This document shows positions 1 through 43,849 of a stretch of DNA of 43,849 bases, piece after piece. Source of the stretch: a bacterium (GTDB lineage Bacteria > Bacillota_I > Bacilli_A > RF39 > UBA660). Every line of letters begins with the position of its first letter. Positions within the stretch are counted from its first letter, which is position 1. Position numbers and translations under genes: made by a program. The notes below the pieces were generated by a model, which had not been told where the DNA came from, searched no databases, and saw only the letters and a list, made by a program, of their open reading frames with translations. Location of the stretch: positions 1 through 43,849 of the forward strand of contig JAUNSN010000006.1 in the NCBI GenBank assembly GCA_030539175.1. The letters run 5' to 3'.

Positions 1-149
1 GTTGTTAGACTATTAGGGGTGTCTTGTTTATCTGTTTTTATAAACAAAGAATATGTTGTACCTAGTAGACTAAGAGTTATAAATATACCTAATACTATTA
101 CAATAATAACTTTTTTACTTTTTAATACTTTTGTTATTCTACTTTTCAT
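1..149 (-). CDS. Membrane-anchored surface protein, N-terminal part (runs off window)
   Basis: The frame stays open from an ATG at 149 to the window edge, giving 49 codons. A GGTGG ribosome binding site lies just upstream. The peptide starts with a short basic stretch, then a hydrophobic segment at about residues 14-30 ending in LLGTTYSLF. This resembles the signal-anchor/cleavage region of the TasA/camelysin-like proteins elsewhere in this window (GSTFAWYTW near 13100, GATMAWFTW near 40370). The rest lies outside the window, so function cannot be assigned. Its start overlaps the 3' end of the small frameshifted ORF at 139-272, suggesting translational coupling if that ORF is intact in other strains. 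Confidence 0.6.
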   Translation of the reverse strand, partial: MKSRITKVLKSKKVIIVIVLGIFITLSLLGTTYSLFIKTDKQDTPNSLT

Positions 150-272
150 GGCTTACCACCACGAAAACATCATGAGCATACTCGCCCATAATACACAAAC
201 CAACATTTTCATTGTCTCTTAAACTGTTATATTTTAAAGAATGCTCGCCCCGTATTCACTTGCAGTTAACAT
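139..272 (-). pseudogene. Small ORF broken by a one-base shift in a G run
   Basis: An AGGAG ribosome binding site eight bases before an ATG at 272 starts a peptide (MLTASEYG) that stops after 12 codons. One extra G in the GGGG run (+ strand CCCC 248-251) would keep the frame open to a TAG at 139-141. The resulting protein would be 44 residues, containing NENVGLCIMGEYAHDVFVVV. Its end overlaps the start of the next gene by 11 bases, as real neighbours often do. I do not recognise the family. It may be a true frameshift, an assembly error in a homopolymer, or programmed slippage. Confidence 0.35.
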
Positions 273-301
273 ACTATCATCTCCTATCATTAACTAATAT
301 A

Positions 302-324
302 AGAGTACCATAAAATGGTACTCT
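302..324. terminator. Perfect hairpin downstream of the gloB-like gene
   Basis: A perfect 10-bp stem (AGAGTACCAT / ATGGTACTCT) with a three-base loop lies in the gap after the minus-strand gloB-like gene and small ORF. The run of T after it is weak in the minus direction. Termination is therefore likely from position and stem quality rather than certain. Confidence 0.5.
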
Positions 325-327
325 AAA

Positions 328-465
328 TCAAGATATTTTTTTACTTATATTCAACTTTACATTATAAAATGCTCCATTATTTCTTAAAGCTTTAGAGTCA
401 TCTATTGCTTGATACATAACACTATTTATTTTATCATGTAAAGTACTTATTATTTTTAAATTCAT
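328..465 (-). CDS. Possible small protein (45 aa) overlapping the gloB-like 3' end
   Basis: An ATG at 465 opens a 45-residue frame (starting MNLKIISTLHDK, ending NISKKIS) that overlaps the last 32 bases of the upstream hydrolase gene and stops just before the hairpin at 302-324. There is no convincing ribosome binding site and I recognise no family. Its position between a gene end and a hairpin makes it worth listing, but it may be a chance frame. Confidence 0.25.
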   Translation of the reverse strand: MNLKIISTLHDKINSVMYQAIDDSKALRNNGAFYNVKLNISKKIS

Positions 466-958
466 TTTCCAAAGTACTAGTTTCACCATGACCAGGATAT
501 ATTGTTATATCTTTATTATATTCTTTTATATTTTTAATACTTTTAAGCATTTCATTATAATTACCTGTTGGGAGATCACATCTGCCTATTTCTTCTTTGA
601 ATAAAAAGTCACCAGTAAACATTATTTTATCTTCTACAAAGTAATAGGTTAGGGAATCTGATGTATGCCCTTTAGTAAGAATAACGTTAAATTTAAATGG
701 ATCAATGACTTTTTCCCCTTCTTTTAGGTTAGAAGAATCATATACTTTGATATTGTAGTGATTTACTAACTCATCTAATGCTCCGACATGATCAAAGTGA
801 TGATGAGTTAGTAAAACGGCAAGTATTTCTTTATTTTTAAGTTTTTCTTTTATAAGGAGATAATCATCTCCTGGATCAATGATTAAAACTTTATTATCTT
901 TTTCTATTATGTAACAATTAGTTTGTAAATTACCAACAATTATTGTTTTAACTTTCAT
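434..958 (-). CDS. MBL-fold hydrolase (hydroxyacylglutathione hydrolase-like)
   Basis: This 174-residue protein is a compact metallo-beta-lactamase-fold hydrolase of the YcbL/GloB-like type, expected to be cytoplasmic with two zinc ions. The metal motif HxHxDH is clear (H52, H54, D56, H57). Further ligands are H98 in KGHTSDS, D117 in FTGD and H157 in PGHGE. The family hydrolyses thioesters such as S-lactoylglutathione or related thiol adducts. A low-GC Bacillota cell may lack glutathione, so the true substrate is unknown. It is shorter than classical GloB (about 250 residues) because the C-terminal substrate-binding domain is absent. It follows smpB by seven bases on the same strand. Confidence 0.85.
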   Translation of the reverse strand: MKVKTIIVGNLQTNCYIIEKDNKVLIIDPGDDYLLIKEKLKNKEILAVLLTHHHFDHVGALDELVNHYNIKVYDSSNLKEGEKVIDPFKFNVILTKGHTSDSLTYYFVEDKIMFTGDFLFKEEIGRCDLPTGNYNEMLKSIKNIKEYNKDITIYPGHGETSTLENEFKNNKYFT

Positions 959-965
959 ATTTCAC

Positions 966-1403
966 CTACCTGTATTTAATGGTTTTATCCATTTCTCTTT
1001 TGATATCTCTTTCTTTTATGGCCTGTCTTTTATCATAATCTTTTTTACCTTTAGCTATACCTAATAATACTTTGGCATATTGTTTTTTAAAATATATTTT
1101 TAATGGTATTAGTGTATAACCTTGTAAAGTTAATTTATTATTTAACTTTAGTATTTCCTTTTTGTTTAAAAGCAATTTCCTAGTTCTAGTTTCTTGATGA
1201 TTAAAGAAAGAAGCATTATCATACTTAGAAATATGCATATTAAGTAAATATACTTCCATATTTTTAATAATGGCATAGCTATCTTTTATATTACACTTAC
1301 CCATTCTAATTGATTTAATCTCTGTACCAACAAGTACTATCCCACATTCTATAGTATCTTCAATCAAATAATTATGTCTTGCTTGTCGATTTAATATTTC
1401 CAT
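966..1403 (-). CDS. smpB: SsrA-binding protein SmpB
   Basis: This 145-residue protein binds tmRNA and delivers it to stalled ribosomes for trans-translation. Family landmarks are the early NRQARHNYLIEDTIECGI segment, the GTEIKSIR motif, HISKYDNA and the basic tail KGKKDYDKRQAIKERD. Length is typical (about 150). It lies downstream of rnr and the CapA-like gene, matching the common Bacillota secG-rnr-smpB order in which RNase R and SmpB act together on mRNAs from stalled ribosomes. The tmRNA gene itself is not seen in the window. Confidence 0.96.
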   Translation of the reverse strand: MEILNRQARHNYLIEDTIECGIVLVGTEIKSIRMGKCNIKDSYAIIKNMEVYLLNMHISKYDNASFFNHQETRTRKLLLNKKEILKLNNKLTLQGYTLIPLKIYFKKQYAKVLLGIAKGKKDYDKRQAIKERDIKREMDKTIKYR

Positions 1404-1412
1404 GATACCTCC

Positions 1413-2606
1413 TTACGAAAGAGCGGCAACTTTCATATCTTCATCATACATTTTGACTACTTTACTATATCTTTCGTAAATATCTTTATAATTTGATAGA
1501 TATTCTTCGGTTAATTGACTAAAAGGTATTACTTTGAAGTTGCGCCAATTTTTATAATAGTTGTATATTAATTCGTTATTAACGTTGTTAATAGTTATAG
1601 TAGTATTATCGTCTTTAATATCTTTGGTAATAGTTAGTGATGTCATTAGTCCGACCATCTTATTATAGTTATCATCTTGATATTGAGCAGATATCATATT
1701 ACCTAAAGAATAAATTACTAAGGTATCGTCTATCCATGTTACTGGTTCGACGACATGAGGATGGTGGCCAATTATTATATCAACGCCCAAATCTGCTAAA
1801 TATTGCGCTTGTTGTTTTTGTTTAGCAGTTGGAGTATTAGTATACTCTTCTCCCCAGTGCATAGAAACAATAACTACATCCACTTTGTCTTTAACTGCCT
1901 CTATATCTTCTTTGGCAGTCGCATCATCATAGACATTTACTAAATAATCTTTACCACTAGGTATTGGTATTCCATTAGTACCGAATGTATAAGCTAAAAA
2001 AGCATATTTTATATTGTTTTTTTCATAAACATTTACTTTTTCTCTATCTTCTTTAGAACAATACGAACCAGCAGTCACAACATTTTCTTGCTTACTCCAA
2101 TATTCACATGAATTAAGAACCGCTTGTTCTCCTCTATCCATAGTATGATTAGTTGCTAGACTTACCATGTTAAATCCAGCATCAATCATAGCATCCCCTA
2201 CTTCATATGGAGAATTAAAAGTTGGATAATCAGATACTCCAATTTCTGTTCCCCCAAGAATTGTTTCTTGGTTATAAAATGCTAAGTCATATTTACTAAT
2301 TATTGGTTTTAATAAGGCAATTTGTCCAGTAAAGTCATACTTTCCATCTTTGTATGCATCTTTATATACAGAACTATGAATTAAAGCATCACCGACCATA
2401 ATCATGTTCAAACTATAGGTTTTATCTTCTTTAATTTCTTCTTCTTTAGTTTCATCATTAGCAATACTTTTTTCATCTTTGGTTGGTATTGGTTGATTAA
2501 CAGTTGCATAAATAAACGCTACGACAATTATGACAATAATCGTTAAAATTCCAAAGATGGTTAATACATCTTTATCTTTTTTGTTTTTTCTTTTTGTAGC
2601 CATCAT
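1413..2606 (-). CDS. CapA-family (PGA_cap) metallophosphoesterase-like membrane protein
   Basis: This 397-residue protein has a basic N-terminus, one transmembrane segment at about residues 14-34, an acidic linker, then a PGA_cap domain facing outside. Family landmarks are MVGDALIHSSVY near residue 70, NHTMDRG near 155, MHWGEEY near 250 and GHHPHVVEPV near 280. CapA/PgsA proteins take part in poly-gamma-glutamate synthesis or anchoring, but no capB/capC partners are here, so the substrate is unknown. The start is ATG-ATG with a GGGAG site. It overlaps the 3' end of rnr by 35 bases and sits inside the secG-rnr-smpB cluster. Confidence 0.85.
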   Translation of the reverse strand: MMATKRKNKKDKDVLTIFGILTIIVIIVVAFIYATVNQPIPTKDEKSIANDETKEEEIKEDKTYSLNMIMVGDALIHSSVYKDAYKDGKYDFTGQIALLKPIISKYDLAFYNQETILGGTEIGVSDYPTFNSPYEVGDAMIDAGFNMVSLATNHTMDRGEQAVLNSCEYWSKQENVVTAGSYCSKEDREKVNVYEKNNIKYAFLAYTFGTNGIPIPSGKDYLVNVYDDATAKEDIEAVKDKVDVVIVSMHWGEEYTNTPTAKQKQQAQYLADLGVDIIIGHHPHVVEPVTWIDDTLVIYSLGNMISAQYQDDNYNKMVGLMTSLTITKDIKDDNTTITINNVNNELIYNYYKNWRNFKVIPFSQLTEEYLSNYKDIYERYSKVVKMYDEDMKVAALS

Positions 2607-4788
2607 TTTCTCCCTTTCTTTCTTCTACTTTATAATCTATTGCCATAAAATCTACTTCTCCTAAATCAGGATTAGTACCTACTACTCGAATTCTTATTGG
2701 TTGACCTGTTTGATACATTATTTTATTTGATTTACTAGTTAAAATTTTTCTTTTCTTATCAAATGATAATCCTGGCAAATTCTTAATACTAATTAAACCA
2801 TCAACCGTATTAGGTAAAGTAACAAACATTCCAAATGGAGCAATATCACTAATATAACCATCAAATTCTTGATTTATAAATTGCGTCATATATCTGGCTT
2901 TCATAATATCTTCAACATCTCTTTCACAAGATTCTGATGCTCTTTCTCTTTCTGATGCAACAAGAGCAGTTGCTTCTAAATTTCTTTTGAGAATCTCTAA
3001 TTCTTCTTTCGATAAATCATCTATTTTATTATTTTTAATAGACAACATTGTTTTAATAGTTCGATGAACTAATAAGTCAGCAAGTCTTCTTATAGGGGAA
3101 GTAAAATGACAATAATTATCTTGTCCTAATCCAAAATGGCCAATATTATCAGTACTATATTTCGCTTTAGCTTGACATCTTATTAAAAGATGACTCAATA
3201 CAGTCTCTCCTGGAAGACCAACTAATTGGTTAGAAATATTTTGCAAAGTAAGTGATGATACTGGTTGATTAGGATTAAAACTAATATCAATTCCTGAATT
3301 GAGTAACATAGCAATAAATTCTTCTAATCTTTTTTGATTAGGTACATCATGTACTCGGTGAATTAATGGAAAGCCATTACTAGTCGCATAAGTATCAACA
3401 TATACATTAGCTGCAACCATAAATGTTTCAATCATCTTTTCACCAAAGCCTCTGATTCTTGTAGTTATATCTACTACATCACCATACTGATCTAGTTCAA
3501 TTTTACATTCATCATCAGCAAATTCAATAAAACCATTATCAAGCATTTTCTTTCTTAATAATTTACATACTTCCGCCATTAATTTTAAATCACCAATATA
3601 ATCTTCGTATCCTTCAACTTCTTGCCCTTGCTCAATTATTTTATTAACACTAGTGTAGTCCATTTTTATATTTGAGTGAATAATTGACTCATAAACTTCA
3701 AATGGACGTGATGGGTTATCATTAGTCATATTTAATACATTTCCATTTTCATCTATTTCTAGAAAAACTGATAGAGCTAGTCGATCAACATTAGGATTCA
3801 AAGAGCAAATTCCATTTGATAACTTGGGAGGAAATTGAGGAGTTACGGTATCAAGTAGATAAACACTAGTACCTCTGATATTCGCTTCAACATCTAACGG
3901 TGATCCTTGTTTAACATAGTGAGTAACATCAGCAATATGAACCCCGAGAAGATAATGGTTATTAGGTAATTTTTCAATTGATATGGCATCATCAATATCT
4001 TTGGTATCTTTACCATCGATTGTAAAGATTACTTTATCACGCAAATCTAATCTACCAGCAATATCTTTTTCATTCAAGCAATTTGGTAAGCTTGTTGCCT
4101 CATCCATGACACTTTTGGGAAAAGAAGTATTAAATTCGTACTTTAAAAGATGACTAACAAGAATTTTGTCTAATTCATTTTTAGCTTGAACTACTTCGGT
4201 TATTTCTCCGACTGTTTCATTGTTAACAGTTATATATTTTATTACAACTCGATCTCCATCTGTTGCACCTTTAGTTTTATCTTTAGCAATAAGAACATCT
4301 TTTGTTTTTCTATCAAATACTCTAACATAGCAATTTGATAGTGAGGTATAAACTTCCCCTATCATTTTTTGACTACTATGTGATAATACTTTTATTATTT
4401 TACCCACTATTTTACCAGAGGTACTAGGATGTATTATACCTTTAGAATCTTTGTAATATCTATCAAATGGTTCGACTAATACTGTATCAGCTTCTAAACA
4501 ATTACAAGTATCAGCAGCATTAACAAAGATATCATCATCAAGCCCTTCTACTTTAACAAATCCATTACCTGATGATGTTAAGTTAATTCGACCTTTAAGG
4601 GCAAATGTTACAATGTATTTATCTTTCTTTTTATTATATCTAAGTATTCCTTCATCTAATAATTGATTAATTATTTTGTTTAATTCTTCTGCTTCAACAT
4701 TGTTAAATTTTTCCATTAGATTCCCCATTGTAAATGACCTTTGATCATCTGGAGACTTATTTAAAATATTTATTATTTGTTCTTTCAT
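2572..4788 (-). CDS. rnr: Ribonuclease R
   Basis: This 738-residue 3'-to-5' exoribonuclease of the RNB/RNase II superfamily degrades structured RNA and works with trans-translation. Visible parts in order are an N-terminal winged-helix region, cold-shock-like OB folds, the RNB catalytic core with IDGKDTKDIDDAIS near residue 260 (metal-binding aspartates), and a C-terminal S1 domain (DGYISDIAPFGMFVTLPNTV), followed by a short basic tail. Length is slightly below B. subtilis RNase R. It follows secG by about 50 bases and leads into the CapA-like gene and smpB. Confidence 0.96.
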   Translation of the reverse strand: MKEQIINILNKSPDDQRSFTMGNLMEKFNNVEAEELNKIINQLLDEGILRYNKKKDKYIVTFALKGRINLTSSGNGFVKVEGLDDDIFVNAADTCNCLEADTVLVEPFDRYYKDSKGIIHPSTSGKIVGKIIKVLSHSSQKMIGEVYTSLSNCYVRVFDRKTKDVLIAKDKTKGATDGDRVVIKYITVNNETVGEITEVVQAKNELDKILVSHLLKYEFNTSFPKSVMDEATSLPNCLNEKDIAGRLDLRDKVIFTIDGKDTKDIDDAISIEKLPNNHYLLGVHIADVTHYVKQGSPLDVEANIRGTSVYLLDTVTPQFPPKLSNGICSLNPNVDRLALSVFLEIDENGNVLNMTNDNPSRPFEVYESIIHSNIKMDYTSVNKIIEQGQEVEGYEDYIGDLKLMAEVCKLLRKKMLDNGFIEFADDECKIELDQYGDVVDITTRIRGFGEKMIETFMVAANVYVDTYATSNGFPLIHRVHDVPNQKRLEEFIAMLLNSGIDISFNPNQPVSSLTLQNISNQLVGLPGETVLSHLLIRCQAKAKYSTDNIGHFGLGQDNYCHFTSPIRRLADLLVHRTIKTMLSIKNNKIDDLSKEELEILKRNLEATALVASERERASESCERDVEDIMKARYMTQFINQEFDGYISDIAPFGMFVTLPNTVDGLISIKNLPGLSFDKKRKILTSKSNKIMYQTGQPIRIRVVGTNPDLGEVDFMAIDYKVEERKGENDGYKKKKQKR

Positions 4789-4839
4789 TATTTACTTCCT
4801 TTCTGTTGCTAAATATATCAAAAAAACTTACGCCGTAAG

Positions 4840-5052
4840 TTAAAATGATAAAAATAAACAAATGATAAAAAATGCCATTCCTAAAAACATTGTTAATCTA
4901 GTTATGAACAATTCGCCACCACGTTCTTTTCTATTTAAGAATAAATCGCTTGTCCCGCCTTGAATTATTTGGGATGAGGCTTCAGCTTTATTACTTTGTA
5001 ATAATACTAAAATTATTAACATTATTGATATTATAATAACTATTGTTTCCAT
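4840..5052 (-). CDS. secG: Preprotein translocase subunit SecG
   Basis: This 70-residue protein has two membrane segments (about residues 2-20 and 49-68) separated by the SecG loop with SSQIIQGGTSDLFLNRKERGG. That is the family's glycine-rich central region. It is the small auxiliary subunit of SecYEG. A GAGGAGGG ribosome binding site precedes the ATG. It is first in the secG-rnr cluster common to Bacillota. Confidence 0.93.
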   Translation of the reverse strand: METIVIIISIMLIILVLLQSNKAEASSQIIQGGTSDLFLNRKERGGELFITRLTMFLGMAFFIICLFLSF

Positions 5053-5125
5053 GATATCCCTCCTCTTACTTCTTAATTATAGCATGGATTTTATAGCCAG
5101 GCAAATAGTTTTATTTTATTTTTAG

Positions 5126-5156
5126 AAAAAACAGTTCATATTATAATAAACTGTTT
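5126..5156 (-). terminator. Rho-independent terminator after the sigma-like gene pair
   Basis: An 8-bp stem (AAACAGTT 5129-5136 / AACTGTTT 5149-5156) read on the minus strand is followed by a run of six T. It lies about 75 bases downstream of the stop of the sigma-like gene ending at 5231. Confidence 0.7.
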
Positions 5157-5230
5157 GATTTTTGTCATTTAAAATTATATTTCTTGTTCAAGACATACAT
5201 AGAAAGGAAAATAGACAATAAACTATATTT

Positions 5231-6901
5231 TTAAGTTATTCCTTTGTGTTTTCTTCGGGAATTATTAAGCATTTCTTCGACCATTAAAAAAATATAATAA
5301 TAACTATTCACAACCATTTGTCTTCCTTCTGCAGGAAGTTTTTTTTGATGATGATATTGATCAATTACTTGATGATATATTGGTGGTAAAGACGCGACGC
5401 AAGCATCTATTTCTTCTTGTGTATAGCCAGAATTTTGCAAATAAGAAATTACAGTTAATCCAGTTTTTTCTTTTGCTCTTCGAAAATGGTTGCGTTTTTC
5501 AAATAATAAATTATCTAATTTAAGCATTATATTAATAATTGTTTCTAAATCGCTTACAAAATATATATCTGTTTTAGTATCAAGATTATTACCGTAACAC
5601 TTAACTAAAATATTTTGCTGATGCTTTGATAAGTTAGATATAGCACTTTGTAATTCTTCTTTGCTTATAAATTGACTATTATAGTGTTCTAAAAAATTAT
5701 TTGGAATACGTTTAGATTTTATAATTAAACGATAAGCTAAATTAGGATACATAAATAACATTAATTTTACTATACAATCATTTAATATTAACTTTCTTGA
5801 CTTGCCATCTGGTGATAATATTCCTAGCATTTCGCAAACTTCATCATTGGTTATAACTTTATTTGCTAATGCTTTTCTTATACCATTTTTAACATCTTCT
5901 CTATTAATAGTTATTCTTTTTGACGAGTTATCTGACTCTTGTTCTTTATTTTTGCGAGATAATCTCTTGCTCATATATCGAGCTAGTTCATCAATTGTAC
6001 TGGCAGTTGGTTTATCTATAACAGGTTCTATACTTCCATGTTTCTCTTGATAAAATTGTAATTTTTCACGAACAGATTTTAATACCAGTCTAATTTGTTC
6101 TTTACTTACATTAGTTATATCTCCTATATCTTTTAAAGTCATCTCTATTGATACATCAACACCTGCCATTAATCGTAGTGCTATAGCTTCACTAGGAGTT
6201 AAATTACTAAGTATTTTATATAAAGTCTTTCGCATCAAAGTGTTACAAACAATATCTTCAACAGGTGGTAAATTTTCATCAACAACGCAAGCTCCTAAGG
6301 TTATACCAGCATATGTGCCATTCGCGCCACTTATTTCAGCATCCAAGGATATCGGTTGAAGATTTTCTTTTTTTTGAAGAAAGAATAATTCTTCAATACT
6401 TATTTTTAATGCCGTCGCTAACTCCTTATTAGTTGGTTTTCTTTCTAATTTTTTAGTTAATTCAGTTTCTGCTTTATTCATCCGATAAATTTCTGCTTGG
6501 ACTTTTGGTGGTATTTTAATAAACAAATGATTATTTCTAATAATGCTTGTTTTAATCCAATAGCCAGCATAAGTGGAAAATTCTGTTCCTCTGTTAACAT
6601 CATACTTTTTAATTGCCGTTAGCAAACCAAGATTACCATTTTGAATAATATCAGTTTTATCTTCGTCATTTTCTAATTGACAAGCTAACTTATTAGCAAA
6701 AAAGATAACCAACTTAAGATTAGCCTCAGCTATTTTCTGTTCTAATTTATTTACTTCTTCTATATTTCCATTTTCTCTGGCAATATCTCTTTGATAAAAA
6801 AGAGCTTTTGTATCATCACCCTCATATAATGGTTTTTCTGGCAATACTTCTTCAAGATCCTTGAAATATTGGCCATCTCTATCTATATTATCATTATACA
6901 T
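5231..6901 (-). CDS. Sigma-70-like factor with long repeated C-terminal extension
   Basis: The start is placed at ATG 6901 because a GAAGGAA site precedes it; an upstream frame extension lacks one. The 556-residue protein has a sigma-70 region 2 (LKLVIFFANKLA, DIIQNGNLGLLTAIKKYDVNRGTEFSTYAGYWI), region 3 (KPTNKELATALKISIEEL) and a region 4-like segment (LTPSEAIALRL, TLKDIGDITNVSKEQIRL). About 230 unusual residues follow. This tail contains two related modules of the form EE(I/L)xxxxxxL, near ISKEELQSAISNLSKHQQN and YTQEEIDACVASLPPIYHQ. The gene at 6997-8361 has the same kind of tail. Normal group-1 or group-2 sigma factors end after region 4, so the extension is distinctive. Target promoters are unknown. 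It is probably co-transcribed with its paralogue 95 bases upstream. Confidence 0.8.
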   Translation of the reverse strand: MYNDNIDRDGQYFKDLEEVLPEKPLYEGDDTKALFYQRDIARENGNIEEVNKLEQKIAEANLKLVIFFANKLACQLENDEDKTDIIQNGNLGLLTAIKKYDVNRGTEFSTYAGYWIKTSIIRNNHLFIKIPPKVQAEIYRMNKAETELTKKLERKPTNKELATALKISIEELFFLQKKENLQPISLDAEISGANGTYAGITLGACVVDENLPPVEDIVCNTLMRKTLYKILSNLTPSEAIALRLMAGVDVSIEMTLKDIGDITNVSKEQIRLVLKSVREKLQFYQEKHGSIEPVIDKPTASTIDELARYMSKRLSRKNKEQESDNSSKRITINREDVKNGIRKALANKVITNDEVCEMLGILSPDGKSRKLILNDCIVKLMLFMYPNLAYRLIIKSKRIPNNFLEHYNSQFISKEELQSAISNLSKHQQNILVKCYGNNLDTKTDIYFVSDLETIINIMLKLDNLLFEKRNHFRRAKEKTGLTVISYLQNSGYTQEEIDACVASLPPIYHQVIDQYHHQKKLPAEGRQMVVNSYYYIFLMVEEMLNNSRRKHKGIT

Positions 6902-6996
6902 ATTATTTCCTTCTTTCTTTTTGTAAAGAACCATCTAACATTTTGAAATCTAATTATATTTTTTTATTTTAGTATTTTATAAATTATTTATTTTTA

Positions 6997-8361
6997 TTAA
7001 CTAAAATTGCTTTTTGATCGAGATAATCTTTGAGTCTTAGCATTTATATTGAGTTTTATAATAATATCACTAATTATTTTTATATCCTCTACTAAATAAA
7101 TAACTAATGCTTGGTTATAGTTTTCTCCATAATATTTACATAAATTCTCTTGATCCTTTTGACTTAACATAGATATCATTTCAAACACTTTTTCGTCGCT
7201 AATACCTTGTTCGTTATAATACTTAAATAGATCATTAGGTATATGGGGATAATTTATTTGTAACAATTCTTTATCGTTAGGATCTATCATGAATAAAAAC
7301 AATTTAGCATAAGCATCAGCTAGTATTACATTGGGATTGTATTGTTTACCTAATATAGCATTAACTTCATCTTTTGTTAAAACATTATCTAAATAAGCTT
7401 TATTTAAAGATGCCTCGACATAAGTTGTAGTGAACATTATTGTTCTTTTGTTATTTTTATTAACTCTAGCAGTTGCATATCGAGTAATATCGTGAATTCG
7501 TTTATTATAGTAAGAATCATCTTGGTTACTTAGTGTAGGTGAACCATCTAATATTATTTTGCTACATTTTTTTAACTTAGCTATTGCACTTGTGTATATT
7601 TGAAAAATTCTTTGTCTGCTTACTCCTAATAACTGACCTATCTCTTGATCAGTCAAATTGGGAAATTGCAATTTCAAATCAAGAACAACATGTTGTGATA
7701 GTGATATAGTTCGACTGATTGCTTGATTATTATATTTTTGTTGTAAATCTCTTGTAACAATATCTTCAACTGCTAATATGGTATCATCATAAATAGTATC
7801 ATTAAGAGTCAGTTCTGTTTCACTATGTAGTGGCTGATCTAATGATGTTATCTTCACATCAGCATCTTTTAATATATCAATAATATCCTCTACTTTCATT
7901 CCTAATTCTGTTGCTAATTCTTGATATGATAGCTTTCTTCCTAATTCAATTTGTCTTTTATAATGATATGCTACTACTCTACGAATTAACCATGTTCTAG
8001 CTTTGGGAACTCTAATAGTACCTTTTGGATTATCAATTATATATTTAATAATTTCACTTTCAATCCAATAGCTAGCATATGTCGAAAACATTGCTCCCCT
8101 TGTTATATCATATCCTTTAACTGCTCTCATTAAACCGATACAGCCAATTTGGTATAAATCTTCATTTGAACAAACGATATCTATGGCAAATTTATCAGCT
8201 ACTTTATAAACAAATTTCCAAACTAATCTTATATTTAGTTCTATTAACTTGCATTCTATTTGTTCTACTGTTTGAAAATCGCCTTGACATCTAGCATTAT
8301 CTCTTTCGTTAAATAAATTACTCATTTCTTGCTGTATTTGTTTTTTTCTTATACTTTCCAC
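6997..8361 (-). CDS. Sigma-70-like factor with C-terminal extension, paralogue of its neighbour
   Basis: This 454-residue protein starts at GTG 8361 behind GGTAGGGG. Region 2 is clear (IRLVWKFVYKVAD, DLYQIGCIGLMRAVKGYD, FSTYASYWIESEI). Region 3 follows (LSYQELATELGMKVEDI), then region 4 with a helix-turn-helix (LTDQEIGQLLGVSRQRIFQI). From about residue 285 it has an extension unrelated to ordinary sigma factors. It shares with the downstream paralogue the pattern LTKDEV-xx-ILG, IPNDLFKYYN, ISDEKVFEMISMLSQKDQENL and YYGEN. Expression is probably driven by the TTGACA/TAAAAT promoter at 8426-8454, which sits in an inverted repeat. The physiological role is not known. Confidence 0.82.
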   Translation of the reverse strand: MESIRKKQIQQEMSNLFNERDNARCQGDFQTVEQIECKLIELNIRLVWKFVYKVADKFAIDIVCSNEDLYQIGCIGLMRAVKGYDITRGAMFSTYASYWIESEIIKYIIDNPKGTIRVPKARTWLIRRVVAYHYKRQIELGRKLSYQELATELGMKVEDIIDILKDADVKITSLDQPLHSETELTLNDTIYDDTILAVEDIVTRDLQQKYNNQAISRTISLSQHVVLDLKLQFPNLTDQEIGQLLGVSRQRIFQIYTSAIAKLKKCSKIILDGSPTLSNQDDSYYNKRIHDITRYATARVNKNNKRTIMFTTTYVEASLNKAYLDNVLTKDEVNAILGKQYNPNVILADAYAKLFLFMIDPNDKELLQINYPHIPNDLFKYYNEQGISDEKVFEMISMLSQKDQENLCKYYGENYNQALVIYLVEDIKIISDIIIKLNINAKTQRLSRSKSNFS

Positions 8362-8393
8362 TATTCGACCCCTACCTTTTTTATTGGTGTATA

Positions 8394-8468
8394 TTTTGAT
8401 AAATACCCGCTTTTTGTTGGAGTGTATTTTAAACTATTTTATCAAAAATGTCAAGTTTTTGATAAAAT
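8394..8468. promoter_or_regulatory. Putative operator: perfect 13-bp inverted repeat plus a third half-site
   Basis: The arms ATTTTATCAAAAA (8436-8448) and TTTTTGATAAAAT (8456-8468) are perfect inverted repeats around a seven-base loop. A third TTTTGATAAAT element lies at 8394-8404, between promoter and gene. The -35 box TTGACA lies in the loop and the promoter spacer covers one arm. A dimeric repressor bound here would block RNA polymerase. The binding protein is unknown. Confidence 0.6.
8426..8454 (-). promoter_or_regulatory. Strong sigma-A-type promoter of the sigma-factor pair
   Basis: On the minus strand, TTGACA (8449-8454) is separated by exactly 17 bases from TAAAAT (8426-8431). It lies about 65 bases upstream of the GTG start at 8361. 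This is one of the best-matching promoters in the window. Confidence 0.8.
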
Positions 8469-8521
8469 GTGACTTTCTGATTGCCAATGTCTTATTACGT
8501 GTTAGTAATTTTGCTATATAA

Positions 8522-8553
8522 AAAACTAATGCTTTTTACTAAACATTAGTTTT
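8522..8553 (-). terminator. Terminator of the parE-PHP operon
   Basis: A 10-bp stem (AAAACTAATG 8522-8531 / CATTAGTTTT 8544-8553) is followed by T on the minus strand. The stop codon of the PHP gene lies in the loop. Confidence 0.65.
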
Positions 8554-9426
8554 TTTAGGCCAACTATCTAATATGGATGCTGGTATGTTTAAGTTGTTTT
8601 GTCCAATACCGATATTGACATTCGCTCGGCTAGTTCCATGATAATCACTTCCGCCAGTTACTAAAAGATTGTGTTTTTGACAATAATCTAGTAAAAAGGT
8701 TGTTTGTTCGGCTGTAAACTTTGAGTAGTAACACTCGATACCATCTATTTTATAATTGGTGATAATATCATCTAAATTATTAATAATATTATCAGTATAA
8801 CTATAGATGTGCGCAATAAAACAAAGTGCGTTAGCTTCTTTTGTTAACAATAATAACTCTTCTAGTGATGGATATAAACTAGTTATATCTATATATAATG
8901 GGCTAGATGCGTTGAAAAATTCTCTTCTAGCAAATCCAAAATATTGATTTATTAATTCTGGATATAAGAAATGCTTTTTATTTTCTTCATACTTTATTAA
9001 TTCTTGGTAGAAGAGATATCTTGATGAGGCTTTATCTGGAGTAAATTTTTCTTTGATATTATTAATATTATATCTTATTCCTAGTTTATTAAATTTATCA
9101 GCAATTAAATTATATTCATAAATATTTCTTTTTTTAATAGGTGGATAAATCTCTTTTAATAGTTTATTCATTTTATCTAAGTCAAAGTCATAACATAATA
9201 TTTCGATTATCTCTTTATTATAATGAGTATATAACTCAACGCCTTTAATAATATTACCTTGATAGTACTTTTTTATATCTAAATGCTTTAATTCATAATA
9301 ACTATCTACTGTATTATGATCAGTTATGGAAATTGTATCAAGACACAGCAAATTAGCTTGCTTTAACACTTCAATCACCGAAGCACTTCCATCGGAATAA
9401 TTAGTGTGAATATGTAAATCAATCAC
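8539..9426 (-). CDS. PHP-domain phosphoesterase (TrpH/RNase AM-like)
   Basis: This 295-residue protein carries the PHP metal-binding motifs: DLHIHTNYSDGS at the start, ITDHNTVDSY near residue 35, IKGVELYTHY near 60, FIAHIYSY near 205 and TGGSDYHG near 258. The family includes nucleoside 3',5'-bisphosphate phosphatases and 5'-3' exonucleases of the TrpH/YciV type. The substrate here is inferred only at family level. Translation begins at a GTG whose bases overlap the TGA stop of parE, indicating coupling. The insert between the second and third motif is lysine- and tyrosine-rich. Confidence 0.85.
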   Translation of the reverse strand: MIDLHIHTNYSDGSASVIEVLKQANLLCLDTISITDHNTVDSYYELKHLDIKKYYQGNIIKGVELYTHYNKEIIEILCYDFDLDKMNKLLKEIYPPIKKRNIYEYNLIADKFNKLGIRYNINNIKEKFTPDKASSRYLFYQELIKYEENKKHFLYPELINQYFGFARREFFNASSPLYIDITSLYPSLEELLLLTKEANALCFIAHIYSYTDNIINNLDDIITNYKIDGIECYYSKFTAEQTTFLLDYCQKHNLLVTGGSDYHGTSRANVNIGIGQNNLNIPASILDSWPKKTNV

Positions 9427-11333
9427 AGTATTACCCCATAAGTATCTTCTAAAGAAAACTCAACATTTTCTTCTATCCAATTTTTTCTTGGTTCAACACT
9501 ATCTCCCATTAAGACACTAACTCTTTTTTCCGCTAAAGCGACATCGGTAATATTAACTTTTACTAAACTTCTAGTTGTGGGATTCATGGTTGTTTCCCAA
9601 AGTTGTTCGGCATTCATTTCTCCCAACCCTTTATATCTTTGAATGGTAACATTTTTGTTTTTGCTTTTTTCTTTTAACTCACTTTCATCCCAAGCATAGG
9701 TAAAAGTTTTATTAGAAAACGTTATCTTATATAAAGGTGGCATAGCAATATATAATTTTCCATGTTCTATTAATGGTTTCATATATCGATAAAAAAATGT
9801 TAATAACAAGACCTGAATATGTGCTCCATCAAAATCAGCATCAGTCATAATTATTATTTTATCATAGTTACTATCCTTAACATTAAATTCACTTCCTACC
9901 CCTGCCCCAACTGTATGTATCAAGGTATTTATTTCTTCGTTTTTAAATATTTCTTCTAGTTTAGCTTTCTCACTGTTTAATACTTTTCCTCGAAGTGGTA
10001 ATATAGCTTGGGTTTTTCTATCACGTCCTTGTTTAGCTGAACCACCTGCTGAATCACCTTCAACGATAAATAATTCTCTTTTACTTTTATCTTTAGATTG
10101 AGCTGGGGTTAATTTACCACTTAATAATCGTTCCTGTTTTTTTCCGTCTTTACCTTTACGTGTTTCTTCTCTTGCTTTTCTTGCGGCTAGTCTTGCTTCT
10201 TTCCCCTTTAGGGCTTTAGTAATAATTTTCGTACTTATTCCTTTATTTTCTTCAAGAAAAAATTTCAACTTTTCAGTAACAATATTTTCTACTACACTAC
10301 GAGCTAACGAGGTTCCTAGCTTTGACTTGGTTTGGCCTTCAAATTGAAGTAAGACCTCTGGTATTTGAACACTTATGATAGCTGTTAATCCCTCTCTTAC
10401 ATCACTACCATCAAAACCTTTATCTTTGCCTTTTAAAAAGTTATTGTTTTTCGCATAATCATTTATTGCTTTAGTTATTGCTGTTTTAAAACCAACTTCG
10501 TGAGTCCCACCATCACTTGTTTTAACATTATTGACAAATGAGACAACATTTTCACTATAATTATCAGTATATTGCATAGCAATAGAGACATTAATTTTAT
10601 CTTTCGTTCCATTGATGCGCAAAACTTTGTGAAGAGTTGTCTTGCCTTCGTTTAAATAATTAACAAACGCAACTAAGCCTTCTTCATAGCGGTATTTCCC
10701 ACTTCTATTTTCTTTTTCATCGATTATTTCTATAGTAAGACCATCAATTAAAAAGGCACATTCCTGCATCCTTTCGCATATTTTAGAAAAACTAAATGTT
10801 GTTGAAGGAAAAATTGTTTTATCTGGCATAAATCTTACTGTCGTACCAGTTTTATTAGTCGGACCAACTAAAGTAAGTGGTGTATCTAATTTACCGCCAT
10901 TGGCAAACTTTATATAATACTCTTCATGGTTGCGTCTCGTTGTTACTTCTAACCAGCTTGATAAAGCATTTACGACACTAGCGCCAACTCCATGTAATCC
11001 ACCAGATACTTTGTAACCACCATCACTAAACTTACCTCCTGCATGTAAGACAGTATATATGACTTCTGGTGTTGATATACCACTTTCGTGGGTTCCAGTT
11101 GGTAATCCCCGCCCTTTATCAGTTATACTGATACTTCCATCATCGTGGATAATTATTTTTATGCTACTTCCGTAACCATTTATTGCTTCATCGACGCTGT
11201 TATCAACAATTTCCCAAATAAGATGGTGCAACCCACGGCTGTCAGTTGATCCAATATACATACCTGGTCTTTTTCTCACTGCATCTAAACCTTCTAGTAT
11301 TTTTATAGAACTTTCATCGTAATTAGTAGCCAT
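9423..11333 (-). CDS. parE: DNA topoisomerase IV subunit B
   Basis: The start is placed at ATG 11333 (MATNYDESSIKILEG), the normal ParE N-terminus; an in-frame extension to 11405 has no homology. About 636 residues. Landmarks are the GHKL ATPase motifs (EIVDNSVDEA, GRGLPTG, GGLHGVGASVVNALS), the TOPRIM motifs (VEGDSAGGSAKQGRD, IIMTDADFDGAHI) and the C-terminal RYKGLGEMNAEQLWETTM. It forms the ATPase half of topoisomerase IV, which decatenates chromosomes. parC is not adjacent within the window; instead a PHP gene overlaps the stop. ParE rather than GyrB is chosen from the N-terminal GSTDSRGLHHLIWEI pattern, and this distinction is less certain than the family. Confidence 0.9.
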   Translation of the reverse strand: MATNYDESSIKILEGLDAVRKRPGMYIGSTDSRGLHHLIWEIVDNSVDEAINGYGSSIKIIIHDDGSISITDKGRGLPTGTHESGISTPEVIYTVLHAGGKFSDGGYKVSGGLHGVGASVVNALSSWLEVTTRRNHEEYYIKFANGGKLDTPLTLVGPTNKTGTTVRFMPDKTIFPSTTFSFSKICERMQECAFLIDGLTIEIIDEKENRSGKYRYEEGLVAFVNYLNEGKTTLHKVLRINGTKDKINVSIAMQYTDNYSENVVSFVNNVKTSDGGTHEVGFKTAITKAINDYAKNNNFLKGKDKGFDGSDVREGLTAIISVQIPEVLLQFEGQTKSKLGTSLARSVVENIVTEKLKFFLEENKGISTKIITKALKGKEARLAARKAREETRKGKDGKKQERLLSGKLTPAQSKDKSKRELFIVEGDSAGGSAKQGRDRKTQAILPLRGKVLNSEKAKLEEIFKNEEINTLIHTVGAGVGSEFNVKDSNYDKIIIMTDADFDGAHIQVLLLTFFYRYMKPLIEHGKLYIAMPPLYKITFSNKTFTYAWDESELKEKSKNKNVTIQRYKGLGEMNAEQLWETTMNPTTRSLVKVNITDVALAEKRVSVLMGDSVEPRKNWIEENVEFSLEDTYGVIL

Positions 11334-11453
11334 TCTATCAACTCTTTTCTTAATAAATAATAACATAACATTTATCTTTTGCAAATATTTTTCGTAAAAA
11401 AACATTCATTTTTTTATTAATATTTAAATATAAATTAGTTAGAGGTGGAAGAT

Positions 11454-12419
11454 ATGCTAAAAAAAATGTATATGCGAAAAATATTAATTACTAGTTTAAC
11501 TTTATTTGTCTTCGCTTTACTCTGTTTAATGCCTTCAAAAAAGGATAATACTATAGATACTATAGATAGCGAAGTAACTTATGTATATGAAAATAATTTA
11601 GCAGTAGTCTATCTACTTGATAAAAACAATTATGTAGCGCGAACTAAAATATCTTCTTTAAGTGACGATGATATTATCGCTAAAGTACGTGACTTAGTTG
11701 AAACATTAATTATAGATGGAAAAAAAAATGAAATCATACCTAATGGTTTTCGTCCTATTATTCCTAGTGGAACAAGTATTAAAGATATTTCTTTAAGTGA
11801 TGGCATTTTAAAGTTAGACTTTTCTAAGGAGTTTCTTGATACAAATATAGAATTAGAAGAAAAAATGATTGAAGCTTTAACATATACACTTACTAATATA
11901 GAGGGTATTAAAGGAATAATTATTTATGTTGAGGGAGAATTACTCAATAAACTTCCACTTAGTAAAAAAATATTACCAACTTTTTTAGATAGAAACTTTG
12001 GTATAAATAAGGTTTATGATATTAGTTCTATAAATAGTATTGATAGTATTACTTGTTTTTATGTAAGTAGTTTTAATGATACTTATTATTATGTACCTGT
12101 AACTAAGTATTTTAATAATAATAACGATGATAAGGTTAAAATAATAGTTGAAGAATTAAAAACTAGTTCTAGTTATGAAAGCAATTTAATGAGTTATCTA
12201 AACGTTAATACTAAATTATTAAATTATGAGATAAATGATAATATAGCTCGCTTAAATTTTAATGATATGATATTTTTTGATATGAATGATAAATCAATAT
12301 TAGAAGAAGTTGTTTATACTATTTCTTTGTCTTTTGATAGTTTATATGATATAGAAGAAATTGACTTTCTAGTTAACGGAGAAGAAATTTACAAAAGTGT
12401 TGTAAAAGATATTGAATAA
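11454..12419 (+). CDS. GerM-like lipoprotein-type/membrane protein with two GerMN domains
   Basis: The ATG at 11454 is preceded by AGAGGTGG, so it is preferred over the GTG at 11445. The 321-residue protein has an N-terminal membrane segment (about 8-26) and two GerMN-type repeats. The first contains VYLLDKNNYVART, SGTSIKDISLSDGILKLDFSKEF and IEGIKGIIIYVEG. The second contains CFYVSSFNDTYYYVPV, LLNYEINDNIARLNFN and IEEIDFLVNG. GerM domains occur in spore germination and cortex-related proteins and in SpoIIIA-associated complexes. This fits the sporulation genes nearby. It is one of few plus-strand genes and is divergent from parE. Confidence 0.8.
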   Translation: MLKKMYMRKILITSLTLFVFALLCLMPSKKDNTIDTIDSEVTYVYENNLAVVYLLDKNNYVARTKISSLSDDDIIAKVRDLVETLIIDGKKNEIIPNGFRPIIPSGTSIKDISLSDGILKLDFSKEFLDTNIELEEKMIEALTYTLTNIEGIKGIIIYVEGELLNKLPLSKKILPTFLDRNFGINKVYDISSINSIDSITCFYVSSFNDTYYYVPVTKYFNNNNDDKVKIIVEELKTSSSYESNLMSYLNVNTKLLNYEINDNIARLNFNDMIFFDMNDKSILEEVVYTISLSFDSLYDIEEIDFLVNGEEIYKSVVKDIE

Positions 12420-12440
12420 TTTCAACTTTTATAGTATACT
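12412..12440 (+). promoter_or_regulatory. Promoter of tRNA-Arg(TCT)
   Basis: TTGAAT (12412-12417) and TATACT (12435-12440) are separated by 17 bases. The tRNA begins 17 bases after the -10 box. The -35 box overlaps the stop codon of the GerM-like gene. Confidence 0.75.
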
Positions 12441-12457
12441 TTATTTACATCCGTTTT

Positions 12458-12534
12458 GTCCCCGTAGCTCAGCTGGATAGAGCAATCCCCTTCTAAGGGA
12501 TCGGTCGGGCGTTCGAATCGCTCCGGGGACGCCA
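12458..12534 (+). tRNA. tRNA-Arg (anticodon TCT)
   Basis: A full 77-base cloverleaf with acceptor GTCCCCG/CGGGGAC, D arm GCTC...GAGC, anticodon stem ATCCC/GGGAT with loop CTTCTAA, T arm around GTTCGAATC and an encoded CCA. The anticodon TCT reads AGA and AGG, the common arginine codons in an AT-rich genome. Confidence 0.95.
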
Positions 12535-12545
12535 CTAGATAGTTC

Positions 12546-12579
12546 AGCCTTAAAAGTATATCTTTTAAGGCTTTTTTTA
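12546..12579 (+). terminator. Terminator of tRNA-Arg(TCT)
   Basis: An 11-bp stem AGCCTTAAAAG / CTTTTAAGGCT with a five-base loop, followed by T7, lies 12 bases after the tRNA. Confidence 0.85.
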
Positions 12580-12589
12580 TAGGGTTATT

Positions 12590-12618
12590 AAAAAAAAGAG
12601 AGGATTCTCTTTTTTTTA
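12590..12618 (-). terminator. Terminator of the secreted-protein gene
   Basis: An A-rich/T-rich hairpin (AAAAAAAGAGA / TCTCTTTTTTT) sits directly after the minus-strand stop at 12620. It is symmetrical enough to work in both directions. Confidence 0.65.
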
Positions 12619-12619
12619 T

Positions 12620-13186
12620 TTAGGATGGTTGATCTGTTGCATTTGCGACTATAGACATAGCATAGTTTTGGGAATATAGTGATGATGGATTTGTTACTGA
12701 ACCATCTATCCATAAATATAATGTATAAGTTTTTGCTGCCGCTCCTGTTGTTATTGCTTGTGCTGTTCCAAGAGTTGTTGCTGTACCTTGAGTCAATCCA
12801 GTAAAGCTACCTGTTGCTAGGCTTGTCGCCCCTTGCATAAGCTCATATTTGACACTCGAATGTTTCAACCCTGCATCTAATGTTGTTGGTGTCATTTGAA
12901 AAGTTACATAAACAGTAGTTTGTGGACAAGCACTTGACACAGAAATGGTTGCTACAGTTCCGCTTGTTTTAGCAGATACTGGTGTTAATGTGGTAGTGGA
13001 TGGTGCTGTATAATTATATGTTATGCAATCTGTTAAACCTGATGCTGTAAAGTTAATAGTCGTATCATCTGTCGTTGCTGTACTAGTCCATGTATACCAG
13101 GCAAACGTTGAACCTGCTACAACCACAATTAGGGCAATTACCCCAACAACCATTAGTAAAAACTTATTTGAGTTATTTTGTTCCAT
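12620..13186 (-). CDS. TasA/camelysin-like secreted surface protein
   Basis: This 188-residue protein has a short N-terminus, a hydrophobic segment at about residues 9-27 and the sequence AGSTFAWYTWTS, which resembles the SipW-type cleavage region of TasA/camelysin fibre proteins. The mature part is rich in threonine, serine and alanine, with two cysteines. The C-terminal stretch YTLYLWIDGSVTNPSSL...NYAMSI closely parallels YIWIDGNMENPLTM in the large protein at 38571-40712, so both carry the same unnamed beta-sandwich-like domain. A GGAGG site precedes the ATG. It lies just downstream of the spoVA genes but is separated from them. A structural cell-surface role is inferred; no signal peptidase gene is nearby. 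Confidence 0.65.
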   Translation of the reverse strand: MEQNNSNKFLLMVVGVIALIVVVAGSTFAWYTWTSTATTDDTTINFTASGLTDCITYNYTAPSTTTLTPVSAKTSGTVATISVSSACPQTTVYVTFQMTPTTLDAGLKHSSVKYELMQGATSLATGSFTGLTQGTATTLGTAQAITTGAAAKTYTLYLWIDGSVTNPSSLYSQNYAMSIVANATDQPS

Positions 13187-13285
13187 AAATAACTTACCTC
13201 CTTTATTTATGTATCAAGTATAATATATATGTTTGTTTTTAGCAAGTTATTTTTATAAAAAAATATTTTTTTTAAAAGTGTATAG

Positions 13286-13636
13286 TTAATGTCTAGGTTT
13301 AAATAAAAGAGCAATAATAAACCCTAATACTAAAGCAACACTAATACCAGCTGATGTCAAATTAAACACTCCCATTGTTAATCCAAGTAAACCAATATCT
13401 CCAGCCATATCTAAGGCACCATGAATCAATAAATGTCCAAATGAGGTAATAGGTACTAATGCACCTGCTCCGCAGTACAATACTATTTTGTCATATATGC
13501 CAAATATATCAAGGAAAGCCCCTATTACAACAAATAATGATGTAATATGTCCAGGTGTTAATTTAGTATTATCTAAGATTATTTGTGATATTAAGCAAAT
13601 AAAACCACAAAACAAAAATGCATACAAATAAGTCAT
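13286..13636 (-). CDS. spoVAE: Stage V sporulation protein AE (SpoVAEb type)
   Basis: This 116-residue integral membrane protein has about four hydrophobic segments. Family landmarks are LTPGHITSLFVVIGAFLD, GAGALVPITSFGHLLIHG and the glycine-rich SAGISVALVLGFIIALLFKPRH end. SpoVAEb, with SpoVAC, forms part of the membrane channel that moves calcium-dipicolinate across the inner forespore membrane. Its ATG overlaps the TGA stop of spoVAD by four bases. Length matches B. subtilis SpoVAEb. Confidence 0.92.
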   Translation of the reverse strand: MTYLYAFLFCGFICLISQIILDNTKLTPGHITSLFVVIGAFLDIFGIYDKIVLYCGAGALVPITSFGHLLIHGALDMAGDIGLLGLTMGVFNLTSAGISVALVLGFIIALLFKPRH

Positions 13637-14637
13637 AATTCTACCTCCAAGCTTATGGCATGAGCAATAGCTGGTATTGATTCTTTTTGAAATACCATAG
13701 TTGGCGAAAATAAGGCACCTGTTGGAACAATTAATACTTTTTGAAGTTTATTTTTTAACATTTCTTTATATATGTAACTAAAATTTACTAAAGTACTACA
13801 TGCTGGACCACTACCACCAGCTAACACTGGTTGTTTATCTAAATCATAGATTATAGTTCCGCAATCATCATAATTATTACTAAGATCTATATTATATGCT
13901 GTTTTCATATACTCAATTAATATTTCTTTTCCATATATACCTAAATCGCCAGTTAAAATTAAATCATAGTAAGATGCTTGTCTATTTAACTTAGTTAAAT
14001 GACTATAAATTGTATCGGCTGCGGCTGGAGCCATAACTGCTCCCATATTATTAACATCATTAATGTTTTTATCAATTACTCGACCTATAGTTGATGATTC
14101 TATTTTTATATTAGTTTTTTTATTAGTAAGTAGTATACTACTTGCACCAGTTACAGTAAATGTTGCAGTTTTCGGTTTAGGTGTTCCATACTCAGTTGGA
14201 TTTCTAAATTGTTTTTCTGCAGCCATATTATGAGAAGAAATAGCACAAAGACAATTCTTTGTCATTTTATTTTCAATAAAATTAGAAGCAATAATTAAAG
14301 ATTCGCTACTAGTAGCACAAGCATTATATACTCCTAGAAAAGGTATTTTAAATTTAGCTGCGGCATAATCGCTAACTGCTAATTGATTTTGTAAATCACC
14401 AGCTATTAATAAGTCGATCTCATTTTCTGACAAATCATTTCTTTTCATTATTTTTTCGATGCTTTCTTTCATTAACTTTATTTCTGCTTTCTCCCAACTT
14501 TTTTCTCCAAAATATAAATCTTTTTGATATTTTACATCAAAGTATTTACTTAATGGTCCATCACTTTCATAAGGACCAGCTATTGTAAAAGCATCTTTTA
14601 TATAAACATTTTTATATTTATGTGTCATTTTACCCAC
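13633..14637 (-). CDS. spoVAD: Stage V sporulation protein AD
   Basis: This 334-residue, thiolase-fold protein binds dipicolinic acid on the SpoVA complex. Landmarks are YIKDAFTIAGPYESDGPL, GVYNACATSSESLI near residue 105, GTPKPKTATFTVTGA and GGSGPACSTLVNF near 270. The family resembles beta-ketoacyl synthases without enzymatic activity. It overlaps spoVAC by eight bases upstream and spoVAE by four bases downstream, so the three form a tight operon. No spoVAA, spoVAB, spoVAEa or spoVAF is present here; clostridial-type spoVA operons also have only C-D-E. Confidence 0.95.
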   Translation of the reverse strand: MGKMTHKYKNVYIKDAFTIAGPYESDGPLSKYFDVKYQKDLYFGEKSWEKAEIKLMKESIEKIMKRNDLSENEIDLLIAGDLQNQLAVSDYAAAKFKIPFLGVYNACATSSESLIIASNFIENKMTKNCLCAISSHNMAAEKQFRNPTEYGTPKPKTATFTVTGASSILLTNKKTNIKIESSTIGRVIDKNINDVNNMGAVMAPAAADTIYSHLTKLNRQASYYDLILTGDLGIYGKEILIEYMKTAYNIDLSNNYDDCGTIIYDLDKQPVLAGGSGPACSTLVNFSYIYKEMLKNKLQKVLIVPTGALFSPTMVFQKESIPAIAHAISLEVEL

Positions 14638-15070
14638 CTACCAATAATAGTCTAATTAATCCAAAGATATATACTGATACCACTCCATAAAGAATTACTG
14701 TACCTCCGAGTTTAAATATATTCGCACCTATTCCTAAAATTAATCCCTCATTCTTGTATTCTAAAGCAGCACTTGTAATGGAATGAGCAAATCCTGTTAT
14801 AGGAATTATTAAAGCACTTTTAAAGGTATTAACTAAAACATCAAATACTCCAAATGCAGTCAATAATGAGCTTATTACTATTAGAGTTAAAATAACTAAA
14901 ATACCAGCATCCTTTCTCGGTATTGATAACCAGGTTGCATAACAATTTAATAAAAGCTCACTTAAACTTCCTAATATTCCCCCACTTATAAAAACTAATA
15001 TACCATTCTTTATCCAATTTTCCTTAGGACTTTTTCTTTTTACTAATTTTTGATAATCTGCTTTATTCAT
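14630..15070 (-). CDS. spoVAC: Stage V sporulation protein AC
   Basis: The start is set at ATG 15070 (MNKADYQKLVKRKSPKEN), which has a GGTGAT site; this is the canonical SpoVAC N-terminus. The 146-residue membrane protein has several hydrophobic helices and the motifs GGILGSLSE, LTAFGVFD and ALIIPITGFAHSITSAALEY. SpoVAC behaves as a mechanosensitive channel component for dipicolinate transport. A hairpin lies between the upstream XRE gene and this start, so the spoVA genes may use their own promoter. Confidence 0.94.
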   Translation of the reverse strand: MNKADYQKLVKRKSPKENWIKNGILVFISGGILGSLSELLLNCYATWLSIPRKDAGILVILTLIVISSLLTAFGVFDVLVNTFKSALIIPITGFAHSITSAALEYKNEGLILGIGANIFKLGGTVILYGVVSVYIFGLIRLLLVGG

Positions 15071-15114
15071 AATAATCACCACTATTATTATTAACAAGTA
15101 GTATTATAATATAC

Positions 15115-15146
15115 AAAAAACTAAAAGAATTGATCTTTTAGTTTTT
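15115..15146 (-). terminator. Terminator between the XRE regulator and spoVAC
   Basis: A 13-bp stem (arms at about 15116-15128 and 15133-15145) with a short loop, followed on the minus strand by T residues. The XRE stop codon lies inside it. It would separate sigF-XRE transcription from the spoVA genes, or attenuate it. Confidence 0.7.
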
Positions 15147-15392
15147 ATCTTTTGGAAAATCAAAGAGTTGTTTTACATCAATATTTAGGGCAACAGCAAT
15201 TTGAAAGATAGTTTCTATGGAAAAATTTTTCTTTCCTTTTTTAGATTCTATCCGGCGAATAAATTCATGAGACAACTCAACTCTTTCCGCAAGTTCAGCT
15301 TGCGTGATGCCTAATTCTTTACGATATTTTTTAATATTGGCTGCTACTAATTCATATATATCTTTATTTTCTCTTTTATTTTTTTTACTCAT
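15138..15392 (-). CDS. XRE-family helix-turn-helix regulator
   Basis: The start is set at ATG 15392 (MSKKNKRENKD), with GGGTGA upstream. The 84-residue protein is essentially one HTH_3 domain: IKKYRKELGITQAELAERVELSHEFIRRIE, followed by NFSIETIFQIAVALNIDVKQLF. It is probably a DNA-binding repressor. Its place between a forespore sigma gene and spoVAC is unusual, as B. subtilis has no regulator there. It could time spoVA expression, but no target site is proven. Confidence 0.88.
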   Translation of the reverse strand: MSKKNKRENKDIYELVAANIKKYRKELGITQAELAERVELSHEFIRRIESKKGKKNFSIETIFQIAVALNIDVKQLFDFPKDKN

Positions 15393-15470
15393 ATTGGTCA
15401 CCCTTGTTATCATTTTCTCACACTTTTCAACATTTTTATGTAAATCATTTGTTTACTTTTTTACTAACCG

Positions 15471-16121
15471 TTAATTAACTTTTAATTTTTGTAATACTTT
15501 CTTTTCTGTCCTTGATATTTTACTTTGGTTTATCCCCATAATAGTGGCAACTTCTTGTTGCGTAAATCCTTGAAAATATCGCAACTGAACAAGACGTTGT
15601 TCCTCTTCTTGCAAATTGTTCATTTGTTCCTGAAAAGATATATCTAATGTTTTTTGACTAATATCTTCTATACAGCCATATAAATCCAACTGATTTCCAT
15701 CATCATTTATATTTCTATCTAAACTATCAACTTGACTGGACATAATAATACAGTGTTCTATTTGATATAGCGGTATTTCCAAAAAGTCGGCTAATTCTTG
15801 GTTAGAAGGAAAGTGCATCAATTGTTGTGATAAATAACTTTGAGCTTTACTTATTAATTTACTCATTTCTAAATATTTACTTCCTAATTTTATCATTTTA
15901 TTATCATTGACATATTTATAAACTTCACCTTTTATATATGAGTAAGCATAAGTTGTAAACTTAGTGTTAAATGTTGGATCAAACTTTTGATATGCTTTAA
16001 TTAGACCAATACTGGCAACTTGAAATAAATCATCATATTCTGCATACTTGGTATAACTTTTTATAATAGAATGTATTAAATTCTCGTTATTTATGATTAA
16101 ATCTTTTAAATCTTGTTTCAT
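15471..16121 (-). CDS. Sporulation sigma factor, SigF/SigG-like
   Basis: This 216-residue sigma-70 factor is the size of SigF/SigG minus a short N-terminus. Region 2 is clear (NLIHSIIKSYTKYAEYDDLFQVASIGLIKAYQKFD, FTTYAYSYIKGEV). Region 3 (PSNQELADFLEIPLYQIEH) and region 4 (RLVQLRYFQGFTQQEVATIMGINQSKISRTEKKVL) follow. Its position, after a STAS-like gene and before spoVACDE, matches sigF (spoIIAC) in B. subtilis. The N-terminal 'MSR'-type signature that separates SigF from SigG is not decisive, so the exact name is left open. The start has an AGGTGAT site, eight bases after the upstream stop. Confidence 0.85.
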   Translation of the reverse strand: MKQDLKDLIINNENLIHSIIKSYTKYAEYDDLFQVASIGLIKAYQKFDPTFNTKFTTYAYSYIKGEVYKYVNDNKMIKLGSKYLEMSKLISKAQSYLSQQLMHFPSNQELADFLEIPLYQIEHCIIMSSQVDSLDRNINDDGNQLDLYGCIEDISQKTLDISFQEQMNNLQEEEQRLVQLRYFQGFTQQEVATIMGINQSKISRTEKKVLQKLKVN

Positions 16122-16129
16122 AATATCAC

Positions 16130-16453
16130 CTATATTTCTATTATTTCAAATGCTTTTCTCTCCTCAGTTATAGTCCTTATATTATTCTGAGTAAGAATCT
16201 TATTTTGCTTGATAGAAAAATGACTATAACATATTAAAACTTTACTACAATTATTTACTATACTTTTTAATAATTTATTGAATAATCGAAAGTTTTTCAC
16301 ACTATTTATTGTTATAACCAAATATTTGATTCCTATTCGTAATACTATTTCTTTTAAATATTCTAAAGCAAACTTATATTCCTCTTTTGATGAATAACCT
16401 GGTATTCTTACAAATAATATCCCCTTATGATATTCTAAATTAAACTCAGCCAA
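16130..16453 (-). CDS. STAS-like protein in the position of SpoIIAA
   Basis: This 107-residue protein starts at TTG 16453 behind AGAGGTGAT. It has the length and the beta-alpha pattern of STAS anti-anti-sigma factors: FNLEYHKGILFVRIPG, then IKYLVITINSVKNF, KVLICYSHF and IRTITEERKAFEII. It lies immediately upstream of the SigF-like gene, exactly where spoIIAA lies in B. subtilis. The phosphorylatable serine motif DSSG of SpoIIAA is absent (SVKNFRLFN instead). No SpoIIAB kinase gene follows. I infer a diverged SpoIIAA; a fold comparison would be needed to confirm it. Confidence 0.55.
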   Translation of the reverse strand: MAEFNLEYHKGILFVRIPGYSSKEEYKFALEYLKEIVLRIGIKYLVITINSVKNFRLFNKLLKSIVNNCSKVLICYSHFSIKQNKILTQNNIRTITEERKAFEIIEI

Positions 16454-16531
16454 TAAATCACCTCTTTGTTTTCTAGTTTAATTTATCATACAATTTATTA
16501 GTTTGTTACATATTCGACATAATTAGAATTT

Positions 16532-17728
16532 TTATTTATACCTATTTTTTCGACATATTATTGTTATTATACTAGCAATAACAATAATTATTAATATGAT
16601 AGCTAATATATAAATTATATTAGTATTACCTTTTTCTATTTTTAAGGCTGGTATTAAAGAACTAGTTGTATCATTGTCCTTAATTTTGACTTCTTTTTCT
16701 TCTTCTGGCACGAATAATTCTTCTGATTCAATTGATGTTACTTCAAGAAACCTCTCATTTTCACAATCTAGTAATTGTGATTCTTCTAACCAATTAACCT
16801 CATCAACTGTAAAAACTTCCTCAGTTAAATTGATATTATTATCTGCTTGATTAACATCAATAATACTTTCTTCATTGGTTGTTTTAACTTCTGGTAATAA
16901 ATATCGATAATAAGTCTTAAAATTTTCTTCATCTTTTATATAACCATCTAATTCTAAGTAATAATTATCATCATAATATTCTTTTACTTCTCGATAATGA
17001 AAGTAGAGAGTATTTCGTTGACGACACATTAAGGCACTTGGATATATTTGATAAAAACCATTATTAACAACTGGTTCCTTAGAATACAAGAAACTTGAAT
17101 ACTTAGGATTTTTAAGGGTTGTTTTTGATACTAAATGCAACTGGTTTGTTGGTATAATTGAAGTTGCAAATATAGTTGGAACAACTGATCCTCTAGCAAA
17201 AGATATAGTTACTGTCGTATTAGTAGTTGAGTTTACTATTAATGACAAATCTGGTAAGTAATAATAAGCGTGAAGCATAATTGTCATTTGTTTGTCCAAA
17301 TTACAGTTATAACATTCAACAGTTGAGTGGTCAACTTTAGTATTGTTGTTATATATTTCAATAGATGTAATATCTGATATCGAAGTATCTATTGTCAACA
17401 AAAGATATTTTATTGATTGAACTTGTTTGTAAGGATATACTACCGCTTCTTCTACTACGTAATTTTCATCAAGACTACAAGTATTTTGCCATGTTGAATA
17501 ATCAGTCAATCTAGTATTGGTATAATCTATTAGCGGGTAATCATATGCTATAGTAGTAATCGGATAGTAATCTCCTTCTTGAACAATCTTATAAAAGCGA
17601 TATCTATTTTCAAATTCAACTATTTTATTTTCATCCATGATTCCTGTTTCTTGCCACTGACTATAACTTAAAGCACTTACTTTAGTTGTTAAAAATAGTA
17701 AAAGTATTATCAATAGGGCTTTTTTCAT
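16532..17728 (-). CDS. Secreted, membrane-anchored protein of unknown function
   Basis: This 398-residue protein has a signal peptide (MKKALLIILLLFLTTKVSA, cleavage near residue 19), a long extracellular part and a C-terminal membrane helix at about 371-392 followed by CRKNRYK. The extracellular part starts with two related blocks, YSQWQETGIMDEN and YSTWQNTCSLDEN, each followed by a YxFYK/YPYKQV segment. A glutamate-rich stalk lies before the membrane helix. I recognise no family. It is 78 bases upstream of the STAS-sigma-spoVA genes on the same strand and might be a developmental surface protein, but this is positional inference only. A GGAGG site precedes the ATG. Confidence 0.7.
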   Translation of the reverse strand: MKKALLIILLLFLTTKVSALSYSQWQETGIMDENKIVEFENRYRFYKIVQEGDYYPITTIAYDYPLIDYTNTRLTDYSTWQNTCSLDENYVVEEAVVYPYKQVQSIKYLLLTIDTSISDITSIEIYNNNTKVDHSTVECYNCNLDKQMTIMLHAYYYLPDLSLIVNSTTNTTVTISFARGSVVPTIFATSIIPTNQLHLVSKTTLKNPKYSSFLYSKEPVVNNGFYQIYPSALMCRQRNTLYFHYREVKEYYDDNYYLELDGYIKDEENFKTYYRYLLPEVKTTNEESIIDVNQADNNINLTEEVFTVDEVNWLEESQLLDCENERFLEVTSIESEELFVPEEEKEVKIKDNDTTSSLIPALKIEKGNTNIIYILAIILIIIVIASIITIICRKNRYK

Positions 17729-18105
17729 TGTTTCACCTCCTACTTATAATACACAGTTTTTTTTTCGCATTTACTAAAAAAATTAAAAATTTTTTGTGAT
17801 TATGTAGTCAAATTGTGAAAATTAAACTTAATTGTTAACAAAATGATACTACATAGTTAACTTTATTTATAATAGTTCATTACAATATTTAATAAAAAAG
17901 ACATTTATATTAATAATATAAATGCTGAAATAATATAAAATTTAATTTTTTTACCAAATCTATAAATACACCAAATACTATGAAGATTAAGAATGTTTTA
18001 AAAAGCTCAACCAATAAAACTCAGATGGATTATTTCACTGATAATTTGCTAAAATAGTAAGTATAAATTAAATGGTCAACAATAATATTGATTTCTTTAT
18101 ATAAC
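17729..18105. other. Intergenic gap, AT-rich, no convincing gene
   Basis: This 377-base stretch holds the upstream region of the 398-residue gene, with TTGACT on the minus strand as a possible -35. It also contains the inverted pair TATGTAGT/ACTACATA (17801-17808, 17848-17855) and the hairpin at 17902-17924. A plus-strand frame of 25 codons at 17980-18057 (MKIKNVLKSSTNKTQMDYF) has no ribosome binding site. It may be a leftover fragment of a lost gene. Confidence 0.5.
17889..17924 (-). terminator. Probable terminator of the ABC exporter operon
   Basis: A 9-bp AT-rich stem (CATTTATAT / ATATAAATG) is followed on the minus strand by GTCTTTTTTATT. It lies about 180 bases after the permease stop. 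Confidence 0.45.
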
Positions 18106-18897
18106 TTATATTAATTCTTTGTTATTGTAATGTATAACAGTAGCAACTCCTAATCCAACTGATATTATTAAAGAAATAATAATCATTATTGGGTTAATAG
18201 TACCTGTTATTATAATATTTCGAATATCTGTTAAAGTAAATATAGAAAAATATTTTAAAACCTCAGTTTCATTGCTTAGTTCAGAAAGAATTTGTAAGAA
18301 ATAACTAATAAATACTAACCCTAAACTCAATACTAGGGTTTTATTTGTTTTATGGGAATATGTTGATAAATATAGGCATAAGTTAAATATAACTATAGAT
18401 GATAATAGAGGAGTAATACTTAAAATAAGATATAATTTCTTATCGAAATTACCGCTTAATGATAAACCAATATAATTAAATATTCCTAGTATTATTATCA
18501 TTAAAAATATATAAATAATACCAACTAACATCTTATTAATAACAATGCTACTTCTTTTAATCGGCAAACTACTAAGATATTCTACCGTTTTATCATTTTC
18601 TTCTTTTGATAAAATACTTGAACCAAGAATACCACTATATATACCAGTTATCAATAATATAAAAATAAAACCCTCAGTCTTTACCCAACCAAATGCACTA
18701 TCTATTGAAGAAATATCCATATTAAATGACTTTAACATTTCTTTTGGAAATAGTTGCATCATTTCATCTATTAATTTTATATTCTCGTTATTAATAATTG
18801 ATGGATATATTAAAAATACTATTAAAAATAAAATAATTAAAATAGATGTCCATATAATAAAACTTTTTAAATTAATTCTCATTTCTCTTTTAAACAT
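18106..18897 (-). CDS. ABC-2 type transporter permease
   Basis: The start is set at ATG 18897 (MFKREMRINLKSF), with GAGGAGGG upstream. The 263-residue protein has six hydrophobic segments: one near the N-terminus, a large outer loop with LIDEMMQLFPKEMLKSFN, and five more from about residue 70. The segment SKEENDKTVEYLSSLPIKRSSIVINKM is typical of ABC-2 permeases. It overlaps the ATPase gene by eight bases and surely forms an exporter with it. The substrate is not evident. Confidence 0.88.
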   Translation of the reverse strand: MFKREMRINLKSFIIWTSILIILFLIVFLIYPSIINNENIKLIDEMMQLFPKEMLKSFNMDISSIDSAFGWVKTEGFIFILLITGIYSGILGSSILSKEENDKTVEYLSSLPIKRSSIVINKMLVGIIYIFLMIIILGIFNYIGLSLSGNFDKKLYLILSITPLLSSIVIFNLCLYLSTYSHKTNKTLVLSLGLVFISYFLQILSELSNETEVLKYFSIFTLTDIRNIIITGTINPIMIIISLIISVGLGVATVIHYNNKELI

Positions 18898-19780
18898 TAT
18901 CGTCCCTCCTCGCATAATGTAAAAACATATCTTCTAAATTCATATCTTCTATTAGTATTTTATCTATTTTATAAGTTGTTAACTTTTCCAACAAATCTTG
19001 ATGCGATAAATTATTTTTAAACTTAACTGTGGTTTCATTTTTATAAATAACTTCTACTTTTAATTCTTTGATAATTCTTTCTATTTCTACACTAGTAATC
19101 GTAACAATTCCTAAGTTTTGTTTCGTTAAGTCTTCTACCGTTTCTACTTTTATTAAACGTCCGTCTTTAATAATCCCTACTCTATCACATATTTTAGAAA
19201 CTTCATTTAAAATATGTGTTGAATAAAGAATTGTTGTCCCTTTTTGTTTTTCTTCTTTTATCAGTTCATAAAAAACGTTTTGCATAATAGGATCTAGTCC
19301 GCTTGTTGGTTCATCTAATATTAATATTTGGGGCTGATGCATGAATGCCAGAACAATACCTAGCTTTTTTAAGTTACCGAGGGATAGATCTTCTATTTTC
19401 TTAGTTTCATCTAATTTTAATAATTTAACTAATTTTCTTCTTCGAGTGTTAGTGCTTTTCTTAAAAAAACTAGCATGATAGTTAAGCATTTGTTTTACAG
19501 TTAAATCACAATATAAACAAATTTCGCTTGGGAGATAACCAATACTTTCTTTTATTGATATATCAGTTTTAACAAACTCTTTATTGTTAATCAATACTTG
19601 TCCACTAGTTTTGTTTAATAAATGCATGATAGTACGTATTGTTGTCGATTTCCCAGCACCATTTTCTCCAATTAAACCAAATATTTCACCTTGTGATAAT
19701 CGGAGAGAAATATTCTCTATTCCCCTTGTCTTGCCATAATATTTAGTTAATTCTTTTAACTCAATAATAGTTTTTTTCAT
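18890..19780 (-). CDS. ABC transporter ATP-binding protein
   Basis: This 296-residue ATPase has the Walker A motif GENGAGKST near residue 39, a Q-loop near SIGYLPSEI, the signature LSLGNLKKLG, Walker B ILILDEPTSGLD and the H-loop STHILNE. The C-terminal 70 residues form an extra domain as in other ABC-2 exporter ATPases (CcmA/YxlF type). The glycines of the signature are slightly altered (LSLGN instead of LSGGQ), as is common in this subfamily. It is translated just ahead of its permease. Confidence 0.92.
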   Translation of the reverse strand: MKKTIIELKELTKYYGKTRGIENISLRLSQGEIFGLIGENGAGKSTTIRTIMHLLNKTSGQVLINNKEFVKTDISIKESIGYLPSEICLYCDLTVKQMLNYHASFFKKSTNTRRRKLVKLLKLDETKKIEDLSLGNLKKLGIVLAFMHQPQILILDEPTSGLDPIMQNVFYELIKEEKQKGTTILYSTHILNEVSKICDRVGIIKDGRLIKVETVEDLTKQNLGIVTITSVEIERIIKELKVEVIYKNETTVKFKNNLSHQDLLEKLTTYKIDKILIEDMNLEDMFLHYARRDDNV

Positions 19781-19910
19781 TTTTAAATAACATTCCTCTC
19801 TTTAAAACACTTTCTTGTATGTGATAAATAATTTATATTAGCAAATTTTGCTTGTTTACATAAATTTTTAGTTTTTATAATATTACTAGTATTTACTTTT
19901 CTTTTTAATC

Positions 19911-19938
19911 CCCTTTATGAATATAGCAGTGTTTATAC
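19911..19938. other. Possible MobV-type origin of transfer (oriT) remnant
   Basis: CTTTATGAATATA (19913-19925) followed by AGTGTTTATAC (19928-19938) resembles the oriT recognised by MobV relaxases as remembered for plasmid pMV158, which contains CTTTATGAATATA and AGTGTGTTATAC. The resemblance is from memory and not an alignment search. The site lies at the left end of the decayed element, which also holds a relaxase-tail fragment. Confidence 0.45.
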
Positions 19939-19989
19939 CCTCTTCGTTACATCGGGGTCGCACTCTTACCTTAATTTAATGGTTTGTTC

Positions 19990-20609
<620 letters not shown>

Positions 20610-20633
20610 GTTACTCTATTGGACAATAAAGAC

Positions 20634-21005
20634 TTATTTAGATCTTCCTTTAGATTCTGATTCAGTTCTTATAATTTCTCCAAATTCATTTATTGAATAT
20701 CCTTCTGTTACTTCTACATCTTCATAAATGACTGGTTTTGGTTCAAATATATCGGGGTGCACTTCACTTTCACTCTTATATATGTCTGGCTTTGGTTCAA
20801 ATATATTGGGGTGTATTTCACTTTCGCTCTTATATATATCCAGTGTTTTTACTAAAATATCTGGTTCACTCATACCAAACCCTTTAGAAATGCCTGATTG
20901 AGAAACAAATTTATCATCACTTTTCAACATTTCATCACCAAGCATAGGTTTAATAATGTTATCTCCACCCTTTATTATTTTCTCTAAATCTTCATTTTTT
21001 TCCAT
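20634..21005 (-). CDS. Acidic protein with 18-residue tandem repeats, unknown function
   Basis: This 123-residue hydrophilic protein has no membrane segment. Its middle holds two nearly identical 18-residue units (DIYKSESEIHPNIFEPKP and DIYKSESEVHPDIFEPKP) plus a partial third beginning VIY. The C-terminal part has INEFGEIIRTESESKGRSK, a short pattern often seen at the ends of small proteins on mobilizable elements. An AGGAGG site lies 11 bases upstream of the ATG. It belongs to the decayed element between the relaxase fragment and the recombinase fragment. Function unknown. Confidence 0.55.
   Translation of the reverse strand: MEKNEDLEKIIKGGDNIIKPMLGDEMLKSDDKFVSQSGISKGFGMSEPDILVKTLDIYKSESEIHPNIFEPKPDIYKSESEVHPDIFEPKPVIYEDVEVTEGYSINEFGEIIRTESESKGRSK
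20732..20839. repeat. 54-bp tandem repeat, two units, inside the gene
   Basis: Units at 20732-20785 and 20786-20839 are in frame, which keeps the protein open while copy number changes. They encode the 18-residue repeat of the 123-residue protein. Confidence 0.85.
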
Positions 21006-21094
21006 AAAACAAATTTCCTCCTTAACTACTTAGTAGTATATCACATTTCCTTGTTTTGGTCTATTTTCTGCTAGTGAATTACATATTTTACATT

Positions 21095-21544
21095 TTATAT
21101 TTCATAATCATCATAGTTGTTTTCTTTTGTATAAAGTTTATCTATATCTGCATACTCAAATAATTCTTCTTCTTTTGTTGTATTTATTGCTATATCATAA
21201 ACATCATCTTTCTCAAAATCTTCGTTGTCATAATAGTCTTTTATTTCGTTTGTTGTAATTTCTTTTACTTTCTCATTATCAATTTGTAGTAAATGCCTAA
21301 AAAAGTTCTTTATTGCCTTTAAAATAGTATTTATGTATGAAATTAAAGTTTCTTTTTCATCTTCTAGTTTCTTATTCTTGTTTTTCAAATACTTAACTTC
21401 TTTTTGAATATTGATATTTTCTTTTTCTAAATATTTGTATGATTTAGCATATTCATCACTTTCCTTTCTTAAATAACAAAAAACTAACATTTCTGTTAGT
21501 AATTTATTACTCTCGAAACTTTTAAAAGTTCGAGTATCAATCAA
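21095..21544 (-). pseudogene. Relaxase C-terminal fragment (MobV-like), coiled coil
   Basis: The frame of 149 residues begins at TTG 21544 without a good ribosome binding site. It contains a coiled coil (YLEKENINIQKEVKYLKNKNKKLEDEKE), then ILKAIKNFFRHLLQI and an acidic tail with IKDYYDNEDFEKDDVYDIA. This is the style of the C-terminal third of MobV/Pre relaxases from clostridial and bacillary mobilizable elements; I rely on recall, not a search. The N-terminal relaxase domain with its HxxR/tyrosine motifs is absent. It is therefore probably a remnant rather than a functional gene. Confidence 0.5.
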
Positions 21545-21676
21545 TCTGGTGCGTCAGTTAAGGACGTTTGGAAATATCTTTTAAGGTTAATTTCTATAAA
21601 CATTATACTACATAATCATAATTATTGCTTATTAAATTTCATAAAAATTAAATTGTTATTTATAAACTATCATAAA

Positions 21677-22561
21677 TCATTTTGTTTCAATTAAGTTTTT
21701 ACCATTAATTTTGTTTTGTAACAATTCTAAATCTTTTATATTTTTATTATTTTTTAATGCTTCCATTTGCATTTGAGCATTTTTATTTAATTTAATTAAT
21801 CTTTCTCTTTGACTAATACCATCAGATATTAAGGTAGCATTTATTATTTCTAAATTGCTTAATATAACTAAGTGTAGTAAGTCTGTATAATCCCTTATAT
21901 TACTTGTTTTTGCTAAACTTGGATTACTATTTCTCCATTCTTTTGCTGTCATACCGAAAAGTGCTACATTTAATACATCTGCTTCTTCTGAATAAACAAA
22001 TCTTTTTTGTTCTTCAGTTAGTGTAGGAACAATAAAATTTTTAATTGCATCTGTATGAACTACATAATTTACTTTTGATAGGATTCTATTAGCATTCCAT
22101 TCTATTTTATATTGATAGTTTTCGTTTCTTTTTAATCTTTCAAATTCTTTAATTAAATATAGTTTAAACTCGGGACTTATCCAACTTGCAAATTCAAAAG
22201 CAATATCACTTCTTGCAAAAGTTCCACCACCATACTTTCCTGATTTAGAAATTACTCCAATAGCATTTGTTTCTCTAATCCATTTTTGCGGAGACATCGT
22301 AAAAGCATGTCTTCCAGCTTCATTTTTAAACTGGTCGAATTCGACTAGTTTAAAGTTTTCATTATTTAGTTCTTCCCAAACACCTAAAAACAATAGTGTT
22401 TCTTTATTACGCATCCAATTTTTTACAACATCAGCGGGGCTTTCATTATTTTGTGTTTTTGCTAAATCAGTTAACGAAATATATTCATAGCCATCTATTC
22501 TCAATACATTTATTGTGTTTCCTTTAACATCTACTTCTGTCTGTATTAAATTATTTTTCAC
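21677..22561 (-). CDS. KilA-N domain protein
   Basis: The start is GTG 22561 with AAAGGA upstream. The 294-residue protein has an N-terminal KilA-N DNA-binding domain (GYEYISLTDLAK, VVKNWMRNKETLLFLGVWE, GGGTFARSDIAFEFASWISPEFKLYL), typical of phage and mobile-element regulators. The C-terminal half (TEEQKRFVYSEEADVLNVALFGMTAKEWR) resembles the extension seen in KilA-N proteins of Bacillota. It is the only gene of the element that appears complete. Its 5' end and promoter are duplicated at 19990-20215, where the copy carries a stop codon. Confidence 0.85.
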   Translation of the reverse strand: MKNNLIQTEVDVKGNTINVLRIDGYEYISLTDLAKTQNNESPADVVKNWMRNKETLLFLGVWEELNNENFKLVEFDQFKNEAGRHAFTMSPQKWIRETNAIGVISKSGKYGGGTFARSDIAFEFASWISPEFKLYLIKEFERLKRNENYQYKIEWNANRILSKVNYVVHTDAIKNFIVPTLTEEQKRFVYSEEADVLNVALFGMTAKEWRNSNPSLAKTSNIRDYTDLLHLVILSNLEIINATLISDGISQRERLIKLNKNAQMQMEALKNNKNIKDLELLQNKINGKNLIETK

Positions 22562-22677
22562 ATTATCAATCCTTTCTAAAGTTTTCTTTATAAATATTCT
22601 AACACATAATTAGTGCATTTTATTATTTATAACTCAAAATTTTCATTTTTTATATTTTTCTATTTTTATTTCTTTTT
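22452..22677. repeat. Direct repeat, right copy (226 bp)
   Basis: Partner of 19990-20215. It includes the first 37 codons of the intact KilA-N gene and about 115 bases upstream. Beyond 22677 the sequence differs from the left copy and leads to a tRNA terminator. Confidence 0.92.
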
Positions 22678-22729
22678 TTAATTATCTTAATCATAAAAAC
22701 TATTCTTTCTATGATTGATCATTTATATC

Positions 22730-22760
22730 AAAAAAAGAACCAATCATTTTTGATTGATTC
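22730..22760 (-). terminator. Terminator of the tRNA-uppP-tRNA transcript
   Basis: A 10-bp stem with one G-T pair (GAACCAATCA 22737-22746 / TGATTGATTC 22751-22760) is followed on the minus strand by T7. Confidence 0.8.
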
Positions 22761-22799
22761 ATATATCAAAAGTTCGAATGGTTCGAACAGAAAGTCTAC

Positions 22800-22873
22800 T
22801 GGTGCCACTTGGCAGGATTGAACTGCCCTCTGATGCTTACCATGCATCTGTTTTACCACTAAACTAAAGTGGC
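22800..22873 (-). tRNA. tRNA-Thr (anticodon GGT)
   Basis: A 74-base cloverleaf with acceptor GCCACTT/AAGTGGC, D arm GTTT...AAAC, anticodon stem GATGC/GCATC with loop ATGGTAA, T arm GGCAG/CTGCC and an encoded CCA. GGT reads ACC and ACU. It begins eight bases after the uppP stop. Confidence 0.93.
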
Positions 22874-22881
22874 GATAAAAC

Positions 22882-23706
22882 TTAAAAAATAAGTTTAATT
22901 ATCACTAATAATGCTATTATAACACGATAATAAGCAAATATTGCAAAATCATGATTTTTAATGTATTTAATTAAAAATTTAATACTTATTATTCCAATTA
23001 ATGAAGATGTTATTATTCCCATTATTACTTCAGTATTAATTGCTAAATTGGGTAAATTTAATATAGTTGCGCCAAAAATAATCGGGGTAGATAGAAGAAA
23101 GGTAAACTTAGTGATTGCCTCCCTAGATATACCTAGTAATCTACCAGTTAAAATAGTTGTACCTGAACGAGAAAATCCTGGTATAATTGCTAATGCTTGG
23201 GAGCACCCAACAATAAAGGTTTGTTTTAATGTTAATTTTTCAAATGATGTTTCTTTATATTTATAGTGCTTACTAGCCCATTTATCACCAACATATATTA
23301 ATAAGCCTACTATGGCAAGTATTAAGGCAATAATTAGCATTTCTTGACGAAAAAAATTTTCAACTGTATCTTCTAATAATTTACCTATTAGTGCCCCAGG
23401 TATAGTTGCTAAAACTATATACCAAAACATTTTATTCTCAAAGGAATTCTTTTTGTGAACTATCTTTTTGTATGCTCCTTTAAATAGACTTAACCATTCT
23501 TTATAATAAATAATAATAACTGATATTAACGTTCCAAAATGAAGTGCAACATCAAATGCCATTTTTGCTTCATTAGTCATATTGAGAGAAAAATCAAACA
23601 AATAAGGAATAATAATTAAGTGAGCTGAAGAAGATATTGGCAAGAATTCCCCTATTCCTTGAATTACACCTAATATAATACTTTGTAACAAACTCATACT
23701 GGTCAC
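22882..23706 (-). CDS. uppP: Undecaprenyl-diphosphatase UppP (BacA family)
   Basis: This 274-residue integral membrane enzyme dephosphorylates undecaprenyl diphosphate to recycle the lipid carrier for cell wall synthesis. Family motifs are GEFLPISSSAHLIIIPYL near residue 20 and PGFSRSGTTI near 176, which form the catalytic site, plus several hydrophobic helices. Length is normal. A GAGGTG site lies before the ATG. It is packed between tRNA-Arg(CCG), which ends 12 bases before the start, and tRNA-Thr, which begins eight bases after the stop. It is thus very likely co-transcribed with both tRNAs. Confidence 0.95.
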   Translation of the reverse strand: MTSMSLLQSIILGVIQGIGEFLPISSSAHLIIIPYLFDFSLNMTNEAKMAFDVALHFGTLISVIIIYYKEWLSLFKGAYKKIVHKKNSFENKMFWYIVLATIPGALIGKLLEDTVENFFRQEMLIIALILAIVGLLIYVGDKWASKHYKYKETSFEKLTLKQTFIVGCSQALAIIPGFSRSGTTILTGRLLGISREAITKFTFLLSTPIIFGATILNLPNLAINTEVIMGIITSSLIGIISIKFLIKYIKNHDFAIFAYYRVIIALLVIIKLIF

Positions 23707-23717
23707 CTCTTTTATTT

Positions 23718-23794
23718 TGGTGTCCTCGATAGGATTTGAACCTACTACCTAGAGCTTCGGAAACTCTTGCTCTATCCAATTGAGCTACGAGGAC
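23718..23794 (-). tRNA. tRNA-Arg (anticodon CCG)
   Basis: A 77-base cloverleaf with acceptor GTCCTCG/CGAGGAC, D arm GCTC...GAGC, anticodon stem AGAGT/GCTCT with loop TTCCGAA and an encoded CCA. CCG reads the rare codon CGG. Confidence 0.94.
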
Positions 23795-23804
23795 ATCCTT
23801 GTTA

Positions 23805-23833
23805 ATTGTACTAAATTTCTGTTTAAATGTCTA
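23805..23833 (-). promoter_or_regulatory. Promoter of tRNA-Arg(CCG)-uppP-tRNA-Thr
   Basis: On the minus strand, TAGACA (23828-23833) and TACAAT (23805-23810) are 17 bases apart. The tRNA starts ten bases after the -10 box. Confidence 0.65.
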
Positions 23834-24011
23834 TTGTTTTTTGGTACTATTTATAAATTTTAGAAAAAAGCAATTATTTTTAGAATTTTTTCTCTTCTGT
23901 TAATATCTAAAACTAAATTAACAAAATTAATGTTATTTATTATTGCTAAATTGAGTAAATTTAATTATCAACTAAAATTAGATTGATATTAACACATATT
24001 ATTAATCACAT

Positions 24012-24036
24012 AAAAAAAGACTTTTAACAAGTCTTT
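24012..24036 (-). terminator. Terminator of tRNA-Arg(CCT)
   Basis: An 8-bp stem AAAGACTT / AAGTCTTT followed by T on the minus strand, ten bases after the tRNA end. Confidence 0.8.
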
Positions 24037-24046
24037 CATCTTCTTC

Positions 24047-24123
<77 letters not shown>

Positions 24124-24131
24124 ATATAAAT

Positions 24132-24154
24132 AAAAGGTTAATAGATAACCTTTT
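24132..24154 (-). terminator. Hairpin between the HD gene and tRNA-Arg(CCT)
   Basis: A perfect 9-bp stem AAAAGGTTA / TAACCTTTT with a five-base loop covers the stop codon of the HD gene. It is followed by ATTTATAT on the minus strand, so termination may be partial. Confidence 0.5.
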
Positions 24155-24671
24155 ATTTAAATATTACTTGGCATAAGAATAAGGCTGTAATTATTGTTGC
24201 ATTTTTAAATTTCAATGAGAAATTATTACTGTAACTAGCTGTAAATTCACCAAGAGAAATAGCTTTGTCTACTAAACTTACTATCCATCCTTCCGCATAT
24301 TTTGGCGGTTGTGGTGATGCTAATGGAAACATATGAGTTTTTATAATATCACACTCTAAATCTGATAAGATAAAGCAACTATCGGCATTCTTTACTGCTT
24401 CTTTGGAATGAGTAAAGACACTTTTGAGCTTTTCCTTGCCTGTTTCATTATTAAGTAGAAAAAAGTCATGTAACAATCCAGCACGAGCTGTTTTACGATA
24501 GTCAAGCCCTAGCAACCTAGATAACTTATACGAATAATATGAAACCCGCACACTGTGATTTAATCTTGATATGCCGTGGTGATCAAATTCCTCTATTTTC
24601 CTAAATTTTTTATTATTTAATATATTCCCTACTATGCATATATATTTTTTATCGTTATACGCACTATTCAT
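24153..24671 (-). CDS. HD-domain phosphohydrolase
   Basis: This 172-residue protein has the HD metal-binding set: HSVRVSYYSYKL near residue 39, GLLHDFFL near 65 (the HD pair), FTHSKEAV near 86, and an aspartate in SLVDKAIS near 132. This order is usual for small HD hydrolases acting on nucleotides or similar phosphates. The PQPPKYAEGWIVSLVDKA segment is typical of a group found in gut Bacillota, whose substrate is unknown. A GAGGTG site precedes the ATG. Confidence 0.8.
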   Translation of the reverse strand: MNSAYNDKKYICIVGNILNNKKFRKIEEFDHHGISRLNHSVRVSYYSYKLSRLLGLDYRKTARAGLLHDFFLLNNETGKEKLKSVFTHSKEAVKNADSCFILSDLECDIIKTHMFPLASPQPPKYAEGWIVSLVDKAISLGEFTASYSNNFSLKFKNATIITALFLCQVIFK

Positions 24672-24755
24672 TTTAACACCTCTATTTTAAACACTAATAT
24701 ATTATATCACGTTATTACAAAAAATAGAATAACTAAAGTTTAATTTTTTGCATTT

Positions 24756-25178
24756 TTATTTATTTTCCATCATGTTTAATAAATTAATTTTAAATATATC
24801 TTTAGCTGCATGACTTTTTGATACCATTACTCCTTTATAGGTATCAAGTTCTTTTTGATGTCCTTCATTTAGTATTCCTTCTGGTGTAATTGTATTTAAC
24901 ATAACTATTTTTTGATTTACATAAACTGAGTAATGGAGCATAATGTCTCCGTGAACTTTTGAAAACATAATGTCAGTAGGTAATTTGAGTTCGTAAGCAA
25001 TAATATTATCTTTTTTATTTGTTGATACTTTAACCCCTTTAAAATTACCTTCTCTAAATGCTGGATAATATTCAAACATTAATTTTTTATATGCAAGCAT
25101 ATTGTATTTTTTTACTGCACGTTCTAATTTTCGAAAGTTGTTTTCATTTAAATACTCAATTACAAAAGCATTTTTCAT
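24756..25178 (-). CDS. Conserved-looking protein of unknown function
   Basis: This 140-residue soluble protein has no recognised motif and no signal peptide. It begins MKNAFVIEYLNENNFRKLER and ends in a lysine-rich helix (SHAAKDIFKINLLNMMENK). The central part predicts beta strands (KIVMLNTITPEG). A strong GGGGGG-type site precedes the ATG, arguing for a real gene. It lies between the HD gene and the beta-lactamase-like gene, separated from both by gaps. Confidence 0.6.
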   Translation of the reverse strand: MKNAFVIEYLNENNFRKLERAVKKYNMLAYKKLMFEYYPAFREGNFKGVKVSTNKKDNIIAYELKLPTDIMFSKVHGDIMLHYSVYVNQKIVMLNTITPEGILNEGHQKELDTYKGVMVSKSHAAKDIFKINLLNMMENK

Positions 25179-25280
25179 ATTTCATTCCCCCCTCGTATCT
25201 CAATCGAATACTGCATAATTATATCATAAATTTAAGTTTTTGTCAAATTGCTTATGGCTATTATAAGCTGTGTTATCTAT

Positions 25281-26360
25281 TCAGTATTGCTTTATATTGT
25301 TACATTCATTTATTTTATTAGCCCAATATCTTTCATGAAGATAACTTATCTTTTCGCTTACTTCGTTAAAAAATGATTGATAGTCTTCATATCCTTTATT
25401 TGTTAAAACAACTAATATATATGGATTATCGGAAAATACAATGGCCGCATCATGAATTACTGTACCACTAAAACCTGATTTTGATGCAACTAATTGTCCT
25501 TCTTTACCTTTTATTTTCTTATATCCAGAATTAATAAATAAAGTCATTAACTCGTTACCATATTCTTCGTTATTAAGATAAAAATTATATAAGTATTTCA
25601 TATAGGCACTGGCATCACTTGCAGTTGTTTCTCCCCAATTACTATATGAAGTAAATATTATTTTTGTTCCAAGAGTAGTCTGATAAAAATTTAATATATT
25701 TCCTCTTCCATATGTATCAATAAGCATATTGTGAGCCGCATTATCACTATATAAAATACTATATTTTACTAATTCAGATATCGGGTAGGCAACATTAAAT
25801 GACATGTTCTTTAATATACCACTTCCCGTGTTGTAATAATGAGGGGTATAGGTTATTTTTTCTTCTAATGATGTTTTATTTTCACTTGCCAACTGATAAA
25901 TATAGATATCTGTTGGAGCCTTAATGGTACTAGCTGCAAATATCGGTTGATTTTCATTATAAGATAAGGAAAAACCAGTATATAAATCTTCGTATTTGAA
26001 AGCAAAATTATTATTTGATTTATTAAATATTTGTTGGAGCTCTTGCGTTAATCCAATTAGTTCTTCATTAATAGTATATGGATTAGACAAACAATTAGCT
26101 AATTCTTTTATAGCGCTACGCTTATATTTTATATCTTCTATTTCAATTTGCTTACTGTAATAATATTCAACTTCGGTTGAAATTTTATTATCAATGGTAG
26201 TGATATAGTTATCATAATCATTGACTTGTTTCTTTAAAAATATTGTTTTACTAGTTAAAACTACTGTTACTACAAATATACTAGATGCGAGGATGATTGA
26301 TATTATTTCATGATTGCCAATATATTTAAAGCCATTTTTCATAAAATATATGATTTTCAC
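25281..26360 (-). CDS. Class A beta-lactamase-fold serine hydrolase, membrane-anchored
   Basis: This 359-residue protein starts at GTG 26360 and has an N-terminal membrane segment at about residues 20-39. A serine hydrolase domain then faces outside. The three active-site elements are present: STIK in AASTIKAP (SxxK), SDN in YSDNAAHN and KSG in SKSGFSG. The Omega-loop glutamate pattern ExxLN of true class A beta-lactamases is not seen; the region reads SNWGETTASDAS. It may therefore be a cell-wall D,D-peptidase or a non-hydrolysing penicillin-binding protein rather than a resistance enzyme. A Cys-containing tail follows. It ends in TGA, 20 bases short of the next possible stop context. Confidence 0.75.
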   Translation of the reverse strand: MKIIYFMKNGFKYIGNHEIISIILASSIFVVTVVLTSKTIFLKKQVNDYDNYITTIDNKISTEVEYYYSKQIEIEDIKYKRSAIKELANCLSNPYTINEELIGLTQELQQIFNKSNNNFAFKYEDLYTGFSLSYNENQPIFAASTIKAPTDIYIYQLASENKTSLEEKITYTPHYYNTGSGILKNMSFNVAYPISELVKYSILYSDNAAHNMLIDTYGRGNILNFYQTTLGTKIIFTSYSNWGETTASDASAYMKYLYNFYLNNEEYGNELMTLFINSGYKKIKGKEGQLVASKSGFSGTVIHDAAIVFSDNPYILVVLTNKGYEDYQSFFNEVSEKISYLHERYWANKINECNNIKQY

Positions 26361-26389
26361 AATATACCCACTTTCCTTCTTTTTTCCGA

Positions 26390-27352
26390 TTATAAGTTAT
26401 AGAAGCCCTCCCCAAACATCTCAGAATATATTTCGACTAAACTATATTCATCGTTATATTCCACATCAATATTAGCCTCTGTCAATAATTGCAAATGTTC
26501 GTAAGCTAAAGTACTACAACAAATTAACTTTTTCGGTATTGTTCTATTTTTCAATAAAGTATCTAACACTTTATTAGCAATCGATGTTGATTCTTCTTTA
26601 CTAATCAAAATAGCAGATAATACCATATTGTTTATTTTGTCAAACAAGATTATAACTATTGGATAATAGTAAGTATCGTTTATTTCAACGGGACGGGGAA
26701 CATAGAAAAGTTCAACGATTATTGTTTTTTCGTGTGATAGTAATAGCATCTTACTAACCAGTTCGTCATTTAATTTATCAACTTTAAGTGGTGATTTAGT
26801 AGTTGGAAACTCTATTTTTCTATACTTTACATCAGTACCAACATCAAATTCAATTAACTCAATAAATGCTTGATTTTCTTTAAAGTAATTTAACATGTTG
26901 TTTTTAATCGCATATTTTGCCACAGTTATTACATCTTTTATTATAGGAATAATATTAGCACACTCTTCCTCAGTCAATAATCTAACTACTCCATTATCTA
27001 TTCTTATACAACAATAATCTCCCCTTTTTATATGATGTTTTTTCAAAATAGCAAGATTCTTTTCAGTATCAATCCAATCATCTCCGTCTAAACTTATTTT
27101 AGTAAAGCTTAGACGATAAGGATTATCTAAATAAGTAGTATATTCTCCAACTGCACATTCTTGTTGCGTAATTAATTCTCTTGTTCCATAATAAAGATTA
27201 ATGCTATATTCTTGCTGTTGTTTTCCATTAACGCACATATAAATATTTTTATGTTGCTTTATGGTAAACATATCATCTCCATCTAAAATTTTATAAAATT
27301 CTAGTTTTTTGAATTCTTCCGCAAGCTTTATTAGTTCTTTATAATTGTTCAT
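26390..27352 (-). CDS. Unknown protein, possibly DUF6930/DUF7309-like
   Basis: This 320-residue soluble protein has an AGGAGG site within the 3' end of tyrS and overlaps it by 14 bases, so the two are co-transcribed. Its pattern YMCVNGKQQQEYSINLYYGT near residue 35 followed by a C-terminal alpha/beta half (IPKKLICCSTLAYEHLQLL near 275) is reminiscent of the DUF7309-DUF6930 pair. This is recall without a search. No catalytic motif is visible. Confidence 0.6.
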   Translation of the reverse strand: MNNYKELIKLAEEFKKLEFYKILDGDDMFTIKQHKNIYMCVNGKQQQEYSINLYYGTRELITQQECAVGEYTTYLDNPYRLSFTKISLDGDDWIDTEKNLAILKKHHIKRGDYCCIRIDNGVVRLLTEEECANIIPIIKDVITVAKYAIKNNMLNYFKENQAFIELIEFDVGTDVKYRKIEFPTTKSPLKVDKLNDELVSKMLLLSHEKTIIVELFYVPRPVEINDTYYYPIVIILFDKINNMVLSAILISKEESTSIANKVLDTLLKNRTIPKKLICCSTLAYEHLQLLTEANIDVEYNDEYSLVEIYSEMFGEGFYNL

Positions 27353-28586
27353 TCAATCCTCCTATTATAACTTTCAAATGAGTTTTTTTACCTTTTTGAA
27401 TAATTATAAAACCATCTTTAACCAAGTCGTTAATTATTATGTTGGCATTAGCTATTTTTTCTTGATTTAACTTAATACCACCTTGTTCAATCAATCTTCT
27501 AGCATCTGATTTTGATGCACATATATTGGTATCAACTAAAAAGCTTTTAACATCAACTTTTTCTTTTAAATAATTAAAATCAAGTTTAATTGTCGGCATA
27601 TTATCAATATTACCGCTAAATGTATCTTCACTCATTTTCTTAACTTTTAGAGCCTCTTCTTCACCGTGTACTAATTTTGTTACCTCGTATGCCATAACCT
27701 TTTTAGCTTCAATAATATTATCACGACACATTTGTTTTATTTCACTTACTTCGATATCACTAAAGAATAATAATAGTCTTTCAACGTCTTCATCATATGA
27801 ATTTATAAACATTTGATAAAAATCATAAATACTAGTTTTATCTCTTGACACCCATAAAGTTCCTGAAGCTGTTTTTCCCATTTTTTCTCCATCTGCTTTA
27901 ACTAACAAAGGACAAGTAAGAGATTGCAGTTCTCTATCTGGTTCATTGTTAGAAAAATCTATTTTTCTGGCTAATTCAACTCCAGCGACCATATTTGCCC
28001 ATTGATCTGAGCCACCAATTTCTAACATACAATTATATTTATTATTTAAATAAACAAAATCATAAGCTTGCATTAACATATAACCCATCTCTAAAAATGT
28101 TAATCCACCTTCTTCTAACCTGTTTTTATAACAGTCAGTTGCTAACATTTTGTTAACGTTGAAATGAATGCCAATATTCCTCATAAAATCTATGTATGTT
28201 TCTTTGTTAATCCAGTCAGAATTATCTAATATTAATGCTTTATTATCGCCTTCGACATCGACAAATCTTTTAATTAATTGTTTTACTTCTTCTTTATTAT
28301 GATCAACAATTTCTTTAGTAAGTATTTTTCGCATATCTTTCTTACCAGTTGGATCACCTACTAAAGCAGTCGCCCCACCTACTAAGACAATTGCTTTGTG
28401 TCCCATTTGTTGCAATCTTCTTACTAATGTCAAAGCAAAAAAATGTCCTATATGAAGGCTATCTGCAGTAGGATCAATACCTAGATAAAAAGTACACGAA
28501 CTATTAAGTAACTTTTTTATTGCCCCTTCATTAGTTGATTGATATATATATCCTCTTTCTTTTATTATATCAAAGTTTGTTTTCAT
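27339..28586 (-). CDS. tyrS: Tyrosyl-tRNA synthetase
   Basis: The start is ATG 28586 (MKTNFDIIKERG), with AGGAG seven bases upstream. The 415-residue class I synthetase shows the HIGH motif in PTADSLHIGHF, the KMSKS-like motif in ADGEKMGKTASG, the tyrosine-pocket LEIGGSDQWANM and a C-terminal S4 RNA-binding domain (SKSDARRLIEQGGIKLN). It charges tRNA-Tyr in the cytoplasm. No T-box leader is possible in the short gap to the upstream gene. Confidence 0.97.
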   Translation of the reverse strand: MKTNFDIIKERGYIYQSTNEGAIKKLLNSSCTFYLGIDPTADSLHIGHFFALTLVRRLQQMGHKAIVLVGGATALVGDPTGKKDMRKILTKEIVDHNKEEVKQLIKRFVDVEGDNKALILDNSDWINKETYIDFMRNIGIHFNVNKMLATDCYKNRLEEGGLTFLEMGYMLMQAYDFVYLNNKYNCMLEIGGSDQWANMVAGVELARKIDFSNNEPDRELQSLTCPLLVKADGEKMGKTASGTLWVSRDKTSIYDFYQMFINSYDEDVERLLLFFSDIEVSEIKQMCRDNIIEAKKVMAYEVTKLVHGEEEALKVKKMSEDTFSGNIDNMPTIKLDFNYLKEKVDVKSFLVDTNICASKSDARRLIEQGGIKLNQEKIANANIIINDLVKDGFIIIQKGKKTHLKVIIGGLNEQL

Positions 28587-28613
28587 GGGTTGCTCCTTTC
28601 CTGATAACAATAA

Positions 28614-28973
28614 CTATTTTGTTTTTTGTCTCTTTACTATTGCCTGAATAGTTACTACTTCCGATTCCACTAATTTTAACTTGCAATCTGCTTGCATCTT
28701 ATCTACTGGGGCTGGTTCAACAATATATCCCACAATTTTTTCTGGGTTAACTTCATCACTAACAGATTCTATAACTTTGTATATGTATGATAAATCATCT
28801 TGGGCATTATGATCCTCAATATTTTGCCCGACTATACTTTCAGTTGGCTGAATAACAAGATAGGTATTTTTATCTTCTTCTGGTAATGTAAGTTCATAAA
28901 CTTGATATCCTTTTATTTCTCTTTGACCATCAATGGATAACATATTTATTGTTGTTGTTAGTTCATTTTTCAT
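28614..28973 (-). CDS. Small protein of unknown function upstream of tyrS
   Basis: The start is set at ATG 28973 (MKNELTTTINMLSIDGQREIKG), preceded by GAGGAGG at ideal spacing. The 119-residue protein has no signal peptide or membrane segment. It looks like a beta-rich single domain (YQVYELTLPEED, TYLVIQPTES, EKIVGYIVEPAPVDK). It sits 27 bases before tyrS on the same strand. No family is recognised. Confidence 0.6.
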   Translation of the reverse strand: MKNELTTTINMLSIDGQREIKGYQVYELTLPEEDKNTYLVIQPTESIVGQNIEDHNAQDDLSYIYKVIESVSDEVNPEKIVGYIVEPAPVDKMQADCKLKLVESEVVTIQAIVKRQKTK

Positions 28974-29058
28974 TTCATTTACCTCCTCTTTCATAAAATA
29001 ATTATATCTTTATTTGCATTAATTGTCAAATTAATGTAGAATAAATTTGGTGAGATTG

Positions 29059-29382
29059 ATGAAAATTTTTTATAATAATAAACAGTTAAATATTATTCAT
29101 TGTAATACTTTTATTAAAAGGCTAAAAGGCTTGATGTTTTATAAGGAAAAAATCAATTTTGGCCTTAGGTTTAAGTGTAATGGTATCCATACCTTTTTTA
29201 TGTATCAAAATATTGATGTTGTATTGTGTGATAAACACAATAAAATTTTATATTATTATCCAGAAGTAAAAAAAAATAAAGTTATTTTACCAAAAAAAAA
29301 TGTTTATTACACTTATGAATTACCACCACTATATTTTGATATAAAAGTAGGCAGTTATATAACAATAAAAAAAGCAAAATAA
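29059..29382 (+). CDS. DUF192-family protein
   Basis: The ATG at 29059 is preceded by GGTGAG; a TTG at 29047 is an alternative. The 107-residue protein follows the DUF192 pattern with KRLKGLMFYKE, then NGIHTFFMYQNIDVVLCDKHNKIL, and a C-terminal YTYELPP and KVGSYITI. The biochemical role of DUF192 is not established. The protein has no signal peptide, whereas many relatives are secreted. It is on the plus strand, convergent with the coiled-coil gene and sharing a terminator. Confidence 0.8.
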   Translation: MKIFYNNKQLNIIHCNTFIKRLKGLMFYKEKINFGLRFKCNGIHTFFMYQNIDVVLCDKHNKILYYYPEVKKNKVILPKKNVYYTYELPPLYFDIKVGSYITIKKAK

Positions 29383-29395
29383 TTGCTTTTTTATT
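29364..29395. terminator. Bidirectional terminator between convergent genes
   Basis: A hairpin with arms ending AAGCAA / TTGCTT, flanked by A7 and T6, separates the plus-strand DUF192 gene from the minus-strand coiled-coil gene. Both stop codons lie in or next to it. Confidence 0.85.
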
Positions 29396-30530
29396 GTTTT
29401 ATATAACCGTTATTTTGTAACCAAGTTATTACTAAATTAACAGTTTCTTCTGTAGTAGCAGTTGTCCCAATGGTTGTTATTAATTCTGCTTTGGCAGTAT
29501 CTGTTATTGTTAGTATATTGGTGTTATTCAAAATTGTCTCAATGTTTTGAGCCATAGTATTCATTTGTGTTTGAATATCGCCAACTTTTTTATTTATTGC
29601 GTTTATACTACCAAATACTGTTGTTGTTGTACTATCTGTATTTGTACCTAATAAAGTTTTAATGTCCTCAGCTTTTGTTGCAACGTTATTTATCTTTCCA
29701 AAAACAGTTGTATCAACTGTATCTGTTGTCGTACCTACTTTATTAGTTATATCTGTAGTATCTTCAGATACACCAGCTACATTATTATTAATAGTATCGA
29801 GCGTATCGCCTAATTGGTTAAATCTATTTTTCAAACGTTTTAAAACCTTTTGAACTTTACTATCTAAATTATTTAATTTTCCAAACACTGTTGTATCAAC
29901 TTGATCTTCTGGTGAACCGATATTTGTGATAATTGTTGCATTATCAGTATCTACATCATCAAATCTATTTCCCATAGTTGTAAATCCTGTTGTTAATTTA
30001 GTTTGAACATTAGTAACTTTACCATGTATTGTTTCGTCTAAAGCACTGTCTTCTGTTGAACCTAACGTACTTTTTACATCTTTAACTAACGAATCAGTTT
30101 GTCCAAAACTAGTAGCTATATTATTAAAACTAGTTGTAAGTGTATTATCTACTCTATCAAATCGAGCGACTAAATTAGTTAAAGTTGTTGAAAGCGATGT
30201 CTCCGCATTACCAATTTTAGTGTTAATAGTTGTAAGATAAGAACTGTTGTCAGCATTATTAACTTTTGTTTTGATTACTGACAATTCTTCATTAACATTA
30301 GTAAAATCTTCTTCTAATGCCGAAGAAAGACTGTCAACTTTATCATTGGCTTTTTTGATGTTTGAATTATTTGATGAAACATCTGACTTTATAGTTGTAA
30401 TACTATTTGTATCCAATGAATTTACTTTAACAAGACAAAACACACCCACACCCAATGCAATAACTAGTAATACTATTATTGCAATATCTAAAGTACCATC
30501 TTTGGTACTATTATTATTCTTTGTACTCAT
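29391..30530 (-). CDS. Membrane-anchored coiled-coil protein with tail-fibre-like repeats
   Basis: This 379-residue protein has a short cytoplasmic start, one membrane segment (about 15-33) and then a long extracellular heptad-rich region. Four related blocks carry a G-x(3)-D...T(V)FG-x-(I/L)-N pattern: DETIHGKVTN, DTTVFGKLNN, DTTVFGKINN and TTTVFGSINA, each after a (I/L/V)G(S/T) turn. Such turns between short coiled coils are usual in trimeric phage tail fibres and surface stalks. The protein ends with a small domain (ETVNLVITWLQNNGYIKQ). It follows a PrsA-like foldase gene by 12 bases, in keeping with a surface protein that needs folding help. Function is inferred only. Confidence 0.65.
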   Translation of the reverse strand: MSTKNNNSTKDGTLDIAIIVLLVIALGVGVFCLVKVNSLDTNSITTIKSDVSSNNSNIKKANDKVDSLSSALEEDFTNVNEELSVIKTKVNNADNSSYLTTINTKIGNAETSLSTTLTNLVARFDRVDNTLTTSFNNIATSFGQTDSLVKDVKSTLGSTEDSALDETIHGKVTNVQTKLTTGFTTMGNRFDDVDTDNATIITNIGSPEDQVDTTVFGKLNNLDSKVQKVLKRLKNRFNQLGDTLDTINNNVAGVSEDTTDITNKVGTTTDTVDTTVFGKINNVATKAEDIKTLLGTNTDSTTTTVFGSINAINKKVGDIQTQMNTMAQNIETILNNTNILTITDTAKAELITTIGTTATTEETVNLVITWLQNNGYIKQ

Positions 30531-30542
30531 TTTATACTCCTT

Positions 30543-31658
30543 TTAATTTTTTATTTCAATGTTATTAAATGGATTATGGTATATTACCATTATTCCAGTT
30601 TGCCTTTTCGCAATATTTGCAAGTAGTTTCTCTTCTCGCTTCTTGTTGTATACATCAATTAATTTGCCATCATCAAGAACATCTTTAATTATTATGTGAT
30701 ACCCATACTTACTAGTTATAATATCACTAATTTCATTTTCTTTTAAATTATCAATTTCTTTTTCCAATTCTTCTATTAGTTGACCTGTTTCATAATATAT
30801 TGCAAAGCTTTCTTCATCACTTGAAACATCTTCGCTATATGTTTTAATATATTCATTGAAATTTTCATTAGTAATTTGTTGCCTAATTAGATTTATTAGT
30901 CCTTTTTTTTGACTAATAGTTTTTTCATCTAACATTTCTAATGTATCAACATTCACAGTTGTTAAAAACACTTGTCTAATTTTTGTATAATTACGTTGAT
31001 ATTCTTTATTAGCAGTATCTTTTTCTTCCAAAGTTAAATCGTTGATTTTCCCCTCTGAATATAAATTATCATATACTTTTTTGTATAACAAGTCACTCTC
31101 TGCCATTTTATCATATGCCTGTATCGTCGTATGATTCTTGTTTAGTGTATCTTTAAATTTTTCTTCACCACCAAGTTTTTCTATTAGTTCATTTTTTTTG
31201 GTTATCAATAAATTTTTATCTTCTTCATTTAAACTAATTTTTTCTTCATTGGCAATGATATTGATAATAGCAGAAGTCTTAATTTCTGAAAGTGCAGTAT
31301 CTTTTAAATACTGAGCTACAGTAGTTGTCGAATCTCCACTAATTGCCGAATTTAATGTTGCCTCTGGCAATGTAGTGTTGTCTATTCCATATAAATTATA
31401 TTTTATTGAATAAACATAAGCCATATAGTCACTTTCGTAATAATCAATATTCCCTATTGTTAATACTTTATCATCTTTATTTAAAAAGCTTTTTGCCATA
31501 AATAAAGAGACAATAGCAATAAGGATTATAAGAATAGCAATTATTAACTTTTTATATTGTAATATTTTATTAATAACTGTACTCTTTGTCCCTTTTTTCT
31601 TTTTATTGTCCCTTTTTTTATTCTCTTCTAAATTTTGTTCTTGTGATTGCTTTGTCAT
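30543..31658 (-). CDS. PrsA/SurA-like extracellular foldase (parvulin-type)
   Basis: The start is set at ATG 31658 (MTKQSQEQNLEENKKRD), with GGGGG upstream. The 371-residue protein has a lysine-rich cytoplasmic head, a membrane segment at about 33-51, and an extracellular SurA-N-like helical part. A parvulin-like region ends in LKENEISDIITSKYGYHIIIKDVL. Classical PrsA is a lipoprotein with a cysteine anchor; here a membrane helix replaces it. The peptidyl-prolyl isomerase domain looks short and diverged, so it may be mainly a chaperone. It is upstream of the coiled-coil surface protein gene. Confidence 0.75.
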   Translation of the reverse strand: MTKQSQEQNLEENKKRDNKKKKGTKSTVINKILQYKKLIIAILIILIAIVSLFMAKSFLNKDDKVLTIGNIDYYESDYMAYVYSIKYNLYGIDNTTLPEATLNSAISGDSTTTVAQYLKDTALSEIKTSAIINIIANEEKISLNEEDKNLLITKKNELIEKLGGEEKFKDTLNKNHTTIQAYDKMAESDLLYKKVYDNLYSEGKINDLTLEEKDTANKEYQRNYTKIRQVFLTTVNVDTLEMLDEKTISQKKGLINLIRQQITNENFNEYIKTYSEDVSSDEESFAIYYETGQLIEELEKEIDNLKENEISDIITSKYGYHIIIKDVLDDGKLIDVYNKKREEKLLANIAKRQTGIMVIYHNPFNNIEIKN

Positions 31659-31768
31659 CTCGTTCCCCCTACCTTGAATACTGCTATATTTCATCCTAAA
31701 ACGAAATATCAAAATTTATATTATCAGAAGAAACATAACCTGTCAAGATGCCATAGACTAAAATCACA

Positions 31769-31788
31769 AAAAAAAAGATAACTTATCT
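31769..31788 (-). terminator. Possible terminator of the rplU-prp-rpmA operon
   Basis: A short stem AGATAA/TTATCT followed by a run of T on the minus strand covers the rpmA stop codon region. The tiny loop makes it weak. Confidence 0.4.
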
Positions 31789-32073
31789 AGTTTCTGTTAC
31801 ACAAACTATCTTTTTATCTTTTCCTAATCTTTGATATTTCACATATCCGCCTATTTTAGCAAACAACGTATCATCTTTACCTCGACCTACGTTTTCGCCT
31901 GGATGAATCTTAGTTCCCCTTTGACGGTATATAATTGATCCGCCACTTACGTATTCCCCGTCAGCAGCTTTAGCACCTAATCTACGCCCTGCTGAATCAC
32001 GTCCATTGCTAGTAGAACTTTGACCTTTTTTATGAGCAAAAAACTGAATGTCTAATTTAATAAATGTCTTCAT
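31783..32073 (-). CDS. rpmA: Ribosomal protein L27 with N-terminal pro-sequence
   Basis: This 96-residue protein has the Bacillota-type leader [17 protein letters not shown]. It is cut between F and A by the protease Prp so that the mature N-terminus can reach the peptidyl transferase centre. The core contains [24 protein letters not shown] and [21 protein letters not shown]. The ATG overlaps the prp stop codon (ATGA). It fits the conserved order rplU-prp-rpmA. Confidence 0.97.
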
Positions 32074-32384
32074 AGACTTACCTCCTTTATTTTGATATTC
32101 TTAGGATAATTATTTTTTATTTCTTTCAATAAATTCATCATGTTTAATAATAACTTATTTGTAATTTCATCATAATTTAGAATTTTTATTTCGATTTTAT
32201 TATCTTCTTGATTTACTATAATGCTATCTTCATTAAGCATTATAATAGCATTAATAGAGCAAATTACTATTGATGACACAGCTGAACAAACTATATCTTT
32301 ACCAATATTATCGTACATAGCATGTCCACTTATACTAATGTTTTTAAGAACATTATGTTCTTTTTGGATATTTATTTTTATCAT
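32070..32384 (-). CDS. prp: Ribosomal-processing cysteine protease Prp
   Basis: This 104-residue cysteine protease removes the leader from L27. The catalytic pair is visible: histidine in [18 protein letters not shown] and cysteine in [10 protein letters not shown]. Length is normal for the YsxB family. It ends in TGA overlapping the rpmA start by four bases and begins one base after the rplU stop. Confidence 0.93.
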
Positions 32385-32385
32385 G

Positions 32386-32685
32386 TTACTTAACTATTTT
32401 TACTATTTCAATTTTTGTATAAGGTTGACGATGACCTTGCTTTTTACGATAATTTTTCTTTGGCTTATACTTAAATACAATAATCTTTTTTTGCTTACCA
32501 TGTTTTAGCACTTTTGCCTCTACTTTAGCACCGGCAATATAAGGATTACCAGTTGTCGCATCAATCATTAATACCTTATCGAAAGTAACAGTATCTCCTT
32601 GTTGACAATCTAACTTTTCAACATAAATAACATCATTTTCTGATACATAATATTGCTTGCCACCTGTTTCAAATATCGCTTTCAT
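32386..32685 (-). CDS. rplU: Ribosomal protein L21
   Basis: This 99-residue protein has the L21 landmarks [29 protein letters not shown]-type DKVLMIDA and the basic C-terminus [21 protein letters not shown]. It is a large-subunit protein binding 23S rRNA. A perfect AAGGAGG site precedes the ATG. A probable L21 leader lies upstream. Confidence 0.97.
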
Positions 32686-32694
32686 TTCTTACCT

Positions 32695-32805
32695 CCTTAA
32701 AATTATATTAAGACTCGCCTTGAAGGTGAACTTAAAAATTCTTATTACCTTTTTAGTGCGGTTGTAAAACAACTAAGGGTCTCAAACAAGGTAAATTCTA
32801 CCATA
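32695..32805 (-). promoter_or_regulatory. Probable L21 leader RNA
   Basis: The 100-base leader of rplU contains TTTGAGACCCTTAGTTG, GCACTAAAAAGGTAATAAG and AAGGCGAGTCTTAA, in the order expected for the L21 autoregulatory leader of Bacillota (Rfam L21_leader). Recognition is by eye; a covariance-model search would settle it. Confidence 0.5.
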
Positions 32806-32834
32806 TATGCTAGGATAAGTCAAACAAAATATTT

Positions 32835-33626
32835 TTACTTTTTACTTTTAGCTATACATTTAGTATTTTTAAACATTTGATTTAAATATGACTTTTCGGT
32901 TATATACTTATTTTTTACTTTAAATAAATGTCTATAATCACGTCGCATACCTTCTTTATTATTTACCTTTTTAAACTTTAAAAAGGTAAATGTATATAAA
33001 TGTCTTTCTAGTAGAAATTTATTTATAATATAGTTATATTCTCTTATATAGTCAATAATATTTTTTATAAGAAGTGTAATTATCATTATCATACTATAAT
33101 TAAAGTTATCTTTTATAGTAAGTACTACTATTAAAAATGTTATTATAGATATAATCGTACTATAATAATATGCTTTTTTAATAGTAGTTATCTTATTTAA
33201 TAATAAATTAAGTATTTCTCCACCATCTAATTTAGAAATTGGTAATAAATTAAAAAATAAAATACTAAAGTGATATTTATAAAAGATATTATAAGTACTA
33301 GCACTTATAATATTTAATTTATAAATTATAATTATTATAACAAATAATATACTTTGCCCTACTATTCCCATAACACTAATTAGTAACCACTCATTAATAC
33401 TTCTATTAATATAGCTTTCAAACTTTGTTAGACCTCCAAAAGGATAAATTATTATCTCTTTTATTTTAAAATTTAACTTTTTTCCTATAAGGTAATGACC
33501 TAATTCATGTACAATAATAATAGTAATAATAATAAGCAAGTTTTTAAAATAGCCTGTTAGTATATAAGATAAGGCAACTAAAATAAAAGAATAATGGAAG
33601 TTTAAATTATGATAAATACTCTTCAT
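32835..33626 (-). CDS. spoIVFB: Site-2 protease SpoIVFB (pro-sigma-K processing)
   Basis: This 263-residue membrane metalloprotease of family M50 has the zinc motif HELGH near residue 40, IIIYPFGGLTKF near 60 and the second active-site segment FFNLLPISKLDGGEIL near 128 (aspartate in LDGG). The late NKFLLERHLYTFTFLKF matches the SpoIVFB family tail, but no CBS domain is seen. In B. subtilis SpoIVFB cuts pro-sigma-K in the mother cell. The gene overlaps spoIVFA by 20 bases and is upstream of rplU-prp-rpmA, the same order as B. subtilis. No sigma-K gene is in the window. Confidence 0.9.
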   Translation of the reverse strand: MKSIYHNLNFHYSFILVALSYILTGYFKNLLIIITIIIVHELGHYLIGKKLNFKIKEIIIYPFGGLTKFESYINRSINEWLLISVMGIVGQSILFVIIIIIYKLNIISASTYNIFYKYHFSILFFNLLPISKLDGGEILNLLLNKITTIKKAYYYSTIISIITFLIVVLTIKDNFNYSMIMIITLLIKNIIDYIREYNYIINKFLLERHLYTFTFLKFKKVNNKEGMRRDYRHLFKVKNKYITEKSYLNQMFKNTKCIAKSKK

Positions 33627-34200
33627 AATTTAAATAACTTCCATTAGATGAAAATACTAAATATAACTTATCGTTTGCTGATCCAAGCAAGTTTCCTTTC
33701 TCAATATAGTCATATAAATTAACTCCGTTACTAGTTAAATTACCATACCAATAATCAATTCCTGCCATTGACTGGACTATTATCGTATTGTTATAGCCCT
33801 CTTTTTCACCAATATAGACAACTATACCATCTTCTAAAGATGGTACTAAATACTCTTTACCAACGGTTAATGAAACACCGTCTAAATATTTATTTTTATC
33901 ACTATAAACTAGATTTTCATTAAAAACAGATTCAACTGGATCATCAAATAGGTAGTTAGAAGGAATGACTCCACCTAAATACTTATCATAAAATGATTTT
34001 ACAGCAGTAAAAGACCAATTATTATTGAATACATTATTATATATAAATTCTTTACCTTTTATACTTGTCTTACAGACAATACCAACAATTAGAAATAGTA
34101 AAATAGAAATAATAATTCTCAATAATAAATGGCCTAAATAATTACTTTCATTGACATTATTTTTGTTGTACTTGCTAATATACTTACTCTTATTAATCAT
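33607..34200 (-). CDS. spoIVFA: SpoIVFA-like regulator (degenerate M23 domain)
   Basis: This 197-residue protein has one membrane segment (about 26-46) and an extracellular M23/LytM-like domain. That domain shows IVVYIGEKEGYNNTIIVQSMAGIDYWYGNL and LYDYIEKGNLLG, but not the zinc HxxxD/HxH ligands. This is the state of SpoIVFA, which holds SpoIVFB inactive with BofA. It immediately precedes and overlaps spoIVFB. Length is shorter than B. subtilis SpoIVFA (264). An AGGGTGA-type site lies before the ATG. Confidence 0.85.
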   Translation of the reverse strand: MINKSKYISKYNKNNVNESNYLGHLLLRIIISILLFLIVGIVCKTSIKGKEFIYNNVFNNNWSFTAVKSFYDKYLGGVIPSNYLFDDPVESVFNENLVYSDKNKYLDGVSLTVGKEYLVPSLEDGIVVYIGEKEGYNNTIIVQSMAGIDYWYGNLTSNGVNLYDYIEKGNLLGSANDKLYLVFSSNGSYLNYEEYLS

Positions 34201-34245
34201 ATTATTTCACCCGTATAATAATATGATTAATATGTTTAAAGTATG

Positions 34246-35190
34246 CTACAAAAGATCTTTCTTTTTTAAAATATATGCAATTAATAAAGATAAAATAAAA
34301 GATATAATTATAATTATCATAAAGGCAAATGGCGAGCGAGAAAACATTCCTAAAGGAACGTTCATTCCCATAAAAGATGATATCATAGTTGGTACAGAAA
34401 ATACGATAGTAATACTAGCTAAAAACTTCATAACTGTATTTAGATTATTAGAAATTATTGTTCCAAATGCCTCTGTCGTACTACTTAATATTTCTGTATA
34501 AATGTGAGTTGTTTCAATTGCTTGTTTATTTTCTATTATAGTGTCTTCTAACAGTTCTTCATCATCTTGATATATCTTTATTATTCTTCCTCTTAATAGT
34601 TTTTCTAATACCGCTTCATTAGATTTTAAAGATGTTTCCATATAAACCAAACTTTTATCAACGTTAAGCAATTTTATTAAGTCTTTATTCTTAGTTGACT
34701 TATATAAAGAATCTTCCAAAGACTCTCTATCTTTATTAATAACATTAAGAGTCTTTAAATAGCAAATCGATACTTTAGATAATAGTTGAATAACAAATCT
34801 ACTCTTTTTATTAGTATAAAAGTTACTCTCTTTACCATTGCGAAAATTATCTAAAAAACTCATTTTCTCTAAACAAATAGTAACAATAAAATCATCTCTT
34901 ACTATAAGCATCCCAAAAGCAATAGTCGCTACGTGAGAGTGTCGAGATCTTTTTTTAATAATTGGCACATTAACAATAATTAAACGATATTCTTCGTCAA
35001 ACTCTACCCTGGCTGTTTCGTCTAAATCAAGTGAATAACGAATAATTGTTTCGTCTATATTTAAAACTTTAGCTACCTTTTTTATTTCTGCTTCAGTAGG
35101 ATTTACTAGATTAATCCAACTATTTTTACTTAATGATTGTAACGTAGCTAACTTGCCAGTTTTTTGATTAGTCCGAAATACTTCTAGCAT
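34246..35190 (-). CDS. corA: CorA-family magnesium transporter
   Basis: The start is set at ATG 35190 (MLEVFRTNQKTG), with GAGGGGTGAT upstream. The 314-residue protein has a large cytoplasmic N-terminal domain and two C-terminal membrane helices. The CorA signature GMN lies between them (SSFMGMNVPLGMF), ending LLIAYILKKKDLL. It forms a pentameric Mg2+ channel. Overall similarity is to the shorter CorA-like group of Bacillota. It follows serS by 18 bases and may be co-transcribed. Confidence 0.9.
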   Translation of the reverse strand: MLEVFRTNQKTGKLATLQSLSKNSWINLVNPTEAEIKKVAKVLNIDETIIRYSLDLDETARVEFDEEYRLIIVNVPIIKKRSRHSHVATIAFGMLIVRDDFIVTICLEKMSFLDNFRNGKESNFYTNKKSRFVIQLLSKVSICYLKTLNVINKDRESLEDSLYKSTKNKDLIKLLNVDKSLVYMETSLKSNEAVLEKLLRGRIIKIYQDDEELLEDTIIENKQAIETTHIYTEILSSTTEAFGTIISNNLNTVMKFLASITIVFSVPTMISSFMGMNVPLGMFSRSPFAFMIIIIISFILSLLIAYILKKKDLL

Positions 35191-35208
35191 CAGTATCACC
35201 CCTCTTTG

Positions 35209-36483
35209 TTATTTTATATAATCAACTTTTAAATATGGTTTCAAAACATCTGGTACTTTTACACTACCATCTTCTTGTTGATATTGTTCTAATATAGCTG
35301 GAATTAATCTACTGGTTGCTAATCCAGAAGCATTTAAGGTATGTAAATATTTATTTTTACCAGTAACTGGATCTTTATACTTCATGTTACCTCGTCGTGC
35401 TTGATAATCGCGACTATTTGATATAGAACTTACTTCTTTATATATACCCATACTTGGTATCCATACTTCTAAATCATAAGTACGACACATTCCACCAGAT
35501 ACATCACCTGCTGCTAATTTTGTAAGTTGATAATGGAGTCCTAAATTTTGGACAAGTGTTTCCACTTTATGAACTAATTCTTCAAATGCTAAACCACTAG
35601 TTTCTTCTGTTGTATATTGTACTAATTCAACTTTATTAAATTGATGTCCTCTAATCATACCTCTTTCTTCAACTCTTGAACTACCAGCTTCTCTACGATA
35701 ACATGGGGTATAAGCAAAGTATTTTTTTGGCAAACAATCTATTGACAATGTTTCATCACGATGTAAATTTACTAAAGCCGTTTCGGCAGTTGGAAGTAAA
35801 AACTTTGATTTAGTATCAAATCCTCCATCTATCCAATATACATCTTCATTAAATTTAGGAAATTGTCCTGCTGTATAACCACACTCATAGTTTAACATAT
35901 GAGGCGGTAAGACAAATTGATAATTATCTTCAATGTGAGTATCTATCAAATAGTTTAAAACAGCCCATTCTAATCTAGCCCCCATACCAGTATATATCCA
36001 ACTGCCATTGCCAGATAATTTAACTCCTCTTTCATAGTCTATTAAATGAAGATTTTTACATAATTCAACATGATCTTTTGCCTTAAAGTTAAATGTCGGC
36101 TTTTCTAAATATGTACTTATTACTTCGTTTTGTTCTTTATCACCAGCTACAACATCATCATCTGGTATATTTGGTAAACAATCTAAAAAGTTTTTTATTT
36201 TTTCTTCTAACTCTTTAATCTTTACTGTACCCGCATTTATCTCTTCGCGTAACATTTCCATTTCTTTAAATAAAGCCTCTATATCGCCATTTTCTTTTTT
36301 TATCCGAGGCACATCACTAGAAACTTTATTTCTTTTTGCTCTTAATTCATCTATCTTAATAGATAACTCTTTCTTCATTTTATCCCAATTAAGTAATTCA
36401 TCAAAGTTAACATCTTCCATTCTCTTTAATAAAGCTTCTCTTACTTGTTCTTTATTCTCCCTTATCCTGTTAATATCTATCAT
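35209..36483 (-). CDS. serS: Seryl-tRNA synthetase
   Basis: This 424-residue class II synthetase has an N-terminal tRNA-binding coiled coil (about residues 30-105), motif 2 with PCYRREAGSSRVEERGMIRGHQF and motif 3 near LNASGLATSRLIPAILEQYQ. Length is normal. It charges tRNA-Ser and tRNA-Sec if present. The upstream gap is too short for a T-box. Confidence 0.97.
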   Translation of the reverse strand: MIDINRIRENKEQVREALLKRMEDVNFDELLNWDKMKKELSIKIDELRAKRNKVSSDVPRIKKENGDIEALFKEMEMLREEINAGTVKIKELEEKIKNFLDCLPNIPDDDVVAGDKEQNEVISTYLEKPTFNFKAKDHVELCKNLHLIDYERGVKLSGNGSWIYTGMGARLEWAVLNYLIDTHIEDNYQFVLPPHMLNYECGYTAGQFPKFNEDVYWIDGGFDTKSKFLLPTAETALVNLHRDETLSIDCLPKKYFAYTPCYRREAGSSRVEERGMIRGHQFNKVELVQYTTEETSGLAFEELVHKVETLVQNLGLHYQLTKLAAGDVSGGMCRTYDLEVWIPSMGIYKEVSSISNSRDYQARRGNMKYKDPVTGKNKYLHTLNASGLATSRLIPAILEQYQQEDGSVKVPDVLKPYLKVDYIK

Positions 36484-36582
36484 AATATATACACCTTTGC
36501 TTTCTAAAATTATTATAAGTTAGAAAACAAAAATAGTCAACAAAAGTGGTTATTCTTTTTATAAAAGGAGTTATTACTGGTT

Positions 36583-36622
36583 AAAAAAGTTTAAGTTATT
36601 TATACTCTAACTTAAACTTTTT
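36583..36622 (-). terminator. Terminator of the AAA-ATPase/nuclease gene
   Basis: A perfect 15-bp stem (AAAAAGTTTAAGTTA / TAACTTAAACTTTTT) with a nine-base loop covers the stop codon at 36596. The minus-strand side ends in a T run. Confidence 0.85.
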
Positions 36623-38215
36623 GTTAACAAATACTATAACTACCTTAGTTATTTTTTTATTATCAAAGTTGACATCATATTTCTTATCTTCTATTTGTTT
36701 AAATGCTTGTTTTATAGTCTCATCTATTAAAGATTCATCTCTTACTTTCTTTAATTCAAATATATATACATTATCTTTATAACTAGCAACTATATCACAT
36801 CTGCCATACCCTCGTTCAGTCTCTGATGTAATATTAATATCCCCAGACAATAAAAGTCCTAGAAGAAATGTTTGATAATTACTTTCTCTTTCAAAATTAT
36901 AATAACTTGTTTGTAATAACTTTTCTTCTAATAATATTTTAAATGTTTCCATATCATTTTCTTTTAAACTATTAATTAATTCATTAAAACCTTTAACATT
37001 ATTTTCAAACCATCTTTTTATAATATCACTTAAGTTTTTTAATATTTCTTTATTAGGGACTCTTAAATTTACTACCTCATCTGGGTTTATAAATTCATAG
37101 ACTGTTAAATAACCAGCATACAAGAAGAATGACCAAATATCATGATAGGTATTTAAGTCTGTAAAGGTTAAATTTTCATTAACTCTTACATCGTTAATGT
37201 ACCCATTAACGATTAAGTTATTAAATGCTTCTTGGACTTCATTATCAGATGTTTCTATTAACTTTTTTAATATGTCCGTACCACCAGTATTAACCCAATA
37301 TGTTTTTAAAGTATGCATAGGATTCTTTAGGTAACATATAATACTCCATGGATTATAGATATTTGTTTCTCCAAATAAATATCCATCATACATATCTTTT
37401 ACTTTATCATAATCTTCTTTTAAATCATACTTATTTAAAAGCATCATAACTTCTTCTTTTGTAAATCCAAAATACTGACTATATGCTATATCTAATACTG
37501 TAGAAGTTTCTAAGTTATTAAAACTTGAAAACAAGTCAGAGCCACTTACTCTAGTAACCCCAGTTATTAAACCTTGTTTTAATGATGGATTAGTTTTAAA
37601 AGCACTTCCCATAAATGTTTGCATAAATGAAACTATTTCGTCATGATAACCCTCTAAATAACCCCTTTGTATTGGTGCATCATATTCATCTAATAATATG
37701 TATACTGGTTTTTCGTAGTATCGATATAACATTCTTGATAATATCTTTAAACTAGTCGCATAAATAGTATCACTGGCTGTTAAATTTTTTAATGATAAAA
37801 ATTGTTCTTTATCTACTTTATCTAATTTATCACTAGTTTCAATAAATTGATAATCTTTACATATATCTCTAATAATTAACTTTAGTTGTTCAAAAAAATT
37901 ATCAAAATTGTTCTGCTTACATTCTTTTAAAGTTAAATATATAACTGGATATTTATTAATATACTCACTATATTTATCATATTCTTTAATGTTTAAACCT
38001 GTAAATAAATAACTATAATCTTCTCTTATATCAAAGAAATATTTTACCATAGACAAATTAAGAGTCTTACCAAAACGTCTTGGACGAGCAATTAATGTTA
38101 CCTCATCTCCTGTTTCAATAAATTCTTTTATAAACAAAGTTTTATCAATATATAATTTATTTTCGGTTATTAATTTATGGAAATCATCTATTCCCTTAGC
38201 AGTTTCTTGATACAC
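36596..38215 (-). CDS. AAA-ATPase with C-terminal PD-(D/E)XK nuclease-like domain
   Basis: This 539-residue protein belongs to the group with an N-terminal predicted AAA-ATPase (AAA_34-like) and a C-terminal PD-(D/E)XK domain. The start is DFHKLITENKLYIDKT. Walker A is RPRRFGKTLNLSM and Walker B LLDEYDAPI, with a sensor near GVTRVSGSD. The nuclease-like signature is GYGRCDIVA...YIFELKK near residue 480. Such genes are abundant and repeated in gut bacteria. Their role is unknown, possibly defence or mobile-element related. It is a single transcription unit with its own terminator. Confidence 0.88.
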   Translation of the reverse strand: MYQETAKGIDDFHKLITENKLYIDKTLFIKEFIETGDEVTLIARPRRFGKTLNLSMVKYFFDIREDYSYLFTGLNIKEYDKYSEYINKYPVIYLTLKECKQNNFDNFFEQLKLIIRDICKDYQFIETSDKLDKVDKEQFLSLKNLTASDTIYATSLKILSRMLYRYYEKPVYILLDEYDAPIQRGYLEGYHDEIVSFMQTFMGSAFKTNPSLKQGLITGVTRVSGSDLFSSFNNLETSTVLDIAYSQYFGFTKEEVMMLLNKYDLKEDYDKVKDMYDGYLFGETNIYNPWSIICYLKNPMHTLKTYWVNTGGTDILKKLIETSDNEVQEAFNNLIVNGYINDVRVNENLTFTDLNTYHDIWSFFLYAGYLTVYEFINPDEVVNLRVPNKEILKNLSDIIKRWFENNVKGFNELINSLKENDMETFKILLEEKLLQTSYYNFERESNYQTFLLGLLLSGDINITSETERGYGRCDIVASYKDNVYIFELKKVRDESLIDETIKQAFKQIEDKKYDVNFDNKKITKVVIVFVNKKFKLEYK

Positions 38216-38357
38216 AATACCATCTCCTTTACCAGTATTATAATAAAGTATATTCTAAAAGTAAATAAAAAAGGGAACAATTAATTTAATAGTTATATAT
38301 TTTTTAAAGCTTATTACACCTTGCAATTCTTTATATTAAGCTACTTTAAAAAACTAA

Positions 38358-38570
38358 TTATTCTCTGTTAATTACAAAGGGATCACTTATACTACCAGTA
38401 CCAGAGACTATTAAATCACTACTGATATATACCGTTGGATAAGCATAGAATACTTCATCTCCTCCACCCGCACCAATATACTCTATCCGACTAGCCCGTC
38501 TTTTGGCAACCCCTTTACCATCATTTATAGCCCATACATCATGAGTATTATCGCCAGATGGTGTCATAGT
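38358..38570 (-). pseudogene. Severed C-terminal part of the LamG surface protein
   Basis: Directly after the TGA at 38571-38573 the same frame continues for 70 codons (TMTPSGDNTHDVWAINDGKG ... IVSGTGSISDPFVINRE) to TAA at 38358. The end VSGTGSISDPFVI is typical for the C-terminus of this surface-protein module, and TMTPSG belongs to the same fold as the upstream part. It has no ribosome binding site of its own. It would be made only by reading through TGA. Confidence 0.75.
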
Positions 38571-40712
38571 TCATATAGTTACTTCATTATCCGATAAATT
38601 GGCAAGCCAACTATCGGTATTAAAGGCACTAATATCATATTGTACTTTATACGAATTTAATACATCATAAGCTGTTGGTAAACCTACTTTACCGATCCAA
38701 GTATTAGTTGTCGTTTTTGTTTTAACATCAGTATATGTATCACCTGTATCAACAAAGCCAATATCATACGAATGACTTACTAAGATATTAGTTAGTTCAT
38801 TGGGGAAATTTTGATATACTGAACCATTTAAAGTAGCGTTTAAACTACTATCATTTGCAACATTGCCAGAAGAATAATTGGTGGTTAGTAACGGAGTACT
38901 ACTCCAGGCATTACACCCATAATAATCCGTCGTCTGTGGCGGTTTGTTACTAGCATTTAAACAATAACTACTAGCTTGAGATGTTCTATTGCCACTAGCA
39001 TCATATGCTATACTAGATAATGTATTGGTTACTCTAATTATTTTTAACGTATCATCTGGCTCGATAGATATAATTCTCCATGTATCATCTCCAATATTTA
39101 TATAATTATTTACTGTTTTTCCTTTAAAAACATATCTATCTGGTGTCTCTAAATACAATCCATCATTTGTTGTTCTTAATTCATTTAATAATAAATAATC
39201 TTTTATATAATATCGTTCTTCTCTATGCAGATAATTAATTAAATCAACATTATAATTATTTTCTAATTCTCTTGCTGTTAAAGCTTTGTTATATACTCTA
39301 ATTGCATATATTTCCCCTTCAAAAGCTTGAGCATCAATATCATTCCATCTACCTATATTAAAATCTGCTTGAGAAATGATAGAATTAGTACTAAGAGTAT
39401 TCTCTGATACTTTTTCGTTGTTTAAATACTGAATTATCTTATCGCCCTTTCTAACAACTTGGACATGATAAGCTGTATATGGTGATATATTATTATTAAT
39501 GGTATATGTTACATTAGTCCCATTATTTGCATTTGTATTGACATTTAAAAAAGTAAATAGTTCGTATTTAGTTCCAGTAGTATTTTTTATATTTAACTTA
39601 AATCGACCACCCTCTTTGATGTCGGTTCCATTAATTTTTTGAGATACTATAGCTTGGTCTTTAATAGTATTTGCTCCGCTAATAAAGAAGACTTCTAGTG
39701 AAAAATCTCCAGTACTAGGTATTATTGGTGTATTAGCCGTACCATATGAACTTGTAAGATTAAAACGATATCGTTGATTTATTGAATTATAAGTTACATC
39801 TGTTAATTCTATATTATAGTTACCTTGATTATCAGGCCAAGTATTATTATTAATTGGTGTTAAACCTTGTAAATCTAGCAATAAACCAGCTTGAATATAA
39901 TTTTCAACTAGTGGTTGTTCTATTACATCAACCCGTAATTCAAAATTAAAATTTTGTTTTGACATAGTAAGAGGATTTTCCATATTACCATCTATCCATA
40001 TATATAATGTAAAATTAACCTCTGTTAAGCTTGTACTTACTGATGGAACAGTTAATTTTACATCATCTCCTTGATTATATGTAGAAAAATCTCCTTGATT
40101 AATGAGTGCTGATTCTTGATACAATTCCCATTTAAAAGATACATCTTTTAACCCATCTGGTAAGTTATTCATTTTTAAGTAAACATCTATATATAAATGC
40201 GTATGTCTACTACGAGTAATACCAAATTCTTTTACAATCCCTTCTTCTTTAGTCGCCGTTGGATTTAGTTCTTGATTAATATCACTTCCACCAACATAGG
40301 TTATATCTATCGAATCTGTAGGTGTTACTATTGTTGTTGTATTTTCTTGACTAGTATTCCAAGTAAACCAAGCCATTGTCGCACCAATCATACATATTAA
40401 AACAAGAAAAATAGTTAGTAAAACAATTACTACTTTATTTATTCTTATTTTATTTGATGGCAATGTTCTTTCTTTTTTTGGAAGATTATTATTTTTAGTC
40501 ACTTTAGTTATGTTTACTTGTTTTGGTTTATTTATTTTTTTATTGGTTGTTTTATCACTAACTTTTGTTTTATTATTACTTTTTGATGGTGCGAGAGGTT
40601 TATTAGTTTTACTTGCCCCTTTATTTTTAGTAGACGCTTTGTTCTTGCTAATAGTTGTTTTAGTATTTTTCTTTGCTGGCTTTTTAGGTAAATCTTTTTT
40701 CTGTTTTCCCAC
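38571..40712 (-). CDS. Large LamG-containing surface protein, interrupted by in-frame TGA
   Basis: The 713-residue frame starts at GTG 40712 behind GGTGG. It has a lysine-rich cytoplasmic tail (residues 1-92), a membrane segment (93-113) and GATMAWFTW. A TasA/camelysin-like domain follows (FTLYIWIDGNMENPLTM), then a LamG/concanavalin-like domain at about 265-485 (GDFSLEVFF, GRFKLNIKN, GEIYAIRVYNKALTARELE). The last module contains DDTWRIISIEPDD and CLNA...YYGCNAWSS. The frame ends in TGA where a tryptophan would fit (NEVTI-stop-TMTPSG). The product is cut by 71 residues unless the stop is suppressed. It is probably an adhesin or fibre-type wall protein. Confidence 0.75.
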   Translation of the reverse strand: MGKQKKDLPKKPAKKNTKTTISKNKASTKNKGASKTNKPLAPSKSNNKTKVSDKTTNKKINKPKQVNITKVTKNNNLPKKERTLPSNKIRINKVVIVLLTIFLVLICMIGATMAWFTWNTSQENTTTIVTPTDSIDITYVGGSDINQELNPTATKEEGIVKEFGITRSRHTHLYIDVYLKMNNLPDGLKDVSFKWELYQESALINQGDFSTYNQGDDVKLTVPSVSTSLTEVNFTLYIWIDGNMENPLTMSKQNFNFELRVDVIEQPLVENYIQAGLLLDLQGLTPINNNTWPDNQGNYNIELTDVTYNSINQRYRFNLTSSYGTANTPIIPSTGDFSLEVFFISGANTIKDQAIVSQKINGTDIKEGGRFKLNIKNTTGTKYELFTFLNVNTNANNGTNVTYTINNNISPYTAYHVQVVRKGDKIIQYLNNEKVSENTLSTNSIISQADFNIGRWNDIDAQAFEGEIYAIRVYNKALTARELENNYNVDLINYLHREERYYIKDYLLLNELRTTNDGLYLETPDRYVFKGKTVNNYINIGDDTWRIISIEPDDTLKIIRVTNTLSSIAYDASGNRTSQASSYCLNASNKPPQTTDYYGCNAWSSTPLLTTNYSSGNVANDSSLNATLNGSVYQNFPNELTNILVSHSYDIGFVDTGDTYTDVKTKTTTNTWIGKVGLPTAYDVLNSYKVQYDISAFNTDSWLANLSDNEVTI

Positions 40713-40798
40713 CTCTTCACCACCTTTTCGTTTTCTACTATATATAATATATCAAAAATACTAACATTTTGCAATATTATGAACAATTTATTTTCTCT

Positions 40799-41656
40799 TT
40801 AATCGTCATTATCGTTATCTTCATCTAGCAAATCACTAAGAGTTATTATGTCATAACCTTTTTGAATTATATAGTCAACAATTACATTTAATTGTTTTAT
40901 ATTATTATCATTAATATCAAAGGAAATAATACTACCAGATTGAAGATTATTCTTAATAGAGCTATAAGGATTATTCTTAGTTATAACACTTGGAATAATA
41001 GTATGCATTTTATTATCACTACATAATTTTAATATATCTTTATTTTCTATTTCACTATAACAATAAAGTGATTTATTATTACTAAGCTTGTTTATAATAT
41101 TATTATTTATTAATAATACATCCTTTGTATATTTACCATTAAAACCATAATTGTATACATTATTATTAGCAATTAACTTTAATTTAGAAGTATTATTATT
41201 CAACCAAGTACTATCGACAAAAAAATTAAAAGCAATATTTTTAGTATTAGCTAATTTAATAATATCATCTATATTATCATCACTTTTTACTTTAAATATT
41301 AATGATACCTTATTCTTAGATAACGGTGATAAACTTATATAAAAATTATAATTATCAAAGATACTTATATCTGGATAAATACTAGTAAATTGAAGAAGAT
41401 TACTATTATATGTTCCCATTTTTTTCATACTATTATAACTTTTTTCAACATCTATTTTTTTTCCATTTAATCCTGGAGTTATCGTATTACCACTCTTAAT
41501 TGCAGAAATTGGCTCTACAAAATACTTTTCTTGTTCCGTCATTATCTTTATCATAATAGGATCTTGATTTTTTACTACTGTAACAGTTTTATCAGTATAA
41601 AAAAAACTAAAACAAATTAAACTTAATAAGCCAATTGTTTTAAATATATTTTTCAT
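40799..41656 (-). CDS. Degenerate polysaccharide deacetylase-like secreted protein
   Basis: This 285-residue protein has a signal peptide (about residues 1-20) and the shape of a NodB deacetylase: SLIFKVKSDDNIDDIIKLANTKNIAFNFFVDSTWLN, NNVYNYGFNG, and the end GSIISFDINDNNIKQL...YIIQKGYDIITLSDLL. The metal-binding DD pair of the first motif and the HxxxH of the second (NYGFNGKY here) are not present. Enzymatic activity is therefore unlikely. The N-terminal GKKIDVEKSYNSMKKMG segment is probably a separate cell-wall-related region. It may be a binding protein. Confidence 0.65.
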   Translation of the reverse strand: MKNIFKTIGLLSLICFSFFYTDKTVTVVKNQDPIMIKIMTEQEKYFVEPISAIKSGNTITPGLNGKKIDVEKSYNSMKKMGTYNSNLLQFTSIYPDISIFDNYNFYISLSPLSKNKVSLIFKVKSDDNIDDIIKLANTKNIAFNFFVDSTWLNNNTSKLKLIANNNVYNYGFNGKYTKDVLLINNNIINKLSNNKSLYCYSEIENKDILKLCSDNKMHTIIPSVITKNNPYSSIKNNLQSGSIISFDINDNNIKQLNVIVDYIIQKGYDIITLSDLLDEDNDNDD

Positions 41657-41712
41657 GAAATCACCTGTTATAATATATGTGTTTTATATTATATTAATAC
41701 TTATATAAACTG

Positions 41713-43849
<2,137 letters not shown>

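Follow-up and report, generated by a model that had tools for sequence, protein, structure and literature searches.

The window analysed here, a stretch of 43,849 nucleotides from a bacterium whose order we take to be RF39 of GTDB, carries two adjoining genes for sigma-70-type factors, P2 and P1, which lie head to tail on the same strand with P2 upstream and whose frames are both intact. An earlier note on this DNA had described two neighbouring sigma-70 proteins with tails past region 4; its coordinates were correct, and regions 2 to 4 are detected by Pfam. The genes and their parts are as follows.

6997 to 8361, (-) strand: P2, sigma-70-type factor with extended tail, 454 aa, GTG start
8038 to 8247, (-) strand: P2 sigma region 2 (Pfam PF04542, 7.8e-12)
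7777 to 7953, (-) strand: P2 sigma region 3 (Pfam PF04539, 2.3e-6)
7555 to 7719, (-) strand: P2 sigma region 4, helix-turn-helix intact (Pfam PF04545, 8.3e-11, above cut-off)
7228 to 7437, (-) strand: P2 tail subdomain, common to P1 (from the P1/P2 alignment)
7024 to 7227, (-) strand: P2 tail module (22.7 bits, E 2e-6, HMM without window sequences)
5231 to 6934, (-) strand: P1, sigma-70-type factor with extended tail, 567 aa, ATG start
6536 to 6730, (-) strand: P1 sigma region 2 (Pfam PF04542, 1.1e-10)
6323 to 6490, (-) strand: P1 sigma region 3 (Pfam PF04539, 5.9e-8)
6029 to 6223, (-) strand: P1 sigma region 4, divergent (PF04545, 7e-5, below cut-off; order-specific region 4 HMM, 2e-14)
5699 to 5926, (-) strand: P1 tail subdomain, kind unassigned, common to P2 only (helices 345-403 in the predicted structure)
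5471 to 5695, (-) strand: P1 tail module 1, degenerate region 4 (30.8 bits, HMM without window sequences)
5243 to 5455, (-) strand: P1 tail module 2, weak copy (11.2 bits, same HMM)

For P1 a start at the internal ATG at 6901, which is preceded by a GAAGG ribosome-binding motif, is preferred and gives a protein of 556 aa. Regions 2 and 3 of both proteins score above the Pfam cut-offs, while region 4 of P1 reaches 22.7 bits against a cut-off of 24.1 bits; in the predicted structure it comprises helices 247-257, 267-274 and 278-299. Since the sigma-70 family is defined by the presence of region 2, for core and -10 binding, and region 4, for -35 binding, P1 and P2 are sigma-70-type factors as judged by domain content, and they fall outside the ECF group, which has regions 2 and 4 without region 3, because both carry region 3.

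The DNA ahead of P2 contains three further elements.

8426 to 8454, (-) strand: promoter-like site TTGACA-17-TAAAAT, 11 of 12 consensus matches
8436 to 8468, no strand: ATTTTATCAAAAA-7-TTTTTGATAAAAT, a perfect inverted repeat with 13-bp arms and its centre at the -35 hexamer; operator candidate
8394 to 8403, no strand: third half-site TTTTGATAAA, downstream of the promoter-like site

The inverted repeat was matched by none of 300 mononucleotide shuffles, and its 12-bp core has no second copy in the genome within 3 mismatches. From its sequence, the promoter-like site probably drives P2 and then P1; as only 62 bases separate the two genes, a single transcript is likely, and the pair may control its own transcription via the palindrome that overlaps the P2 promoter.

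Elsewhere in the window, a third sigma-70 factor (15471 to 16121, (-) strand; 216 aa, regions 2, 3 and 4) adjoins SpoVAC- and SpoVAD-like genes (13633 to 15097, (-) strand), whose presence indicates that this small genome retains sporulation genes. An Rfam ribosomal protein L21 leader lies at 32701 to 32773 on the (-) strand.

Kinship of the tail module with sigma region 4

What are the tails made of? A seed profile was built from six modules, taken from P1, P2 and a tailed sigma factor of another genome (L020). Circularity was avoided with a second HMM, which was begun from an array of 13 modules (L057) and iterated with no window sequences. This HMM recovers both window proteins (P1 6e-14, from 30.8 and 11.2 bits; P2 2e-6, at 22.7 bits), and in their own genome a further profile free of window sequences (A5) gives both proteins a higher rank than any ordinary region 4. 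The claim of a module common to both tails is thus borne out independently of the sequences from which it was drawn. The module has the consensus IYEYFSEYSKEEIDEAISKLPEEDKEILKLRYGEDLDNPxxSKxLSKxEYxKFYNxIIPKIKKLL and recurs with a period of 85-86 residues in the L057 array and of about 75-85 residues across tandem modules. P2 has one copy and P1 one clear and one weak copy, so that of the earlier claim of two modules in the 556-residue protein the first stands firmly and the second only in part: in the predicted structure of P1, module 1 (helices 414-419, 425-433, 437-447 and 460-488) is modelled with a pLDDT of about 71-93 over most of its length, whereas module 2 (helices 494-501, 506-514, 518-529 and 535-564), weak by sequence, shows the same helix order at a pLDDT of about 60.

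Several comparisons place the module with sigma region 4. In profile comparisons with region 4 of sigma factors from the order, the module reaches 96% (54 columns), or 93.8% (36 columns) when a smaller set is used. Arrays of modules that lack a sigma core match PF08281 (1.9e-35 in L057, 2.1e-22 in L058) and many NCBIfam sigma-factor models, there within the region-4 part. Among solved structures, sigma region 4.1 accounts for most of the best sequence matches (E 0.01-0.7, with some chance matches to DnaJ), and sigma region 4 for most of the best fold matches (E 0.6-5, probability at most 0.21); singly, neither set is significant, and their weight comes from their agreement on region 4.

The predicted structure of two modules (pLDDT 88) consists, in each, of a short helix, two 4.1-like helices, a loop and one 20-residue helix, which occupies the place of the recognition helix. 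The module shares with sigma-70 region 4 (PF04545, PF08281) the 4.1 helices, the signature xxL(T/P)xxxxxxLxxRYG, found in the module as LxxLxxxxxxLxxRYG, and a long last helix. Unlike region 4, it occurs in tandem, is most variable on the exposed face of the last helix, and is predicted to lack the first helix of the helix-turn-helix, as no helix is modelled between module residues 35 and 47. In the model of P1, in contrast, region 4 itself is complete, with the extra helix present, and is located upstream of the tail modules. We conclude from profiles and models that the tail module is a degenerate region 4, as the earlier note had proposed; having lost one of the two helices of a complete helix-turn-helix, it is doubtful as a canonical DNA binder.

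The tails are also new to the databases, as first supposed: neither Pfam nor NCBIfam holds them as a family of their own. An anti-sigma domain or known sigma-tail domain was considered and rejected, no Pfam, NCBIfam or PADLOC family accounting for the tail, and the open-access papers searched on repeated region 4 or on RF39 sigma factors contain no description of the repeat. The nearest architectural parallel is provided by extended ECF sigma factors such as ECF42, in which the core is followed by a TPR repeat extension of about 200 residues (PMC8999054). Like P1 and P2, these have a sigma core and then a long C-terminal extension, but their tails are unrelated folds (SnoaL, TPR, WD40), whereas the repeats of the P1/P2 pair come from region 4 of the sigma factor itself; moreover, P1 and P2 retain region 3, which some of their relatives elsewhere lack. 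The sigma core of the window pair also resembles MzaA of the MZA anti-phage system (NF041931, PDLC02203; E 1e-45 to 1e-12). However, the match spans the core only, at 121 and 91 bits against a family cut-off of 800, and membership was rejected for want of a full-length match above it.

Distribution and architectures of the repeat

The earlier note had treated the tails as a peculiarity of twin sigma factors. Their novelty holds, but the module is widespread in the order and occurs in several architectures. At E 1e-3 the seed profile has matches in 85 of the 288 genomes sampled from the order, and a part of these matches may be ordinary region 4. A search of a genome collection yielded 61 loci, nearly all from uncultured Bacilli, Erysipelotrichaceae or Tenericutes assemblies and many, judging by isolate names, from animal guts; Candidatus Faecisoma merdavium, whose genus is assigned to the Mycoplasmatota in the NCBI taxonomy, is among the carriers. 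Beyond the window's family no convincing match emerged from 395 genomes sampled across the class and 392 across the phylum; three single weak matches in frames of 229-245 aa from other families are probably ordinary region 4 and were set aside. The viral contigs searched contain no relative of the module, and a phage origin was rejected on this ground. One 3998-base contig filed under Methanobrevibacter (L112) encodes a tailed sigma factor typical of Bacilli relatives and was probably mis-binned in the public assembly. As far as sequence comparison can tell, the repeat is an order-specific, region-4-derived family larger than the P1/P2 pair.

Four architectures were found. In the first, a sigma core with region 3 precedes modules and usually a terminal domain; in the second, modules come after a sigma core without region 3; in the third, 2 to 20 modules form an array that has no core; and in the fourth, a single module stands ahead of a calcineurin-like phosphoesterase, at these four places.

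L061, 4739 to 6118: phosphoesterase with N-terminal module
L091, 3855 to 5114: phosphoesterase with N-terminal module
L147, 1649 to 2896: phosphoesterase with N-terminal module
L152, 1699 to 2952: phosphoesterase with N-terminal module

In L061 and L091 the module is followed by an apparent helix-turn-helix. Several arrays stop at contig breaks of the draft genomes. Most arrays and tailed sigma factors close with a terminal domain in which the region-4-like fold is intact (profile 99%, E 3e-18). Longer tailed sigma factors, such as L063 (residues 1-190), carry ahead of region 1.2 a conserved N-terminal domain of about 190 residues, which has no confident Pfam family and is missing from P1 and P2.

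Neighbouring genes differ from locus to locus, and a conserved operon partner was accordingly rejected. An RNase Y gene (517 aa) lies directly 3' of module genes at L056/L102, L105, L108 and L073, the module genes being core-less arrays in three of these four, and PD-(D/E)XK and UvrD-type helicase genes precede a pair of module genes at two loci, without generality. Module genes themselves stand side by side at several loci (e.g. L055, L056, L064, L066, L069, L070, L081, L111 and L114). This recurrence in other genomes would be compatible with P2 and P1 forming a two-component pair, in which one is the sigma factor and the other its antagonist or co-factor, autoregulated via the palindrome; so would the adjacency of the two genes on one strand and the perfect 13-bp inverted repeat, unique in the genome, across the -35 hexamer. 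We nevertheless hold such a pair to be most improbable, given that P1 and P2 both retain regions 2 to 4, and that the side-by-side genes elsewhere vary in kind (two sigma factors, a sigma factor with an array, or two arrays). Palindromes with arms of at least 11 are found in 5 of 56 upstream regions of module genes and in 16 of 311 controls; with no clear enrichment, the palindrome was rejected as a family-wide operator, and the operator candidate is local to the window.

P1 and P2 are divergent members of this family: they have two modules and one, respectively, and in neither was the terminal region-4-like domain found. The two proteins align end to end at 33% identity (34% for the tails alone). 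P2 is the best match of P1 within its own genome and also the top-scoring one when P1 is searched against the 288 genomes of the order, the next matches being limited to the sigma core; no close relative of the pair was found in that sample. The ~75 residues between region 4 and module 1 are common to both proteins, and this subdomain matches neither region 4, the module nor the terminal domain. The pair is probably an old duplication in its own lineage, a point that the phylogeny leaves unsettled, as P1 and P2 are long unplaced branches within the region-3-containing half of the tree. Long branches and the lack of close relatives, together with a region 4 of P1 under the Pfam cut-off, a weak second module and an undetected terminal domain, could also suggest that the pair is a decaying or neutral by-product: in a fast-evolving lineage, sigma factors would have been duplicated and their tails would be eroding, with no function under selection. 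This seems to us quite improbable, as both frames have stayed intact at such low identity with their core motifs retained, as subdomain and module are kept in both proteins, and as a near-consensus promoter-like site lies upstream.

Candidate contacts of the modules

At a syntenic locus shared by L097, L149 and L110 with L099 (across a contig break), the same gene has four modules in L097 and a single one in L149. Among themselves the four share 74-84% identity, but only 51-55% with the module of L149; arrays therefore grow by duplication. The near-identity of tandem repeats, with differences mainly at set positions, that marks TALE-like modular DNA-reading repeats is seen in the most uniform arrays, such as L057/L098, L060/L097 and L080/L096, most other arrays being more diverged. 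The most variable columns within arrays (48-50, 52, 53, 57 and 58) map to the start and the exposed face of the long last helix. Between nearest module pairs of 12 arrays, pN is 0.29 in these columns and 0.09 outside them, with pS at 0.32 and 0.27. In arrays that had no part in the choice of columns, pN is again higher (0.27 versus 0.12, Mann-Whitney p 5e-4); however, pS is high there as well and the N:S ratio is no different (Fisher p 0.34). Positive selection on the helix, suggested by the column-defining arrays, was thus unconfirmed in the independent ones, and we restrict the claim to the existence of a variable face.

What could such a face touch? Our preferred reading, which we hold to be as likely as not, is that P1 and P2 are alternative sigma factors in which the region-4-derived modules add promoter contacts, likeliest to DNA upstream of the -35 element. 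Judging by their conserved domains, regions 2 to 4 would bind the RNA polymerase core and open promoters as usual. A copy of region 4 would have been duplicated, have lost the first helix of its helix-turn-helix and have become a mobile repeat within this bacterial order, and the modules would serve as additional contacts by which the holoenzyme is held at, or guided to, certain promoters, presumably through their basic last helix. The outcome would be a promoter selectivity exceeding the normal -35 read-out. Descent from region 4 and the location of the variable face on the counterpart of the recognition helix favour DNA as the ligand. So does the split charge of the modules, with a mean of about -3.6 before the loop and +3.5 in the half with the last helix. 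It counts against DNA contact that the net charge of a module is near zero and that the modules of P1 and P2 are neutral to acidic (0, -2 and -3).

A neutral module with one acidic half would suit protein-interaction repeats. The activity of the sigma factor would then be turned on or off by a protein bound to its tail, which could be the beta flap of RNA polymerase, an anti-sigma factor or a further module protein, comparable to what has been proposed for TPR-tailed ECF42. The occurrence of a module ahead of a phosphoesterase, with no sigma core, fits protein binding equally; a variable exposed face is typical of protein-binding repeats too, and a regulatory role is the usual one for extensions at the C-terminus of sigma factors (PMC8999054). 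We regard this explanation as possible though doubtful, since the derivation from region 4 and the position of the variable face speak for DNA, and since no conserved neighbouring partner gene was found.

The promoter-contact reading could be carried further, to modules forming a programmable-looking DNA-reading array: up to about 20 of them, attached to a sigma factor or a phosphoesterase or standing alone, would place their variable helix faces in the major groove to read long promoter or target sequences, and would diversify by duplication and change of the face. We consider this extension unlikely.

Sigma factors rank with the best known proteins of bacteria, yet a repeat derived from the domain with which they read the -35 element, found in many proteins of one uncultured order and most variable on one helix face, is missing from the families of Pfam and NCBIfam and from the open literature searched. 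Contact of the modules with DNA would extend promoter recognition by sigma factors and provide a new repeat scaffold; contact with protein would make them a new kind of regulatory extension.
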